Shown here: positions 1 through 64,000 of the stretch, one piece after another | Position numbering within the stretch: the stretch's first letter is position 1 | Layout of the letters: each line of letters starts with the position of its first letter | Source: Gluconacetobacter tumulisoli | Lineage (GTDB): Bacteria > Pseudomonadota > Alphaproteobacteria > Acetobacterales > Acetobacteraceae | NCBI RefSeq assembly: GCF_014174155.1 | Contig: NZ_JABEQM010000003.1 | Location: 248,001-312,000, forward strand | Direction of reading: 5' to 3' | DNA: 64,000 nt | Translations under genes and position numbers: made by a program | Notes under the pieces: model-generated | Databases searched by the model: none | Told to the model about the DNA's origin: nothing | The model's input: the letters and a program-made list of their open reading frames with translations, nothing else

Positions 1-14
1 GTATCGTGACGGTC

Positions 15-1214
15 ATGCAGCCTGATCCAAACGTCGCGCCTGTCGTGAAGGTCGCGATCGTCCATGAATGGCTGGAGCATTTTGCCGGGTCCGAGCGGGT
101 GGTCGAGCAGCTTCTGCTTATCTTTCCGCAGGCGGAACTGTTCGCTATCGTCGATTTCATGCCGGCGTCCGAGCGGGGGATGCTTGGCGGGCGCAAGGTC
201 ACGACCAGCTTCATCCAGCGGCTGCCCTTCGCGCGGAAGCTGTTCCGGAATTATCTCGGCCTGATGCCCATCGCGGTGGAACAACTCGACCTTTCGGGAT
301 TCGACCTGATCATTTCCAGTAACCATGCCGTGGCCAAGGGGGTCATTACCGGTCCCGACCAGATCCATGTCAGCTACGTGCACTCGCCCATGCGCTATGC
401 CTGGGACATGCAGGCCGCCTATCTGCGGCAGGGGGGAATGGAGCGCGGGCTGAAGGGCCTGTTCGCGCGCTGGCTGCTGCATCGGCTCAGGAACTGGGAC
501 GTGCGATCGGCCAGCGGCGTCGACATGTTCGTTGCCAATTCCCACTACATTCGTCGCCGGATCCGCAAGGTGTACCGGCGCGAGGCGGCCGTCGTCTATC
601 CCCCGGTCGACATTTCACGCTTCCAGGTGGCGCAGCGCCAGCGCGACGCCTTTGTCGTGGTATCCCGTCTTGTACCGTACAAGCGTGTCGACCTGGTGGT
701 CGAGGCCTTCGTGCGGATGCCGCATCGCACGCTGATCGTGGTGGGGGACGGTCCGGAGCGGGACCGCATCGCAGCCCTGGCGGCGGGTGCGCCGAACATC
801 ACGATGCGCGGCAAGGTGCCGCATGACGAATTGCTGGAGCTGATGCAGGGCGCGCGCGCGTTCGTCTTCGCGGCGGAAGAGGATTTCGGCATCGCGATGG
901 TGGAAGCCCAGGCGTGCGGCACGCCCCTGATCGCGTTCGGGCGTGGGGGGGCGCTGGATATCGTGCGCGGCGTGGAGGACGCCGGCGGCCCGACGGGCCT
1001 GCTGTTCGATCGCCAGACGTCGGACGCCATTGTCGATGCGGTGGAACGGTTCGCGGTGCTGGCCCCCCTGATGACACCGGAAATATGCCGGGCGAATGCC
1101 CTGCGCTTTTCCGAAGAGGCATTCCGCGATTCGATGCGCGAGGTGGTGGAGCGGGTCTTGTCGGATGACACCCGATCCATCCCGGCGCAAACGGCGAGCC
1201 GCAACACCGATTGA
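15..1214 (+). CDS. GT4-family glycosyltransferase (exopolysaccharide)
   Basis: Likely cytoplasmic glycosyltransferase that adds a sugar to a lipid-linked exopolysaccharide repeat unit. The N-terminus carries the Rossmann start KVAIVHEWLEHFAGSERV, and the C-terminal half has the GT4 E-x7-E motif in EDFGIAMVEAQACGTP, where the nucleotide-sugar is bound. At about 399 aa it is the usual length for retaining GT-B enzymes of the GumH/acetan type. ATG at 15 is used; an in-frame GTG lies at 6 and the frame is open to the window edge, so the true start could be upstream. A polymerase and an acyltransferase follow on the same strand, supporting a polysaccharide operon. The donor sugar cannot be read from sequence. 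Confidence 0.8.
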   Translation: MQPDPNVAPVVKVAIVHEWLEHFAGSERVVEQLLLIFPQAELFAIVDFMPASERGMLGGRKVTTSFIQRLPFARKLFRNYLGLMPIAVEQLDLSGFDLIISSNHAVAKGVITGPDQIHVSYVHSPMRYAWDMQAAYLRQGGMERGLKGLFARWLLHRLRNWDVRSASGVDMFVANSHYIRRRIRKVYRREAAVVYPPVDISRFQVAQRQRDAFVVVSRLVPYKRVDLVVEAFVRMPHRTLIVVGDGPERDRIAALAAGAPNITMRGKVPHDELLELMQGARAFVFAAEEDFGIAMVEAQACGTPLIAFGRGGALDIVRGVEDAGGPTGLLFDRQTSDAIVDAVERFAVLAPLMTPEICRANALRFSEEAFRDSMREVVERVLSDDTRSIPAQTASRNTD

Positions 1215-1272
1215 CCATGGTGTAACCCAGTCCCTCTTCATGGGGCCTTTTTCATGATCGGAGGCCGCCGCC

Positions 1273-2754
1273 ATGGTTCCTTTCGCCGGCTTGCTCCTTT
1301 TCCCGCTTTGCCTCGCATTGTGGATGCGGCCGGACAGGCTGCTGGAGATCCTGATGGTGGCCGGTGCCTTTCCGGCGGCCGCGGCGCTGATCCTGGGCGG
1401 CATGGGGGTGCAGCCGCCCCTGGTGCCGGGAATGGCCTTCATTTCCTATGCGCTGCTGCAGCGCATGCTGGGGGTGCGCTATCCCGGTGACCGGATCGCA
1501 TGGTGGCTCTGCCTGCCGTTCGTGCTGACCACCGTCTGGACGGTCATGGGATCTATCGTGATGCCCCGGCTGTTCATGAACAGCGTCCTCGTCTGGCCGC
1601 AGAAAGGCGACGGTACCGGCCATCAGGTCCTGCTGGCGCCCAGTTTCGGCAACGTGTCCCAGGATATGTATCTGCTGATCAATGTCACGCTGATGGTGTT
1701 GGCGGCAGGATTCCTGACCCGGGGGGATATCCGCATCGACCGGCTGTATCGCGCTTATCTTTTCAGCGGTTGGGTGGTCTGCGCGATCTGCTTCTGGCAA
1801 CTGGCGCATCGCCTGGCCGGCGTACCGTTTCCGGAGACGCTCCTGTATTCCAACCCGGGATGGAGCATCCTGAATGGGCAGATGGCCGGCCCGGTTCCCC
1901 GCATCAACGGATCATTCACCGAACCCTCGGCCTGCGCGACCTATCTGGCAGGGATATTGTACTCGATCCTCTGGGTCGTACTGCAGGGATATCGGCTGCC
2001 GATGGCGCGCCTGCTGATCCCGTTCGCATCGATCGCCCTTCTGTGCACGACGTCGACCACGGGTTTCGCCACGATGGCGGTGGGATTGCTGCTGCTTCCC
2101 GCGGCGGCCCTGGCCACCGGATCCATCCGGCTGGCGGGACGTGTCGTGCGTCTTGCCGTCATCGGCGCCGCGATCGCGGGGTGCGGGCTGCTGGTCCTTG
2201 TGACCGTGGCCCCGCATGTCGTGCCCGCCGCCCAGTTCGTTGTCGAATCGACCGAAACCAAGCGTGATTCCCAATCCTATCAGGAACGGTCGATGGCCGA
2301 CACCGATGCGCTGTCCGTGGTGCCGCAGACCTACGGACTGGGCGCGGGATGGGGCAGTGTCCGTGCGTCCAGCCTGATCCCGGGCCTGCTGTCATCGATC
2401 GGTATCGTCGGCATGGTCGGACTGCTGATCTTCGACTGGCGCCTCGTGCGGGAGTCCATGACCGCGCGACGCCTGGTCCCCGCCTGTCCCGAGAGCCTGG
2501 TCATCGATGGCGGCCTGGCGGCGCTGGCCGGACGGCTGATCGCCGCCTGCATGGCCGGCCCCACGATCGGGGCGCCGGATTTCTACCTGATGATGGGGCT
2601 TGTGATCGCCGCGACCGCCCGTATCCGGGTATGGGTCCGTGCGAACGGCGGCGTGCGCGGACAGCGGGTTCCCGTCACCGGAGCGACAATGCCGGCCCAT
2701 GCGGAACTGGCGGAAAGGGAAGGGGATCCGGGTGCGTTGGTCGTTTGCACTTGA
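1273..2754 (+). CDS. Wzy/GumE-like exopolysaccharide polymerase
   Basis: Polytopic membrane protein of 493 aa, probably the repeat-unit polymerase of the exopolysaccharide cluster. There are about ten hydrophobic segments beginning at residue 1, and a large periplasmic loop holding the stretch NGSFTEPSACATYLAG, of a kind seen in O-antigen ligase/polymerase-like proteins. The start ATG is preceded by GGAGG with 8 nt spacing (in the run GATCGGAGGCCGCCGCC), so it is well supported. It sits 58 bp after the glycosyltransferase. Polymerases of this class have very low sequence conservation, so the call rests on topology and neighbours; a ligase-like function is possible. Confidence 0.65.
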   Translation: MVPFAGLLLFPLCLALWMRPDRLLEILMVAGAFPAAAALILGGMGVQPPLVPGMAFISYALLQRMLGVRYPGDRIAWWLCLPFVLTTVWTVMGSIVMPRLFMNSVLVWPQKGDGTGHQVLLAPSFGNVSQDMYLLINVTLMVLAAGFLTRGDIRIDRLYRAYLFSGWVVCAICFWQLAHRLAGVPFPETLLYSNPGWSILNGQMAGPVPRINGSFTEPSACATYLAGILYSILWVVLQGYRLPMARLLIPFASIALLCTTSTTGFATMAVGLLLLPAAALATGSIRLAGRVVRLAVIGAAIAGCGLLVLVTVAPHVVPAAQFVVESTETKRDSQSYQERSMADTDALSVVPQTYGLGAGWGSVRASSLIPGLLSSIGIVGMVGLLIFDWRLVRESMTARRLVPACPESLVIDGGLAALAGRLIAACMAGPTIGAPDFYLMMGLVIAATARIRVWVRANGGVRGQRVPVTGATMPAHAELAEREGDPGALVVCT

Positions 2755-2774
2755 AGCGGCGTTGGGACGATGCA

Positions 2775-2836
2775 ATAACGAATAATATATTTCATATAAA
2801 ATAATATTCAAAGACATTTAAAAGAAATATTTAGGA
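2775..2836 (+). promoter_or_regulatory. AT-rich leader/promoter before the acyltransferase
   Basis: About 60 bp of almost pure A/T (AATAATATATTTCATATAAA and onward) in an otherwise GC-rich region, directly before the acyltransferase ribosome binding site AGGAG. It suggests a separate promoter or an upstream element for the third gene. No clear -35/-10 pair can be assigned by eye. Confidence 0.4.
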
Positions 2837-4081
2837 GTGGAGGCTGATTTGAGACGCAATATAGAGCTCGATGCCGTGCGCGGCATGGCGGCCTTCATCG
2901 TCCTTCTTTACCACAGTTGGCTGACCATGCCGGAGCCATGGCACGACATGACGGAGCCCGCGTCGATCTGGCGCGTGTTTCGTCCCGGGTTCCTGCTGCA
3001 TTATACGCCGTTGCATCTGCTGGTCGCCGGGCCGGGCTGTGTCGGCCTGTTTTTCGTACTCAGCGGGTATGTCCTGTCGATTTCGCAGTCGGGTCAGCGG
3101 TCCGGCGGGTACGGACGTTTCGTCATCCGGCGCATCTGCCGCATCTATGTTCCGTTCGTCGCGATCATCCTTTTGTCCGCCCTGGCCTGGGGGATGGTCA
3201 GGCCGGGCGCCGTGCCCGAAGCCAGCGCCTGGTTCTCCGGCGGGCAGTGGTCGGACAGTCCGTCGATCGGCATTCTGCTGGGCCACCTGGCGATGATCGG
3301 AACCCCACGCCTGCAGAGTCTCGATCCGCCCATGTGGTCCCTGGTCATCGAAATGCGGATTTCGCTGATTTTTCCGTTCCTTTACATGCTTCTGACCCGT
3401 TATCGGGCGATGGGCGTCGCAGCCGTCGCGATCGTCTATCTGCTGTCCAGCGCCACGATGTCCATCATGGGCGAGAGCGTCCCGCTGTCCTTCGGGGGCA
3501 GCCTGCTCTTTACCCTGGAATACATGCCCCTGTTCGCCCTGGGCATCATCCTGCATGAGGAGCGCGAGAGGCTGTGGAACGCCTACCAGGCCATTCCTGT
3601 CGTGCGGCGGTATGCCGCGGTCGGGCCGCTGGTCATGCTGCTGATCGCCGTGCGGCAATGCGGGATGTGGCTGGTGGTGGTGCTGCTGGGCATTCCCAGC
3701 ATCGGACCGGAAACGACGGTCGGCATGGTCAAGAAACTCGCCTGGCTGGTCACGGTCGGGGGGGGATCGGTGGCCGTGATCATGCTGGCCATTCACAGCC
3801 ATCATGGCGCGCGCATTCTGGTCCTGCGGCCCTTTCAGTGGCTGGGAACCATATCGTACAGCCTGTACCTGGCGCATATGCCCGTGCTGATGGCCATGGT
3901 CCATCTGCTGCACGGACGTCTGCCGATACCTGCCATTCTGGGCCTGTCGATCATCCTGAGCTTGGCGGTCGCGGCGCTGTGTTTCAGATGGATCGAGGAA
4001 CCGGCGATTGCGCTGGGCCGCCGGCTGACCCGTTCGCGCCTGCACATGCCAGGGCACGCGGTCCCGCAGCCGGCGAAATGA
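2837..4081 (+). CDS. Acyltransferase 3 family membrane protein (GumF/OafA-like)
   Basis: Integral membrane O-acyltransferase expected to acetylate sugars of the exopolysaccharide. The N-terminus has the family signature ELDAVRGMAAFIVLLYHS, with the conserved R and H residues, followed by VLSGYVLS, and there are about ten transmembrane segments to the end (414 aa). GTG at 2837 opens the frame; TTG at 2849 is an attractive alternative because GGAGG lies 5 nt before it. It is the third gene of the exopolysaccharide block. Family membership is clear; the acyl group and target sugar are inferred only from context. Confidence 0.85.
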   Translation: MEADLRRNIELDAVRGMAAFIVLLYHSWLTMPEPWHDMTEPASIWRVFRPGFLLHYTPLHLLVAGPGCVGLFFVLSGYVLSISQSGQRSGGYGRFVIRRICRIYVPFVAIILLSALAWGMVRPGAVPEASAWFSGGQWSDSPSIGILLGHLAMIGTPRLQSLDPPMWSLVIEMRISLIFPFLYMLLTRYRAMGVAAVAIVYLLSSATMSIMGESVPLSFGGSLLFTLEYMPLFALGIILHEERERLWNAYQAIPVVRRYAAVGPLVMLLIAVRQCGMWLVVVLLGIPSIGPETTVGMVKKLAWLVTVGGGSVAVIMLAIHSHHGARILVLRPFQWLGTISYSLYLAHMPVLMAMVHLLHGRLPIPAILGLSIILSLAVAALCFRWIEEPAIALGRRLTRSRLHMPGHAVPQPAK

Positions 4082-4198
4082 AGTCCACCCCTGCCATCCG
4101 GGCGCGCGGTGTCCCCGGCCCGGATGGCCGCTCCACGTCCCAGGCGTCTGGAGCGCGGCGGGCCGGTCGAGCATTTGTCCGGTAGAATCCCGGAATAT

Positions 4199-4351
4199 TC
4201 AGAATATCACGAAGCCCAGGATGATGAGGATCCACAGGCCCACACCGATCATGACGGCGCGGACCAGTCCCCGTGCCGGGCGCAGGCCGTCCGTTTCGGT
4301 CGTCGGAGAACGGATGGGTGCTGCGATGTGCTGCTTGCCGGATTTTGCCAT
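4199..4351 (-). CDS. Small single-pass membrane protein (50 aa)
   Basis: Unrecognised 50-aa protein. It begins MAKSGKQHIAAPIRSP, has a basic, hydrophilic N-terminal 31 residues (RPARGLVR just before the membrane) and ends in one hydrophobic helix, MIGVGLWILIILGFVIF. This predicts a C-tail-anchored inner-membrane protein with its N-terminus in the cytoplasm. ATG follows a weak GGAA. It lies in the 355-bp gap between the convergent acyltransferase and acuI, on the same strand as acuI. The protein-like character (charged head, clean helix, stop straight after) supports it being real; no function is suggested. Confidence 0.55.
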   Translation of the reverse strand: MAKSGKQHIAAPIRSPTTETDGLRPARGLVRAVMIGVGLWILIILGFVIF

Positions 4352-4436
4352 TTCCGTTTTATATCAATCAAGAAGATATTGAACACTGTTAATTCGGGAA
4401 GAGCGCGCGTCGGCCGATGGTACCGGACGGCGCCGC

Positions 4437-5414
4437 TCAGAGGGCGACCACGATCCGTCCGCGGATCCGGCCTTCCAGGAGATCACGGGCGGCGGGGATG
4501 ACGTCCGACAGGGCGATCTCCTGCGTCATCGTTTCCAGTTCCGTGGGGTTCAGGTCCTGGGCCAGGCGGCGCCACGCCTCCACCCGTTCGGCGCGCGGGC
4601 ACATCACGCTGTCCACGCCCACAAGGGTCACGCCGCGCAGGATGAACGGGGCGACGGTGGCGGGAAATGCCATGCCGCCTGCCAGGCCGCAGGCGGTGAC
4701 GACACCCCGATACTGCATCGCCGCGCAGACGCTGGCCAGGATCTGACCGCCCGCGACATCCACCGCCCCGGCCCAGCGCGCCCGTTCCAGGGGGCGGCCG
4801 GGATGCGACAGGCTGTCGCGTCCCACGATCTCGGCGGCGCCCAGGGACCGCAGGTAGTCCTCTTCCTCCGGCCGGCCGGTGACCGCCACGACGCGGTAGC
4901 CCAGGCGCGAGAGCAGCGATACCGCCACGCTGCCGACGCCGCCGGATGCCCCGGTGACGACGATGTCCCCCGATGCGGGGCTGATGCCGTGGCGTTCCAG
5001 CGCCATGATGCACAACATGGCCGTATAGCCGGCGGTTCCGATGGCCATGGCCTGACGCGTGGTGAAGGCATCGGGAAGCGGCACCAGCCAGTCGCCCCGC
5101 ACCGCGGCCTGTTGGGCCAGGCCGCCCCAATGGCTTTCGCCCACGCCCCAGCCGTTCAGCACCACGCGGTCGCCGGCGCGATAGTCCGGATGGCCGGATT
5201 CTGTGACGATCCCCGCCAGGTCGATGCCCGGCACCATCGGGAAACTGCGGACGACCGGTCCACGGCCGGTGATCGCCAGCGCGTCCTTGTAGTTGAGCGA
5301 GGAATATTCGACACGCACCCTGACGTCGCAGTCCGGCAGGCGCGCGGGTTCGAGCGACCGTAGCGCCGCGTGATAGCCGTCGGCGTCCTTCTCGATCAAG
5401 ATCGCCCTGAACAT
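4437..5414 (-). CDS. acuI: Acrylyl-CoA reductase (NADPH) / YhdH-type oxidoreductase
   Basis: Medium-chain dehydrogenase/reductase of 325 aa resembling E. coli YhdH and AcuI, which reduce acrylyl-CoA to propionyl-CoA with NADPH and detoxify acrylate. Matching landmarks are [44 protein letters not shown] and the nucleotide-binding [17 protein letters not shown]; no structural zinc loop is present, as in that family. ATG at 5414 is chosen because AGGAGA lies 6 nt upstream and the protein then begins MFRAIL like the relatives; an ATG at 5420 overlaps the acuR stop as ATGA. It is translationally coupled to the acuR-like regulator upstream. Confidence 0.85.
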
Positions 5415-5416
5415 GG

Positions 5417-6106
5417 TCATTCTCCTGGTGCGTGGTGGTGCGGCCTGGCGTCCGGGGCACGCAGGCCGGCAAGGAAAACCTTCTCGAACAGACGCAGCGG
5501 CATGGGCCCGCGTTCCAGCTTCGCGCGCAGCACCGCGCCTTCCCATCCGATCCAGAAGAAGGCGGCCAGATCCGCGCAGGACGATCCGGGGGCGATGTCC
5601 CCCGCGTCGCGGGCCACGCGCAGGCAGCGCGCCGTGCGATCCTGCCAGCCCAGCAGGACATCCTGCAGGCGCTGGCGGAACGATTCCGGCAACGCGCCCA
5701 TTTCCTGGCCCAGATTGCCCACCAGGCAGCCCCGCCGATAGGCATGCCGGGCCATGCCGGCGCAGGCATCGTCGATCATCGCCCGCAGCCGGTCCAGCGG
5801 CGCGCGGGCGTCGTCGTTCAGGAACCGCTCCAGCCGCCGGTCGAAATAGGCGGCATATCCGTCGATCAGCCGCAGGCCGAACGATTCCTTGCTGTCGAAA
5901 TAATGGTAGAATGATCCCTTGGGCACGCCGGCGATCCGCAGGATCTCGTCCAGGCCGGTGGCCACGTATCCCTTTTCGGTCAGCAGTGCGATGCCCGTAC
6001 GGATCAGCAGGCCACGCACGTCATCGCCGTCGCCCGGCGCGCGCGGCGGACGCCCGCGCCGGCGCGGAGGCTGTGGTGCGACAAGGCGGGCAGGAGCGGC
6101 AGACAT
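5417..6106 (-). CDS. acuR: TetR-family regulator, AcuR-like
   Basis: DNA-binding repressor of 229 aa. A TetR helix-turn-helix lies at about residues 30-75 ([20 protein letters not shown], then [12 protein letters not shown]), and the C-terminal half is an AcuR/TetR_C-type ligand domain with [15 protein letters not shown]. The N-terminus is proline- and arginine-rich. It overlaps acuI by a few bases, matching the acuR-acuI arrangement known from Rhodobacter, where AcuR senses acrylate or related compounds. A probable operator lies just upstream of its start, so autoregulation of both genes is likely. Confidence 0.8.
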
Positions 6107-6116
6107 GCCGATTTAT

Positions 6117-6131
6117 TAGACCGATCGTCTT
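6117..6131. promoter_or_regulatory. Candidate TetR (AcuR) operator
   Basis: Inverted repeat AGAC-CGATC-GTCT, centred about 18 bp before the acuR start in the divergent region between acuR and the aldehyde dehydrogenase. The AGAC...GTCT half-sites are typical of several TetR-family operators. Its position suggests autorepression of acuR-acuI and possibly control of the divergent gene. Confidence 0.5.
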
Positions 6132-6278
6132 TTAAAAACCAGTACCATTCGCGTGAGCCAGGCCGCGTTCAGCTGTCGCGTTCAGGCTTTGACCCGGGCG
6201 GGCCGTTCGGGCAGGGTTTCGCCCCGGCCCGCGATGCCGGTAGCCTGCCTTCTCACTCGCAGTTATGGAGAGCCTGTC

Positions 6279-7721
6279 GTGCCCCACTATCCGGATACCC
6301 TGCTGTTCATCGACGGACAGTGGACAGCGTCGGGGGACAACCGCTTCATCGACGTGGTGAACCCCGCGACCGAACAGGTGATCGGGCGTGTCGCCCATGC
6401 GGGCCAGCCGGAACTGGCGGCGGCGGCGGCGGCGGCCGAGCGCGGTTTTGCGGTCTGGGGCCGCATGTCGGTGTTCGACCGCTACAAGATCATGCGCGAG
6501 GCCGCGAACCTGCTGCGCGCCCGCGTCGACGCCATCGCCCCGATCATGACCATGGAGCAGGGCAAGCCGCTGGCCGAGGCGCGGGTCGAACTGCTGGCTG
6601 CCGCGGACACCATCGACTGGCTGGCCGAGGAAGGCCGCCGCGCCTATGGCCGCCTGATCCCGTCGCGCACCACGGGCGTGACCCAGGCGGTGATCCGCAC
6701 GCCGGTCGGCCCAGTCGCCGCGTTCTCGCCGTGGAATTTCCCGGTCAACCAGGTGGTGCGCAAGGTCGGCGCGGCCCTGGCGACCGGCTGCTCCATCATC
6801 GTCAAGGCGGCCGAGGAAACGCCGGCCTCGCCGGCCGAACTGATCCGCGCTTTCGCCGACGCGGGCGTCCCCCCGGGGGTGATCGGTCTGGTCTACGGCA
6901 CGCCGTCCGAGATTTCCGAAACGCTGATCGCCCATCCCGCCATCCGCAAGGTGACGTTCACCGGGTCGACCGCCGTGGGCAAGATGCTGGCGGCGCTGGC
7001 GGGATCGCACATGAAGCGTGCGACCATGGAACTGGGCGGCCACGGGCCGGCGATTGTCTGCGCCGATGCCGATGTCGACCAGGCGGCGACCACGCTGGCG
7101 GCGGCCAAATTCCGCAATGCCGGGCAGGTCTGCGTCTCGCCGACACGTTTTCTGGTCGAACGCCCGGTCTTCGGCCGTTTCGTCGAACGGTTTGCGACGC
7201 TGGCCGCCGCCCACAAGGTCGGTGATGGTCTGGAACCCGGCACAACCATGGGGCCCATGGCCAATGTCCGGCGCATCGACGCCATGGAATCGCTGATCGC
7301 CGACGCCACGACCAAGGGAGCGGAAATCGTCACTGGCGGCCATCGCGTCGGCAATTCGGGCTATTTCTTCGCGCCGACCGTCCTCTCCGGCATGACGGAC
7401 GGGATGCGGATCATGAACGAGGAGCCGTTCGGCCCGGTGGCGCTGATGTGCCCGTTCGACACGCTGGACGACGTGGTGACCGAGGCGAACCGGCTGCCGT
7501 ACGGGCTGGCCGCCTATGCCTTCACCGGGTCGGGCCGCACGGCGGCGCGTCTGCGCGACGAGGTGCGGACCGGCATGCTGACGGTCAACCATCTGGGCCT
7601 GGCCTTCCCGGAGGTCCCGTTCGGCGGAATCGGCGATTCCGGATACGGGTCGGAAGGCGGCAGCGAGGCGCTGGAAGCCTATCTGGACACGCGTTTCTTC
7701 ACGATGCGCGAATATGCATGA
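6279..7721 (+). CDS. NAD(P)-dependent aldehyde (succinate-semialdehyde-type) dehydrogenase
   Basis: Cytosolic aldehyde dehydrogenase of 480 aa. It has the family's NFPVNQVVRK nucleotide-binding strand, FTGSTAVGKML, the ELGGHGPAIV motif with the general-base Glu, and the catalytic Cys in NAGQVCVSPTRF. The overall pattern is closest to GabD-like succinate-semialdehyde dehydrogenases. GTG at 6279 is chosen over the longer frame because GGAGA lies 7 nt upstream and the protein then starts PHYPDTLLFIDGQW, the usual N-terminus. The last 8 nt overlap the nitroreductase, so the two are co-transcribed. The exact aldehyde is not determined. Confidence 0.85.
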   Translation: MPHYPDTLLFIDGQWTASGDNRFIDVVNPATEQVIGRVAHAGQPELAAAAAAAERGFAVWGRMSVFDRYKIMREAANLLRARVDAIAPIMTMEQGKPLAEARVELLAAADTIDWLAEEGRRAYGRLIPSRTTGVTQAVIRTPVGPVAAFSPWNFPVNQVVRKVGAALATGCSIIVKAAEETPASPAELIRAFADAGVPPGVIGLVYGTPSEISETLIAHPAIRKVTFTGSTAVGKMLAALAGSHMKRATMELGGHGPAIVCADADVDQAATTLAAAKFRNAGQVCVSPTRFLVERPVFGRFVERFATLAAAHKVGDGLEPGTTMGPMANVRRIDAMESLIADATTKGAEIVTGGHRVGNSGYFFAPTVLSGMTDGMRIMNEEPFGPVALMCPFDTLDDVVTEANRLPYGLAAYAFTGSGRTAARLRDEVRTGMLTVNHLGLAFPEVPFGGIGDSGYGSEGGSEALEAYLDTRFFTMREYA

Positions 7722-8553
7722 GCCCGGCATGGCCGATGATGTGATCGCCGACCTGTGGCGGGCGCGTTACCGGACCGACCCGCCGGCCGGCGGACGGTCC
7801 GGGGACGACGTCCTGCGCCAGCTGCTGTCGCATCGCTCGGTCCGCGCCTATCGTCCCGACCCGCTGCCCGACGGCGCGCTGGAGGCCGCGGTGGCGGCCG
7901 CGCAATCGGCCTCGACCTCCTCCAACCTCCAGGCCTGGAGCGTGGTGGCGGTCGAGGATCCGGCCCGGCGTGCCCGTCTGGCGGCGCTGGCCGGCGGCCA
8001 GGCGCATATCACGCAGGCGCCCCTGTTCCTGGCCTGGCTGGTGGATCTGTCGCGCCTGTCGCGGCTGGGGGTGGCCCACGCCCATGCCACCGACGGGCTG
8101 GATTATCTGGAAACGTTCGTCGTGGGGGTCGTGGACGCGGCCCTGGCGGCGCAGAACGCGGCCGCGACCTTCGAATCGCAGGGGCTGGGGATCGTCTATA
8201 TCGGCGGCCTGCGCAACCATCCCGAACAGGTGGCCCGGGAACTGGAACTGCCGCAGCGGTCCATGGCCGTGTTCGGCATGTGCGTCGGCCATCCCGATTC
8301 CGACCGGCCGGCCGCCATCAAGCCGCGCCTGCCGCAATCGGTGGTCCTGCATCGCGAACGCTACGGCATGGTGGACGAGGCCGCGGGCATCGCGGCCTAT
8401 GACCAAAGCGACGCCGCGTTCCAGCGCGAACAGGGGCTGGCGCCGCGTGCCTGGTCCGACGCCGTGGTCCGCCGGGTGGCCGGGCCGGAATCGCTCAGCG
8501 GCCGCGACCGGCTGCGCGATGCGCTGGCGGCGCTGGGCTTTCCGCTGCGCTGA
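7714..8553 (+). CDS. Nitroreductase-family flavoprotein (NfsA-like)
   Basis: FMN-dependent NAD(P)H oxidoreductase of 279 aa. The FMN-binding start SHRSVRAYRPDPLP, the region QSASTSSNLQAWSVV and the second FMN segment GLGIVYIGGLRNHPEQVA are those of the NfsA/FRP branch. These enzymes reduce nitroaromatics, quinones or flavins; the physiological substrate is unknown. The start ATG overlaps the preceding dehydrogenase by 8 nt; a second in-frame ATG at 7729 is possible. The gene ends a two-gene unit followed by 165 bp without any recognisable feature before ilvE. Confidence 0.85.
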   Translation: MHEPGMADDVIADLWRARYRTDPPAGGRSGDDVLRQLLSHRSVRAYRPDPLPDGALEAAVAAAQSASTSSNLQAWSVVAVEDPARRARLAALAGGQAHITQAPLFLAWLVDLSRLSRLGVAHAHATDGLDYLETFVVGVVDAALAAQNAAATFESQGLGIVYIGGLRNHPEQVARELELPQRSMAVFGMCVGHPDSDRPAAIKPRLPQSVVLHRERYGMVDEAAGIAAYDQSDAAFQREQGLAPRAWSDAVVRRVAGPESLSGRDRLRDALAALGFPLR

Positions 8554-8718
8554 CGCCGCTTGTCAGGGCCGCCCTGTCCCGCGGGCGGGCGGGCTTGACG
8601 TGTGGCGCGATCTGGGGACTCTGGCCGATCGACGCGGCCCGTCCGATGGGGCCGCGCATGCCTGTCAGGGGCCGGCGCGCAGAGGATCGCGCCGATGTGG
8701 TGGTGAAAGAGCAAGATC

Positions 8719-9813
8719 ATGGATAGCGCCGATAATTTTCATTTCACGCTTTCTCCGCATCCCGCGCCGGTTCCGGCCGCGCAGCGTGCGGCCCTGCTGG
8801 CCGATCCGGGATTCGGCCGGGTCTTCACCGATCACATGGCGGTCGTCCGATACAAGGAAGGCCAGGGCTGGCATAACCCGACCATCAAGGCCCGGGCGCC
8901 GATCCCGCTCGATCCCGCCGCTGCCGTCCTGCATTATGCGCAGGAAATCTTCGAGGGGATGAAGGCCTACCGTGCCGCCGATGGTGGCGTGGTCATGTTC
9001 CGCCCCGATGCCAACGCCCGCCGTTTCCACCAGTCGGCCGAACGCATGGCGATGGCCCCCATCCCCGACGCCCTGTTCCTGGAGGCGGTGCGCCAGCTTG
9101 TGCGCGTCGACCGCGACTGGATCCCCGAAGGCGCGAACGCCAGCCTGTACCTGCGTCCGTTCATGATCGCGAACGAGGCGTTCCTGGGCGTGAAGCCGTC
9201 GTCGGAATATCTGTTCATCGTCATCGCCTCGCCGGTCGGGTCCTATTTCAGCGGCGGCGCGGTGTCCGTCTGGGTGTCCGAGGATTATACCCGCGCGGCG
9301 CCTGGCGGCACCGGGGCGGCCAAGTGCGGCGGCAACTACGCCGCCAGCCTGCTGGCGCAGCGCGAGGCCAAGGCCCAGGGCTGCGACCAGGTGGTGTTCC
9401 TGGACGCCGTCGAACATCGCTGGGTGGAGGAGATGGGCGGCATGAACATCTTCTTCGTGATGGACGACGGCTCGCTGGTGACGCCGCCCCTGGGCGGGAC
9501 CATCCTGCCTGGCATCACCCGCGACGCGATCCTGACGCTGGCGCGTGACCGCGGCCTTGCGGTGCGCGAGGAACCGTACAGCATCGATCAGTGCTATGCC
9601 GACGCCGCCAGCGGCCGGCTGAAGGAAGTCTTCGCCTGCGGGACGGCGGCGGTCGTGACGCCGGTCGGCCGCCTGCGCGGCCAGAGGGGTGAAATCGTGA
9701 TCGGCAGCGGCAATGGCGCCGACCCGGTGACGGAAAGCCTGCGCTCCGCCCTGATCGGCATCCAGCGCGGCCAGCTTCCCGACCCGCACGGCTGGGTGCA
9801 GCGGGTCGACTGA
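8719..9813 (+). CDS. ilvE: Branched-chain amino acid aminotransferase
   Basis: PLP fold-type IV aminotransferase (364 aa) that interconverts leucine, isoleucine and valine with their 2-oxo acids using 2-oxoglutarate/glutamate. It belongs to the longer, eukaryote-like BCAT2 group: HYAQEIFEGMKAYR, LYLRPFMIA, and the PLP-lysine segment GGTGAAKCGGNYAASL, then EEMGGMNIFF and ACGTAAVVTPVG near the end. The length is normal for the group. It is monocistronic and followed by paired hairpins that could end transcription. Confidence 0.93.
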   Translation: MDSADNFHFTLSPHPAPVPAAQRAALLADPGFGRVFTDHMAVVRYKEGQGWHNPTIKARAPIPLDPAAAVLHYAQEIFEGMKAYRAADGGVVMFRPDANARRFHQSAERMAMAPIPDALFLEAVRQLVRVDRDWIPEGANASLYLRPFMIANEAFLGVKPSSEYLFIVIASPVGSYFSGGAVSVWVSEDYTRAAPGGTGAAKCGGNYAASLLAQREAKAQGCDQVVFLDAVEHRWVEEMGGMNIFFVMDDGSLVTPPLGGTILPGITRDAILTLARDRGLAVREEPYSIDQCYADAASGRLKEVFACGTAAVVTPVGRLRGQRGEIVIGSGNGADPVTESLRSALIGIQRGQLPDPHGWVQRVD

Positions 9814-9910
9814 CCCGCACCGCCGGCCGCGGCCGCGGGGCGGGCAGTGCCCGAATCCACCTGCCTTCGAGGTCCTGGACCCGATCGCGGATAAATGCCG
9901 GGTTTTTCCG

Positions 9911-9950
9911 AAGGGCGACGCCCTTTGGCGGGTTTCAGGGCGGCGCCCTG
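9911..9950. repeat. Paired GC hairpins after ilvE
   Basis: Two small inverted repeats in tandem: AAGGGCG-A-CGCCCTT and, 10 nt on, CAGGGCG-G-CGCCCTG. The same GGGCG/CGCCC core occurs in both. They lie between ilvE and the convergent nicR and may act as a terminator for both; they also look like the dispersed intergenic palindromes common in acetic acid bacteria. Confidence 0.55.
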
Positions 9951-9972
9951 AGGCCTGTCGCCGTAGAGGAAC

Positions 9973-10449
9973 TCAAATCCCGGCGAGTTTGCGCAGGATA
10001 TGCACCGCCGCGATCCGTTCGCATTCGTTCAGCGGGGCCAGGGTCAGCTCGCTGATATGCAAGGCCTCGGGCACATGGGTGCGAACCAGTTCCTCGCCCT
10101 GCGGGGTCAGGGACACGATGCGCTGCCGCCGGTCCGCGGTGTCGTTATGGATGTCCACCAGATGCCGTTCCTTCAGGCGCGCCACGATGCCGCGCAGCGT
10201 CGCGTGGTCGATGGCGGTCGTGCGGCCGATATGGATCAGCGGGGCGGGCTGTTCGTCACGGATGGCCACCAGGACCGCGAACTGCACGGCGGTCAGCCTG
10301 TCGTCGGGAATCGTTTCCTGGAAGATCGCGGTATGCCGCTGGTAGGCGCGGCGCAGCAGATGACCGATCTGGGCGGACAGGTCGTAGGGGGCGGGGGGCA
10401 CGGGTTTGCGCGGCTTGCCTGAATTCGTGTTCCTGGTCGCCGCCGTCAT
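9973..10449 (-). CDS. nicR: MarR-family repressor of nicotinate catabolism
   Basis: MarR winged-helix regulator of 158 aa. The HTH and wing are read in TTAIDHATLRGIVARLKERH and DTADRRQRIVSLTPQG. It is divergent from nicT with a 209-bp promoter region, and in Pseudomonas putida NicR is a MarR protein that represses nic promoters until 6-hydroxynicotinate binds. Position and family make NicR the best call. A motif shared by the nicT and nicC promoters (10623 and 12056) is the obvious candidate binding site. No NicS-type second regulator is present, so this protein may control the whole cluster. Confidence 0.8.
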   Translation of the reverse strand: MTAATRNTNSGKPRKPVPPAPYDLSAQIGHLLRRAYQRHTAIFQETIPDDRLTAVQFAVLVAIRDEQPAPLIHIGRTTAIDHATLRGIVARLKERHLVDIHNDTADRRQRIVSLTPQGEELVRTHVPEALHISELTLAPLNECERIAAVHILRKLAGI

Positions 10450-10622
10450 GCTGTCTCTTTCCGTTCTGGCCCTGTCGCGGGGGCCTGTCGGACAAGGACC
10501 ATACGTGACTTGGTCCTGTCATGCAAAAAGCCGATACCGGGTAACGTGTAATCTGTTTCGCGATCGCGGTTCCCCATGCGGAACGATTTTGGATCGAAAT
10601 GTCTGGTCGGCCCGACACATAA

Positions 10623-10636
10623 TGCATACGCTATAT
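10623..10636 (+). promoter_or_regulatory. Candidate NicR operator, nicR-nicT intergenic
   Basis: Sequence TGCATACGCTATAT, 45 bp before the nicT start. The inverted form of a near-identical 14-mer (TGTATACGCGATAT, 12 of 14 identical) occurs before nicC. Sharing between the two promoters of one pathway points to a regulator binding site. Confidence 0.5.
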
Positions 10637-10667
10637 CCGAACGATCTCGAACGGCCGGGTGCGCGTA

Positions 10668-12017
10668 ATGACGGGTTCCGATCTCTCCCTCGATCTTGAT
10701 GGCGGCCTCGCGCGCGGCGGCGTGGCGGGCGACCCTGTCGCCGCGCTGTATCGTCGGGTTGCCTGGCGGATCGCGCCTTTCCTGTGCCTCGGCTTCCTCG
10801 CGGCCTATGTCGACCGGGTGAATGTCGGTTTCGCCAAGCTGCGGATGGCGTCCGACCTGGGCCTGGGCGAGGCTGCGTACGGCCTGGGCGCCGGCTTGTT
10901 CTTCATCGGCTACGTGCTGTGCGAGGTGCCCAGCAACATCCTGCTGCAACGCGTGGGCGCACGATTCTGGCTGGCCCGCATCATGCTGACCTGGGGCCTG
11001 CTGTCCGGGGCCATGTGCCTGGTCCATACGCCGATGTCCTTCTACGTGCTGCGCCTGTTGCTGGGCGTTGCCGAGGCCGGGTTCATGCCGGGCGCGCTGC
11101 TCTATCTCAGCCAGTGGTTCCCGCCGGACCGGCGGGCGCGGGTCACGGCGCTGTTCATGGTCGGCATTCCGCTGTCCAGCGTGCTGGGGGCGCCGCTGTC
11201 GGGCTTCATCCTGGCGCATGCCTCGGGCGTGGGCGGGATCGCGGGCTGGCGCTGGCTGTTCGCGATCGAGGCCCTGCCGCCCATCCTGCTGGGCCTGTGG
11301 GCCCTGCTGTTCCTGCCCGACAGCATCGAGCGCTCGCAGTGGCTGAGCGGGGCGGAGCGGCATTTTCTGCGCGGGCGGTTGCAGGACGCCCACGACGATC
11401 ATGCGGCATCGCAGTTGTGGGCCGCCTTTCGCGACATCCGGGTCTGGCACCTGGGCCTGATCGACGGGTCGGTGCTTCTGGGCCTGTATACGGTGGCGTT
11501 CTGGTTTCCCTCGTTCCTGAAGGGGCACGGAATCGGCAATCCGATGACCATCGGCTGGATCACGATTGTTCCACACCTGGTGGCGGTCTGCTGCATGATC
11601 CTGAATGGATGGCATTCCGACCGGTCGGGTGAGCGCCGGCTGCATATCGTGCTGCCGATCGTGACGGGGGCCGCATTGCTGGCCTGCAGCACGCTGGCGG
11701 AGGGCAGCCTGATCCTGTCGGTGACGCTGATCGCGCTGGCCAACGGGGCGATCCTGGGGGCCCTGCCGCCCTTCTGGTGCATTCCCGCCAATTTCCTGAC
11801 GGGGCCGGCCGCCGCGGCGGGCCTTGCGATCGCATGTTCCTTCGCCAACCTGGCGGGATTTTTCGCGACGGCCCTGATCGGCTGGACCATCGAACGCACC
11901 CACAGCCCCGACCTGGCGCTGGATGTCTTCGCCCTGGCGATGGCGTGCGCGGCGCTGAGCCTGTTCCTGATCCCCCGGTCGGTGGTCGATCGCGGCGGGA
12001 AACGCCCCACGGCGTGA
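10668..12017 (+). CDS. nicT: MFS transporter, probable nicotinate importer
   Basis: Twelve-helix major facilitator of the anion:cation symporter (ACS) group, 449 aa. Helix 1 has DRVNVGFAKLRM, the ACS signature, followed by GAGLFFIGYVLCEVPSN, and helix 4 carries LLGVAEAGFMPGALLYLSQWFP. These match NicT and phthalate/hexuronate permeases. Its place as first gene opposite nicR and before nicC makes nicotinate or 6-hydroxynicotinate the expected cargo. ATG at 10668 is used; GTG at 10659 is in frame. A separate promoter region (109 bp) follows before nicC. Confidence 0.85.
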   Translation: MTGSDLSLDLDGGLARGGVAGDPVAALYRRVAWRIAPFLCLGFLAAYVDRVNVGFAKLRMASDLGLGEAAYGLGAGLFFIGYVLCEVPSNILLQRVGARFWLARIMLTWGLLSGAMCLVHTPMSFYVLRLLLGVAEAGFMPGALLYLSQWFPPDRRARVTALFMVGIPLSSVLGAPLSGFILAHASGVGGIAGWRWLFAIEALPPILLGLWALLFLPDSIERSQWLSGAERHFLRGRLQDAHDDHAASQLWAAFRDIRVWHLGLIDGSVLLGLYTVAFWFPSFLKGHGIGNPMTIGWITIVPHLVAVCCMILNGWHSDRSGERRLHIVLPIVTGAALLACSTLAEGSLILSVTLIALANGAILGALPPFWCIPANFLTGPAAAAGLAIACSFANLAGFFATALIGWTIERTHSPDLALDVFALAMACAALSLFLIPRSVVDRGGKRPTA

Positions 12018-12055
12018 CGCGAGGCCCGAGGCACCAAATTTCTTGCCGGACCGAA

Positions 12056-12069
12056 ATATCGCGTATACA
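12056..12069 (-). promoter_or_regulatory. Candidate NicR operator upstream of nicC
   Basis: ATATCGCGTATACA on the + strand, which is TGTATACGCGATAT on the - strand; it differs at two of 14 positions from the site before nicT. It lies 58 bp before the nicC start and could overlap the promoter there. Confidence 0.5.
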
Positions 12070-12111
12070 CTGTAAATGAATCGGGGCATCGGCCCTGCGG
12101 CTCGAATGTGA

Positions 12112-13254
<1,143 letters not shown>

Positions 13255-13278
13255 CGGCGCGGGCCGGGGAGGGCAGGC

Positions 13279-13767
13279 ATGGCGGACGGCGCGGTCGAGA
13301 TCATGGTCAACGGGACGCGGCACGCCGTGCATGTCGATCCCGGCACGCCATTATTGTACGTGCTGCGCAACGACCTGGGGCTGAACGGACCCAAATACGG
13401 CTGCGGCCTTGGGGAATGCGGGGCCTGCACGGTGCTGATCGCGGGGCGGGCCGCGCGATCGTGCAGCGTGCCGGTCGACGTCGCCCGCCACTGGCCGGTC
13501 ACGACGCTGGAAGGTCTGGTCGTGGACGGCGTGCCCGACCCGGTGCAGGACGCCTTCATTACCGAGCAGGCGGCGCAGTGCGGCTATTGCCTGAACGGCA
13601 TGGTCATGACCGTGCGGGCGCTGCTGAACGCCAACCCGACCCCGACCGAGGCCGAGATCCGCGACGCGTTGCGGTATAATCTGTGCCGCTGCGGCACGCA
13701 TATGGAAATCCTGAACGCGGCGCGCCGGGCCTGCGGCCTGCCGGTCCGCGTGGCGGCGGGCGGGTGA
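13279..13767 (+). CDS. nicA: Nicotinate dehydrogenase subunit A (2Fe-2S)
   Basis: Small iron-sulfur subunit (162 aa) of the molybdenum hydroxylase that converts nicotinate to 6-hydroxynicotinate. An N-terminal plant-type ferredoxin domain has cysteines in GCGLGECGACTVL, and the C-terminal helical domain has CGYCLNGM and CRCGTH for the second [2Fe-2S] cluster. It lies 24 bp after nicC and 8 bp before the nicB start, so the two subunits are made together. Confidence 0.93.
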   Translation: MADGAVEIMVNGTRHAVHVDPGTPLLYVLRNDLGLNGPKYGCGLGECGACTVLIAGRAARSCSVPVDVARHWPVTTLEGLVVDGVPDPVQDAFITEQAAQCGYCLNGMVMTVRALLNANPTPTEAEIRDALRYNLCRCGTHMEILNAARRACGLPVRVAAGG

Positions 13768-13775
13768 GGGCGGCC

Positions 13776-16700
13776 ATGGACGACATCGCCCATTCCGGCG
13801 GATTCCTTGCCATCGTCCGTCCCGCCCGGGCGCCGGGCGGCCTTGTGGCGCGGGCAGTGTCCATCGAGAGCCTGCCAGACGAGATCTTCGTCGTCGTGCA
13901 TGCGACGGGTGGCGTGACCGGATATTGCGGGCATGTCGACCTGGGCACCGGCATCCGCACCGCCCTGGCCCAGATCGTGGCCGAGGAACTCGACGTGCCG
14001 TTCGGCGACGTCACCATGGTGCTGGGCCATACCGGCGAGACCCCGAACCAGGGGGCGACGATCGCCAGCGAGACCATCCAGGTGTCCGCCATCCCTCTGC
14101 GCAAGGCCGCCGCCCACGCGCGCGCCGTGCTGCTGGACCTGGCCGCCGACCGGACCGGCCGCCCGGCGGCGGAGCTGGACCTGCGGGACGGGCTGGTCGT
14201 CAGCGACCTGCCGCTGCCCGACAATGCCGCCCTGACCTACGGCATGCTGCTGGACGGGCAGGCCCTGCGGATGCGGCTGGACGAGGACATCCCGGTCAAG
14301 TCGCCCGATCGCTATCGGGTGGTGGGACGGACGGTGCCCCGTGTCGACATCCCCGACAAGGTGACCGGCCGCGCGGTCTATGTGCACGATGTGCGCGTCG
14401 CGGGCATGTTGCACGGACGGGTGGTCCGTCCGCCCTATGGCGGGTTCGATCACGGGCCGTTCGTCGGATGCAGCCTGCGGCGGGTGGACCGCGCGTCGGT
14501 GGCGCATCTGCCGGGCATGGTCGACGTGGTCGTCATCGGCGATTTCGTCGGCGTCGTGGCTGAGCGCGAGGAACAGGCCGCCGAGGCCGCGCGCCTGCTG
14601 CATGTCGTCTGGGACGTGCCCGACCTGCCGGACCTGTCCGATCTGGAAGGCGCGTTGCTGGCCAACCCGGCGACGCCGCGCCGCCTGCTGGACCGGGGCG
14701 ATGTCGACGCGGCGCTGGACGGGCTGGCGGGCCGGATGGACCGGACCTATCTGTGGCCGTACCAGATGCACGCCTCGATCGGCCCGTCCTGCGCGGTGGC
14801 GGACTGGCGGGCGGATGGGCTGACGATCTGGTCCGGGACGCAGAATCCGCACATGCTGCGCGCGGATATCGCCCTGCTGGCCGATTTGCCCGAGGACAGG
14901 ATTTCCATCGTCCGGCACGAGGCCGCCGGCTGCTATGGCCGCAACTGCGCCGACGATGTCTGCGGCGACGCGATGCTGCTGTCGCGTGCGGTCGGGCGCC
15001 CCGTGCGGGTGCAGCTTAGCCGCGAACAGGAACATGTCTGGGAACCCAAGGGCGCCGCGCAGCTGATGCAGGTGCGCGGCGGCGTCAATCCCGACGGCAC
15101 GCCGGCAGCGTATGATTTTTCCACGCGCTATCCCTCGAACGTGTCCCCGCTGCTGGGGCTGGTGCTGACCGGCATCGTCCCGGCCGCCCTGCCGTCGGTC
15201 GTGCAGATGGGCGACCGGACCTGCATCCCGCCCTATGCGTACGACAATGCGCGGGTCACGGTGCATGACATGCCGCCGATCGCGCGGGCGTCGTGGTTTC
15301 GCGGCGTGTCGGCGATGCCCAACAGCTTCGCCCATGAATGCTATGTCGACGAACTGGCCGCCGCCGCCGGGGTCGATCCGGTGGAATATCGCCTGCGCTA
15401 CATGAAGGACGGGCGTGCCGCCGCATTGCTGCGCGCCGTGGCGCGGCGGGCGGACTGGGTACCGCGCACCGCACCGCGCCGGATCGATCCGGGCAAACGG
15501 GTGCTGCGTGGGCGCGGGGTGGCCTATGCCCAATATGTCCACGGCACTTTTCCGGGGGTGCCGGCGGCCTGGGCGGCCTGGGTGGCGGATGTCGAGGTCG
15601 ATCGCCGGACCGGCCAGGTCACGGTGGCGCGCGTCGTCGTCGGCCAGGATTCCGGGATGATGGTCAACCCCGCCGGGGTGCGACACCAGATCCACGGCAA
15701 CGTCATCCAGTCCACCAGCCGCGCCCTGCGCGAGGAAGTGTCGTTCGACGGCTGCGGCGTCGCCAGCCGGGAATGGGGCGGCTATCCGCTGATTACCTTC
15801 CCCGAGGTGCCGGACATCGACGTGCTGATGCTGGACCGGCAGGACCAGCCGCCGCTGGGTGTCGGGGAATCGGCATCGGTTCCCAGCGCCGCCGCCATCG
15901 CCAATGCGCTGCATGACGCGACCGGGGTGCGCTTTCGCGAACTGCCCTTCACGCCGGACCGCATCCGTGCCGGGCTGGATGCGGCGCTGGGCGCACTGCC
16001 CGAACCGGAACCCGAGCCTCTGCCGCAACCGTTGGCCGCGCGGCCCGCGCCCCTGCCCGCATTGGCGCGCCAGCGCCTCTGGACGGGATTGGCGGCGCTG
16101 GGGACGCTCTGTTCGACCCTCGGCGGGCTGGCGGTGACGGCGTCGCCGTGGCGGCCGGAAATCGCGCCGATCGCCCGTTCGGATCCGGGCCGGTTTTCGG
16201 CCGCGACCATCGCGCGGGGCCGCGCGCTGGCCGCGGCCGGCGATTGCGCCGTGTGCCACACCGCGCCCGGCGGGATCGCCAATGCCGGCGGGCTGGAACT
16301 GGACACGCCGTTCGGCATCATCCGCACGACCAACATTACGCCCGACGAGGAGACCGGCATCGGCCGCTGGTCCTATCCCGCCTTCGCCCGCGCCATGCGC
16401 GAAGGAATCGGCCGCGACGGCCGGCATCTGTATCCGGCCTTTCCCTATACCGCGTTTGCCAAAATTACCGAACCGGACATGGAGGCGCTGTACGCCTATC
16501 TGATGGCGCAGCAGCCGGTGCGGAACGTGGTGCCGGAAACGAAGCTGGCCTTCCCCTACAATATCCGGCCGATGATGGCGGGGTGGAACGTGCTGTATCA
16601 CGATCCCCGGCCGTTCGCGCCCGACCCCGCCCGTTCGGCGGAATGGAATCGCGGCGCCTATCTGGCCGAGGGGCTGGGCCATTGCGGCGCCTGCCACACC

Positions 16701-17405
16701 CCGCGCAACGCCCTGGGGGCGGAGCGGTGGAAACGGGCCTATCTGGGCGGCGGCGAGGCCGAGGGCTGGGATGCGCCGGCGTTGAGTGCGCTGTCGCGCG
16801 CGCCGGTGCCGTGGACGGCGGACGATCTGTTCACCTATCTGCGCACCGGCTTTTCCGAGCGGCACGGACCGGCGGCGGGGCCGATGGCGCCCGTGGTGGC
16901 CGAGATGGCCCGGATGCCCGAGGCCGATGTGCGGGCGATCGCGACCTATGTCGCCTCGTTCGACACGCGCGAGACAGGGGATTTGGCTGCCGGGGATCTG
17001 GCCGAACGCATCGAGGACGCGGCTGCCGTGCGGCAGGCCGACGCGGCCTGGGCCGGGCAGGGCGCGCGGGTCTATGGCGGCAGTTGTTCGTCCTGCCACG
17101 AGGGACAGGCGGCGCACATGTTCGGCGCCCGTCCGTCGCTGGCGCTGAATACCAATGTCGCCGCCGACCGGCCGGATAATCTGATCCATGTGATCCTGGA
17201 CGGAATCGCGCATCCCGCCACGCCGGGCGTGGGGGCGATGCCCGCCTTCCGCGACAGCCTGGCCGACGGGCAGATCGTCGATCTGGTGCGCCATATCCGC
17301 GCGACCTTCGCCCCCGGCCGCCCGGCCTGGGACGGGGTCGAGGCGACGGTGGCCCGGCTGCGCGCCGCCCCGTCCCACGCTGCCTCCCATCCGGTGCTGC
17401 CATGA
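13776..17405 (+). CDS. nicB: Nicotinate dehydrogenase subunit B (molybdopterin + triple cytochrome c)
   Basis: Large subunit (1209 aa) of nicotinate hydroxylase. Residues 1 to about 740 form the molybdopterin-binding part of the xanthine dehydrogenase family (GHVDLGTGIRTALAQIV, GVGESASVPSAAAIANAL). A hydrophobic helix at about 768-790 is followed by three c-type haem motifs, CAVCH near 824, CGACH near 971 and CSSCH near 1103. This is the NicB architecture: electrons leave through NicA clusters and the fused haems to the respiratory chain, not to NAD. ATG at 13776 starts 8 bp after nicA. The stop overlaps the next ATG (ATGA). Confidence 0.93.
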   Translation: MDDIAHSGGFLAIVRPARAPGGLVARAVSIESLPDEIFVVVHATGGVTGYCGHVDLGTGIRTALAQIVAEELDVPFGDVTMVLGHTGETPNQGATIASETIQVSAIPLRKAAAHARAVLLDLAADRTGRPAAELDLRDGLVVSDLPLPDNAALTYGMLLDGQALRMRLDEDIPVKSPDRYRVVGRTVPRVDIPDKVTGRAVYVHDVRVAGMLHGRVVRPPYGGFDHGPFVGCSLRRVDRASVAHLPGMVDVVVIGDFVGVVAEREEQAAEAARLLHVVWDVPDLPDLSDLEGALLANPATPRRLLDRGDVDAALDGLAGRMDRTYLWPYQMHASIGPSCAVADWRADGLTIWSGTQNPHMLRADIALLADLPEDRISIVRHEAAGCYGRNCADDVCGDAMLLSRAVGRPVRVQLSREQEHVWEPKGAAQLMQVRGGVNPDGTPAAYDFSTRYPSNVSPLLGLVLTGIVPAALPSVVQMGDRTCIPPYAYDNARVTVHDMPPIARASWFRGVSAMPNSFAHECYVDELAAAAGVDPVEYRLRYMKDGRAAALLRAVARRADWVPRTAPRRIDPGKRVLRGRGVAYAQYVHGTFPGVPAAWAAWVADVEVDRRTGQVTVARVVVGQDSGMMVNPAGVRHQIHGNVIQSTSRALREEVSFDGCGVASREWGGYPLITFPEVPDIDVLMLDRQDQPPLGVGESASVPSAAAIANALHDATGVRFRELPFTPDRIRAGLDAALGALPEPEPEPLPQPLAARPAPLPALARQRLWTGLAALGTLCSTLGGLAVTASPWRPEIAPIARSDPGRFSAATIARGRALAAAGDCAVCHTAPGGIANAGGLELDTPFGIIRTTNITPDEETGIGRWSYPAFARAMREGIGRDGRHLYPAFPYTAFAKITEPDMEALYAYLMAQQPVRNVVPETKLAFPYNIRPMMAGWNVLYHDPRPFAPDPARSAEWNRGAYLAEGLGHCGACHTPRNALGAERWKRAYLGGGEAEGWDAPALSALSRAPVPWTADDLFTYLRTGFSERHGPAAGPMAPVVAEMARMPEADVRAIATYVASFDTRETGDLAAGDLAERIEDAAAVRQADAAWAGQGARVYGGSCSSCHEGQAAHMFGARPSLALNTNVAADRPDNLIHVILDGIAHPATPGVGAMPAFRDSLADGQIVDLVRHIRATFAPGRPAWDGVEATVARLRAAPSHAASHPVLP

Positions 17406-18715
17406 GCCGCCTGCTGCCGACCTGGCGTCGGGTGGACGGCCAGGGCGTCGTCGCGCCCGACGAGCGCCTGGCATGGGGCCAGACCGTGATGATGGGCCTG
17501 CAGCATGTGCTGGCGATGGCCGGATCGACCATCCTCGGCCCGTTGCTGATGGGATTCGACCCGAACGTGGCGATCCTGTTTTCGGGGCTGGGGACCCTGC
17601 TGTTCTTCGTCGTGACGGGCGGACGGGTGCCCAGCTATCTGGGATCCAGCTTTTCCTTCATCGCCCTGGTGGCGTCGGTGACGTGTTATGTCGGGCACGG
17701 ACCGAACCCGGATATTCCCCTGGCGGCAGGCGGCATTGTCGCAGCGGGGGCGGTCTACGCGCTGCTGGGGCTGCTGGTATGTGCGACCGGGACCGGGTGG
17801 ATCGAACGGCTGATGCCGCCGGTGGTGACGGGGGCGGTGGGGGCTGCGATCGGCCTCAACCTGGCGCCCATGGCCGCCCACGGGGTCAGCGGATCGCCGG
17901 TCGCGACCGTGACGGGCCTGTTCACCCTGCTGGCCGTCGCGGCGTTCGCTGTCTATGCGCCGCCGCTGCTGCGCCGCCTGTCGATTTTGTGCGCGATGGC
18001 GTTGTCCTGCCTGGTCTATGTGCTGGCGGCCAATGGGCTGGGCCTGGCGTCGCCGGTCGATTTCGCCCCGGTGCGTGCCGCCGCATGGTTCGGCCTGCCC
18101 CCGCTGCGCACGCCACGCTTCCAGCCCCACGCCATGCTGGCCATTGCCCCGGTCGCGATCGTGCTGGTGGCGGAAAATCTGGGGCATCTGAAGGCGCTGG
18201 GCGCGATCACCGGCCAGTCGTTCACGCGCATGGCCGGGCGGACCTTTCTGGGTGACGGTCTGGCGACGATGCTGGCGGGCGGCGGCGGGGGCACCGGCGT
18301 GACGACCTATGTCGAGAATATCGGCGTCATGGCGATCTCGCGCGTCTATTCGACGCTGATCTTCGTCGTTGCGGCGCTGTTCGCCATTCTGCTGGGGTTT
18401 TCGCCGCGCTTCGGGGCCGTGCTGCGGGCGATCCCCGACCCGGTGCTGGGTGGCCTGGCTATCGCCGTATTCGGCCTGATCGCGGCGACCATGGTCCGGA
18501 TCTGGGTCGATCATGCCGTCGATTTCACCGATCCGCGCAATCTGTTCACCGTTGGCGTGACCCTGGTGGCGGGGGCGGGCAACCTGACCGTGTCCGTGGG
18601 CGGCGTCACGCTGGGCGGAATCACCACCGCGACCGTGGCCGCGATCGGCCTGTACCAATTTCTGGGGTGGGGCCGCGCGCGCGATGCCGCCGCCTTGTCT
18701 TCCGGCAGGGAGTAA
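17402..18715 (+). CDS. NCS2-family (xanthine/uracil-type) permease in the nic operon
   Basis: Membrane transporter of 437 aa in the nucleobase:cation symporter-2 family, with MMGLQHVLAMAGSTILGPLL in helix 1, PSYLGSSFSFIA in helix 3 and the helix 10 region AENLGHLKALGAITG. Usual cargoes are xanthine, urate or uracil. It overlaps nicB by ATGA and lies 4 bp before nicX, so it is firmly within the nic operon, where P. putida has no such gene. Nicotinate, 6-hydroxynicotinate or another N-heterocycle are the plausible substrates. The retained Glu (AENLGH) is the family's substrate-contact residue. Confidence 0.88.
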   Translation: MSRLLPTWRRVDGQGVVAPDERLAWGQTVMMGLQHVLAMAGSTILGPLLMGFDPNVAILFSGLGTLLFFVVTGGRVPSYLGSSFSFIALVASVTCYVGHGPNPDIPLAAGGIVAAGAVYALLGLLVCATGTGWIERLMPPVVTGAVGAAIGLNLAPMAAHGVSGSPVATVTGLFTLLAVAAFAVYAPPLLRRLSILCAMALSCLVYVLAANGLGLASPVDFAPVRAAAWFGLPPLRTPRFQPHAMLAIAPVAIVLVAENLGHLKALGAITGQSFTRMAGRTFLGDGLATMLAGGGGGTGVTTYVENIGVMAISRVYSTLIFVVAALFAILLGFSPRFGAVLRAIPDPVLGGLAIAVFGLIAATMVRIWVDHAVDFTDPRNLFTVGVTLVAGAGNLTVSVGGVTLGGITTATVAAIGLYQFLGWGRARDAAALSSGRE

Positions 18716-18719
18716 CACG

Positions 18720-19769
18720 ATGCCTGTAAGCGACTTCGAACTTGTGGAGGCCTGGAGCCAGGTCCTGGCCCTGTCGGGGGTGCAGGCCGGGCAGACGGTG
18801 ACGGTCCTGACCTCCAGCGACACGAACGCGCAGACGATGCGCACGGCGATCCTGGCCGCGCGGGCCAGGGGGGCCATCGTCAACCGGCTGGACCTGCTGC
18901 CGGTCAATGGCGGCACGTCGCTGTCGCGTGATCCGCTGGCCTTCGTCGGCACGACGCCGCTGACCGGCAACCGCGCGGCGCTGGAACTGCTGAAGGCCAG
19001 CGACCTGGTGCTGGATCTGATGACCCTGCTGTTCTCGGCCGAGCAGCACGAAATCCTGGCGGCCGGCGGGCGCATCCTGCTGGCGGTCGAGCCGCCCGAG
19101 ATCCTGCTGCGCATGGTGCCCACCGAGGAAGATCGGCAGAAGGTCCTGGCCGCGTCGAAGGTGCTGCGCGCGGCGCGCGAGATGCGCGTGACCTCGGCGG
19201 CCGGAACCGATGTCCGCTTTGCCCTGGGTGATTATCCGATCCTGGAGGAGTACGGCTTCTGCGAACGGCCCGGCCGATGGGATCATTGGCCCAGCGGCTT
19301 CCTGGCGACCTGGTCGAACGAGGGCACGGCCCAGGGCCGGATCGTACTGGATCGCGGGGACATCCTGCTGCCGCAGAAATCCTATGTGCAGGAACCGGTC
19401 GTCTTCACGATCCGCGATGGCTACGTGACGGAGATCGAGGGCGGCCTCGATGCCGATCTTCTGAAAGGATACATGGAATCCTTCAATGATCCGGAAGTCT
19501 ACGCGATTTCCCATGTTGGCTGGGGATTGCAGGAACGCGCGCACTGGTCGGTGCTGGGCCTGTACGACCGCGAGGCGACGATCGGCATGGATTCGCGTGC
19601 CTGCGCCGGCAATTTCCTGTGGTCGACCGGCCCGAACAACGAGGCCGGGGGCACGCGCGACACCGCCTGTCATATCGATATTCCCATGCGCAACTGCACC
19701 GTCATGCTGGATGGCGACGCGGTGGTGCGAAACGGCAAACTGGTGAACGGAACGGAGGGCGGGCAATGA
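18720..19769 (+). CDS. nicX: 2,5-dihydroxypyridine 5,6-dioxygenase
   Basis: Fe(II)-dependent extradiol-like dioxygenase (349 aa) that opens 2,5-dihydroxypyridine to N-formylmaleamate. Recognised from close resemblance to NicX: LLAVEPPEILLRMVPTEED, EYGFCERPGRWDHWPSGF, and the metal-ligand regions AISHVGWGL and CHIDIPMRNC, which hold the expected two His and one Asp. The start ATG follows AGGGAG at 7 nt and lies 4 bp after the permease stop. Length is that of the family. Its stop overlaps the nicF start. Confidence 0.95.
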   Translation: MPVSDFELVEAWSQVLALSGVQAGQTVTVLTSSDTNAQTMRTAILAARARGAIVNRLDLLPVNGGTSLSRDPLAFVGTTPLTGNRAALELLKASDLVLDLMTLLFSAEQHEILAAGGRILLAVEPPEILLRMVPTEEDRQKVLAASKVLRAAREMRVTSAAGTDVRFALGDYPILEEYGFCERPGRWDHWPSGFLATWSNEGTAQGRIVLDRGDILLPQKSYVQEPVVFTIRDGYVTEIEGGLDADLLKGYMESFNDPEVYAISHVGWGLQERAHWSVLGLYDREATIGMDSRACAGNFLWSTGPNNEAGGTRDTACHIDIPMRNCTVMLDGDAVVRNGKLVNGTEGGQ

Positions 19770-20410
19770 CCGACGCAGCCATGACGGGCGAGACGGATAA
19801 CGCGCTGTACCAGCGTCAGGGCTTCGGCCGCGAACTGGGAATCGTGGGGCAGGTCGGCCTGCTGATCGTCGATTTCGTCAACGGGTTCGCCGATCCGGCG
19901 GCGTTCGGCGGCGGCAATATTCCGCAGGCCATCGCGCAGACCGGTCCGCTGCTGGCCACGGCCCGCCGCCTGGGCTGGCCGGTCGCGCATACGCGCATCG
20001 TCTTTGCCGATGACGGGTCGGACGCCAATGTCTTCTCGGCCAAGGTGCCCAGCATGCTGGGCCTGACCGAGACCAATCCCGCCAGCGCCATCGTGCCCGA
20101 ACTGGCCCCCGTGGCAGGCGAGTATGTAGTGCGCAAGACCGTGCCGTCGGCGTTTTCCGGCACGCCGCTGGCATCGTGGTACGCGCATCGCGGCGTACAG
20201 ACGCTGGTCGTCGCGGGCTGCGTCACCAGCGGCTGCGTCCGCGCCAGCGTGATCGACGCCATGTCGCTGAGCTTCCGCCCGATCGTCGTCTCCGACTGCG
20301 TCGGCGACCGTGCGATCGGCCCGCACGAGGCGAACCTGTTCGACATGGCGCAGAAATGCGGGGACGTCATGGCGTACGAAACCCTGCTGTCCCGCCTGTC
20401 CAACCAGTGA
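19766..20410 (+). CDS. nicF: Maleamate amidohydrolase
   Basis: Cysteine hydrolase of the isochorismatase fold (214 aa) that deamidates maleamate to maleate and ammonia. The catalytic Asp is in LLIVDFVNGFADP, the Lys in VVRKTVPSAFSGTPL and the nucleophile Cys in VVAGCVTSGCVRAS. The ATG overlaps the nicX stop (ATGA), as expected for coupled translation. Sequence features such as YQRQGFG near the N-terminus match NicF. Confidence 0.93.
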   Translation: MTDAAMTGETDNALYQRQGFGRELGIVGQVGLLIVDFVNGFADPAAFGGGNIPQAIAQTGPLLATARRLGWPVAHTRIVFADDGSDANVFSAKVPSMLGLTETNPASAIVPELAPVAGEYVVRKTVPSAFSGTPLASWYAHRGVQTLVVAGCVTSGCVRASVIDAMSLSFRPIVVSDCVGDRAIGPHEANLFDMAQKCGDVMAYETLLSRLSNQ

Positions 20411-20442
20411 CTTCCGGTGCCCCCATCGTTGCAGGATCCCAG

Positions 20443-21195
20443 ATGAAATCGCACTATCGCATCGGGCAGATCGTCCCGAGTTCGAACATCACGATGGAGA
20501 CGGAAATTCCCGCCATGCTGGCGGCGCGCCAGCTGGTTCGGCCGGAACGTTTCCTGTTCCATTCCAGCCGCATGCGCATGAAGACCGTCAGCCACGACGA
20601 ACTGGCGGCGATGGATGGGGAATCCGACCGCTGCGCCCTGGAACTCAGCGACGCGCATGTCGACGTGCTGGGCTATGCCTGCCTGGTCGCCATCATGTCG
20701 ATGGGCATTGGTTATCATCGCCGGTCGGAAGCCCGCCTGCATCAGCGCACCGTGGAAAACGGCGCCCCGGCCCCGGTGGTGACCAGCGCCGGGGCGCTGG
20801 TCGAGGGGCTGAAGGCGATCGGCGCCAGGAGGATCGTCGTCGTGGCGCCCTACATGAAGCCGCTGACCAGGCTGGTCGTCGAGTACCTGGCCAGCGAAGG
20901 CTATGACGTCATCGATCATGTGGCGCTGGAAATTCCCGACAACATGGCTGTCGCGGCCCACGATCCCGAGCGCCTGCCCGATATCGTGGCCGGACTGAAC
21001 TACGCGGATGCCGACGCCATCGTGCTGTCGGCCTGCGTCCAGATGCCCTCGCTGCCCGTGGTGGCGAAGGTCGAGGCCCTGACCGGCAAGCCGGTCATCA
21101 CGGCGGCGGTCGCCACCACATGGTCGATGCTGGGGGCGCTTGGGCTGGAACGGGTTGCGCCGGGGGCGGGCGCCCTGCTGTCCGGCGCCTATTGA
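20443..21195 (+). CDS. nicE: Maleate isomerase
   Basis: Asp/Glu racemase superfamily enzyme (250 aa) that isomerises maleate to fumarate. The two catalytic cysteines are visible in DVLGYACLVAIMS and IVLSACVQMPSLP, and the N-terminal IGQIVPSSNITMETEIPAM is the family's substrate loop. ATG at 20443 has AGGA 6 nt upstream; it is 32 bp after nicF. The TGA stop overlaps an ATG used by the next frame. The product fumarate enters the TCA cycle. Confidence 0.94.
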   Translation: MKSHYRIGQIVPSSNITMETEIPAMLAARQLVRPERFLFHSSRMRMKTVSHDELAAMDGESDRCALELSDAHVDVLGYACLVAIMSMGIGYHRRSEARLHQRTVENGAPAPVVTSAGALVEGLKAIGARRIVVVAPYMKPLTRLVVEYLASEGYDVIDHVALEIPDNMAVAAHDPERLPDIVAGLNYADADAIVLSACVQMPSLPVVAKVEALTGKPVITAAVATTWSMLGALGLERVAPGAGALLSGAY

Positions 21196-21209
21196 TGGAG
21201 GACGAGATC

Positions 21210-22013
21210 ATGACCGAGAGCACCTTCCTGTACGGGGCGAACGTCCACGCCAATTCCATTCGCCAGCATTATCTGCGCTATGGCGGCAAGGGCATGCCGC
21301 TGGTGCTGGTTCCGGGAATCACCAGCCCGGCCATCACCTGGGGCTTCGTCGCCGAACGGCTGGCGATGACGCACGATGTCTACGTCCTGGATGTGCGCGG
21401 GCGCGGCCTGTCCGAGGGTGGGCCGGACCTGGCCTACGACCTGGATGCCTATGCCGCCGACGTACGGGGATTCGTCACCGCCCTGGGGCTGACGGAATAT
21501 GTGGTGCTGGGCCATTCGATGGGCGCGCGGATCGCCATTCGCATGGCGCGGCAGGATGCCAGCGGCATCGCGTCGCTGGTCCTGGTCGACCCGCCGGTCA
21601 GCGGCCCGGGCCGCCGGGCCTATCCGGCGCGGATCGAATGGTATGCGGATTCGATCCGCGAGGCCCGGCGCGGCATGGATGCCAAGGCCATGCGCCGCTA
21701 TTGCCCCACCTGGACCGAGGAGCAGCGTCGCCTGCGTGCCGAATGGCTGCACACCTGCGACGAACTGGCGACGCGCATCACGTTCGAAAAATTCCATACC
21801 GAGGACGTGCACCAGGACATCCCTTATCTGACGCCCCGCACGCTGCTGATGAGCGCCGCACTCGGCGACGTCATTTTGCCGGAGGACGAGGACGAGATTC
21901 GCGGTCTGCTACCCTCGATCGTCACCACCCGCATCCCCGATGCCGGCCACATGATCCCGTGGGATAATCTGGACGGGTTCTGCGACGCGGTGGCCGGTTT
22001 CCTGTCCTCCTGA
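21210..22013 (+). CDS. nicD: N-formylmaleamate deformylase
   Basis: Alpha/beta hydrolase (267 aa) that removes formate from N-formylmaleamate to give maleamate. The nucleophile elbow is VLGHSMGARIAI, the acid/His part is read in ALGDVILPEDE and IPDAGHMIPWD, and the oxyanion region is VLVPGITSPAITWG. ATG at 21210 is preferred because GGAGG is 8 nt upstream; an ATG at 21195 overlapping the nicE stop is the alternative. It is the last gene of the nic operon; no clear terminator follows. Confidence 0.93.
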   Translation: MTESTFLYGANVHANSIRQHYLRYGGKGMPLVLVPGITSPAITWGFVAERLAMTHDVYVLDVRGRGLSEGGPDLAYDLDAYAADVRGFVTALGLTEYVVLGHSMGARIAIRMARQDASGIASLVLVDPPVSGPGRRAYPARIEWYADSIREARRGMDAKAMRRYCPTWTEEQRRLRAEWLHTCDELATRITFEKFHTEDVHQDIPYLTPRTLLMSAALGDVILPEDEDEIRGLLPSIVTTRIPDAGHMIPWDNLDGFCDAVAGFLSS

Positions 22014-22142
22014 TCCGGATGGCAGGGTAAGCCCCCGCCGTTTGTGCCTGCCTTTTCGGCTTTGATCTGCCACGCCGTGCCCCTATGACGGGGGCCGATG
22101 GCACGACGTGCCGACCCGGCCAGGCAGGACAACACGTTCATC

Positions 22143-23849
22143 ATGATCATGAGACGAGGATTCGCCGCATCGGTACTGGCCGGGATCAGCTGCTGGATGA
22201 CGTCCCGCGCCCGCGCGGAACCGGCGCCGCAGGGCGGCAGTCCCCTGCGGCGCGGCAGGGAAGAGCCCGAGACGTCGCATCCGGCGCCGGCGGATCGTCC
22301 GGGCGGCAACGCGCCGACGGCGGCCCGTGCGACGGACGAGACCCTCTATCGGCCATCGGTCCATTTCACGCCCGCGACGGGCTTCATGAACGATCCGAAC
22401 GGCCTGCTGCATGACGGCCGGTACTGGCACCTGTATTATCAGTACGATCCGTTCGCGCCCTATGCCGGACAGGTCCATTGGGGGCATGCGGTCAGCACCG
22501 ACCTGATGCATTGGGAAGACCGGCCGATCGCGCTGGACATGACCGAAGCCGGCGAGGCCTTCACCGGCAGCGCCGTCCTCGACGCCCATGACAGTTCAGG
22601 CCTGTTTCCGGCCGGAACGGGTGGCATCGTCGTCCTGTTTACCCGCGCCACGGCGAAAGCGCAGACCCAGAACCTCGCATGGAGCAGCGATGGCGGGACG
22701 AGTTTCACGGAATATGCGGGCAATCCGGTCCTGGATGTCGGCAGCAATTCCTTCCGCGATCCCAAGGTGGTCTTTCATCGCGAAACCGGGCGGTGGATCA
22801 TGGTCGTGGCCCTGGCCCGCCAGCACCGGATCATCTTCTACGCATCGCCGGACCTGCTGCACTGGACCGAAATCAGCCGGTTCGGGCCGGCGGGATTGCC
22901 GGGCGTTGATTATGAGTGCCCGAACCTGGTGGAATTGCCGGTCGAGGGTGGGGGGACGCGCTGGGTGTTGTTCGTGTCGATCAATCCCGGCGCACCGCAG
23001 GGAGGCAGCGCCACGCAGTATTTCGTCGGCACCTTCGACGGGACGCGTTTCGTCCCCGACGAACCGGTGGTCACGCTGATCGACTTCGCCAAGGATTTCT
23101 ACGCCCTGCAATTCTATGAAAACGTCCCTTCGGGCGATCCGGTCGCGATTGGCTGGATGGGCAACTGGCAATATTGCGAGGAAACGCCGACGCGGTCGTG
23201 GCGGGGCGTGATGTCGCTGCCGCGGCGCATGCGCCTGCGACGGGATGCGGCATCGCGCCTGCGGGTCGTCCAGGCGCCCGAAGGGCTGGAGGCCCTGCGC
23301 GGCCCCGAAATCGAGGCCACGGTCGGACGGCTGGAGGCCGGTCACGGCGTGGAACTGCCGCTGCCGGCCAATGCGGCGCTGGATATCGTGCTGAGCGTCG
23401 AGGTCGATCCGCGCCCGTCAGGCCTGCCGCCGGGGGACAAGGGACGCAGCGGGCGCTTCATCATCGGGTTCGCCAATGCCAATGACGACCTCCTGTCGAT
23501 CGGCTTCGACGCGTTTTCCGGTCAGGTCTGGTTGGATCGCGAGGGACTGCACGGATTTTCCCAGCCCTTCTTTACGGAATCGTTTTCGGTCGCGGTGACC
23601 CCGGACACGCGCAAGGTGTCGTTCCGGATCGTGCTGGATGCCTGTTCGGTCGAGCTGTTCCTGAACGACGGGATGGATGTCGGTACCGCCCTGATCTTTC
23701 CGACGGCGGCGCTGGATCGCCTGCGGATGGAAACCAGCGGCGCGGGGGCGACCGTCCGCGACCTGCATATCTATCCCCTGGCACGCGCGATGAACCGCGT
23801 GCCGCCTCCGCCGGTCTCGGCACCCGGGCCGTCACCCTCGTCCACGTGA
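22143..23849 (+). CDS. Secreted GH32 levanase/fructanase
   Basis: Glycoside hydrolase family 32 enzyme (568 aa) that cleaves fructose from levan, inulin or sucrose. A signal peptide (MRRGFAASVLAGISCWMTSRARA) is followed by a proline-rich linker and the five-bladed propeller with the nucleophile motif FMNDPNGLL, the transition-state stabiliser FRDPKV and the acid/base in YECPNLVELP. A C-terminal beta-sandwich has FRIVLDACSVELFLNDG. Two ATG codons (22143, 22149) could start it. It resembles exo-levanases of Gluconacetobacter; no levansucrase is next to it here. Confidence 0.88.
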   Translation: MIMRRGFAASVLAGISCWMTSRARAEPAPQGGSPLRRGREEPETSHPAPADRPGGNAPTAARATDETLYRPSVHFTPATGFMNDPNGLLHDGRYWHLYYQYDPFAPYAGQVHWGHAVSTDLMHWEDRPIALDMTEAGEAFTGSAVLDAHDSSGLFPAGTGGIVVLFTRATAKAQTQNLAWSSDGGTSFTEYAGNPVLDVGSNSFRDPKVVFHRETGRWIMVVALARQHRIIFYASPDLLHWTEISRFGPAGLPGVDYECPNLVELPVEGGGTRWVLFVSINPGAPQGGSATQYFVGTFDGTRFVPDEPVVTLIDFAKDFYALQFYENVPSGDPVAIGWMGNWQYCEETPTRSWRGVMSLPRRMRLRRDAASRLRVVQAPEGLEALRGPEIEATVGRLEAGHGVELPLPANAALDIVLSVEVDPRPSGLPPGDKGRSGRFIIGFANANDDLLSIGFDAFSGQVWLDREGLHGFSQPFFTESFSVAVTPDTRKVSFRIVLDACSVELFLNDGMDVGTALIFPTAALDRLRMETSGAGATVRDLHIYPLARAMNRVPPPPVSAPGPSPSST

Positions 23850-23864
23850 CGGCCGGGGCGGGAA

Positions 23865-24638
23865 TTATTTGGTCGTGTAGCCGCCATTGACCAGGATCGT
23901 CTGGCCCGTCATCCACCAGCCGTCCGAGACCAGGTGGCGGATGATCGGCACGATGTCGGCGATGTCCGTCAGGCCGGTGGGGGAGAACGCCGACAATGCG
24001 GCCGCGGCCTTGTGGTAGGCTACGGCGTCGGCGCCCTCGGCGGGGTAGAAGAACGGGGTATCCATCGGACCGGGACCCACCGCGTTGACCGAAATGCCGC
24101 GCGTTCCGAATTCCTTCGACGCGGCGCGGGTGAAATGCTCGACCGATGCCTTGGTCCCGGCATAGGTCGCGTAAAATGGCGTGTAGGCCCCCAGCAGCGA
24201 GGTCACCAGCGTCAGCACCTTGCCGCCGTCATTCACGTGGCGCCCGGCCTCGCGCAGGAAGAAGAAGGCGCTCTTGGCGTTGATCGCGGCCATGGCGTCG
24301 TACTCGGCCTCGTCGGTGTCGACGATCGGCTTCTTCAGGACCTTGCCCACGGTGTTGATGGCGATATCCGGTCGGCCGAAGGCCCGGATCGCGTCGGCGA
24401 ACAGCGTTTCCATCGCTCCGGCGGTGGTCAGGTCGGCCTGGAAGGCGGCGGCCTCGGCCCCGGCGGCGCGGATGGCCGCCACGGTCTCGTCCGCCGCGTC
24501 ACGGCTGGCGGCGCTGTTGTAATGGATGGCCACCGCCCGCGCGCCGCGTGCCGCCAGGTCGCGGGCCACCAGCCCGCCCAGATTCTTGGCGCCGCCCGCG
24601 ATCAGGACGGTTTTGCCCTGGATGGTATGGCTGGTCAT
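23865..24638 (-). CDS. Short-chain dehydrogenase/reductase
   Basis: Classical SDR (257 aa) using NAD(P)H. The cofactor motif is VLIAGGAKNLGGLVARDLA, a variant of TGxxxGxG with Ala-Gly-Gly; the catalytic residues are the Ser in TLVTSLLGAYTPFYATYAGTK and its YxxxK. ATG at 24638 has AGGA upstream. It is divergent from a LysR regulator 119 bp away, which probably controls it. Substrate unknown; the Asn-Thr-Val-Gly in place of NNAG is a mild departure from the family norm. Confidence 0.85.
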   Translation of the reverse strand: MTSHTIQGKTVLIAGGAKNLGGLVARDLAARGARAVAIHYNSAASRDAADETVAAIRAAGAEAAAFQADLTTAGAMETLFADAIRAFGRPDIAINTVGKVLKKPIVDTDEAEYDAMAAINAKSAFFFLREAGRHVNDGGKVLTLVTSLLGAYTPFYATYAGTKASVEHFTRAASKEFGTRGISVNAVGPGPMDTPFFYPAEGADAVAYHKAAAALSAFSPTGLTDIADIVPIIRHLVSDGWWMTGQTILVNGGYTTK

Positions 24639-24757
24639 GGTCCTGTTTCCTTGTCCCCGTGATCGAAAAGAGAATGGGTGGTCCGGATTGCGGGATAAAG
24701 CCGCCTGCCTTGACATGATCCGTCGCCGATTGCGAACAATCGCAGGGGAGAGATGCG

Positions 24758-25702
24758 ATGGACCGGATCGACCTGTTCAGGATTTTCGCCCGCGTCGTCG
24801 AATGCGGGCATTTCACGCAGGCCGCCCAGACCCTGCATCTTCCGCGCTCGACGGTGTCCACGTCCGTCCGGACGCTGGAGACGCTGCTGGGTACGCGCCT
24901 GATTCACCGCACGACCCGCCGCATGGCACTGACCGAGGACGGGCGGGCGTTCCACGATCGCTGCCTGCGTCTGCTGCAGGAGTACGACGAGGCCGAAACG
25001 CTGTTCCGCCGCGACGGGGCGCCCCCGAGCGGCCGGTTGCGGATCAATGTGCCGGCGCGGCTGGGGCGGTTGGTGATTGCCCCGGCCCTGCCGAAATTCC
25101 TCGATCAGTATCCGGGGATCGACCTGGACATGGGCTCCACCGATCGGGCGGTCGACCTGGTTCGGGAAGGGATCGATTGCGCCGTCCGGGTCGGCGCCCT
25201 GGACGATTCGGGCCTGGTCGCGCGCAGGATCGGGGAACTGACATTGGTCAATTGCGCCAGTCCGGATTATCTGGCGCGGTACGGCGTCCCGTGCGCGACC
25301 GACGACCTGATCCGGCACATGGCCGTCGGCTATACGGTTTCCTCGACGGGCCGGACCGAAAAATGGGAGGTCGCGGGCAACGATGGCGCGCAGGTGGTCC
25401 TTCCCAGCCGGGTCACGGTCAATTGCGCCGAAGCCTATATTGCCTGTTGCCTGTCGGGGCTGGGATTGATCCAGGTACCGCTCTATGACGTGCGCGCCCA
25501 TCTGGAAACGGGCGCGCTGGTCGAGGTGCTGCCCGATGCGCGTGCGGCGCCGATGCCGGTCAGCCTGGTATTCCCGCATCGCGGTCTGCGCACGCGGCGG
25601 CTGGCGGTATTTACCGACTGGATGACCGATTTGCTGGCGGCACGCGTGATCGACATGCCGGACGGCGCGTCATCCCGTCCGGCGGTTGTGGATGGGGGAT
25701 GA
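24758..25702 (+). CDS. LysR-family regulator
   Basis: LysR regulator of 314 aa with the N-terminal winged HTH (FARVVECGHFTQAAQTLHLP, STVSTSVRTLETLLGTRL) and a periplasmic-binding-like effector domain typical of the CrgA/DmlR group (REGIDCAVRVGALDDSGLVAR). It is transcribed away from the SDR gene and most likely activates or represses it. The effector is unknown. Confidence 0.88.
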   Translation: MDRIDLFRIFARVVECGHFTQAAQTLHLPRSTVSTSVRTLETLLGTRLIHRTTRRMALTEDGRAFHDRCLRLLQEYDEAETLFRRDGAPPSGRLRINVPARLGRLVIAPALPKFLDQYPGIDLDMGSTDRAVDLVREGIDCAVRVGALDDSGLVARRIGELTLVNCASPDYLARYGVPCATDDLIRHMAVGYTVSSTGRTEKWEVAGNDGAQVVLPSRVTVNCAEAYIACCLSGLGLIQVPLYDVRAHLETGALVEVLPDARAAPMPVSLVFPHRGLRTRRLAVFTDWMTDLLAARVIDMPDGASSRPAVVDGG

Positions 25703-25709
25703 CCGGTGA

Positions 25710-26063
25710 TCAGGGCAGCGCGGCGATGCCTGTCAGTTCCACGCGCCAGTGAGGGTCGGCCAGGCGGGCTTCGACGGTCGCGCGGGCGGGCTTGTTGCCA
25801 CGGTCCAGCCAGGCGTCCCATGCCCGGTTCATGCCGCCCATGTCGCCCATGTCCGCCAGGAAGATCTGGACCGTGATCAGGCGGCTCTTGTCCGTCCCGG
25901 CTTCGGCCAGCAGGGCGTCGACCTGGCGCAGGATGTCGGCCATCTGGCCTTCGACGTCCAGGGTGGCGTCGTCGGCCACCTGGCCGGCGAGGTAGACCAG
26001 CCCGTTATGGACGACCGCGCCGGTCAGGCGGGCCTCGGGCTGCAGGCGGGTGATGGTGGACAT
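25710..26063 (-). CDS. RidA-family protein (cytosolic)
   Basis: YjgF/YER057c/UK114 family protein (117 aa). These hydrolyse reactive enamine/imine intermediates to ketones and ammonia. The Arg of the active site is in RATVEARLADPHWRVELTGI and the fold start is VVHNGLVYLAGQVADD. There is no signal peptide, unlike the second RidA at 55112. Convergent with LysR. The subgroup (VAD or MDGMNRAWDAWLDRG-type) is often linked to amino acid or amine catabolism; its partner here is unclear. Confidence 0.85.
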   Translation of the reverse strand: MSTITRLQPEARLTGAVVHNGLVYLAGQVADDATLDVEGQMADILRQVDALLAEAGTDKSRLITVQIFLADMGDMGGMNRAWDAWLDRGNKPARATVEARLADPHWRVELTGIAALP

Positions 26064-26133
26064 CGGATTGGCTTCCTCATGCGGGTGGATAAGGGAGGAT
26101 CGGGACGACAGGCCGACCCGGTCCGGGACCTGC

Positions 26134-27786
26134 TCAATACCGTTGTTGCGGTGCGCCGGTCCGGGGATCGAGATAAAGCGGATCAAGGCGCGGCGGCTGC
26201 GTAAAGTCGAACAGGCCGGACAGGTCCGCGGCATCGGCATCGAACGAGCCGCCGCCCAGTCGGGCACCCCCCAGCCAGTTGTCCTCGATGAACCGGGTGA
26301 TCGAACTCTGAGTGAGCAGGGTATGGCCGACATGGTTGGTCCGCGCCCAGGGCGAGACGACGATCAGCGGAATGCGCGTGCCGGGACCGCAGCGCCCGTT
26401 AACCGGCTTGCCGTCGACGCCGGCGGGCCGGGGGCCGGTGCCGCACCTGCCCGGCCCGTTCAACTGGTCGGTCTCGGCGTCGGATGAGGCGCGGGTGGTG
26501 GGCGTGAAGGCGTGATCGTACCAGCCGTCCGAATCGTCCCACGCGATGATGATGGCGGTATCCTTCCATTCCGGCCGATGCTGCACGGCGTTGATGATGT
26601 CCACCATGCCGTGCTGCTCGTCCAGCGGATCGGAATAGCCGGCATGGCCATCCTGATAGGCCGGCAGTTTCAGGAAGGACACCGCAGGCAGGTGCCCGGC
26701 GCGGAGGACGGCGAAGAAATCATGCAGATCATATTCGTGGTTCGCCGGATCGCGCGTGGTACCGTCGGCATCGAACGTATGGCCGATGGCGTCGGTGGAC
26801 GCCGGGCGGGCATGGGTGGGATTGGCGGTGCTGGGATAATACTGGAACCAGTTGTGATGGGGGATGTAGTCGACGATCGTGTCACCGACCACGGGCGAGG
26901 GCGTGGCGCGCTGGCATCCCGTGGACCCGTCGGGATTATGGAGGCCGAGGTCGAACCCGCCCATGAATCCGCCCCACGAAATGTCGGCGGCATTCAGCAG
27001 GTCGCCGATATTGCGTCCGCGCATCAGGACCTGGTCGCCCGGCACCGAACAGACGTCATGGGCGGGATCAATGTCGTTGATCATCGTCCAGCCGCCCTGT
27101 CCATCGGCGATATAGGGCGAGGAAATCTGCCGTGTCGCAGGCTTCTGCGTGGTCGCGACGATCTGCATGCCGTTGGTCTGGCCGGACACGACTTCCAGCG
27201 CGCCGGGGGTCGAGGGGCCGTACGTGTCGGTATAGGTGGCGTCGCTCATGGCGAATCGCTGGGCATAGCGCCAGAGGGCGGCGACGGTGTTGCCGTCGTA
27301 ATAGCCCATGACCTGCCCACGGGTGGCGAACGCCGCCACCCCTCCCGGCGTGCCGCGCCCGGTGTAAAGGGGAAACAGGTCGGCCTTGCCGCCGTCATAG
27401 GCCATCTGTTCGGCAGTATAGGCATGGTTCTGGTCGGCGGTGGCGGCCTGGGTCCGGTCGAGCCGGAAGGGCAGGGCGGCGTTGCGACCGTTGATCGGGC
27501 CGGCATTGGGGTTGGACGTCAGCAGGCCCGCGGCCGCCAGCGTGTTGGCCACCGGCGTATCCGGCCGTGCGACGAAGGCCGGCTCGCCCGGCGGGTTGGC
27601 TGCATGCGGGTAGGTGGCGAAATAATGGTCGAACGAAACGTTTTCGTCATACAGGACGATCAGGTGGCGGATCGGCGTCGCGGTCTCGGCCGCGTGGGGC
27701 GCCGCCGCATGTGCGGCCGTGCCAAGCGGGACCAGCAGTGACGCGGACAGCATCAGCGCCCGGAAAAACGAAGTTTCATTTCTCAT
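26134..27786 (-). CDS. Secreted phosphoesterase (acid phosphatase/phospholipase C superfamily)
   Basis: Exported phosphoesterase of 550 aa (PF04185 group, like AcpA acid phosphatase and phospholipase C). A signal peptide ends near AAHAAAPH. The nucleophile region is LIVLYDENVSFDHYFATYP, and metal/active-site segments follow in FAMSDATYTDTYGPSTPG, IIIAWDDSDGWYDH and GTRIPLIVVSPWART. ATG at 27786 opens the signal sequence. It stands alone, 70 bp after the RidA gene on the same strand. Whether it acts on phosphomonoesters or phospholipids cannot be told. Confidence 0.88.
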   Translation of the reverse strand: MRNETSFFRALMLSASLLVPLGTAAHAAAPHAAETATPIRHLIVLYDENVSFDHYFATYPHAANPPGEPAFVARPDTPVANTLAAAGLLTSNPNAGPINGRNAALPFRLDRTQAATADQNHAYTAEQMAYDGGKADLFPLYTGRGTPGGVAAFATRGQVMGYYDGNTVAALWRYAQRFAMSDATYTDTYGPSTPGALEVVSGQTNGMQIVATTQKPATRQISSPYIADGQGGWTMINDIDPAHDVCSVPGDQVLMRGRNIGDLLNAADISWGGFMGGFDLGLHNPDGSTGCQRATPSPVVGDTIVDYIPHHNWFQYYPSTANPTHARPASTDAIGHTFDADGTTRDPANHEYDLHDFFAVLRAGHLPAVSFLKLPAYQDGHAGYSDPLDEQHGMVDIINAVQHRPEWKDTAIIIAWDDSDGWYDHAFTPTTRASSDAETDQLNGPGRCGTGPRPAGVDGKPVNGRCGPGTRIPLIVVSPWARTNHVGHTLLTQSSITRFIEDNWLGGARLGGGSFDADAADLSGLFDFTQPPRLDPLYLDPRTGAPQQRY

Positions 27787-28023
27787 CGACAGGTCATCCC
27801 GATCCCCGTTTCGCCTTCCAAAGCAGTATTTATAGGGTGGGGAGATGTCCGATGCAAAACGGGTTCCTGACCGCCACGCGGCAGTCTGCCGCCGATCGAG
27901 CGAATTTTTAGCCATCTTTTGATAGTCTTTCGGCAACCTTGCAATGAAACATAGTGTTACGAGGGAAGCCTGGAGTAGGAATTGGCGGACGCGTCGTCTC
28001 GCGGACCGAAGGAATGAGTGTAG

Positions 28024-29436
28024 ATGGAAAGTTTGATTGAAAGACGATTTATTTCTGTCTTTTTATGTATTTTTGCTATGACCATATTCAGCTTTGGTCA
28101 GATCCTGATTCCGGGATATACGCCTGACGATTTCTTGACCGGAAATTCTTATCTTCCGGCGGCGCTTTATTTCAGCCAGGGAAGATTTACCGAAGGGGTG
28201 CTGATCCATGCACTGAACATGTCGCATCTGACGATGTTCAATGTCGGTTTCGGCTTCTCGCTGATGGTTCTGCTACTTTACGCGTTTCTGATCGCCTATC
28301 TGCTGAAGCTATGTGTTCCGGGAACCTTCGATATACGACTGGTGGGGGCCGCCGGCCTGTATATCGCGGCCAGTCCGTTTATGGCGACCTTGCTGAATTA
28401 CCGACAGGTCGAGTTTGATCTTGCGGTTGGATTATCATTTCTTTGCCTTGGTATATATTTTCATCAAAAATATATGTCGGGGGATCGATGGGGGATAGAT
28501 ATTCCTGTGGCATCCGCTTTGTTCTGTTTTTCTTTGGGGTGTTACCAGGTCATCATCGTCATCATATTCCTGTATGTGTCCTTTCTGGTGGTCAGGAGAA
28601 AATATGAGGGCGAGGTAATCGGTCTGCCATATCTGGTCAAAGCCTATTCGGCCCCATTTTGTGCGGTTGTCCTGTATATGGTCCTGTTTGCGGCGACCAA
28701 GAACATCGCAGGCGTGAATAACTGGGACCAGAGAGGATCGTTGCTCGGCCTGTCGGGGATCGGAACGCGGCTTCACGATATTTACGATGTTACGAAATTT
28801 TCTTTCGACATCAATACTATCCATATTTCCGCGAAGATCCTCATCTCGATGTATCTTCTGTTTCTGGCGGGAATGGCCCAAGCAAGAAATCGTCAGGTGA
28901 CCGTAATGGTCTTCCTGGCGTCGCTGGCATCATACGTTGTGGTGCTGCTGCCGATTTCTGTTCTTTCATCCTGGGATCCGACGCCACGGACCTTGCTGGG
29001 GGTCTATTTCGTGATCGGCTTCTGGGTCCTCTGGACGGCCGGGACTGCGGGCATTTTCGTTCGGGGGACGGCGCTGTTCCTGGGCCTGCTGTCCGTGCAT
29101 TCGATGATGGAATCGAATTCTTTCCTGATAGATCAGATCAAGGAAAATCGATGGGACATGAACGTTGCCTGGTCCCTGATCAAGGACATACGGGTGTTTG
29201 AAAAAAATCAGCAGCCGTCTTCGCTCTCCGTCGTCGTGCATCCGTCATATTATGGGCGATCGAGCTTCAGGGTCGGCTGGTCGATCAAGGGACTGCTGTA
29301 CGAGGCCGGTCATGTCGAGTGGCCGATCAGCGACCCCACACCAGACATGCGCGCGCAATGCGATGGTTCCGTCCATTTTCCCGTGGCCGGCTATCTTCAT
29401 CGGCAGAAGGATAACGGCATCCTTGCCTGCCTGTAG
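28024..29436 (+). CDS. GtrII-like membrane glucosyltransferase
   Basis: Polytopic membrane protein (470 aa) with about ten helices and a soluble C-terminal domain, resembling the serotype-specific Gtr (GtrII/glucosyltransferase domain) proteins that transfer glucose from undecaprenyl phosphate to O-antigen. The conserved early loop IPGYTPDDFLTGNSYLPAAL contains the expected acidic residues. Base composition is clearly lower in GC than the flanks, with many TTT and ATA codons, suggesting transfer. The gtrB gene of such systems lies 2 kb downstream; GtrA is not seen. Confidence 0.65.
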   Translation: MESLIERRFISVFLCIFAMTIFSFGQILIPGYTPDDFLTGNSYLPAALYFSQGRFTEGVLIHALNMSHLTMFNVGFGFSLMVLLLYAFLIAYLLKLCVPGTFDIRLVGAAGLYIAASPFMATLLNYRQVEFDLAVGLSFLCLGIYFHQKYMSGDRWGIDIPVASALFCFSLGCYQVIIVIIFLYVSFLVVRRKYEGEVIGLPYLVKAYSAPFCAVVLYMVLFAATKNIAGVNNWDQRGSLLGLSGIGTRLHDIYDVTKFSFDINTIHISAKILISMYLLFLAGMAQARNRQVTVMVFLASLASYVVVLLPISVLSSWDPTPRTLLGVYFVIGFWVLWTAGTAGIFVRGTALFLGLLSVHSMMESNSFLIDQIKENRWDMNVAWSLIKDIRVFEKNQQPSSLSVVVHPSYYGRSSFRVGWSIKGLLYEAGHVEWPISDPTPDMRAQCDGSVHFPVAGYLHRQKDNGILACL

Positions 29437-29578
29437 AGCGCTGCCGCCCATGAGGGTACAGATTTTTCCGACGGCTGGACCATGGACGCGGCGACGGATT
29501 TGGTCACCGTTGTTATGACTTTGAAGGATATGCTAGGGTAAAAGATGACGAGGAAATTTTATAATTGTTGAGGTTTCG

Positions 29579-31444
29579 GTGAGGATTGAAATATATATTG
29601 CTGCCCACAAGGAAGCCGACATGCTTTCCGGGTCGTGTTTTATTCCGATTCAGGTCGGAAAAACATTATCCGGAGAGGATATATACCCGGTAACCGATGG
29701 AACGGGCGACAATATATCCGAAAGGAACCACAGTTTCTGTGAACTGACGGCACTGTATTGGATCTGGAAGAACACGTCCGGGCAGGATTATGTCGGCCTG
29801 TTCCACTACCGTCGTCATCTGGATTTTTCACTGGTCGAGCGTGTCGAGGATCAGTGGGGCCGGGTAGTCTATCCGGCTCTGGATGCGGAATATGTGGACG
29901 CGAACAATCTGACGGACGCGGGGGCCGCATTCTTCATCGGGAACAAGGACATCATCCTTCCCCGGTTATGGAATGTGGAGAACGCCGGGTCGCGCACGAT
30001 GCGGGACCATTACGGCAATGGCAGTCACCACAACATCGCGGACTATGATCTCGCGATCGAGATCCTGAAGGATAAATATCCGTCCTATGCGCCGTTTGCC
30101 TGGAAAGTAAACGAAAGCCAGGCCGGATATTTCACCAATATGTTCGTCATGAGACGGAGCATATTCGACCAGTACTGCGCATGGCTGTTCGATATCCTAT
30201 TCGAACTGGAAAAGCGAATTGATCTTTCTGAATATTCGATCCAGGAGGATCGCGTATTCGGATATATTTCTGAGTGGCTTATGAATATATTCGTGGAAAA
30301 ATATGTCCACGATCATGGGCCGGACGGCGTAAAGGAAGCGCAGGGAACATTCATCGAAAATACGCTGACGACGATCAGGCCGTTTTTCGACAGCGCGGCG
30401 GTGCCGGTCGTCATGTCGTTCAACGAGGCGTTCGTCCCGTATGGCGGGGCCTGCATCAAATCCCTTATCGATACGGCGTCAGCCTCGTCCAATTACGATA
30501 TCGTCGTCATCAACGAAAATATATCGGCGGAAAGCAAGGCGCTTCTGACCGGCCTCGTGGCCGGAAGAACCAATCTGTCGATCCGCTTTTTCAGCGTCGG
30601 GTTTCTGTTCGATAAATTCGTCCTGAACACCCATATGCATTTTTCGAAAGAGACGTATTTCCGTCTCTATATTCCGTTGATGTTCTCGGCTTACGAACGG
30701 GTTCTCTATCTCGACGCGGACATGATCGTAAAGCATGACGTCGCGCAGCTGCTGGCGACCGACCTGCAGGGGCAGGCGATCGGCGCGGTGCGCGACTGCG
30801 TCATGATCGGTTTTCGCAAGCTGCGGATTCCCGCGATGGCCGAATGCGGTGGGCAGGATGCTGATACCTATGTCCGCGGCTATGTCGGATTGCCGGATCC
30901 GGCCGGCTATTTCCAGGCAGGCGTGCTGATCTTTGACATTGCCCGGACGCCCGCAGGTTATGCCGACAAGGTGAGGCAGATCCTGGCAACGGGTCGGCGA
31001 TACTGGTTCCTGGACCAGGATATCCTGAACAAGCTCTATCAGGGTAACGTCCATTACCTGGACATGAAGTGGAACGTCTACCATGGCAATGGTGATGTCC
31101 ATACGTTTTTCGCCAATTTGCCTTCCAGCATCCGGAAAATTTATATGGATGCGCGAAAGGCACCTTACATCATTCATTATGCGGGTGAAAAAAAGCCCTG
31201 GTCCTTTCCGTTGATCGATTTTGCGACCGATTTCTGGACGGTGATGCGAGAAACCCCGTGGTACGAATTTGTCCTGATGCGGAACATGAAAGCGACCTCG
31301 GAGACCGTCGTGCATCACGGGTCGTTCACCGTCGGGTTGCGCGACATCGCACGCGCCGTTGCAAATCCGATTGCCCCACTGGGGTCGAAGCGGCGATCCA
31401 CATTGAGGAAGATATATAATGTCGCGCAGAAAGTTCGATACTGA
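29579..31444 (+). CDS. DUF4422 + GT8 fused glycosyltransferase
   Basis: Two glycosyltransferase modules in one 621-aa protein. Residues 1 to about 265 are DUF4422 (EIYIAAHKEADML, ELTALYWIWKN, YVGLFHYRRHL); residues from about 272 to 545 are GT8 (VVMSFNEAFVPYGGACIKSL, the DXD metal motif LYLDADMIVK at about 376-383, YFQAGVLIFDI, YIIHYAGEKKPW). Both can use UDP-hexoses. The start is GTG with GAGG 5 nt upstream. The 142-bp gap before it holds no gene. It sits in the low-GC glycosylation island and would add two residues or one residue with a regulatory domain. Confidence 0.85.
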   Translation: MRIEIYIAAHKEADMLSGSCFIPIQVGKTLSGEDIYPVTDGTGDNISERNHSFCELTALYWIWKNTSGQDYVGLFHYRRHLDFSLVERVEDQWGRVVYPALDAEYVDANNLTDAGAAFFIGNKDIILPRLWNVENAGSRTMRDHYGNGSHHNIADYDLAIEILKDKYPSYAPFAWKVNESQAGYFTNMFVMRRSIFDQYCAWLFDILFELEKRIDLSEYSIQEDRVFGYISEWLMNIFVEKYVHDHGPDGVKEAQGTFIENTLTTIRPFFDSAAVPVVMSFNEAFVPYGGACIKSLIDTASASSNYDIVVINENISAESKALLTGLVAGRTNLSIRFFSVGFLFDKFVLNTHMHFSKETYFRLYIPLMFSAYERVLYLDADMIVKHDVAQLLATDLQGQAIGAVRDCVMIGFRKLRIPAMAECGGQDADTYVRGYVGLPDPAGYFQAGVLIFDIARTPAGYADKVRQILATGRRYWFLDQDILNKLYQGNVHYLDMKWNVYHGNGDVHTFFANLPSSIRKIYMDARKAPYIIHYAGEKKPWSFPLIDFATDFWTVMRETPWYEFVLMRNMKATSETVVHHGSFTVGLRDIARAVANPIAPLGSKRRSTLRKIYNVAQKVRY

Positions 31445-31476
31445 ATCGGTGAAGATGTGTCTGGATTCATGCTGAG

Positions 31477-32445
31477 ATGACGAAGCAGGCGACTCCGAAA
31501 CTGGCCATTGTCGTGCCATGCTATAATGAATCGGAAGTCTTTCCGTTATGTCTGCGTGAACTGTCGGCGGTCGTGGCCGACTTGGCCGGCAACGGGCTGA
31601 TCGCAGACAGCAGCTATATATTGTTTGTCGATGATGGCAGCAAAGACGACAGCTGGCGGCAGATTGAAGGCGCCTGCCGTGGCAACGGACATGTGCAGGG
31701 CGTGAAACTGTCACGGAACAAGGGCCACCAGGCCGCCCTGATGGCAGGGCTTACGGCGGCGGACGCCGACATCATCGTCAGTATAGATGCTGATCTTCAG
31801 GATGATATTTCAGTCATACAGGACATGGTGAAGGCATACCTCGCCGGAAGTGACGTCGTGTATGGCGTGCGCAGGTCACGCGACGCGGATAGCGGCTTCA
31901 AGCGTTTCACGGCCCAAGGCTTTTATAGGCTTATGGAACTGATGGGGGTGCAGCAGGTTTTCAACCATGCCGATTTCCGACTTCTCAGTCGGCGGGCCTG
32001 CGCGGCGTTGCTCTCTTACCGGGAGCAGAATATCTACCTTCGTGGCCTGGTCCCGCTGATCGGTTTCCACACGTCTTCCGTCTATTATGATCGGGCCGAG
32101 CGCGCAGCCGGGGAATCGAAATATCCGCTGAAAAAGATGCTGGCCCTGGCGCTGGAGGGAATCACGTCCCTGACCATTACGCCGTTGCGGATCATCGCGA
32201 CCCTGGGCTTGTCGATATCGGCGCTGTCGATGGTGGCAACCTTTTATTCGATCCTGCTGAAATATACCGGCAAGACGGTGGAAGGCTGGACATCGGTCAT
32301 GATCGCGATTTTCTTCATGGGGGGCGTGCAGATGCTCTCCCTCGGTATTATCGGCGAATATGTCGGTAAAATTTACATGGAAACGAAGGGGCGCCCGAAG
32401 TTCTTTGTGGAGAAGCACGTCGGTGGTCCCCATAATGCCCTGTGA
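31477..32445 (+). CDS. gtrB: Bactoprenol glucosyltransferase GtrB-like (GT2)
   Basis: Polyisoprenyl-phosphate glycosyltransferase (322 aa). The GT2 domain begins LAIVVPCYNESEVFPL and carries the DXD-type SIDADLQDD; two C-terminal membrane helices (IIATLGLSISALSMVATFYS and a second after it) anchor it, ending GEYVGKIYMETKGRPKF, which is the family hallmark. It charges undecaprenyl phosphate with glucose from UDP-glucose, supplying the GtrII-like protein upstream. Starts 33 bp after the fused transferase. A GtrA flippase gene is not present nearby. Confidence 0.9.
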   Translation: MTKQATPKLAIVVPCYNESEVFPLCLRELSAVVADLAGNGLIADSSYILFVDDGSKDDSWRQIEGACRGNGHVQGVKLSRNKGHQAALMAGLTAADADIIVSIDADLQDDISVIQDMVKAYLAGSDVVYGVRRSRDADSGFKRFTAQGFYRLMELMGVQQVFNHADFRLLSRRACAALLSYREQNIYLRGLVPLIGFHTSSVYYDRAERAAGESKYPLKKMLALALEGITSLTITPLRIIATLGLSISALSMVATFYSILLKYTGKTVEGWTSVMIAIFFMGGVQMLSLGIIGEYVGKIYMETKGRPKFFVEKHVGGPHNAL

Positions 32446-32534
32446 TGCCCGATGCCGTACGGTTCTTGCGGCCTTCCGCTGAACATCTTCGGTCGGAAGT
32501 AGGGCGGTCGATAATTCCCGGCTAAGGTGGTCAA

Positions 32535-32558
32535 TCCGACGGCCCCGGGGCCGTCGGA
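32535..32558. terminator. Perfect palindrome between gtrB and hutU
   Basis: A perfect 24-nt palindrome, left arm TCCGACGGCCCC, between the convergent gtrB and hutU genes. It can form a 12-bp stem in either direction. There is no U tract, so it is inferred to be a bidirectional terminator from position and symmetry. Confidence 0.55.
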
Positions 32559-32566
32559 GTTGAAGA

Positions 32567-34246
32567 TTACTGCTGCCGCGTGATCATCGGCAGATCCAGC
32601 CCCTGTTCGCGCGCGCAGTCGACCGCGATGTCGTAACCGGCGTCGGCATGGCGCATCACGCCGGTGGCCGGGTCGTTCCACAGCACGCGTTCCAGGCGGC
32701 GCGCGGCCTCGGGCGTGCCGTCGGCGACGATGACCATGCCGGCATGCTGCGAAAAGCCCATGCCCACGCCGCCGCCATGATGCAGCGAGACCCAGGTCGC
32801 CCCGGATGCCGTGTTCAGCAGCGCGTTCAGCAGCGGCCAGTCGGACACCGCGTCGCTGCCGTCGCGCATGGATTCGGTCTCACGGTTCGGGCTGGCGACC
32901 GACCCGCTGTCCAGATGGTCGCGGCCGATCACGATCGGGGCCTTCAGTTCGCCGCTGGCCACCATCTCGTTGAACGCCATGCCCAGACGGTGGCGATCGC
33001 CCAGCCCGACCCAGCAGATGCGCGATGGCAGGCCCTGGAACTGGATCTTGTCCCGCGCCATGTCCAGCCAGTTGTGCAGGTGGACATCGTCGGGCAGCAA
33101 TTCCTTCACCTTCTGGTCGGTGCGGTAGATATCCTCGGGGTCGCCGGACAGGGCCGCCCAGCGGAACGGCCCGACACCACGGCAGAAGAGGGGGCGGATA
33201 TAGGCCGGGACGAAGCCGGGGAAGGCGAACGCATCTTCCTGCCCTGCCTCGAAGGCCATCTGGCGGATGTTGTTGCCGTAATCGAAGGTCGGGATGCCCA
33301 TGCGGTGGAAGGCCACCATGGCCGCGACATGCAGGCGCATCGAGGCCTTCGCCGCTGCCTCGACCGCAGCGGGGTCGGTGACGCGCATCCGCTCGGCCTG
33401 TTCCAGCGTCCAGCCCGCGGGCAGGTAGCCGTTCAGCGGATCATGCGCCGAGGTCTGGTCGGTCACCGCGTCCGGACGGATGCCGCGCCGGACCAGTTCG
33501 GGGAAGATGTCCGCCGCGTTGCCCAGCAGGCCGACCGACACGGCCTCGCCGCGCGCGCAGGCGGCGTGGATGATCTCCAGCGCCTCGTCCAGCGTGTCGG
33601 CCTTGCGGTCCAGGTAGCCGGTCTGCAGGCGTTTCTCGATCCGGCTGGGCTGGCATTCCACCGCCAGCATCGAGGCCCCGGCCATGACGGCGGCCAGGGG
33701 CTGCGCGCCGCTCATGCCGCCCAGGCCGCCCGTCAGGATCCATTTGCCCTTCAGCGAACCGCCGTAGGACTGGCGTCCCATCTCGACAAACGTTTCGTAC
33801 GTGCCCTGCACGATGCCCTGCGATCCGATATAAATCCACGAACCGGCCGTCATCTGCCCGTACATCATCAGGCCCAGCCGGTCGAGTTCGTTGAACTTGT
33901 CCCAGTTGGCCCAGTGCGGAACGATGTTGGAATTGGCGATCAGGACGCGCGGCGCATCGGCATGGGTGCGAAAGACGCCGACCGGCTTGCCCGATTGCAC
34001 CAGCAGGGTCTGATCATCGCCCAGGTCACGCAGGCATTCGACGATCCTGTCGTAGCACGCCCAGTTGCGGGCGGCGCGGCCGATGCCGCCATATACCACC
34101 AGGTCGGACGGCCGTTCGGCAACGTCCGGGTCCAGATTGTTCATCAGCATGCGCAGGGGGGCCTCGGTCTGCCAGCTTCTGGCGGAACGCGACGTGCCGG
34201 TGGCGGCGCGGACGATGCGGTCGTTCGGGGATGGTTGTTCGGTCAT
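32567..34246 (-). CDS. hutU: Urocanate hydratase
   Basis: NAD+-dependent urocanase (559 aa), converting urocanate to imidazolone propionate. The NAD-binding segment [19 protein letters not shown] is present with the surrounding [12 protein letters not shown] and [21 protein letters not shown] at 34246 is used: AAGGTG lies upstream and the protein then starts [14 protein letters not shown] HutC-type operator precedes it at 34264. It is separated from the hutC end by 255 bp, so it probably has its own promoter. Confidence 0.95.
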
Positions 34247-34263
34247 GGCTGCACCTTGACTGT

Positions 34264-34279
34264 ACTTGTATAGGCAAGT
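34264..34279. promoter_or_regulatory. HutC-type operator upstream of hutU
   Basis: Imperfect palindrome ACTTGTATAGGCAAGT, 18 bp before the hutU start. The CTTGTATA...CAAG layout closely follows known HutC operators (CTTGTATATACAAG-like). It should give urocanate-inducible control of hutU. Confidence 0.7.
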
Positions 34280-34501
34280 GGTAGCGGCGACCCGCACCGC
34301 CTGTCAACGCAATTCGTAACGGCATCGGACCAGTCGCCCGATTGCGCCGGCAGGGCAGAATGCCGAGCAACGGCACGCCCCGCGTGATTTTCCGAGCATC
34401 GGAGCGGAACGGCCTTGAGGAGGCCGCCCGCCGCGAAGCGCGGGAAAGGCGCGCCGGATCCCCGACAGGCGATCCCCGAAAGGGCGGATTTCAAGCCCGT
34501 C

Positions 34502-35218
34502 TCAGGGGCGGTAGCGTCCACCAAGGCTGTAGCGGCTGCCGGGATAGGTGAAGATGCCCTTCATCACGACGCGGCTGTCCACCCAGGTCCGGCGCACCAG
34601 TTGCAGGCAGGCCTCGGGCGCATCCAGTTCCAGCAGGTCGCAGATGTGCGCGGTGGGCGTGATGGCGAAGACCACGTGCTCGACCTCCTCCGGACCGGCG
34701 ATGCGGTACAGGTGCCGGTGCGGATGGGCGATCGAGAAATCCTGGTCTAGATAGTCCGGCGCGAAATGCGGAGAGACGAAGCGTTCCTCGACCTGCAGGG
34801 GGATATCGTCCTCGTAATGGACGATGACGGAATGGAACAGCCGCGTCCCCGGCCGCTGGTCGAAGGCGATCGCCAGATCCATGTCCGCGCGGATCGTGTC
34901 CAGGGAGACGATGCGCGATCGATGGATATGGCCGCTGGCGACGATATCGTCGGCGATATCGCGCAGCTCCAGCAGTTCCGCCCCGGTCGAGGGGGCGGAG
35001 ACGAACGTGCCCACGCCCTGCGCCCGCGTCACCACGCCCTCGCTGGTCAGTTCTCGCAGCGCGCGATGGACCGTCATGCGCGATACGCCCAGCGTCTCGA
35101 CGAACGCGCTTTCGGACGGCAGCCGGCACCCGACCTCCCATTCGCCGCTCTGGATCCGGTCCAGGATATATTGCTTGACCTGTCCGTACCGGGTCGGCGG
35201 GCGGATGGTGTCGGACAT
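34502..35218 (-). CDS. hutC: Histidine utilization repressor
   Basis: GntR-family repressor (238 aa), HutC branch. The winged HTH is in PTRYGQVKQYILDRIQSGEW and LPSESAFVETLGVSRMTVHR; the C-terminal UTRA ligand domain includes VHYEDDIPLQVEERFVSPHF. The known effector is urocanate. ATG at 35218 follows a GGAGAG-like site and gives the standard N-terminus. It is 34 bp downstream of hutI, so it is expressed with hutI. HutC sites are seen before hutU and between hutI and hutF. Confidence 0.92.
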   Translation of the reverse strand: MSDTIRPPTRYGQVKQYILDRIQSGEWEVGCRLPSESAFVETLGVSRMTVHRALRELTSEGVVTRAQGVGTFVSAPSTGAELLELRDIADDIVASGHIHRSRIVSLDTIRADMDLAIAFDQRPGTRLFHSVIVHYEDDIPLQVEERFVSPHFAPDYLDQDFSIAHPHRHLYRIAGPEEVEHVVFAITPTAHICDLLELDAPEACLQLVRRTWVDSRVVMKGIFTYPGSRYSLGGRYRP

Positions 35219-35252
35219 GGGGCGTCTCTCCTGAAATTCGGCGCCGGTCTGA

Positions 35253-36509
35253 TTAGACCGGCCCATGCCGGTTTGCGAGCGCAGGCGCCGCGTCGGGCCG
35301 GCCCTGGAACACCCGGCCCAGCGGACGCACGCCTCCGATCCAGTAGGACAGTTCGTGCGGGCCGCCGACCGGCCAGAATGCGATGTCGGCCGACAGGCCG
35401 GCGGCCAGGCGTCCGGCCTCGTCCTGCAGGCCCAGCGCCCGGGCACCCACATGCGTGACGCCGGCCAGGGCCTCGGCCGGCGTCATCCGGAACAGGGTGC
35501 AGGCCATGTTCATCATCGTCGTCAGGTCCAGCGCCGGCGAGGTACCGGGATTGCAGTCCGTGGCCAGGCCCATCGGCACCCCATGGCGGCGGAACAGCTC
35601 GACCGGCGGCACGGTCTTTTCCCGCACGAAATAGAACGCGCCGGGCAGCAGCATCGCCACCGTCCCGGCGGCAGCCATGGCGCGGACGCCGTCCTCGCTG
35701 GCATATTCCACATGGTCGGCCGACAACGCGCGGTAGCGCGCGGCCAGCGCGGCGCCGCCCAGGTCGGACAGCTGGTCAGCGTGCAGCCGCACCGGCAGGC
35801 CCAGCGCCTGGGCGGCGTCGAACAGGCGGGCGACTTCGTCGGGCTGGAAGGCGATCCCTTCGCAGAAGGCGTCGATGCTGTCGGCCAGCCCCTCGGCCGC
35901 GACGGCCGGAAGGACGGTGTCCAGCAGATGGTCGACATAGGCCTCCCGCCGGCCGGCGAATTCCGGCGGCACGGCATGCGCGCCCAGGAAGGTCGTATGC
36001 ACGCGCACCGGCAAATGCCGCGCCACCGCGCGGGCCACCCGCAGCTGCTTCAACTCGTCATCCAGGGTCAGGCCGTAGCCGGACTTGATTTCGACCGTCG
36101 TGACCCCGCCTGCGATCAGGCGCCGCGTGCGATCCAGCGCCAGGGACAGCAATTCGTCGGCGCTGGCGTTGCGCGTCGCCTGCACCGTGGACAGGATTCC
36201 CCCGCCGCGCCGGGCGATGGCTTCATAGGATACGCCATTCAGCCGTTCCTCGAACTCGCCGCTGCGGTCGCCGGCATAGACGATGTGCGTGTGCGGATCG
36301 ACCAGTCCCGGCGTCGCCCATGCGCCGTCGCAACCGATGACGTCGCGCGCCAGGTCCTGCGGCCGGCCGGGCAGGGCGTCGCGCGGACCGACCCAGACGA
36401 TCCGTCCGTCCTGCGCCGCGATGGCACCATCCGCGATCCGCCCGTACGCATCGTCCGGCCGCGCGACCATCGTGGCCAGATGCATGTCGATCCACAGCGT
36501 GTCCCACAT
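35253..36509 (-). CDS. hutI: Imidazolonepropionase
   Basis: Amidohydrolase (418 aa) that opens imidazolone-5-propionate to N-formimidoyl-L-glutamate. Metal motif [19 protein letters not shown], substrate region [18 protein letters not shown], and further ligands in [11 protein letters not shown] and [23 protein letters not shown] at 36509 gives the standard start ([14 protein letters not shown]). Divergent from hutF with about 124 bp between them, which contains a HutC-like site. Confidence 0.95.
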
Positions 36510-36551
36510 TATCGTTGTCCTTACGATTCGGTCGGGCGTTGAAACATGTTC

Positions 36552-36570
36552 AGATATGTATATACGTCTA
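36552..36570. promoter_or_regulatory. HutC-type operator between hutI and hutF
   Basis: AGATATGTATATACGTCTA, with a perfect palindromic GTATATAC core at 36558-36565, in the hutI-hutF divergent region. It matches the TGTATATACA centre of HutC operators with one mismatch, so one site may control both directions. Confidence 0.6.
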
Positions 36571-36633
36571 TGGCATATCTGGCATCCATCCGAAACGGAT
36601 AACGGACATGGCAGGCGGGGCGGGTCGATTTCG

Positions 36634-38016
36634 ATGACAATGGATCGGACGACGGTAGGGTTTGCCGGGCAGGCGCTGCTGCCCGGCGGCTGGCACGACA
36701 ATGTCCGTATCGTGACGGACGCCGGGCGCATTGCAGTGGTCGAGCCCGGGGGCGACCCGAAAGGCGCGGACTGGCGGACCGACATCGTGATCCCGCCGAT
36801 GCCCAGCCTGCATTCCCATGCCTTTCAGCGCGCCATGGCCGGGATGACGGAAACGCGCCAGAATCCCACCGACACGTTCTGGACGTGGCGTACGCTGATG
36901 TACCGCCTGGCGCTGCGGCTGTCGCCCGACCAGATGGAAATCGTCGCGGCATTTCTGTATATGGAAATGTTGTGCGCCGGGTACACGCAGGTCGCCGAAT
37001 TCCATTATCTGCACCATGCGCCGGACGGCACGCCCTACGACCGGAAGGCGGAGATGTCGCTGCGCCTGCTGGCGGCGGCGCAGGGGGTGGGAATGGGGAT
37101 CACCATCCTGCCGACCCTCTATGCGCAGGCGGGCTTCAACGCGGCACCGCTGCAATCCGACCAGCGGCGCTTCGCCACCGATGTCGAGATGATCGGCGCC
37201 ATCGCCGCCGACCTGCGGCGCGCATCGGCGGGCGATCCGCTGGTGACGGTGGGGCTGGGTTTCCATTCGCTGCGCGCGGTGACGGCCGACGCCATGCGCC
37301 GCGCGCTGGCCGAACCCGGGCATGACGGGCCGATCCACATCCATGTGGCCGAACAGCAGCGCGAGGTCGCCGACAGCCTGTCTGCCACCGGACGCCGGCC
37401 GGTGGCGTTCCTGATGGACGAAATTCCAGTCGATGCGCGGTGGTGCCTGGTGCATGCCACCCATCTCGACGCGGATGAAACCGCGCGGATGGCCGCGTCC
37501 GGCGCGGTGGCGGGCCTGTGCCCGATCACCGAGGCCGACCTGGGGGACGGCCTGTTTCCGTTGCGCGATTTCCTGGATGCGGGGGGCCGGTTCGGCATCG
37601 GTACCGACAGCAATGTCCTGATCAGCCCGGGCGAGGAACTGCGCCTGCTGGAATATGGCCAGCGGCTGGGCCGGCAGCAGCGTTGCGTGTCCCTGCCGTC
37701 GGGACGGACGGGATCGGTCGGCGGGTATCTTTATCGCGCGGCGCTGCAGGGCGGGGCGCAGGCGTGTGGGCTTCCGGCATGGGGGCTGGCGCCGGGCGCA
37801 CGCGCCGATCTGTGCGTGCTGGATGCCGATCGCCTGCCATTGCCCGGACTGAAAGGGGACGCGATCCTGGACGCGGCGCTGTTCGCCAGCCCGCGCCTGC
37901 CGGTGCGCGACGTGATGTGCGCCGGCGCCTGGCGTGTGCGCGACGGCCGGCACGCGGATCATGACCGGCTGACACAGGCGTTTCGCACCACCGTGACGGC
38001 CGTGCTGGCGGACTGA
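36634..38016 (+). CDS. hutF: Formimidoylglutamate deiminase
   Basis: Amidohydrolase (460 aa) that converts N-formimidoylglutamate to N-formylglutamate and ammonia, the step that defines the five-step histidine route. Metal motif [17 protein letters not shown], then [28 protein letters not shown] and [23 protein letters not shown] at 36634 is used (a second is at 36640); no strong RBS is visible. It is followed 39 bp later by hutG. Confidence 0.95.
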
Positions 38017-38042
38017 CCGTCAGGGAGAGGCCACGGCGGGAC

Positions 38043-38067
38043 ATGACAAGGGATCATGACAAGGGAT
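38043..38067 (+). repeat. 13-nt tandem duplication at the hutG start
   Basis: ATGACAAGGGATC is repeated almost immediately as ATGACAAGGGAT(G), so an ATG and an AAGGGAT ribosome-binding-like element are duplicated in tandem. The downstream copy contains the used start. It may be a recent slippage event that affects hutG translation. Confidence 0.85.
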
Positions 38068-38886
38068 GAAGCATCGATGACCGCACCCGTCTTTTCGTTC
38101 ACGCCGGGCAGTTCGCCCGTGCTGGTGACCCTGCCGCACACCGGAACCGCCCTGCCGGCGGGGATGGAGGCGCGGTTGACCCCGCGCGGCCGGATGCTGC
38201 CCGATACCGACTGGTACGTGGACCGTCTGTATGCCGGCGCGCTGACGCGCGGGGCGGGGGTGCTGCGGGCGAACTATTCCCGCTATGTCGTCGACCTCAA
38301 TCGCGGCGCGGACGATGCGGCGCTCTATCCCGGCCGGCCCAGCACGGGGCTGGCGCCGCTGCTGTCCTTCGACGGTGATCCCCTCTACGTTCCCGGCCAG
38401 GAACCCGACGCTGCGTCCCTGGCGGAACGAACCCGCCTGTTCTGGGCCCCGTACCATGACGCGGTGACGGCGGAACTGGCGCGTCTGCGCGATATCTGGG
38501 GCTGGGCCGTGCTGTGGGACGGGCATTCCATCCGGTCCGAATGTCCGCGTCTGTTCGAGGGCGTGCTGCCCGACCTGAATCTGGGCACCCATGGCGGCCG
38601 GTCGTGCGACGCGGGACTGACCGACCGGCTGATTCGTCATGCCGCAGGCCTGACGGGTTACACCCATGTGCTGAATGGGCGGTTCCAGGGCGGATACACG
38701 ACCCGCCACTACGGGCAGCCGTCCGGGCATATCCACGCCATCCAGCTGGAAATCGCGCAGAGCGCCTACCTGGCCAGCGAGGATGCCCCATGGCCGGCCG
38801 ATCCGGCGAAAGAGGCACGGCTGCGTTCGGTCATCGACGGCTTCCTGGACATCGTCATCGCCTGGCGGCCCGAGGGTTCGGCATAA
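38056..38886 (+). CDS. hutG: N-formylglutamate deformylase
   Basis: Zinc-dependent N-formylglutamate amidohydrolase (276 aa) giving glutamate and formate. Family landmarks: VLVTLPHTGTALPAGM, DTDWYVDRLY, the metal/base region LWDGHSIRSECPRLFEG and GRFQGGYTTRHYGQPS with HAIQLEIAQSAYL. ATG at 38056 has AAGGGATC before it; an ATG at 38077 (MTAPVF) is an equally good start with AAGGGATG before it. It closes the hutF-hutG operon. Confidence 0.93.
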   Translation: MTRDEASMTAPVFSFTPGSSPVLVTLPHTGTALPAGMEARLTPRGRMLPDTDWYVDRLYAGALTRGAGVLRANYSRYVVDLNRGADDAALYPGRPSTGLAPLLSFDGDPLYVPGQEPDAASLAERTRLFWAPYHDAVTAELARLRDIWGWAVLWDGHSIRSECPRLFEGVLPDLNLGTHGGRSCDAGLTDRLIRHAAGLTGYTHVLNGRFQGGYTTRHYGQPSGHIHAIQLEIAQSAYLASEDAPWPADPAKEARLRSVIDGFLDIVIAWRPEGSA

Positions 38887-38916
38887 TCGCGCAGTCCGTC
38901 ACCCTCTGCGGCCTGT

Positions 38917-39290
38917 GACGCGGGTATCCGGGGCGTCGGCCCCACGGGCGATGTCGCGGACCAGCGGGACCAGCCTTTCCGCCAGCAAGCCCTGGCCGCT
39001 GCCGTCCGGCAAGGCCAGGCAGATGTGCTGCGGCGTCACGCCGTGCAGGGACGAAACGCGATCCGCCGCCCATTCTGGCAGATTGGGATGGCCGGCCGGG
39101 CGGTCAGCACGGAATAGCCCAGCAGCCTTTCTCTGACGAAGGACCGAACGGTTTCCTGCGACGGGCTGCGCAGCGTGATATGCGGCACCAGGCCCCTGCT
39201 CGGCGAACGGAGACAGGAAATATTCGACGCTGTGCGGCAGGTCGATCCCCGACTCGTTGAGGCCGGTATACGGCGACAGGCGGTCCTGTC
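38917..39290 (-). pseudogene. LysR-type regulator fragment (broken)
   Basis: In the 405-bp gap between hutG and the C45 gene, the minus strand encodes the C-terminal effector domain of a LysR regulator in three frames. Readable pieces are LNESGIDLPHSVEYFLSPFA, then after a +1 shift LVPHITLRSPSQETVRSFVR followed by GYSVLTARPA, then after another shift GHPNLPEWAADRV. RSPS...VR...GYSVLTARP is a recognised LysR pattern. No HTH half is present upstream, so it is a remnant with at least two frameshifts and loss of the N-terminus. Confidence 0.65.
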
Positions 39291-39291
39291 C

Positions 39292-40329
39292 CTATGCCCG
39301 TCGCGGCATGTCGAAGATGAAGCGGGCGGGGCCGGACATGGTGTCGTGGATCTGCCCTGCGACCCCGTCCTCCGTTACCATGAACTGGACGGTGGCCAGC
39401 GTATTTTCCTCGTCCGGGTCGGCGGGGTCGTCGCGGCGGATCGGCAGGCCCGGACCGGCCCGGTCGCGCAACACCGCCAGCGGATCGCGTGCCGCCAGGC
39501 CGGATTTTACCAGATCGTCCCCTCGCGACTGCCGACTGGCCGAGGAATCGGTGACGATTTGCGGGATGTGACGGTCGTCGGGATGGATGGCGTGGTTGGC
39601 ATGGACCGCCGGCGCCGTGACAGGCTGGACGGAGCAGCCATGGGCCGAGAATTCGATGCTCACCAATCGCGGATCGCCCGCCTGGGCCATCGCCAGATGA
39701 TAGCCGCCCGCCCGTTCCGCATGGCGCAGCAGGTCGATGGCCTGGTCCAGGCCGGTGCAATCCAGCATCGCCCGCGCCAGTACCATGCGGGGCACGCCCG
39801 TGGCGACGGCCCGGAAGCGGATATTGTTCACCGTCACGACCAGCCCGGCATCATTCAGCGCGAAGGCATGTCCGGGCAGCGAGGCCGGATAGAGGAACGA
39901 CGAAAAGGCGATCCCGTCCGCCGGTTCCACCCGCACCCAGGCGCAATGTCCCCGGAAGGCAGGATCTCCGTCCTCGTTATGCGCGATGGTGATCGGCGGG
40001 CCGGGCAGCATCACGGTCGTGCAGCCTTCCGGCGCCATCGCCCAGATGTCGCCGCGACAGTTCCAGGCGAACAGGTCGGCGAACGGCACGTCCAGCCCGT
40101 GGGCCATGCCCTGCAATTCGGCGAACTGGCGGGGGAACAGCCGCTCCACCTGATCGCGCATGTGCCTGACGCGCTGGTCGTCGCGATAGGCGGTCACATG
40201 CGTCCAGCCGGTGGTGCGGATCAGGTGGGCATGCACGATGTCCCGCCCGAACCGGCCCATTCCCGCGCCGATGTCGTAAGGGCTTCCGCGGACCGTCAGC
40301 GCCCGCAGCGCGGCATGGGTCGCCGTCAT
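39292..40329 (-). CDS. Peptidase C45 / acyl-CoA:6-APA acyltransferase-like Ntn hydrolase
   Basis: Protein of 345 aa in the Ntn-hydrolase family of penicillin isopenicillin-N acyltransferase. The autoprocessing Gly-Cys is at residues 102-103 in APEGCTTVML, the same numbering as the fungal acyltransferase, followed by PITIAHNEDGD. The Cys would become the N-terminal nucleophile after self-cleavage. Its ATG overlaps the stop of the upstream aminotransferase (ATGA), so the pair is coupled. Bacterial members usually hydrolyse or transfer acyl groups on amino-acid-like substrates; the true substrate is unknown. Confidence 0.82.
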   Translation of the reverse strand: MTATHAALRALTVRGSPYDIGAGMGRFGRDIVHAHLIRTTGWTHVTAYRDDQRVRHMRDQVERLFPRQFAELQGMAHGLDVPFADLFAWNCRGDIWAMAPEGCTTVMLPGPPITIAHNEDGDPAFRGHCAWVRVEPADGIAFSSFLYPASLPGHAFALNDAGLVVTVNNIRFRAVATGVPRMVLARAMLDCTGLDQAIDLLRHAERAGGYHLAMAQAGDPRLVSIEFSAHGCSVQPVTAPAVHANHAIHPDDRHIPQIVTDSSASRQSRGDDLVKSGLAARDPLAVLRDRAGPGLPIRRDDPADPDEENTLATVQFMVTEDGVAGQIHDTMSGPARFIFDMPRRA

Positions 40330-41702
40330 GACGGCAGTGTGGCCAGCGCCGCGTCGATGGCGGCGCCCAGCCGGTCGACGATGCTGTCGATATCGTCGGG
40401 CGTGACGATGAAGGGCGGGGCCAGCAGCACATGGTCGCCGCGCGTTCCGTCCATCGTGCCGCCGGATGGATAGACCATCAGGCCGCGCGCCATCGCCTCC
40501 TGCTTGATGCGGGCATGCAGTTTCAGGGACGGGTCGAAGGGTGCGCGGGTCGCGCGGTCGGCCACCAGTTCGACCGCGCGGAACAGGCCGCGTCCCCGGA
40601 TGTCGCCGACATGCCGGCTGTCGCCCAGCCGTTCGACCAGGCGTTGCTGCAGGGTCTCGCCCATCGCCGCCACGTTGGCCAGCAGCCCGTCGCGACGAAG
40701 GATATCCTGAACCGCCAGGCCGGCGGCCGCGGCCATCGGGTGGCCCATATAGGTGTGGCCATGCATGAATGCGCCGGACCCGCCGGCGAACGCATCGAAG
40801 ATCCGGCCCGACAGCAGGACCGCGCCGATCGGCTGGTACCCGCCGCCCAGCCCCTTGGCGATCGTCATCAGGTCGGGCGACACGCCGTCCTGCTCGCAGG
40901 CATGCAGCGTGCCGCACCGGCCCATGCCGCACATGACCTCGTCCAGGATCAGCAGCACGCCGTACCGGTCGCAGATCTCGCGGATGCGTTTCAGGTAATC
41001 CCCGACGGGGGGAACCGCGCCGGCCGTCGCGCCGACGACGGTTTCGGCGACGAAGGCCATGACCTGGTCGGGGCCGAGTTCCAGGATCCGATCTTCCAGC
41101 GCCTGGGCGGCGCGCGCGGCGTAGGCCGCGTCGCTCTCGCCGGGTTCGCGCAGGCGATAGGCGTAGCAGGGATCGATATGATGGGTGTCGATCAGCAGCG
41201 GCTGGAAGGCCGCGCGGCGGCCCGCATTGCCCCCGGCGGCCAGTGCGCCCAGCGTGTTGCCGTGATAGCTCTGCCGCCTGGCGATGACGTGGCGGCGCTG
41301 TGGCTGCCCGGTCTCCACCATATACTGGCGGGCCATTTTCACGGCGGCTTCGATCGCCTCGGACCCGCCGCTGACCAGATAGACGCGATCCAGACCCGGC
41401 GGGGCGTCCGCGATCAGCCGTTCGGCCAGTTGCTCGGCCGGTTCCGAAGTGAAGAACCCGGTATGGGCATAGGCCAGGCGGTCGAGCTGCGCATGCAGCG
41501 CGGCCAGCACGTCGGGATGCTGGTGACCAAGGCAGGAAACGGCGGCCCCGCCCGAGGCGTCGATATAGCGCCGTCCTTCGCTGTCGATCAGTTCGATTCC
41601 CTGTCCGCCGACGGCGACGGGCAGGGTGGCGCGCGTCGTGCGATACAGCAGGCGGGTCATGCGGCGCGCCCGCGAGGCAGGAAACGGGTCATGGTCGGCC
41701 AT
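40326..41702 (-). CDS. Class III aminotransferase (aspartate aminotransferase family)
   Basis: PLP-dependent fold-type I class III aminotransferase (about 458 aa). It has SGGSEAIEAAVKMARQY, the ring-stacking SYHGNTLGALA, the Asp of ILDEVMCGMGRCG and the PLP-Lys in MTIAKGLGGGYQPIGAVL. The Lys is followed by a HGHTYMGHP motif typical of omega-aminotransferases. ATG at 41702 is assumed; 41660 and GTG 41780 are other options, and no strong RBS singles one out. It is co-transcribed with the C45 hydrolase and divergent from a class II aldolase. Likely amines: beta-alanine, taurine-like or diamino acids. Confidence 0.88.
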   Translation of the reverse strand: MADHDPFPASRARRMTRLLYRTTRATLPVAVGGQGIELIDSEGRRYIDASGGAAVSCLGHQHPDVLAALHAQLDRLAYAHTGFFTSEPAEQLAERLIADAPPGLDRVYLVSGGSEAIEAAVKMARQYMVETGQPQRRHVIARRQSYHGNTLGALAAGGNAGRRAAFQPLLIDTHHIDPCYAYRLREPGESDAAYAARAAQALEDRILELGPDQVMAFVAETVVGATAGAVPPVGDYLKRIREICDRYGVLLILDEVMCGMGRCGTLHACEQDGVSPDLMTIAKGLGGGYQPIGAVLLSGRIFDAFAGGSGAFMHGHTYMGHPMAAAAGLAVQDILRRDGLLANVAAMGETLQQRLVERLGDSRHVGDIRGRGLFRAVELVADRATRAPFDPSLKLHARIKQEAMARGLMVYPSGGTMDGTRGDHVLLAPPFIVTPDDIDSIVDRLGAAIDAALATLPS

Positions 41703-41849
41703 CGCGTTGGCAAGCCGCCGGCGAATGCGGTCATTCGGCGCAGCACCGGGGACGGGGTGGGCATGGCCGATTCTTGGCACGCTTCATCCGGTTGTGCAAC
41801 AATCGGTCCGACGGCCGAACCCGCCGTCCCGAGGCATGAGGTACGATAT

Positions 41850-42653
41850 ATGGCCCATCCGCTCCTTCCCCACGGGGATGGTTCCTCCGGCCCATCGGCC
41901 GGCCATAACCGGCCGGATCTGGAGGCCGAGATCGTATGGCAGGCGCGGGCCGATCTGGCCGCGTGCTTCCGCATGGCGGCCCGCCTGGGGCTGGAAGAAG
42001 GGATCTGCAACCATTTCTCGGCCCTTGTTCCGGGGTATGACGATCTGTTCATCGTCAATCCCCATGGCTATGCCTTTCGCGAACTCACGGCCTCCAGCCT
42101 CCTGATTTGCGATTTCGACGGCAATGTCGTCGCCGGTGCGGGCCAGCCCGAGGCGACGGCGTTTCATATCCATGCCCGTATCCATCACCAGGTGCCGCGT
42201 GCGCGGGTGGCGTTGCACACCCACATGCCCTACGCCACCGCCCTGACGATGACCGAAGGGGATCCCCTGCTGTTCGCCGGGCAGACCGCCCTGAAATTCT
42301 ATGGCCGCGTCGCGGTGGATCGACAGTATAACGGGCTGGCGCTGGACGCGGCAGAAGGCGATCGCATCGCGGCGGCCATCGGCGCGGCTGACATCGTCTT
42401 CATGCGGCATCACGGCGTGATGGTGCTGGGCCCGACGATCGCCGAGGCCTGGGACGATTTGTATTATCTGGAACGGGCCTGCCAGGTGCAGTGCCTGGCC
42501 ATGGCGACCGGACGACCCCTGCTGCCCGTCGACCCTGCGATCGCCGAGGCGACGGTGCGTCAGATGCGCGAGGGGGACCCGGATTCCGCGCGGCTGCACC
42601 TTGCATCGGTGCGGCGCGTTCTGGACGCCGAGGATCCGTCCTACCGGTCGTGA
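41850..42653 (+). CDS. Class II aldolase/adducin-family protein
   Basis: Zinc aldolase-fold protein (267 aa). Metal ligands are read in VALHTHMPYATALT and FMRHHGVMVLGPT, with NHFSALVPGYDDLFIVNPHG near the start; the Glu of the aldolase is less clear. Members cleave sugar phosphates or act as decarboxylases. ATG at 41850 has GAGG upstream. Divergent from the aminotransferase; substrate not inferable. Confidence 0.85.
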   Translation: MAHPLLPHGDGSSGPSAGHNRPDLEAEIVWQARADLAACFRMAARLGLEEGICNHFSALVPGYDDLFIVNPHGYAFRELTASSLLICDFDGNVVAGAGQPEATAFHIHARIHHQVPRARVALHTHMPYATALTMTEGDPLLFAGQTALKFYGRVAVDRQYNGLALDAAEGDRIAAAIGAADIVFMRHHGVMVLGPTIAEAWDDLYYLERACQVQCLAMATGRPLLPVDPAIAEATVRQMREGDPDSARLHLASVRRVLDAEDPSYRS

Positions 42654-42852
42654 GAATGCGGCGCGGAACACCGTCTGGGGGGCGTTTGGCTGGGGCCGTT
42701 TGGAAACCCGGTCCGACGGCGATCCGATGCGCACTCCCTGCGCTGCGCGGTGGACGGCTCATGAGGCCGCACCGCTTCGATGCGGGAAACCCACGACAGA
42801 TACATGCTTTTTCAGGGCGCTTTCGCGCGCCGGACCGGATTCAGACGGACGG

Positions 42853-43713
42853 CTAGAGGGCGATCAGCGCCAGGTTGGCACGTAGGAAATCATCCATGCA
42901 TTCCACCGCGGCACCCGTGGCCGCGTGGCTGCGCAGCAGGCTGAATTCCAGATGGTCCAGTGGCGGCAGGGCCTCGGCCTCGCCGATGATGTCGACGGAC
43001 GGCGGCACGCTGCATCGCGCGAGGGCCGCGACCGCGAGGCCGGCCTGAACGGCGGCGACCAGCCCCGGCAGGCCCGCACTGAAGCAGGCGCAGCGATAGG
43101 GGCGGCCGGCCTCGCCTAGCGCCTGCAGCACGCCCGACCGCGCGGCGCATCCGGGTTCGAACAGCGCGACCGGCAGAGGATTGCGCGTCCAGGCTTCATG
43201 CGCGCGGGATGCCACCCAGACCAGCGGTTCGCGTCGCAGGACCGGATAGGGTTGTTCGGGCAGGCGGGTGACGATCGCCAGGTCGATCCGCCCGGCCGCG
43301 ATGGCCGGCACCAGCCGCACCGATGGTTCGCAGACCAGCTCGACGGTGACCAGGGGATGATGCGCCGCGACATGCGACAGGATGGGGGGCAGCAGGAAAC
43401 CCGCATAATCGTCCGGGACGCCCAGCCGGACGCAACCGCGTTCCTCGGGCTGGGTCACGCTGGCCCAGACCTCGTCCGATACATGCAGCAACCGCCGTGC
43501 CTGGACCAGGAAATCCGCGCCGGCCGGCGTGGGGACGACGGAACGGGGATGGCGGACCAGCAGCGGCCGCCCAACGCTTTCCTCCAGCCGCTGGATCTGC
43601 ATGCTGACGGCGGACTGGCTGCGTCCGATCCGTGGGGCGGCCGCCGACAGGCTGCGACATTCCACGACGGTCACGAAACTGCGGAGAAGATCAAGATCGA
43701 GCGGATGAGACAT
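42853..43713 (-). CDS. LysR-family regulator
   Basis: LysR regulator of 286 aa: HTH in TVVECRSLSAAAPRIGRSQS and AVSMQIQRLEESVGRPLL, effector domain with VRLGVPDDYAGFLLPPILSH and TRLPEQPYPVLRREPLVWVAS. The C-terminal part resembles regulators of amino acid or aromatic metabolism. It is divergent from an EamA-type transporter with 98 bp between the starts, probably its target. The 199 bp after its stop hold nothing recognisable. Confidence 0.88.
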   Translation of the reverse strand: MSHPLDLDLLRSFVTVVECRSLSAAAPRIGRSQSAVSMQIQRLEESVGRPLLVRHPRSVVPTPAGADFLVQARRLLHVSDEVWASVTQPEERGCVRLGVPDDYAGFLLPPILSHVAAHHPLVTVELVCEPSVRLVPAIAAGRIDLAIVTRLPEQPYPVLRREPLVWVASRAHEAWTRNPLPVALFEPGCAARSGVLQALGEAGRPYRCACFSAGLPGLVAAVQAGLAVAALARCSVPPSVDIIGEAEALPPLDHLEFSLLRSHAATGAAVECMDDFLRANLALIAL

Positions 43714-43811
43714 GCCATCAGCATAACGGATGGCAGCGTTCAGTTCTATTCGTTTGATTGAACGGAAGAAGCCGTCCACTGTGCGGCCGTCCGCCACGAC
43801 AGGTTTTCGTC

Positions 43812-44711
43812 ATGATCCTTCGCGACCATCACGGTCATCCCGCACTGAAGCTGGCCTTCGCCATGCTGCTCTCCGGCACCATCGGCGTGTTCGTGGTGCA
43901 GAGCGGGCTCGGCCCGATCGACGTCGTGTTCTGGCGGTGTGTGTTCGGCGCGGCGTTCATGGGGGCGTGGTGCCTGTTTCGCGGCTATTTCCGTGATCTG
44001 GCCTGGCGGGGCGTAGGGATGGCGATCCTGTGCGGGGTGCTGGTGGTCCTGAACTGGATCACGCTGTTCACCGCCTATCGCCTGACGTCGATCGCGACGG
44101 CCACGATCGTCTATAACGCCTCGCCATTCTTCGTGGTGCTGGCGGGACGCCTGTTCCTGGGTGAGGCGATTACCCGTGACCAGCTGGTCTGGATGCTGGC
44201 CGCGTTCGGCGGCGTGGTGCTGGCCAGCGGCCTGCTGTCGTCCGGGGGACATGGGGAGGCGGGCTGGGCGGCCGGCACCGCGATCACCCTGGTGGCGGCG
44301 ATGCTGTATGCGATGACGACCCTGATTTCCAAGGGCATGGGGCATCAGCGGCCGGAAATCACCGTGTTCTGGCAGACCGCGACCGGCATCGTGCTGCTGG
44401 CGCCGCTGGTCGACCTGTCCCATCCGATGCCGGCCGCCGCATCCTGGGGGTGGCTGCTGGGGCTGGGGGCGATTCATACCGGCCTGTGCTACGTGCTGAT
44501 GTATGCGTCCTATTCCCGGCTGACGACCTCGGCGATCGCTACGCTGTCCTTCATCTATCCCCTGGTGGCGATCCTGAGCGACTGGATGGTCTACGGCCAT
44601 CGGCTGACGGCGGCGCAGATCACCGGCGCGCTGGTGATCGCGGTGGCGACGCTGGGGTCGCGGCTGGGCTGGCGGGTGGGATGGCCGCGCGGCTATTCCC
44701 GCGCCGGATAG
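43812..44711 (+). CDS. EamA/DMT-family transporter
   Basis: Ten-helix drug/metabolite transporter (299 aa) with two EamA repeats; ATATIVYNASPFFVVLAGRL in the first half and SAIATLSFIYPLVAILSDWM in the second are typical. Such proteins usually export amino acids or related metabolites. ATG at 43812 starts just after a TTTTCGTC run. Divergent LysR neighbour suggests an inducible exporter. It ends 3 bp before the convergent MmyB-type regulator. Confidence 0.87.
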   Translation: MILRDHHGHPALKLAFAMLLSGTIGVFVVQSGLGPIDVVFWRCVFGAAFMGAWCLFRGYFRDLAWRGVGMAILCGVLVVLNWITLFTAYRLTSIATATIVYNASPFFVVLAGRLFLGEAITRDQLVWMLAAFGGVVLASGLLSSGGHGEAGWAAGTAITLVAAMLYAMTTLISKGMGHQRPEITVFWQTATGIVLLAPLVDLSHPMPAAASWGWLLGLGAIHTGLCYVLMYASYSRLTTSAIATLSFIYPLVAILSDWMVYGHRLTAAQITGALVIAVATLGSRLGWRVGWPRGYSRAG

Positions 44712-44714
44712 AAT

Positions 44715-45506
44715 TTACCCGTCGCAGGGCGGCAGCATCACCAGCTTGTAGTCCGGATGGCCGGCAGGAATCAGCGTGATCTGGTCGTGGACCAGCGGGC
44801 CATCCTGCGGGTGCATGAACCGTCGCGGGCCGCCCGTGCGCGACAGCACCGCATGTCCGGTCCAGAACCGCGCGAAATCGGGACTGTTCCGCAGCAAGGC
44901 CGCAATGACGCGCTCCAGGGCCGGGTCGTCAGCCAGACGCGCCGTATCGGCGCGGAATTCGGCCAGGATCCGGCGCGCGCGGTCATCCCAATCCTGCAGG
45001 AACGTTCGGGCAGCGGGGTCGAGGAAGACGTAGCGCAGCAGGTTTGGCTCCGGCCCCGACAACCAGCCGGCGAACAGATGACGTGCCCGGGCATTCGCAG
45101 CCCGCACGCACCATAGCCGGTCCAGAAGATAGGCGGGTGCGTCCATCAGGTCGGGCAGGCGGCCCAGCTCGGCCGGCAGGGATCCTGCCTCCGCTGCCCC
45201 GGGGGGACGCGGGTCCTTCTGGCGCGTGAGTTCGAACAGATAGGCACGTTCGGCCGGCGACAGGTGCAACGCATCGGCCAGGCGGCCGAGCGTCGCGGCA
45301 GACAGGGCGATGTCGCGTCCCTGTTCCGCCCAGGTGTACCAGGTGGTGCTGATGCCGCAGAGATGCGCCACTTCCTCGCGCCGCAGGCCGGGGGTGCGCC
45401 GGCGGACGGAGGCGCGTATCAAACCGGCCCGTTCGGGTGGCAACGCCTCGCGCCGGGCCCGCAGGAAGGCGCCGAGGATCGGCCGCTGGTCAGGGGGAAT
45501 CGGCAT
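44715..45506 (-). CDS. XRE regulator with MmyB-like C-terminal domain
   Basis: Helix-turn-helix regulator (263 aa). HTH: TPGLRREEVAHLCGISTTWYTWAEQG; the rest is the MmyB/PAS-like ligand domain, recognisable by LLDRLWCVRAANARARHLFAG and PRRFMHPQDGPLVHDQITLI. It likely controls the divergent methyltransferase at 45613 or a nearby oxidoreductase. Two direct TTATACC repeats lie in the 106-bp promoter region and are possible binding sites. Confidence 0.88.
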   Translation of the reverse strand: MPIPPDQRPILGAFLRARREALPPERAGLIRASVRRRTPGLRREEVAHLCGISTTWYTWAEQGRDIALSAATLGRLADALHLSPAERAYLFELTRQKDPRPPGAAEAGSLPAELGRLPDLMDAPAYLLDRLWCVRAANARARHLFAGWLSGPEPNLLRYVFLDPAARTFLQDWDDRARRILAEFRADTARLADDPALERVIAALLRNSPDFARFWTGHAVLSRTGGPRRFMHPQDGPLVHDQITLIPAGHPDYKLVMLPPCDG

Positions 45507-45517
45507 GGTGGCATGTT

Positions 45518-45547
45518 TTATACCAGGATAAATTGACATCTTATACC
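45518..45547. promoter_or_regulatory. Direct TTATACC repeats (candidate MmyB-type operator)
   Basis: TTATACC at 45518-45524 and again at 45541-45547, 23 bp (about two helical turns) apart, in the divergent promoter region. A TTGACA hexamer lies between them at 45533. Spacing suits dimeric binding on one face of DNA. Confidence 0.4.
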
Positions 45548-45612
45548 CGTGTTCGGAACCGGGCACCTTGCCGTTACCGGCCCGAAGGGGCGGCCGATAG
45601 GGGGATGGACAT

Positions 45613-46377
45613 ATGGCAGACGAACAGGATCATTTCGCGGCGCGCCATTACGGTGCGCGCGCGGCCAACTATGTCAGCAGCGCGGTCCACGGCGCCGGCG
45701 CGGATCTGGACGAGATCGAGCGGGTGGTCGCGGGCCGGGACTTGCGCCGCGTCCTGGATCTGGGGTGCGGCGGCGGTCATGTCGCCTATCGCGCTGCCCC
45801 GCACGTTGATGAGGTCGTGGCCTGCGACGTCACCCCGGAAATGCTGGAGGTCGTGGCGCACACCGCGCGACAGCGCGGCCTGGACAATATCGTGACGCGC
45901 CGCGCGGCGGCCGAATCCCTGCCGTTCGCGGACGGTGCGTTCGACGCCGTGCTGTGCCGGTTCACTGCCCATCACTGGTCCGACATGGAGGCCGGAATGC
46001 GTGAGGCGCGTCGGGTGCTGGCGTCGGGCGGCATCGCCGTCTTCGCCGACGTCGTTGCCCCGGCGGACCCGCTGTGCGACAGCTGGTTGCAGACGATGGA
46101 ACTGCTGCGGGACCCGTCGCACGTGCGCGATTATCGCGTGGCGGAATGGATCGCGGTGCTGGGGCGGGCCGGGTTCGCGGTGCGGCGGATGACATCGCAC
46201 CGGCTGCGGATGGAGTTCGCCGACTGGATCGCCCGGACCCGCACCCCGGCCGAACGGGCAGCCGCCATCCGGTCCCTGCAAATCGAGGCCCCGGCGACCG
46301 TGCGCGCGGCCTTCGCGGTCGAAAACGATGGCAGCTTCACGCTCGACACCGTCACGATAACGGTCGCGCCTGCCTGA
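45613..46377 (+). CDS. Class I SAM-dependent methyltransferase
   Basis: Methyltransferase of 254 aa. The SAM-binding motif I is VLDLGCGGGHVAYRAA, followed by the acidic VACDVTPEML and motif IV FDAVLCRFTAHHW; this is the UbiE/COQ5-like Methyltransf_11 group. It is 106 bp from the divergent XRE regulator. Small-molecule methylation is likely; the acceptor is unknown. Confidence 0.88.
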   Translation: MADEQDHFAARHYGARAANYVSSAVHGAGADLDEIERVVAGRDLRRVLDLGCGGGHVAYRAAPHVDEVVACDVTPEMLEVVAHTARQRGLDNIVTRRAAAESLPFADGAFDAVLCRFTAHHWSDMEAGMREARRVLASGGIAVFADVVAPADPLCDSWLQTMELLRDPSHVRDYRVAEWIAVLGRAGFAVRRMTSHRLRMEFADWIARTRTPAERAAAIRSLQIEAPATVRAAFAVENDGSFTLDTVTITVAPA

Positions 46378-46399
46378 ATGTCCGATATCCCGGGGGAAG

Positions 46400-47029
46400 T
46401 CAGTCCTGGTCGGGTGGACAATTGGCGTCGATGACCTGTCGGGCAAGGATGGCGACATTGCCGGCCGGCCCACCGGGCCCGAAGATCTGGGCGGCGATGT
46501 AGGTCCCTTCCATCAGCAGAAGCAGGCCGTCGGCCAGCAGGGCGGGGTCGCGCGCGTTCATGGCCTGGGACATGACGGTCAGGCGCTGCCGGACTTCCTC
46601 CTTCAGGCTGCCGGCCACCTGGCGGACGGGATGGGCCCGGTCGGGATATTCCACCACCGCGTTGGTCAGGCCGCAGCCGCGATACTCCGCCCGCGACGCA
46701 CGGTCGGCCAGGCCGCTGAAATAATCCAGGACCTGGGCACGGACATTGTCCGGGTGGCGGTCGGCCGTCATTTCGAAGCGCCGCCAGAATTCCTCCTGGT
46801 AATCGCACAGATAGGCGGCGGCCAGGTCGTCCTTCGAGCCGAAGGCCCGATAGAGGCTGGGCTTCGTCACCCCGGCGTTCTGCACGATCTCGTCCACGCC
46901 TACGGCGCGGATGCCGTGGCTGTAGAACAGGTCACGCGCGGCATCGCGGATTTTCTCCGCCGCACGGCGGCGTGGCGGGGCAGGGGACTCGGTTCCAGAG
47001 GACACGATCGGCAAGCTCGCGATTGACAA
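46400..47029 (-). CDS. TetR-family regulator
   Basis: TetR repressor (209 aa) with HTH in GIRAVGVDEIVQNAGVTKPS and LYRAFGSKDDLAAAYL, followed by an all-helical ligand domain with YRGCGLTNAVVEYP. The start is uncertain: the frame opens with TTG at 47029; GTG at 47005 is an alternative. Only 54 bp separate it from the divergent MFS gene, so it probably represses that transporter. An imperfect inverted repeat (TACTGAACGGTA) sits in between. Confidence 0.85.
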   Translation of the reverse strand: MSIASLPIVSSGTESPAPPRRRAAEKIRDAARDLFYSHGIRAVGVDEIVQNAGVTKPSLYRAFGSKDDLAAAYLCDYQEEFWRRFEMTADRHPDNVRAQVLDYFSGLADRASRAEYRGCGLTNAVVEYPDRAHPVRQVAGSLKEEVRQRLTVMSQAMNARDPALLADGLLLLMEGTYIAAQIFGPGGPAGNVAILARQVIDANCPPDQD

Positions 47030-47083
47030 TGTTACTGAACGGTACGTATCTATTTATAGCACAATAACCCATCGGTCGGCCAC

Positions 47084-48382
47084 ATGCGCATATCCTCTCC
47101 CGCGGGCAGGGATGTTCCCGCCCATCCCCGCTACGTCTTCGTCGTATTGGCGGTCACGTTCGTCGCGTTGCTGATGTCGGCGGCGCTGCGGGCCACGCCC
47201 GGTGTGCTGATGATGCCGTTGCAGCATGCGCTGGGCTGGACGCGCGAGGATATCTCGTTTTCGGCGGCGGTCGGGATTTTCCTGTACGGGCTGATGGGGC
47301 CGTTCTCGGCGGCGCTGATGCAGGGGGTCGGCATCCGGCGGACCCTGCTGGGCGCGCTGGCGGTGATGGCGGCCGCCACGGGCGCGTCGCTGTGGATGAC
47401 CCGGCCGTGGCAGTTCTTTGCCACCTGGGGTGTGCTGACCGGATTGGGGACCGGGTCGGTCGCGATGGTTCTGGGGGCGACGGTGGTCAATCGCTGGTTC
47501 GTCGCGCGCCGGGGTCTGATGATGGGCATCCTGGCGGCCAGCACGGCCACCGGTTCGCTGCTGTTCCTGCCGCTGCTGGCGGCACTGGCCCAGAACCGGG
47601 GATGGCAGGCCGTGGTGATGGCGGTCTGCGCCGCATGCGTGGTGCTGATCCCGCTGGTGGCGGCGCTGCTGCCGGAACGGCCGGCCGATCGCGGCCTGGT
47701 GCCCTACGGCGCCGGGCCGGGCTACGTCCCGCCGGCGCCGGCACATGGCCATCCGGTGGCGGTGGCGCTGGGCACCCTGGCATGGGCGGCGGGGCGCCTG
47801 GATTTCTGGCTGCTGTTCCTGACGTTCTTCGTCTGCGGCTTCACCACCAACGGGCTGATCGGCACGCATTTCATCGCCATCTGCGCCGATCACGGCATCG
47901 CCGAGGTCCCGGCGGCGGGGCTGCTGGCCACCATGGGGCTGTTCGACCTGGTGGGCACGACCCTGTCGGGCTGGCTGACCGACCGGTTCGATGCGCGCCG
48001 GCTGCTGTGCGTTTATTACGGGCTGCGCGGGGTCTCGCTGATCTTCCTGCCATTCTGCGATTTTTCACCGACCGCCCTGATGGTGTTCGGCGTGTTCTAC
48101 GGTCTGGATTGGATTGCTACGGTGCCCCCGACATTGCGCCTGACCAACGCGGCATTCGGCGAACGCCTGGCCCCCATCGTGTTCGGCTGGGTCTTCTTCG
48201 GCCACCAGGTCGGTGCCGCCTGCGCCGCCTATATTGCCGGGATGCTGCGGGAACGGACGGGAACCTATGAACAGATGCTGATCATGGCCGGGCTGACGGG
48301 CCTGGTCGCGGCGCTGCTGGCGATGGGGATCGGCAGGCGCGTTCCCGCCGGCGGGGGCGAGCCGGCCTCGGCTGCGACCTGA
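47084..48382 (+). CDS. MFS transporter
   Basis: Major facilitator of 432 aa and 12 helices, of the OFA/oxalate-formate or YnfM-like group: helix 2 region EDISFSAAVGIFLYGLMGPF and loop 2-3 with IRRTLLGALAV, plus LTDRFDARRLL before helix 9. ATG at 47084. Probably regulated by the divergent TetR; it is followed by the AbgB-like amidohydrolase after 113 bp and could transport that enzyme's substrate, though this is inference. Confidence 0.85.
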   Translation: MRISSPAGRDVPAHPRYVFVVLAVTFVALLMSAALRATPGVLMMPLQHALGWTREDISFSAAVGIFLYGLMGPFSAALMQGVGIRRTLLGALAVMAAATGASLWMTRPWQFFATWGVLTGLGTGSVAMVLGATVVNRWFVARRGLMMGILAASTATGSLLFLPLLAALAQNRGWQAVVMAVCAACVVLIPLVAALLPERPADRGLVPYGAGPGYVPPAPAHGHPVAVALGTLAWAAGRLDFWLLFLTFFVCGFTTNGLIGTHFIAICADHGIAEVPAAGLLATMGLFDLVGTTLSGWLTDRFDARRLLCVYYGLRGVSLIFLPFCDFSPTALMVFGVFYGLDWIATVPPTLRLTNAAFGERLAPIVFGWVFFGHQVGAACAAYIAGMLRERTGTYEQMLIMAGLTGLVAALLAMGIGRRVPAGGGEPASAAT

Positions 48383-48495
48383 ATGCGCTCACTCCGGCCG
48401 TGATGGCCTGGGGCGCGTATCCACGGCTTGATCTTCCACGCCGCCCGGGATGAAAACAGGGTGGGAACACCACGTCTTCAGATCCGGGGCAGGCG

Positions 48496-49929
48496 ATGCG
48501 CAACAGCAATGAAATATGGGATTTCGTCGAGGCACGGAAGGACCCGCTTATCGCGCTCAGCGATGCGGTCTGGGCGGTCCCGGAACTGAATTTCGGCGAA
48601 TTCCGGTCGGTCGCCCTGCATGGCGCGACGCTGGAGAATGAGGGCTTCCGCGTGACCCGCGACGTCGCCGGCCTGCCGACGGCGATCATGGGCGAGGCTG
48701 GGGAGGGCGGTCCGGTCATCGCCATCCTGGGCGAATATGACGCCCTGCCGGGCCTGAGCCAGCAGGCCGGCATCACCGAACACCGTCCCTTGCCGGGCGA
48801 CGGAAACGGCCATGCGTGCGGGCATAATCTGCTGGGCTCCGCATCGCTGCTGGCCGCGACGGCGGTCAAGAACTGGCTGGCCGCCACCGGGACGCCGGGC
48901 CGCGTCCGCTATTACGGCTGCCCGGCCGAGGAGGGTGGCGCGGGCAAGGGATTCATGGTCCGCGCCGGGGTGTTCGATGATGTCGACGCCGCGATTTCCT
49001 GGCATCCGTTCTGTTTCGCCACCATCTTTCCGCCGGCGGCGCTGGCCAATGTGCGGCTGGATTTCACCTTCACCGGCCGTGCCGCACATGCCGCCGCCGC
49101 CCCGCACCTGGGCCGGTCGGCGCTGGATGCGGCGGAGCTGATGAATATCGGCGTCAATTACCTGCGCGAACATATGCTGCCGACTTCACGCATCCATTAT
49201 GCCTATCAGGATGCGGGCGGTGTCGCGCCGAACGTGGTGCAGGCCCGAACCGTCATCCGATATACCGTTCGGGCAGCGGAACTGGAGGACATGCTGGCGC
49301 TGGCCGAGCGCGTGCGCCGGGTGGCCGAGGGGGCCGCGATGATGACGGAAACCACTGTCACCTGCGCGGTTATCAGCGGCATGGCGAATTTGCTGGGCAA
49401 TCCGCCGCTGGAGGCCGCGATGCAGGCCAACCTCGAACGTCTGGGGCCGCCGCCCTTCGATGCTGCCGACCAGGCCTTCGCGCGCGAGATGCAGGCGACC
49501 TTTACCGAACAGGACATCGCCTCGGCCTTCCGGCAGGTGGGCCTGCCGGTCGATCGCGATACGGCGTTGTGCGACATGATCCTGCCCTATCCGACGGCGG
49601 CCGGCCCGGTGATCCTGGGATCGACCGATGTCGGCGACGTCAGTTGGACGGTGCCGACCGTTCAGGCGCTGGGGGCGACCTGCGCCATCGGTACGGCACT
49701 TCATTCCTGGCAGATGACGGCGCAGGGCACGTCCGCGCTGGCCCACAAGGGCATGGTCCATGTCGCCAAGATCATGGCAGCGACCGCGACCGACCTGTTG
49801 TCGGACCCGGCCCTGCTGGAGCGTGCGAAGCAGGACCATGCCGCGAAGCTGCGGCAGCGGCCGTATGTCAGCCCGATCCCGCCGGAGGTCCAGCCCCCGG
49901 TCCTTTACCCGGATCAGGCCGCCGAGTGA
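48496..49929 (+). CDS. M20-family amidohydrolase (AbgB-like)
   Basis: Metal-dependent peptidase/amidohydrolase of 477 aa resembling the aminobenzoyl-glutamate hydrolase subunit B. The metal-ligand segment is NGHACGHNLLGSASLLA, with ILGEYDALPGLSQQAGI before it and YGCPAEEGGAGKGFMV following; the dimerisation part is ANVRLDFTFTGRAAHAAAAP. Substrates in this family are N-acyl or N-aroyl amino acids. A 243-bp intergenic gap follows, holding only a terminator for the convergent TonB receptor gene. Confidence 0.9.
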   Translation: MRNSNEIWDFVEARKDPLIALSDAVWAVPELNFGEFRSVALHGATLENEGFRVTRDVAGLPTAIMGEAGEGGPVIAILGEYDALPGLSQQAGITEHRPLPGDGNGHACGHNLLGSASLLAATAVKNWLAATGTPGRVRYYGCPAEEGGAGKGFMVRAGVFDDVDAAISWHPFCFATIFPPAALANVRLDFTFTGRAAHAAAAPHLGRSALDAAELMNIGVNYLREHMLPTSRIHYAYQDAGGVAPNVVQARTVIRYTVRAAELEDMLALAERVRRVAEGAAMMTETTVTCAVISGMANLLGNPPLEAAMQANLERLGPPPFDAADQAFAREMQATFTEQDIASAFRQVGLPVDRDTALCDMILPYPTAAGPVILGSTDVGDVSWTVPTVQALGATCAIGTALHSWQMTAQGTSALAHKGMVHVAKIMAATATDLLSDPALLERAKQDHAAKLRQRPYVSPIPPEVQPPVLYPDQAAE

Positions 49930-50062
49930 ATCGGTGGCCCCCGATCAGCCGAAGGGCGCGCGAGGGAAGCCGGATAAAGCGACCTGCCTTGTAGTCGCCT
50001 GGGGGATCCATGCGACCCGGCCAAATAGTCCGGGTCGGAAGGGGCCGACAGCACGTCCCTTC

Positions 50063-50097
50063 AAAAAAACAAACCCCGCCATCTCTGGCGGGGTTTG
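50063..50097 (-). terminator. Intrinsic terminator of the TonB receptor gene
   Basis: On the - strand CAAACCCCGCC and GGCGGGGTTTG form an 11-bp stem with a 6-nt loop, followed by seven T residues. A textbook Rho-independent terminator 75 bp after the receptor stop. Confidence 0.9.
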
Positions 50098-50172
50098 CAG
50101 GCAGTCCGGGTAATCCATGGTCAGGCGGACCGATAGACGATCCGCCCGTGGATCTGTCCCGGATGTCGGGAG

Positions 50173-52740
50173 TTAGAAGGAGGCGTTGATACGGCCGTAG
50201 TAATAGCCGCCCGTGATGGGGATGCTCGAGGAGTTCTGGTCGTACTGGTTGGCGCCCAGATAGTTGGTGTAGGGCGTGAGCATGCGCGGGCGCTGGTTGA
50301 AGAGGTTGTTGCCGCCCACAGCAAAATGCCAGTGCCGGTTGAGGCGATAGCCGATTTCCAGGTCGGTCATCCAGACCGGCGTGTTCTTGAACTGCTGGAA
50401 GCACGTGATGGAATACTGCATCGGCGAGCCGTCCGGGCAGGTCAGGTTGGCCGGCGTCTGGTCCTGGAACTGCATCATCGACGTGGTTTCGCCGTACCGG
50501 GTCTCGCGGATATTCACGTCCCAGTTCCCGACGGTGTAGTACGCGTTCAGGATGATCTTGCTGCGCGGCGAACCCGTGGTCAGATACCCGATCGTCTGGT
50601 CGTTCATATAGGAACTGCCATCCGAGGCATTGTTGATGTGCGTCATGCGCGTACGGTTGAGGTTCAGCGCCAGGCTGGTGTCCAGGGTTCCGTACTGGTT
50701 CAGATGGAAGATATAATCCCCCATGATGTCCAGGCCCTGCGTGCGGGTGCTGCCGACATTGGCGAAATAGTTGGCCGACACGTCGGCGGAAGTGATGCCC
50801 GCGGGCAGGGTCGCGCCCGTCATCGCGATCGCGTCGATCGCCTCCGAACCGTTCGCGGTGCCGCCGCCGAAAATACGGTCACGGATATTGATCTGATACA
50901 CGTCAGCCGAAATATGGAAGCCGTCCACCGGTTCGAGGACGAACCCGCCTTCGACGCTGGTCGAACGTTCCGGCTTCAGCGGCTGTGCGCCCAGGGCCTT
51001 GGCGGCGGCGCCTTCGGTGGCCAGCAGCCCGGTGGCCCCGGTCGGCGACACGTTCAACGCGCTGAAATGCTCTTCCGGCAGGGTGGGCGCGCGGAAGCCG
51101 TTGCTGATGGTGGCGCGGATCGCGATGCGCTTCGTGATGTCGTAGCGGGTCGAGACCTTGCCGTTCTCGGTGTTGCCGAAATCGGTGTAATGCTCGAACC
51201 GGCCGGCGAAATCGAGGTCCCAGTGCTTCAGGGGATGGAAGTCGCCGTCCAGATAGCCCGCCCAGACGTCGCGGCCCCACTTGCCCGAGTTTTCCGGCAT
51301 CAGACCCGCATAACCCTGGGTGCCGCCGTACATGTACGAGGCCGGGTTGCCGGGAAGGATGGTATATTGCTCGAGCCGGTGTTCCGCGCCGAATGCCAGC
51401 GTCATCGGCACGACATGACCGATGTTGAAATTACGCCGCATGTCCAGATTGTTGGTCCACTGCATCAGCGTGTAGGATTCGGCATTCGCCTTGTTCGGCG
51501 ACCAGCCCTCCTGCGCGATCATATTCGGGTTGGCAGTGTTCTTGTTGCCGATCGAATCGTCGTCCGCGCCGTAGGTGGTGCTCAGATCCCAGCCGAAGCC
51601 GAAGAAATTGTCGCCCTTGAGGCCGAGGGTCGCCGCATAATCATTCTCGTCGATCGTCTCGAGCGGCGAGAAACCGGCCGGCCAGATGGAGGGCGCCACG
51701 TTCGGCAGGCGGTAATTCTCATACGCTTCGGAATGACGATGGGCGTAGGTGATCAGGCCGTAGCCCTGCACGCCTTCGGTCAGCGTCTTGCCGAATTCGA
51801 TGCTCAGATTTTCGCGCGTTTCCTCGGGCGTGCTCATGATCTTGTTGGAATCATGAGGCACCACGTACCCCTTGTACTCCGGGTTCCCCTGGATCGTACG
51901 CACGTCGGCCGAGTACGGGACCATGTGGTCGGCGTGCATCTGCTGCCCGCTGATATGGACATAGCCGTCGTCGCCGAAGCTGAAGCCGCCGTCGATGCCG
52001 ACCTGTTCCTGCCAGCCATCGCCGTTATAGGCGTTCGCGCCGGTCTGGCCGCTGATGTTGAGGCCGTGGGCGGTCTTCTTGAGAATGATGTTGACCACGC
52101 CGGCGATCGCATCCGAACCATACATGGCCGCCGCGCCATCACGCAGGACCTCGATATGGTCGATCGCATTGGCCGGGATCATGTTCAGATCGACCGGGGT
52201 GGAGCCCTGCTGCGGTCCCTGGTCGGCATAGATGTTGGCGGTGGTGTGGCGGCGCTTGCCGTCGACGAGCACCAGCACCTCGTTCGGGTTCAGGCCGCGC
52301 ATGCGGATCGAGGAGGTCAGCGCCCCCGCGTCGGCGCCCATGGCCTGGGTCGTGATGGACGGATCGGTGCGCACGATGGCGTCGGCCAGGTTGACCTGGC
52401 CCGAGCGCATCAGGGTCTGGGCGGTCAGGATGCTGATGGGCGCCGTGGAATCGCGGGCGCGGCGATGGAACGCGTGCGTGCCGGTGACGATCACGGCCTC
52501 GCCCGCGTCGGCCGGCGGCGCGCGATAAGCGGGGACGACCGGGGCAACTGCCGGAACGACGGCAGGACTGGCGGGCGCGGCCATGGTGGCCGCTGGGGCC
52601 TTCTGTGCGACGGCGGCGGCGGGCTTCGACGCATGGCGCGTGGTCTTGTGGGGGACCGTTGCCGCGCGGGCGCCCGCGGTGCCGAGGCAACCGATGGCCG
52701 AAATCATGGTTGCGGCAACAAGGCGTCGTCGTAAGCTCAT
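50173..52740 (-). CDS. TonB-dependent outer-membrane receptor
   Basis: Outer-membrane receptor of 855 aa. Signal peptide MSLRRRLVAATMISAIGC... ending near GARA; a long Ala/Pro-rich segment to about residue 80; plug domain (VIVTGTHAFHRRARDSTAP, IRMRGLNPNEVLVLVDGKR, VLRDGAAAMYGSDAIAGVVNI) to about 210; then the beta barrel ending YYYGRINASF with the terminal Phe needed for BAM. The plug is of the iron/vitamin B12-like type, but the substrate is not apparent. Divergent from the amine oxidase module, so it may import its substrate across the outer membrane. ATG at 52740 opens the signal peptide. Confidence 0.92.
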   Translation of the reverse strand: MSLRRRLVAATMISAIGCLGTAGARAATVPHKTTRHASKPAAAVAQKAPAATMAAPASPAVVPAVAPVVPAYRAPPADAGEAVIVTGTHAFHRRARDSTAPISILTAQTLMRSGQVNLADAIVRTDPSITTQAMGADAGALTSSIRMRGLNPNEVLVLVDGKRRHTTANIYADQGPQQGSTPVDLNMIPANAIDHIEVLRDGAAAMYGSDAIAGVVNIILKKTAHGLNISGQTGANAYNGDGWQEQVGIDGGFSFGDDGYVHISGQQMHADHMVPYSADVRTIQGNPEYKGYVVPHDSNKIMSTPEETRENLSIEFGKTLTEGVQGYGLITYAHRHSEAYENYRLPNVAPSIWPAGFSPLETIDENDYAATLGLKGDNFFGFGWDLSTTYGADDDSIGNKNTANPNMIAQEGWSPNKANAESYTLMQWTNNLDMRRNFNIGHVVPMTLAFGAEHRLEQYTILPGNPASYMYGGTQGYAGLMPENSGKWGRDVWAGYLDGDFHPLKHWDLDFAGRFEHYTDFGNTENGKVSTRYDITKRIAIRATISNGFRAPTLPEEHFSALNVSPTGATGLLATEGAAAKALGAQPLKPERSTSVEGGFVLEPVDGFHISADVYQINIRDRIFGGGTANGSEAIDAIAMTGATLPAGITSADVSANYFANVGSTRTQGLDIMGDYIFHLNQYGTLDTSLALNLNRTRMTHINNASDGSSYMNDQTIGYLTTGSPRSKIILNAYYTVGNWDVNIRETRYGETTSMMQFQDQTPANLTCPDGSPMQYSITCFQQFKNTPVWMTDLEIGYRLNRHWHFAVGGNNLFNQRPRMLTPYTNYLGANQYDQNSSSIPITGGYYYGRINASF

Positions 52741-53083
52741 ATAGATGACCCGTTCATGATTTGATAAAACCCTCGTAACCTTAGTTGGGTCGTAACGTTC
52801 CGGTAATAGACGAATTGGGGACCGTGACGCTTTCGTCTCGATCTGTTGCATTTTGATGACAGTAGGTGTGGTGGACCACCTGGGGACGGTTCTCCCGGAC
52901 GCAGATAGACGCAGATATATGATGGCCGTTCGGGCCATCGGGGGGCCGGCGGAATGGGCCGCGAGGGAAAAAACCATTACGATCCTGTGATCGGATGATT
53001 GCTCCGGCGCGACATCTCCCTGTAACTACCGTTCCTCTCGCACGGATCGCCATTCGACCTGCGTCACTTCATCCTGGGGAAGC
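52741..53083. promoter_or_regulatory. Divergent promoter region, receptor/amine oxidase
   Basis: This 343-bp stretch between the two divergent starts has no gene. It holds a tandem direct repeat GACGCAGATA at 52898 and 52908, a GTGGACCACCTGGGG segment, and AT-rich runs next to the receptor start. The promoters of both genes must lie here; no canonical sites stand out. Confidence 0.45.
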
Positions 53084-54688
53084 TTGATGACAAACGCTTT
53101 CCAGCGTCCGGCGGCCACGCGCCGCCAGATGCTGACCCGAATCGGTATCATGGGCGGCAGCGCGGCCCTCTATCAGGCGATGACCAGCCTCGGCCATGCG
53201 GCCGGCACCGATTTTCGCGGCGCGCCGGCCCTGACGGGGGCGAAGCGCGGCACGCGGGTGCTGGTGCTCGGCGCCGGCCTGGCCGGCATGCTGGCCGCCT
53301 ACGAACTGCGCAAGGCCGGCTATCAGGTCCGGATCCTCGAATTCCAGAATCGCAGCGGCGGCCGCAACATTTCGTTGCGCGGAGGCGACACGCTGACGGA
53401 ACTGGGCGGCGCCACCCAGAAGGTTCAGTTCGCCCCTGGCAACTACATCAATCCGGGTCCGTGGCGCATTCCCTATCACCACCAGGGATTGTTGCATTAT
53501 TGTCGCGAGTTCGGCGTGGAGCTGGAACCGTTCGTCGAGCTGAACCACAATTCGTGGTTGCATTCGTCGGACAATTTCGGCGGCAAGCCGGTCCGCTATC
53601 GCGACTATGCCAGCGACTTCATGGGTTACACGGCGGAGCTGCTGTCCAAGGCCATCAACCAGCACAGGCTGGATGACGCCGTCTCGGCCGACGAGCGCGC
53701 GCATGTCGCGGCGGCGATGCGCGGCTGGGCCGGGCTGGAGGCCGACGGTGCGTACCGCAAGGGCATCGTCAGTTCGCTGCGCCGGGGTTTCGCCAAGCCG
53801 CAGGGCGGCGGCGTCGACGGCGCGCCGATCCCCTCGGACCTGTTCGCCCGCGACGAGGTGATGCGGTCCGGCCTGTGGCAATGGCTGGCGTTCCATGAAC
53901 GGCTGGACATGCAGACGACCATGTTCCAGCCCGTGGGGGGCATGGACCAGATCGGCAAGGGCTTCACCCGTCAGGTCCATGACCTGATCACCCTGAACTG
54001 CAAGGTATCGTCCATCCACCAGGACGATCATGGCGTTCAGGTCACGTATAACGACATGGCCAATGGCGGCGCCGTCCGTCAGGAAAGCGCGGATTATTGC
54101 GTCTGCACCATTCCCCTGTCGGTGCTGTCGCAGCTGGATATCCAGGTCAGCGGCCCGCTGAAGGCCGCGATCGCCGCCGTGCCCTATGCCTCGTCCGTCA
54201 AGCTGGGCATGGAGTTCAACCGCCGGTTCTGGGAGGAAGACGACCAGATCTATGGCGGCATCAGCTTCACCGACCAGCCGATCAGCCAGATCTCCTATCC
54301 CAGCCACGGCTATTTCTCGCGGGGGCCGGCGGTCCTACTGGGCGGCTACATGTTCGGTCCCGCCGCCTACGATTTCGCGGGCATGACTCCGGCCGAGCGA
54401 ATCGAGCACGGCCTGACGCAGGGGTCGGTGATCCATCCGAACTATCGCAAGGAATTCCGCAACGGCGTGGCCGTGTCCTGGAGCCGGATGCCCTGGACGC
54501 TGGGATGCTGCTCGATGTGGACCGAGCAGAGCCGCAAGACGCACTACAAGACGTTGTGCGCTGTGGACAACCGCATCGTCCTGGCCGGCGAACATGCCTC
54601 TTATATCGGCTGCTGGCAGGAAGGTGCGATCCTGTCCTCGCTCGACGCCGTCACCCGTCTGCACAAACGCGCGCTGGGAGCTGCCTGA
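53084..54688 (+). CDS. Tat-exported flavin monoamine oxidase/dehydrogenase
   Basis: FAD-dependent amine oxidase-family protein (534 aa). The N-terminus has a twin-arginine signal (TRRQMLTRIGIMGGSAALYQ), then the FAD fold VLVLGAGLAGMLAAYELRKAG and RSGGRNISLRGG; the C-terminal FAD segment is VLAGEHASYIGCWQEGAI. The aromatic-rich stretch MPWTLGCCSMWTEQ lines the active site region. A cytochrome c starts inside its stop codon (TGATG) and a periplasmic RidA follows, so it probably acts as a dehydrogenase in the periplasm handing electrons to that cytochrome rather than to O2. It resembles L-amino acid/nicotine oxidase-type enzymes; the substrate is not known. Confidence 0.88.
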   Translation: MMTNAFQRPAATRRQMLTRIGIMGGSAALYQAMTSLGHAAGTDFRGAPALTGAKRGTRVLVLGAGLAGMLAAYELRKAGYQVRILEFQNRSGGRNISLRGGDTLTELGGATQKVQFAPGNYINPGPWRIPYHHQGLLHYCREFGVELEPFVELNHNSWLHSSDNFGGKPVRYRDYASDFMGYTAELLSKAINQHRLDDAVSADERAHVAAAMRGWAGLEADGAYRKGIVSSLRRGFAKPQGGGVDGAPIPSDLFARDEVMRSGLWQWLAFHERLDMQTTMFQPVGGMDQIGKGFTRQVHDLITLNCKVSSIHQDDHGVQVTYNDMANGGAVRQESADYCVCTIPLSVLSQLDIQVSGPLKAAIAAVPYASSVKLGMEFNRRFWEEDDQIYGGISFTDQPISQISYPSHGYFSRGPAVLLGGYMFGPAAYDFAGMTPAERIEHGLTQGSVIHPNYRKEFRNGVAVSWSRMPWTLGCCSMWTEQSRKTHYKTLCAVDNRIVLAGEHASYIGCWQEGAILSSLDAVTRLHKRALGAA

Positions 54689-55107
54689 TGCGTCCCGCTT
54701 TCCTTCTGCTCGCCGGACTCGTCGCCGGCACGACCCTTGCCACGCAGGCCCGCGCGGACAGCGCCAGCGCCGTCGCCGGCCATCTGCAGCCGCTTGCCGA
54801 CGGGGCGGCAGTCTACCAGCACGTCTGCCAGGGCTGCCACATGCCCGACGGCCGTGGCGCGATGGGATCGGGGGCGCGCTTTCCCGCCCTGGCCGGCAAC
54901 GCCAAGCTGGCCAGCCCGGATTATCCTGCCTACGTCATCCTGAACGGGTTCGGCGGCATGCCGTCCTTCGCCGGGCTGCTGACGGATGCACAGGTAGCGG
55001 ACGTGGTGAACCATATCCGCACTCATTTCGGCAATCACTACACCGACACCCTCAAGCCCGAGGACGTCGCCGCGCAGCGTCCGACCATCACCCCGGAACA
55101 GGAATAA
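54688..55107 (+). CDS. Periplasmic mono-haem cytochrome c
   Basis: Class I cytochrome c (139 aa) with signal peptide MRPAFLLLAGLVAGTTLA... ending near ARADS. Haem is bound by C47-Q-G-C-H51, with the axial Met at 91 (GFGGMPSFAG). The start ATG overlaps the amine oxidase TGA. It is the likely electron acceptor of that flavoenzyme and would pass electrons on to a terminal oxidase. Confidence 0.92.
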   Translation: MRPAFLLLAGLVAGTTLATQARADSASAVAGHLQPLADGAAVYQHVCQGCHMPDGRGAMGSGARFPALAGNAKLASPDYPAYVILNGFGGMPSFAGLLTDAQVADVVNHIRTHFGNHYTDTLKPEDVAAQRPTITPEQE

Positions 55108-55111
55108 GAAC

Positions 55112-55621
55112 ATGACGACGTTGAAGACCGTACGCATGACCGCCCTGGCGGTGCTTCTGGGCACGGCGGCGTTGTCGTCGGCCCGGGCCGAAGGGGTCGT
55201 GCGCCATTCCGATCCGGCGAGCCATTTTCCCATCGCCACGGCGATCGAGGTGCCCCCCGGGGCCACCACCATCTATCTGAGCGGCATGGGCGCCCCCCCG
55301 GCCGACAAGTCGGCCAAGCCCAATACGCTGGCCGCCTATGGCGACACCGAAACCCAGGTCCGTGCGTCGCTGGTGCGCATCCAGGGCGAACTGGCGAAGC
55401 TGAAACTGACCCTGGGCGACGTCGTGCAGATGCATATCTACATGGTGGCCGATCCCAAGCTGGGGAAGATCGATTTCGCGGGCATGATGAAGGCCTATAC
55501 CCAGTTCTTCGGCACGCCGTCGCAGCCCAACCTGCCGACCCGCTCGGCGTTCGAGGTCGCGCACCTGGCGAACCCGGGCTGGCTTGTGGAAATCGAGGTT
55601 ACGGCGGTTCGCACCCCGTAA
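55112..55621 (+). CDS. Periplasmic RidA-family protein
   Basis: RidA/YjgF protein (169 aa) with a clear signal peptide (MTTLKTVRMTALAVLLGTAA, cleavage near SSARA), unlike the cytosolic RidA at 25710. The catalytic Arg is retained in NLPTRSAFEVAHLA, and the barrel start is TIYLSGMGAPPAD. It begins 4 bp after the cytochrome, so the three genes form one operon. Its expected role is to hydrolyse the imine or enamine formed by the amine oxidase into a carbonyl compound and ammonia outside the cytoplasm. Confidence 0.92.
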   Translation: MTTLKTVRMTALAVLLGTAALSSARAEGVVRHSDPASHFPIATAIEVPPGATTIYLSGMGAPPADKSAKPNTLAAYGDTETQVRASLVRIQGELAKLKLTLGDVVQMHIYMVADPKLGKIDFAGMMKAYTQFFGTPSQPNLPTRSAFEVAHLANPGWLVEIEVTAVRTP

Positions 55622-55639
55622 TCCGCCCCGCGAGCGGTT

Positions 55640-55680
55640 TCGGCCCTGTCCGGCAGGCGTATCCTGCCGGACAGGGCCGA
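55640..55680. terminator. Long hairpin ending the amine oxidase operon
   Basis: Perfect 18-bp inverted repeat with a 5-nt loop (CGTAT) starting 18 bp after the RidA stop; left arm TCGGCCCTGTCCGGCAGG. No U tract follows, but position and stability support a terminator or RNA-stabilising hairpin. Confidence 0.65.
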
Positions 55681-55796
55681 ACGATCGGCGACCCCGGCAC
55701 ATTCAATCGCGAACAGCGAATTATGTTGGGCGGCAAGCAACCTTATGCAGGCGTGATGCATTAAGGCGCCGGGACAATCGTCGGGGAGACCGTCGG

Positions 55797-56300
55797 GTGA
55801 CGGATCTTGTTTCGCGCGCTGCCGCCTTCGCGACGGCGGCACATGCCGGTGTCGGCCAGCGCCGGAAATATACAAACGAACCCTTTATCGTGCATCCGCG
55901 GCGTGTTGCCGAACTGGTTGCCAGCACCGGCGCGCGCGACGAAGTCGTGGCGGCGGCGTGGCTGCATGACGTGGTCGAGGATACGAACGTCACCCTGGCG
56001 GAAATCGAGGCCGTCTTCGGCGCCGAGATCGCGACCCTGGTGGACATGGTCACGGATGTCATTCCCCCCGAGGAGGGCGCGCGGGCGTTGTGCCTGGGGC
56101 TGAATCGGGACCATTTGGCCCGGGCGTCGGCCGAGGCGCAGACGATCAGCATCGCCAGCCTGATGGACAATGCCGAGCTGATCGCCCGGTACGAAGCCGA
56201 ACAGGCGGAATATCATCTCCATGAAAAGCTGGAGTTGCTGCGGGTGCTGGGCAAGGGCGACGCGGGGCTGTACATGCAGGCGGCGCTCGTCGTGGCCTGA
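55797..56300 (+). CDS. Single-domain HD phosphohydrolase (RelA/SpoT HD-like)
   Basis: HD-domain hydrolase of 167 aa. Metal-binding residues are in FIVHPRRVAELVAS, the HD pair in AAWLHDVVEDTNVTL and the last Asp in IASLMDNAELI; the early RRKYTNEP matches the RSH hydrolase start. The lone HD domain is similar to small alarmone hydrolases such as MESH1, so (p)ppGpp hydrolysis is possible, although the KLADKLxN-type motif is replaced by the IASLMDN form found in a broader HD family. GTG at 55797 has GGGGAG 9 nt upstream. Confidence 0.75.
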   Translation: MTDLVSRAAAFATAAHAGVGQRRKYTNEPFIVHPRRVAELVASTGARDEVVAAAWLHDVVEDTNVTLAEIEAVFGAEIATLVDMVTDVIPPEEGARALCLGLNRDHLARASAEAQTISIASLMDNAELIARYEAEQAEYHLHEKLELLRVLGKGDAGLYMQAALVVA

Positions 56301-56439
56301 CGGGCCATGTTGATGGCATGACCACGGCGGTGAGCCTTCCCGCCGGTGCCGGAGGCGTGACGGCGACGTTCCATCGAACATGCGCAACTTTCTTCGCCGG
56401 ACGATGTTGACGTTTCTATCCTCAACGGGAGGTCTCGTC

Positions 56440-56604
56440 ATGCAAACAGATGAAAGCGTCAAGCCGGATCGCTCGTCCCTCTCGCAGGATCGCGATCGAA
56501 CGTGCACACCCACAGGTTATCCGCTGGTCGCGGATTCCCTGTGTTTCGAAACCGTGCCCCTGGGCACACCGCGTTCCTACAACGCACCGCCCTCGTCGTC
56601 GTGA
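56440..56604 (+). CDS. Hypothetical small protein (54 aa)
   Basis: Short frame MQTDESVKPDRSSLSQDRDR and on to the stop at 56604, 54 aa, hydrophilic and without membrane helix. GGGAGG lies 7 nt before the ATG and a strong hairpin begins 10 bp after the stop, which is the layout of a real short transcript. No family is recognised. The 139 bp between hutless HD gene and this frame hold no other gene. It could equally be a spurious frame next to a structured RNA. Confidence 0.4.
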   Translation: MQTDESVKPDRSSLSQDRDRTCTPTGYPLVADSLCFETVPLGTPRSYNAPPSSS

Positions 56605-56614
56605 CGATGTCGTT

Positions 56615-56645
56615 CCGGACCCGATCCCAGAGCGATCGGGTCCGG
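56615..56645 (+). terminator. 12-bp hairpin after the small ORF
   Basis: Left arm CCGGACCCGATC, 7-nt loop CCAGAGC, right arm GATCGGGTCCGG: a perfect 12-bp stem starting 10 bp after the small ORF stop. No U tract follows, so it may be a terminator or RNA structural element. Confidence 0.55.
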
Positions 56646-56743
56646 AGCCAGGGCGGCCAGGATGGCCGGCGACGCGATCCGGCACGCGCAATAGTGCTGC
56701 AGGACGGTCCCAGGCCGCCATCACAAGAACGCATGATGGGATG

Positions 56744-56766
56744 AACCGGCGTGATGCCGGTTTTTT
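56744..56766 (+). terminator. Intrinsic terminator
   Basis: ACCGGC-GTGAT-GCCGGT stem followed by a run of six T residues, on the + strand. It ends any transcript coming from the small ORF region. Downstream, to 56954, an AT-rich stretch (AAACGATATGAAACTTTTAT and so on) is a likely promoter for the methyltransferase. Confidence 0.8.
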
Positions 56767-56960
56767 GCTTTTCAGCGGGATACCGCCGGACAGGGGGGAG
56801 GGCGACACCGGTTCCGGGTCGTATTGCAGCGTCGGAACGATTCGTAACAAAACGATATGAAACTTTTATGAAATTTTTGTTAGAGTAAAATAGATTGATC
56901 CAGCATGTCTGGCGGAATAATCATCTTTATCCATGACGTTCCCGTGAGAGTAACGTGCCC

Positions 56961-57608
56961 ATGAATCAGATCAGTAAAAATCATGACACGCACTGGAACA
57001 GGTATTACGCGTCTGACGACGTCCCTATGCTGCCGTCTCAATTTTCGGTTTTCGTCGCTTCCGAATTTCCAGACGCCGATTTTATTGTTGATATCGGGTG
57101 TGGAAATGGTCGAGATGCTTTTTTCTTCTGCAAGCAGGGCTATCGCGTCGTCGCAGTGGATGCCAGTGCGGCGGCAATCGAATCGATCCAGGACAAGTGC
57201 GGAGACATGGCGGGGCCGCTGGCCCTGCAATGCCGGATCGATGGTGCAGGAACGGCTGAGGATATCCGCAGGGTTCTCACGGATAACGGAATCGAAGGCC
57301 GGGGCGTTGTCTATGCCCGCTTTTTCCTGCACGCCATCGACCAGACCGGAGAGGACGCGTTCCTGGAGGTCTGCCGGGCGATTTCCACCCTGCGGGATGT
57401 GTCCGTGGCGGTGGAGTTCCGGACCGTACGAGACAAGAGCCTGCCGAAGGAAACCCCGGACCATTTCCGGCGGTACCTCAATCCCCCTGAATTCGTGCAG
57501 AACGCCGCGCGCTTCGGGTTCAGGACGGAGTACCTGACCGAAGGATTCGGTTTCGCCAAATATAAATCCGACGACGCCCATGTCGCCCGTGTGATCCTGG
57601 CGCGCTGA
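56961..57608 (+). CDS. SAM-dependent methyltransferase
   Basis: Class I methyltransferase (215 aa). SAM motif I: FIVDIGCGNGRDAFFFCKQG, followed by VVAVDASAAAIE. Later parts (ARFFLHAIDQTGEDAFLE) are of the kind found in methyltransferases of surface-polysaccharide clusters. ATG at 56961 (GTG at 56955 in frame) follows AT-rich DNA. Its stop abuts the ATG of the LicD-type gene, so both form an operon. Target possibly a sugar or glycan end. Confidence 0.8.
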   Translation: MNQISKNHDTHWNRYYASDDVPMLPSQFSVFVASEFPDADFIVDIGCGNGRDAFFFCKQGYRVVAVDASAAAIESIQDKCGDMAGPLALQCRIDGAGTAEDIRRVLTDNGIEGRGVVYARFFLHAIDQTGEDAFLEVCRAISTLRDVSVAVEFRTVRDKSLPKETPDHFRRYLNPPEFVQNAARFGFRTEYLTEGFGFAKYKSDDAHVARVILAR

Positions 57609-58994
57609 ATGGCGGGTTTGCCTGACGGGACGGCCGCCGGGACGTTTTCCCGCTCCCTGGCCCACATCGCGGACTTTATCAACGCGGCTGCCCCTACGCT
57701 GTTTTTCGGTGGATCCGACGGATCCCCCTTGATTGTCGGTGGGGCGGGGCCGGTGCGTTTCCTGCGCCTGAGGGTCCATGGCACAGGCCCTCTGCATGTG
57801 ATCCATGTCGAGGTCCGGGACCGGAACGGGGCGCTGGACCTGCAGGTCCGCCAGGTCACGGCAAGTTCCCTCTACGGCATGACCGGCAGATCCCCGGCGG
57901 AGCAGAAGCAGGCCTTGCAGGCCCGTGCCCGGTCGCTGCTGTACTTTCCGATTGTCGGAGGGGACGGCCTGCATACGGGGGACAAGGATACCACGCCCTG
58001 GGTGCAGATCGATCTGCAGCGCCTGACCGATGTCGAAAGTATCCTGATCCGGAACCGGGCCGATGTCTGGGCATGCCGCAACTGGTCCCTGACGGTCGAA
58101 GGATCCGAGGACGGCCAGGACTGGCGGACGATATACGACCACCGGGCCGTCATCGACGCGGTGAACGTTCTGGTGGAGCAGCAGATCGCGAATGCGGCGT
58201 CGCCCGGGCAGGGCCGGGCCTTCCGCCTATATTGGCAGACCCTGCGTGTGTTCCTGTCCGGAGCGATCATCGAGCATGGGTTTTTCGACACCCTGTCGAT
58301 CAGCGACGAGGAACGCGGCGTCCTGGGCGACGTCGTCAACAGCAAGCTGCTGTACCGGTTCCAGCAGGAAATCACCGCGCATGGCATGATCCGGACGTTC
58401 CGCTACTGGAGCGCGGATGAAAAAAAGCAATATGTCGAGGATGCCCTGGCGCTCGTGGCCGCCCTGAAGGACCTGTCCCCTCACGTCATGATCGGGTACG
58501 GGGCCGTGCTGTCCTATATCCGTTCCGGCGATCTGATGCCGCATGACGACGATGTCGATGTAGTCATTGCGATGGACCAGGCAGCTTTTGCTGATATACC
58601 GACGGCCACGCGGGCGGTCAGCGCGTTCCTGGCCGAACGGGGATTCCGGCTCGACGGGGATTTCTTCTCGCATCGCTGGGTCGCGGCGCGGGGCGACAAG
58701 ACCCTGGACGTCTTTGTCAGCCTTTATTCGAATGACCGAGTGTTGTTCTATCCCGGACCGGTGGGGGGATGCCCGATCGCGGACGTGTTTCCCACGATTC
58801 CGGTCAAATTATGCGACTGCATCGTTCCGATTCCGGCCAATCCGTTCCGCTACCTGGAAGCCATTTACGGGCCATCGTGGCGCGTCCCGCAGCCTCAGTT
58901 CAGCCATGAGTGGAACGAAGACGCGTTTACGGGGCGCCGTTTCACCACGATAGGCCGGTTGATCAGAAACCGCGCCGGGTTGCGTCGGAACTGA
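57609..58994 (+). CDS. Discoidin-like domain fused to LicD-type nucleotidyltransferase
   Basis: 461-aa protein with two parts. Residues about 100-190 look like an F5/8-type-C (discoidin) carbohydrate-binding fold (TPWVQIDLQRLTDVESILIR, WSLTVEGSEDGQDWRTIYD). The C-terminal part from about 270 is a LicD-family phosphotransferase, with its acidic MPHDDDVDVVIAM at about 310-322 and HEWNEDAF near the end. LicD proteins transfer phosphocholine or other substituents to cell-surface glycans. The ATG directly follows the methyltransferase TGA. Glycan recognition plus decoration is the inferred role. Confidence 0.72.
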   Translation: MAGLPDGTAAGTFSRSLAHIADFINAAAPTLFFGGSDGSPLIVGGAGPVRFLRLRVHGTGPLHVIHVEVRDRNGALDLQVRQVTASSLYGMTGRSPAEQKQALQARARSLLYFPIVGGDGLHTGDKDTTPWVQIDLQRLTDVESILIRNRADVWACRNWSLTVEGSEDGQDWRTIYDHRAVIDAVNVLVEQQIANAASPGQGRAFRLYWQTLRVFLSGAIIEHGFFDTLSISDEERGVLGDVVNSKLLYRFQQEITAHGMIRTFRYWSADEKKQYVEDALALVAALKDLSPHVMIGYGAVLSYIRSGDLMPHDDDVDVVIAMDQAAFADIPTATRAVSAFLAERGFRLDGDFFSHRWVAARGDKTLDVFVSLYSNDRVLFYPGPVGGCPIADVFPTIPVKLCDCIVPIPANPFRYLEAIYGPSWRVPQPQFSHEWNEDAFTGRRFTTIGRLIRNRAGLRRN

Positions 58995-59262
58995 TTGAGG
59001 CGGCCTACCACCTACCGTCTCGATGGTCGGCCGCAAGTGGCCGGATGCCGCGTCGTCCAGATCCGGGCCGGGGGTGCATTGTCCTCCAGCTGTCGCGTCG
59101 CAAGGTCCGGCGGGGCATGGCGGCGTCTTCCGTTCCTCGACGGGTCGGTCTACAGGCTGGAGAGCATCTCTCCCGCCGGAGCAAGCGTTCCTGATCGTCG
59201 AGCGGTATCCCGAATGCCGCCGATGACGCCATCCCGGCACAGATCCTGGTGGTTACAGCAGA

Positions 59263-59898
59263 GTGTCGGATAAATCTCCCTCTCTTTCCCTGTCCTCCGC
59301 CGGCCTGTCGGTGCGGGGGCTGCGGAACGCGCATGCCGGGCCGTTCACGGTCGACGTGCCGCGGGGGGAATGCCTGGTCGTCGCTGGCATGTCGGGTGCC
59401 GGCAAGTCGGTCCTGCTGCGGATGATCGCCGACCTTGACCCGCATCAGGGTCTCGTTGCGCTGGACGGCGTCGCCTGCGCCGACATGCCGGCGCATCAAT
59501 GGCGGCGGCGGGTGCTTTACCTGCCTGCCGAACCGGGCTGGTGGTCCGACATCGTGCTCGATCATGTGTCCGACGATACCGCGACCCGCGCGCTGCTGGA
59601 CAGGCTCGGCCTGCGCGAGAGCGTTCTGCGGACCCCTGTCCATCGCCTGTCGACCGGCGAACGGCAGCGTCTGGCGTTGGTCCGTGGGCTGCTGCGGGGT
59701 CCGTGTGTGCTGTTGCTGGACGAGCCGTGTTCCGCGCTGGACGATGCGACGACCCGGAAAGTCGAAGCCCTGCTGCGCGACCTGAAGGCGCAGGGGCTGG
59801 CGCTCGTCCTGGTTTCGCATGATCAGGCGCAGGCCGATCGCATGGCGGACCGTCGCCGTTACATGACGTCCGGTCGTTTCACCGAGGACGCGGCATGA
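59263..59898 (+). CDS. fetA: ABC transporter ATP-binding protein (FetA-like)
   Basis: ATPase subunit (211 aa). Walker A GMSGAGKSVLLRMIA, signature LSTGERQRLALV, Walker B CVLLLDEPCSALDD, H-loop VLVSHDQAQ. The partner is an FetB-type permease overlapping by ATGA, matching the YbbL-YbbM/FetAB iron exporter. GTG at 59263 is the only start seen and lacks a clear RBS. The 268 bp before it, after the LicD gene, hold no recognisable gene. Confidence 0.85.
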   Translation: MSDKSPSLSLSSAGLSVRGLRNAHAGPFTVDVPRGECLVVAGMSGAGKSVLLRMIADLDPHQGLVALDGVACADMPAHQWRRRVLYLPAEPGWWSDIVLDHVSDDTATRALLDRLGLRESVLRTPVHRLSTGERQRLALVRGLLRGPCVLLLDEPCSALDDATTRKVEALLRDLKAQGLALVLVSHDQAQADRMADRRRYMTSGRFTEDAA

Positions 59899-60689
59899 CG
59901 CCGATCCTGCTGACGACGTCCGACCTGCTGCTGGCCGGCGGCCTGGTCGGCATCTGCGCGCTGCTGTCCGTCGTGCTGTCGCTGGATATCCATCGCACGC
60001 TGGTGATTGCGGCAGTGCGGATGACGGCCCAGCTGGTCCTGACCGGCAGCGTCCTGCTGTTCGTGTTCGGCAGGTCGTCGGTGTGGCTGACGCTGCTGGT
60101 GCTGGCCTTCATGTTCGCGGCGGCCTCGTACGAGGCCGGATCGCGCCAGCAGGTGCGTCTGGCCCCGTCCTGGCATTTCGGAATCAGCGGGGGCGCCACG
60201 ATTTTCGGCACGGTAATCGTCGTGCTGATCGGGCTGCTGACGGCGCTGCAGCCGCATCCCTGGTACCAGGCGCGCGTCGCCATCCCGATGACCGGCCTGC
60301 TGCTGGGCAACGTCATGAACGCGACCAGCCTGTCGATGAACACGCTGCTGTCGGCCATCGCGCGCGAACGCATCGCCATCGAGGCGCGGATCATCCTGGG
60401 CGCCACCCGGGCCGAGGCCATGAACAGCCTGATCCGCCAGGCCATCCGCACCGCCCTGATCCCGACCCTGAACCAGATGGCGGCGGCTGGCGTCATTACC
60501 CTGCCCGGGATCATGACGGGACAGATTCTGGCCGGGATGAATCCGCTGGAGGCCTCCAAATACCAGATCGTGCTGATGAGCCTGATCGTCAGCGGAAACA
60601 TGATCGGCGCCACGCTGTCGGCGGGCCTGACGGCGGCACGCCTGACGGATGCGCGCGGCCGATTGCGGCTGGACCGCCTGCGCGACTGA
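59895..60689 (+). CDS. fetB: ABC transporter permease (FetB-like iron exporter)
   Basis: Membrane permease (264 aa, about seven helices) of the UPF0014/FetB family: IHRTLVIAAVRMTAQLVLTG, RVAIPMTGLLLGNVMNATSL and LPGIMTGQILAGMNPLEASK are the family's conserved segments. In E. coli FetAB exports iron and eases peroxide stress. Overlaps fetA by ATGA. Next to the malate synthase gene in convergent orientation with a hairpin between them. Confidence 0.88.
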   Translation: MTPILLTTSDLLLAGGLVGICALLSVVLSLDIHRTLVIAAVRMTAQLVLTGSVLLFVFGRSSVWLTLLVLAFMFAAASYEAGSRQQVRLAPSWHFGISGGATIFGTVIVVLIGLLTALQPHPWYQARVAIPMTGLLLGNVMNATSLSMNTLLSAIARERIAIEARIILGATRAEAMNSLIRQAIRTALIPTLNQMAAAGVITLPGIMTGQILAGMNPLEASKYQIVLMSLIVSGNMIGATLSAGLTAARLTDARGRLRLDRLRD

Positions 60690-60745
60690 CCCCAGCCAGA
60701 CGCGGCAGGAGGTGCGGCGCAGGAAGTCGTCGGCAGTTTCCATGC

Positions 60746-60775
60746 GTGGCAAGGCCGCCCGACCGGCCTTGCCAC
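60746..60775. terminator. Bidirectional hairpin between fetB and malate synthase
   Basis: Left arm GTGGCAAGGCCG, 6-nt loop, right arm CGGCCTTGCCAC: a 12-bp stem in the gap between two convergent genes. No U tract, but the position suits a bidirectional terminator. Confidence 0.6.
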
Positions 60776-60829
60776 ACGGACGGTCGCGATCCTGGCCGGC
60801 ATCCAGCCTCTGTGATCGCGACCGTTGTC

Positions 60830-63043
60830 CTATAGCGTCGCCTTGTCCAGTTCGGGCGTCGTCTGCCGGGTGCGGGGGGCGGCATCCTTTGCCGCCCGCC
60901 GCCAGCGATGCAATGTGGCCTCGGTATAGCCGTTGGGTTGCACGGCGCCCTTGAAGACCAGGTCGGAGGCGGCGCGGAAGGCCGGCCCCGTCGTGTAGTG
61001 GGACAGGGGACGATAGCCGGGCTCGTCCCGGTTCTGGTCGTCGACCACCGCGGACATGCGCATCATCGACGTCCGCACATCGTCTTCCGAGATGACGGCG
61101 TGACGCAGCCAGTTCGCCACGTGCTGCGAGGAAATGCGCAGGGTCGCCCGATCCTCCATCAGGCCGACATCGTGCAGGTCCGGCACTTTCGAACAGCCGA
61201 TGCCCATATCCACCCAGCGCACGACATAGCCGAGGATGCCCTGCAGGTTGTTGTCCAGTTCCTCGCGGATCTCGGCGGCGGACCAGTCGGGCGTCCGGGC
61301 GAGCGGCAGGGTCAGCAATTGTTCGAGCGCCGCGGGCGGTACCGTTTCCAGCCGTGTCTGGACCGCGGCGACGTCGACGAAATGATAGTGCAGCGCATGC
61401 AGCGTCGCCGCGGTGGGCGAGGGCACCCACGCCGTATTGGCGCCGGCACGGGGATGGGCCGATTTCTGCGCCATCATGTCGGCCATGCGGTCGGGCATCG
61501 CCCACATGCCCTTGCCGATCTGGGCCCCTCCCTTCAGGCCGCAGGCTAGGCCGATGGCCACGTTGCGCTGCTCGTAGGCCGTCATCCAGGGTTCGGCGCG
61601 CATGTCGGCCTTGCGCACGACCGGGCCGGCCTGCATGCAGTAATGGATTTCGTCCCCTGTCCGGTCCAGGAAGCCGGTATTGATGAACACCACCCGTTCG
61701 CGGGCGGCATGGATGCAGGCGGCCAGGTTGGCGCTGGTGCGCCGCTCCTCGTCCATGATGCCCATCTTGATGGTGTTCGGCGCCAGGTCCAGCAGGCGTT
61801 CGACCCGCGCGAACAGGGCGTTCGACAGGGCGACTTCCTCCGGCCCGTGCATCTTGGGCTTGACGATATAGATCGATCCCGCCCGGCTGTTGGTCGTCCG
61901 CGACCCGCCCCGCAGGTCGTGCAGGCCGATCGCGGCCGTGATCGCCGCGTCCAGCACCCCTTCGGGCACCGGATGATCTGCCTGGTCCACGACCGCGTCG
62001 GTGAACATGTGATGGCCCACGTTGCGGATCAGCATCAGGCTGCGTCCGGGCAGGGCCAGCGTCGTGCCGTCGGGCGCGGTATAATGGCGGTCGGGGGCCA
62101 GGCGCCGTTCCAGCAGGCGGCCGTCCTTGCGGAACGAGGTCGCGAGCGTGCCCTGCATCAGGCCCAGCCAGTTGCGATAGACGAGGATCTTGTCCTCGAC
62201 ATCCACGGCCGCGACGCTGTCCTCGCAATCGATGATGGTGCTGAGGGCGGATTCGGCGATGACGTCGGATATGCCGGCGCGGTCGCGGCTGCCGATCGCC
62301 GATGTCGGGTCGAAGCGCAGCTCGATATGCAGCCCGTTGTTGCGCAGCAGCACGATGCGCGGTGCCTCGGCCGGACCCGAGAATCCGGCGAACTGTGCCA
62401 GGACTCGCAGCCCGGTGGGGGCGGTACCGTCCCCGAAATCGGCGACAAGCCGGCCGTCCGCGACGTGATAGCGCGTCACGTCCGCGTGGTTGCCGCGTGC
62501 CAGGGGCATGATTTCGTCAAGCAGCAGCCGGATCCGCCGGATCACAAGGTCTCCGCGCCCGGTGTCGAAGGTGGCGCCGGGGACGCGGCCGCCCGTGTAC
62601 GGCTCGGCGTCCGTGCCGTAGAGCGCATCGTACAGGCTGCCCCACCGTGCGTTGGCGGCATTCAGGGCATAGCGGGCGTTCGTGACCGGAACCACAAGCT
62701 GCGGACCGGCGATCCGTGCGATCTCGTCATCCACGTTCGTGGTGGTGATCGAGAAATGAGGTGGTTCCTTCGCGATATATCCGATATCGCGAAGGATCCG
62801 GATCTGGGCGCCGATGTCGCCCGGGTCATGCCCGGGCGATGTCAGGACATGATCCACCGCCTGCTGCATCAGGCGGCGTCGCGCCAGTGCATTCAGGATC
62901 TTCGGCGTGAACGTGGCGACGATTTCGGAAAATCCGGTCCAGAAGCGGGTGGCGTCCACACCCGTCCCGGGCAGGACTTCGTGCGTGACGAAATCGTCGA
63001 GGGCGTAGTCGATGCGTAACTGGCCGATCGTACGACGGGACAT
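60830..63043 (-). CDS. glcB: Malate synthase G
   Basis: Monomeric malate synthase (737 aa) condensing glyoxylate and acetyl-CoA to malate. Full-length and intact in all recognisable parts: STIIDCEDSVAAVDVEDK, KPKMHGPEEVALSNALF, GIMDEERRTSANLAACIHAA, GKGMWAMPDRMADMMAQK and AGANTAWVPSPTAATLHALH. The start has TTGGAGGAAACACC before the ATG. It lies 53 bp behind the shortened aceA on the same strand, so the two would be co-transcribed. With no intact isocitrate lyase beside it, its glyoxylate would have to come from glycolate, purine or another aceA. Confidence 0.96.
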   Translation of the reverse strand: MSRRTIGQLRIDYALDDFVTHEVLPGTGVDATRFWTGFSEIVATFTPKILNALARRRLMQQAVDHVLTSPGHDPGDIGAQIRILRDIGYIAKEPPHFSITTTNVDDEIARIAGPQLVVPVTNARYALNAANARWGSLYDALYGTDAEPYTGGRVPGATFDTGRGDLVIRRIRLLLDEIMPLARGNHADVTRYHVADGRLVADFGDGTAPTGLRVLAQFAGFSGPAEAPRIVLLRNNGLHIELRFDPTSAIGSRDRAGISDVIAESALSTIIDCEDSVAAVDVEDKILVYRNWLGLMQGTLATSFRKDGRLLERRLAPDRHYTAPDGTTLALPGRSLMLIRNVGHHMFTDAVVDQADHPVPEGVLDAAITAAIGLHDLRGGSRTTNSRAGSIYIVKPKMHGPEEVALSNALFARVERLLDLAPNTIKMGIMDEERRTSANLAACIHAARERVVFINTGFLDRTGDEIHYCMQAGPVVRKADMRAEPWMTAYEQRNVAIGLACGLKGGAQIGKGMWAMPDRMADMMAQKSAHPRAGANTAWVPSPTAATLHALHYHFVDVAAVQTRLETVPPAALEQLLTLPLARTPDWSAAEIREELDNNLQGILGYVVRWVDMGIGCSKVPDLHDVGLMEDRATLRISSQHVANWLRHAVISEDDVRTSMMRMSAVVDDQNRDEPGYRPLSHYTTGPAFRAASDLVFKGAVQPNGYTEATLHRWRRAAKDAAPRTRQTTPELDKATL

Positions 63044-63096
63044 GGTGTTTCCTCCAATATCTTGTTCCAGAGCGGGAATTTTCGACCTGGAAAATC

Positions 63097-63453
63097 TCAG
63101 ACGGGTGTTGTGTTCTTGCCGAACGGTAATTTGGCGTGGAACTGGTCGGTTTCCGTGGAGTAAGCCATGGCCGCGATGGAGGTATGTCCGTCCCTCGCCA
63201 CGGCCGCGACGGCGCCGAATTCGGCTTCCTGCAATTCGGAACAGGCCGCCATGTCGCGTTTCGCGTAGCCGTGCGCCAGCTTGAACATCGAATAGTTCAG
63301 GCTGTGGAAGCCGGCCAGCATAGGGCAGATGTCGACCGAACCGGACAACCGCGCCACATCGCGGGCGTCATGATCGCGTTGGATTCCGGCGAAGCGCTCC
63401 GGATCATTCACGAAGGTTTCGATGGATTCGACGGACACAGATTCGACGGACAT
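63097..63453 (-). pseudogene. aceA: Isocitrate lyase remnant with two in-frame deletions
   Basis: A 118-aa frame made of the two ends of isocitrate lyase. Residues 1-42 match its N-terminus ([29 protein letters not shown]); residues 46-80 match a stretch from the C-terminal third ([20 protein letters not shown], then ELQEAEFG), and about 87-106 match the very end ([16 protein letters not shown], the usual TEEGQFH). The whole barrel between, including the catalytic KKCGH loop, is missing, as is the GYTATKHQREVGTGYFD segment. The frame stays open and a good RBS (AAGGGAG, 6 nt) is kept, so a short protein may be made. It cannot have lyase activity. Confidence 0.8.
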
Positions 63454-63555
63454 TGACGACTCCCTTCTTCGATCGTCTTGTCCGATGAGTTAAGGGGAGG
63501 GCATCAATATGTGCCATATAAAAGGGGACGACCGAAGGTGAATGCTGTAAATGGA

Positions 63556-63583
63556 TTTACAATTCGTTTTGTGTATTTGTAAA
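63556..63583. promoter_or_regulatory. Candidate regulator-binding inverted repeat
   Basis: TTTACAA at 63556-63562 and its complement TTGTAAA at 63577-63583, 14 bp apart, just before the XRE regulator start in the 144-bp region divergent from the aceA remnant. Similar TTTGCAAA-type sites bind RamB, a regulator of glyoxylate genes, so autoregulation and control of the aceA'-glcB unit are likely. Confidence 0.45.
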
Positions 63584-63597
63584 ACGAAGGAAATTTC

Positions 63598-64000
63598 ATG
63601 GCCCCCACGCGCATCGGCCGCATCGTCCGGCGGCTTCGGATCGAACGGTCGCTGTCCCAGCAGGGACTGGCCGTGCGGCTGGGCATATCGTCCAGCTACC
63701 TCAACCTGATCGAACATGACCAGCGCAGCGTGACGGCGTCACTGCTGATCAAGCTGACGCGGGCGCTGGACGTGTCGATCGAGACCCTGTCGGGCATCGA
63801 CGAGCAGAGGCTGGAAGGCCTGCTGCACGAGGCCCTGTCCGACCCGCTGCTGGGGGCGCATGGGGTGCCGGCGCAGGAAATCGCCGCCCTGGCGGCGCAG
63901 CCGGAGGTCGCACGGGCGGTCCTGACGCTGCATCAGGCGTTCCGTGCGGCCCATCACGACGCGACGCGCCTGATGCTGCCGACGGGCACGCGCGTGATCC
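63598..64000 (+). CDS. XRE-family regulator, RamB/ScfR-like (cut by window end)
   Basis: The first 134 residues of a longer regulator. An N-terminal Cro/CI HTH reads MAPTRIGRIVRRLRIERSLS, then QQGLAVRLGISSSYLNLIEH. The rest so far is helical (LSDPLLGAHGVPAQEIAALA). This is the start of the short-chain fatty acyl regulator (ScfR/RamB, DUF2083) family, whose members control acetate and propionate use. It is divergent from the isocitrate lyase remnant and malate synthase. ATG at 63598 has AAGGAAA upstream. The ligand-binding C-terminal part lies beyond the window. Confidence 0.85.
   Translation, partial: MAPTRIGRIVRRLRIERSLSQQGLAVRLGISSSYLNLIEHDQRSVTASLLIKLTRALDVSIETLSGIDEQRLEGLLHEALSDPLLGAHGVPAQEIAALAAQPEVARAVLTLHQAFRAAHHDATRLMLPTGTRVI

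Follow-up and report, generated by a model that had tools for sequence, protein, structure and literature searches.

What does a flavoenzyme gene do in the company of genes for a cytochrome c and an exported RidA protein? The question is raised by a 64,000-nucleotide stretch of the Gluconacetobacter tumulisoli genome (3.96 Mb), hereafter the window (G000:C3:248001-312000), in which open reading frame calling and Pfam define lao, cccA and ridA as one tight three-gene operon at 53087-55621 on the forward strand. An earlier note on this DNA had proposed a new respiratory amine-oxidation system, built from a Tat-exported flavoenzyme, a cytochrome c and an exported RidA in one operon. That composition is confirmed by the reading frames, the Pfam matches and leaders recognised by eye. 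At issue are the substrate of the flavoenzyme, the destination of its electrons and the place of RidA.

The lao-cccA-ridA operon and its ortholog in strain PAL5

The first gene, lao (53087..54688, +), encodes a 533-aa Tat-exported flavoprotein of the L-amino acid oxidase (LAAO) type, as judged by Pfam (Amino_oxidase, E=3.7e-53), PDB searches and an AlphaFold model. Its start is the ATG at 53087, with a TTG in frame at 53084. The region 53087..53200 (+) was read by eye as the Tat leader, with cleavage near GHA-AG and an approximate end, and a motif search located its twin-arginine motif, TRRQML. The TGA of lao and the ATG of cccA overlap by one base at 54688. A mono-haem cytochrome c of 139 aa is encoded by cccA (54688..55107, +; Cytochrome_CBB3, E=1.3e-14), with a single CxxCH motif (CQGCH) and, by eye, a Sec-type leader. 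After a gap of 4 bases follows ridA (55112..55621, +), the product of which is a predicted Rid3-type imine deaminase of 169 aa with an N-terminal leader (Ribonuc_L-PSP, E=2.1e-15). Leaders were called by eye, motif and a hydrophobicity script. None of the three proteins passes an NCBIfam cut-off among the matches listed (for LAO, the best 25 of 35 families). The window LAO is 97% identical to the LAOs of Gluconacetobacter johannae and G. azotocaptans.

The system is not a new one: a 2016 paper on Gluconacetobacter diazotrophicus PAL5 described a lao-cccA-ridA cluster there (GDI2456-2454; PMC5053998), and the rule linking a Tat-exported flavoprotein amine oxidoreductase (FAO) to an adjacent cytochrome c (CytC) appeared in 2025 (PMC12224317). 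The PAL5 locus (L105) has the three genes in identical order, with identities to the window of 91% for LAO, 79% for CytC and 75% for RidA. The six primers given in PMC5053998 match L105 at 22/22, 22/22, 19/20, 20/20, 20/20 and 20/20 positions (123/124 bases in total) and the window at 21/22, 19/22, 17/20, 16/20, 18/20 and 17/20. By these sequence comparisons the published PAL5 cluster is L105 and is the ortholog of the window operon, with lao, cccA and ridA corresponding to GDI2456, GDI2455 and GDI2454. The two loci belong to different species and differ upstream, where PAL5 has nuo-like genes (by eye) and the window a TonB receptor gene.

Two independent Tn5 insertions in PAL5 lao lowered indolic compounds by ~95% and left IAA undetectable, and tryptophan stayed unmetabolised in the lao mutants (PMC5053998). 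In the one mutant tested for transcripts, lao, cccA and ridA were all lowered, the latter two 17.6- and 18-fold in the presence of tryptophan; therefore, the mutant phenotype does not separate the roles of cccA and ridA, and the authors state that complementation of the lao mutants is still required. Their hypothesis is that cytochrome c and RidA help a periplasmic, Tat-exported LAAO, and they describe the enzyme as an oxidase releasing H2O2. Earlier work cited in the same paper put the IAA output of ccm mutants, defective in cytochrome c maturation, at 5% of the wild type.

Substrate class of LAO

In a PDB sequence search, the top match of LAO was the LAAO of Rhodococcus opacus (E=2.7e-85), followed by further L-amino acid oxidases (best 60 of 104). 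An AlphaFold model based on a 76-row family alignment (pLDDT 93.4), which superseded a mediocre model from 17 rows (pLDDT 71.3), found its best match in the R. opacus LAAO structures 2JAE/2JB1 (36% identity, rmsd 1.7 and, on the target, TM 0.94, with 481 columns), and the LAAO fold extends over the full length of LAO. A Foldseek search with this model returned amino acid oxidases at ranks 1-44 and the first monoamine oxidase at rank 45, among the best 50 listed. An alignment of 76 homologs shows no variation at Arg127, Lys372 and Trp510 and almost none at Tyr421, and the Arg, Lys and Tyr align with residues of known LAAOs in the PDB sequence alignment. We take the Arg and Tyr to bind the amino acid carboxylate and the Lys to lie at the flavin site; conservation of these putative sites is what is expected of the LAAO branch.

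Because the fold ranking and the conserved Arg, Lys and Tyr both point there, L-amino acids are most likely the substrates of LAO, and the designation 'amine dehydrogenase' in the earlier note is not supported. An amine, rather than amino acid, dehydrogenase could be argued from the Pfam family, which includes both substrate types, and from the gene layout common to NicA2 and Pnao (PMC12224317). Against this stand the Foldseek order and the conserved residues, on which an amine substrate was rejected, together with the unmetabolised tryptophan of the PAL5 lao mutants, and we regard this reading as highly improbable. Genetic support for L-amino acid oxidation by this type of enzyme comes from PAL5 only (PMC5053998).

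Linkage of LAO to a cytochrome c across genomes

LAO relatives were encoded in 186 stretches, of which the best 80 were kept; the resulting 79 named loci are the most similar subset, and every count out of 79 refers to it. An RR-type motif is present in the N-terminal stretch of LAO at all 79 loci (best 80 of 186). The linkage to cytochrome c exceeds chance: in 77/79 a homolog of the cytochrome is encoded on the strand of LAO, no more than 600 bases downstream of it, and 76 of these 77 adjacent CytC frames carry a single CxxCH, the other (L052) carrying two. At L103 the CytC gene is upstream of LAO instead of downstream, and L096 is the one locus of the 79 without a cytochrome in the flanks examined.

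Beyond this subset, a phylum sample of 398 genomes gave 31 LAO matches at E<=1e-60 in 27 genomes, and 28 of the 31 loci (L120-L147) were examined and counted by hand. In 18/28 a mono-haem CytC gene shares the strand of LAO at a distance of up to about 2 kb (upstream in L122); the CytC is di-haem in 3/28 (L136, L137 and L141), and none was found within about 1.5 kb in 7/28. Same-strand RidA accompanied LAO in 20/28.

In a LAO tree of 68 chosen rows rooted at the midpoint, the cytochrome was present in 52/53 rows of one well-supported clade and in 0/15 of the other clade, for which the flanks of most CytC-less rows spanned about 1.5 kb and some were shorter. On this tree, parsimony accounts for the presence of the cytochrome with 2 changes and for that of RidA with 14. 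We conclude that the cytochrome next to LAO is a clade trait and that the stable core is LAO plus CytC, to which RidA comes and goes. Conservation of the trio, the lack of which the earlier note had named as a refutation, is seen for the LAO-CytC pair (77/79) and in part for the three genes together (RidA at 57/79, best 80 of 186); a strict LAO-CytC-RidA trio was rejected because of these 14 changes and because no RidA was found within 2 kb downstream in 22/79 loci.

Electron acceptor and electron exit

According to Akram et al. (2025; PMC12224317), most FAOs that combine a Tat signal with a mono-haem CytC encoded alongside are dehydrogenases that use the cytochrome. LAO shares both features, namely the twin-arginine leader and, beside lao, a gene for an exported mono-haem cytochrome (by motif, and by eye for the leader). 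The likeness to the nicotine oxidoreductase/CycN pair, which the earlier note had pointed out, is supported by this analogy. Clade 2 and 3 FAO-CytC pairs react with rate constants of 1e4-1e6 M-1 s-1, and three FAOs of clade 1, the partner cytochromes of which are di-haem, reacted with these only modestly in solution (PMC12224317). Conservation of the flavin-site lysine does not separate oxidase from dehydrogenase in that study. The available literature text yielded no measured electron acceptor for a LAO of the window's branch; by analogy with the FAO-CytC pairs, cytochrome c rather than O2 would be the electron acceptor of LAO.

As for the exit, the window genome (G000) and PAL5 both encode two forms of cytochrome-oxidase subunit II: one of the caa3 type, which combines a CuA motif with a fused haem-c motif, and another that lacks CuA. 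Cytochrome c1 is likewise encoded in both. FixO of cbb3 oxidases was found in neither genome, and a cbb3 oxidase was rejected as the exit on this ground. Among 21 same-family genomes having LAO and CytC, a caa3-type subunit II homolog (E<=1e-30) is present in 10, the CuA motif having been read in G000 only, and in a further 4 a CuA motif occurs in a different subunit II. A CuA-type oxidase subunit was not found in 7/21, which counts against the cytochrome-c route and led us to reject the caa3 oxidase as a universal exit. In the window genome, electrons could pass from CccA to the caa3-type oxidase.

Could LAO instead be a periplasmic O2-using L-amino acid oxidase, with the cytochrome acting on H2O2 or in some side task and RidA clearing the imine? 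The LAAO of R. opacus is an O2-using oxidase, as are the closest solved LAAO homologs of LAO generally, and the 7/21 genomes without a detected CuA subunit favour this reading too. In the same direction point the description of the PAL5 enzyme as an H2O2-releasing oxidase (PMC5053998) and the FAO of B. anthina, which, by its value in Table 1 of PMC12224317, also reacted well with O2 despite an adjacent CytC and may have both activities. However, the other clade 2 and 3 FAOs tested strongly prefer their adjacent CytC (PMC12224317), ccm mutants make little IAA (PMC5053998), and the LAO-CytC linkage is tight (77/79 loci, best 80 of 186) and a clade trait. We consider an O2-using LAO unlikely, and prefer electron transfer to the cytochrome.

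The RidA protein carries a leader and is of the Rid3 type

In the window, the RidA leader is about 26 residues long and ends ARA-E (by eye and hydrophobicity script). The same means detected a leader at the picked start in 56 of the 57 RidA proteins encoded within 2 kb downstream of LAO (57/79 loci, best 80 of 186); the exception is L092, for which the picked start looks wrong. The window genome has ten Rid-family matches. The nine others have about 3-24 residues ahead of the Pfam match, with starts chosen by hand, and by these starts none has an evident leader; the window RidA is the only one of the ten that does. Among the 22 loci that lack RidA within 2 kb downstream, L104 has RidA upstream, L098 has it about 4.3 kb away and L096 a weak match about 3.6 kb away, both on the opposite strand, and the downstream flanks of L086 and L102 are under 1.5 kb.

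The top solved matches of the window RidA in a PDB sequence search were PFL1385 (9bkc) and PSPTO3006 (9bka), which have been assigned to Rid3 (PMC5619798). The Rid3 signature consists of the catalytic Arg and Glu with Ile replacing Tyr (PMC4433059), and Arg144, Glu160, Glu162 and Ile41 are each found in 94/94 loci with a Rid match, L001 and L002 being left out. On this signature the window RidA is of the Rid3 type. Since PFL_1385 and PSPTO_3006 lower semicarbazone formation from the imines of an L-amino acid oxidase (PMC5619798), the window RidA would by analogy hydrolyse imines in the periplasm.

A model for periplasmic L-amino acid oxidation

We think it probable that the operon specifies an L-amino acid:cytochrome c oxidoreductase that works in the periplasm and is accompanied by a dedicated imine deaminase. 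The Tat system would export LAO folded and with FAD bound, and LAO would oxidise an L-amino acid to the imino acid; we infer that its substrate range takes in tryptophan and probably others. The reduced flavin would then pass its two electrons singly to two CccA molecules, in place of forming H2O2, and CccA would be reoxidised by the CuA-bearing caa3-type cytochrome c oxidase of the window genome. In the same compartment, hydrolysis of the imino acid by the exported Rid3 would release ammonia and leave the keto acid. With tryptophan, the product would be indole-3-pyruvate, a precursor of the auxin IAA. The cluster and the Tat-FAO plus CytC principle are already known, and the general mechanism is plausible.

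A recurrent TonB receptor and the iron question

Divergent from lao lies a TonB-dependent receptor gene (50173..52740, -; Pfam plug and barrel), an associated gene outside the core, with a likely start at 52740 (MSLRRRLVAATMISAIG...) that was chosen by eye. The intergenic sequence between them (52741..53086, unstranded, 346 bases) is expected to hold the promoters of both the receptor gene and lao. The earlier note had drawn attention to this neighbour, and the association recurs: in at least 20/79 loci (best 80 of 186; a minimum, since not all flanks are long enough) a related receptor (55-93% identical) is encoded no more than 1 kb upstream of LAO. Of these 20 receptors, 7 diverge from LAO and 13 share its strand. 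In a survey of 150 family genomes (LAO at E<=1e-40, receptor at E<=1e-100), both genes occur in 17 and lie within 2 kb of each other in 9 of the 17, counted by hand. The link is therefore recurrent and not constant, and the receptor was rejected as a constant partner, its presence within 1 kb of LAO being limited to at least 20/79 loci.

This neighbour invites an iron-uptake reading of the module, in which periplasmic keto acids would chelate iron and the TonB receptor would retrieve the complex, an idea put forward for the amino acid deaminases of Proteus. Besides the recurrence of the receptor, in two orientations and in 9/17 genomes at close range, such a role could draw on the colicin I and ferric enterobactin receptors among its PDB relatives (siderophore, colicin and B12 receptors), although BtuB is one of these relatives too, and on a Fur box predicted upstream of the PAL5 nuo-lao set (PMC9368920). 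Proteus keto acids have been described as non-classical siderophores, although the evidence in Proteus is reported to be inconclusive (PMC11026637). The receptor was not seen within 1 kb in 59/79 loci (best 80 of 186; some flanks short), and no Fur-like site was found in the window intergenic region, where the best match (10 of 19) was reached by 915/1000 shuffles. A Fur-regulated iron module was rejected on the latter result, and we hold an iron-uptake function to be improbable. Elsewhere, the best upstream Fur-box matches, scored without shuffles, were 10 of 19 in L105, 12 in L031, 11 in L032 and 10 in both L034 and L040.

Comparison with known systems

Returning to the cytochrome-linked reading, we see an even chance that LAO-CytC is a further, L-amino-acid-specific lineage of cytochrome-c-linked dehydrogenases within the FAO superfamily, found across the Pseudomonadota, often with an exported Rid3 and, in the Acetobacteraceae, with a TonB receptor. 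In this reading, amino acids from outside would undergo respiratory deamination in the periplasm and give keto acids, ammonia and electrons, with no H2O2 formed and with auxin as one output. The clade-wide lineage, the exported Rid3 and the accompanying TonB receptors may be the new parts: in the literature text available to us, the LAO-CytC branch is nowhere described as a clade-wide cytochrome-c lineage or as having related TonB receptors in its company, and the LAO-linked RidA is nowhere called an exported Rid3. If LAO passes electrons to cytochrome c, a whole group of proteins now named L-amino acid oxidases would turn out to be dehydrogenases of respiration. Auxin formation along the LAO route in bacteria would then be tied to respiration, accounting for the little IAA made by G. 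diazotrophicus ccm mutants, and Rid3 proteins would gain a defined partner and a location outside the cytoplasm.

The available text of PMC5053998 does not call the PAL5 RidA exported or Rid3 and describes no clade of cytochrome c dehydrogenases. The NicA2/Pnao-CycN systems (PMC12224317) share with the window the flavoprotein amine oxidoreductase superfamily, a Tat flavoenzyme and an adjacent exported mono-haem cytochrome c, whereas the window enzyme is of the LAAO type and its relatives are often joined by an exported Rid3. The dehydrogenases of that study were gathered by BLAST from NicA2, and its available text contains neither 'amino acid oxidase' nor 'RidA'; 'Gluconacetobacter' is absent as well, a weak observation since many species names are missing from the text. 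Chlamydomonas offers another parallel, an extracellular (periplasmic) LAAO, LAO1, with a RidA partner (LAO2/RidA), and LAO1 converts tryptophan to indole-3-pyruvate and IAA, as proposed for the window (PMC10805672). Unlike the proposed window enzyme, LAO1 makes hydrogen peroxide, and a cytochrome c partner was not found in the available part of that paper.

PFL_1385 and PSPTO_3006 resemble the window RidA as its top solved matches and in the Arg, Glu and Tyr-to-Ile signature (PMC5619798, PMC4433059), and differ from it in having been assayed as separate proteins with other enzymes (PMC5619798); the words 'periplasm' and 'signal' are absent from the main text of PMC5619798 (2017). PSPTO_3006 is 84-85% identical to the Rid proteins encoded beside LAO homologs in L142 and L144, the LAOs of which belong to the CytC-less clade, and an assayed Rid3 therefore has a close relative that is paired with a LAO.

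Genomic surroundings of lao and its homologs

Beyond the divergent TonB receptor gene of the window (50173-52740, minus strand), as seen from lao, the gene for the Tat-exported L-amino acid oxidase-type flavoprotein (LAO), lie genes for an M20-type amidohydrolase (48496-49929; TIGR01891 above the cut-off) and an MFS transporter (47084-48382). In seven other Gluconacetobacter loci (L034-L040), the gene for this amidohydrolase is found directly upstream of lao. The M20-type amidohydrolase might free amino acids from conjugates. In genome G009, LAO is adjoined by a tandem pair of TonB receptors of the same kind as that of the window, to which they are 72% identical (contig C8, 26436-31908).

An additional pair of LAO and cytochrome c (CytC) genes, lacking RidA, was observed in some Gluconacetobacter and Acetobacter species (L078-L082 [7572-8000], L093-L095); in L078-L082, a TonB receptor gene on the same strand lies immediately 5' of this second pair.

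Cytochromes and electron exit

A search for subunit II of a CuA-type oxidase, a possible electron exit from CytC, found none in seven genomes that carry both LAO and CytC (G001, G009, G030, G048, G056, G117 and G135). In three loci with distant LAO homologs (L136, L137 and L141), a di-haem cytochrome c replaces the mono-haem protein, resembling clade 1 of PMC12224317. The L092 contig, labeled Acidobacteria, groups with Acetobacteraceae LAOs in the tree and is possibly mis-binned.
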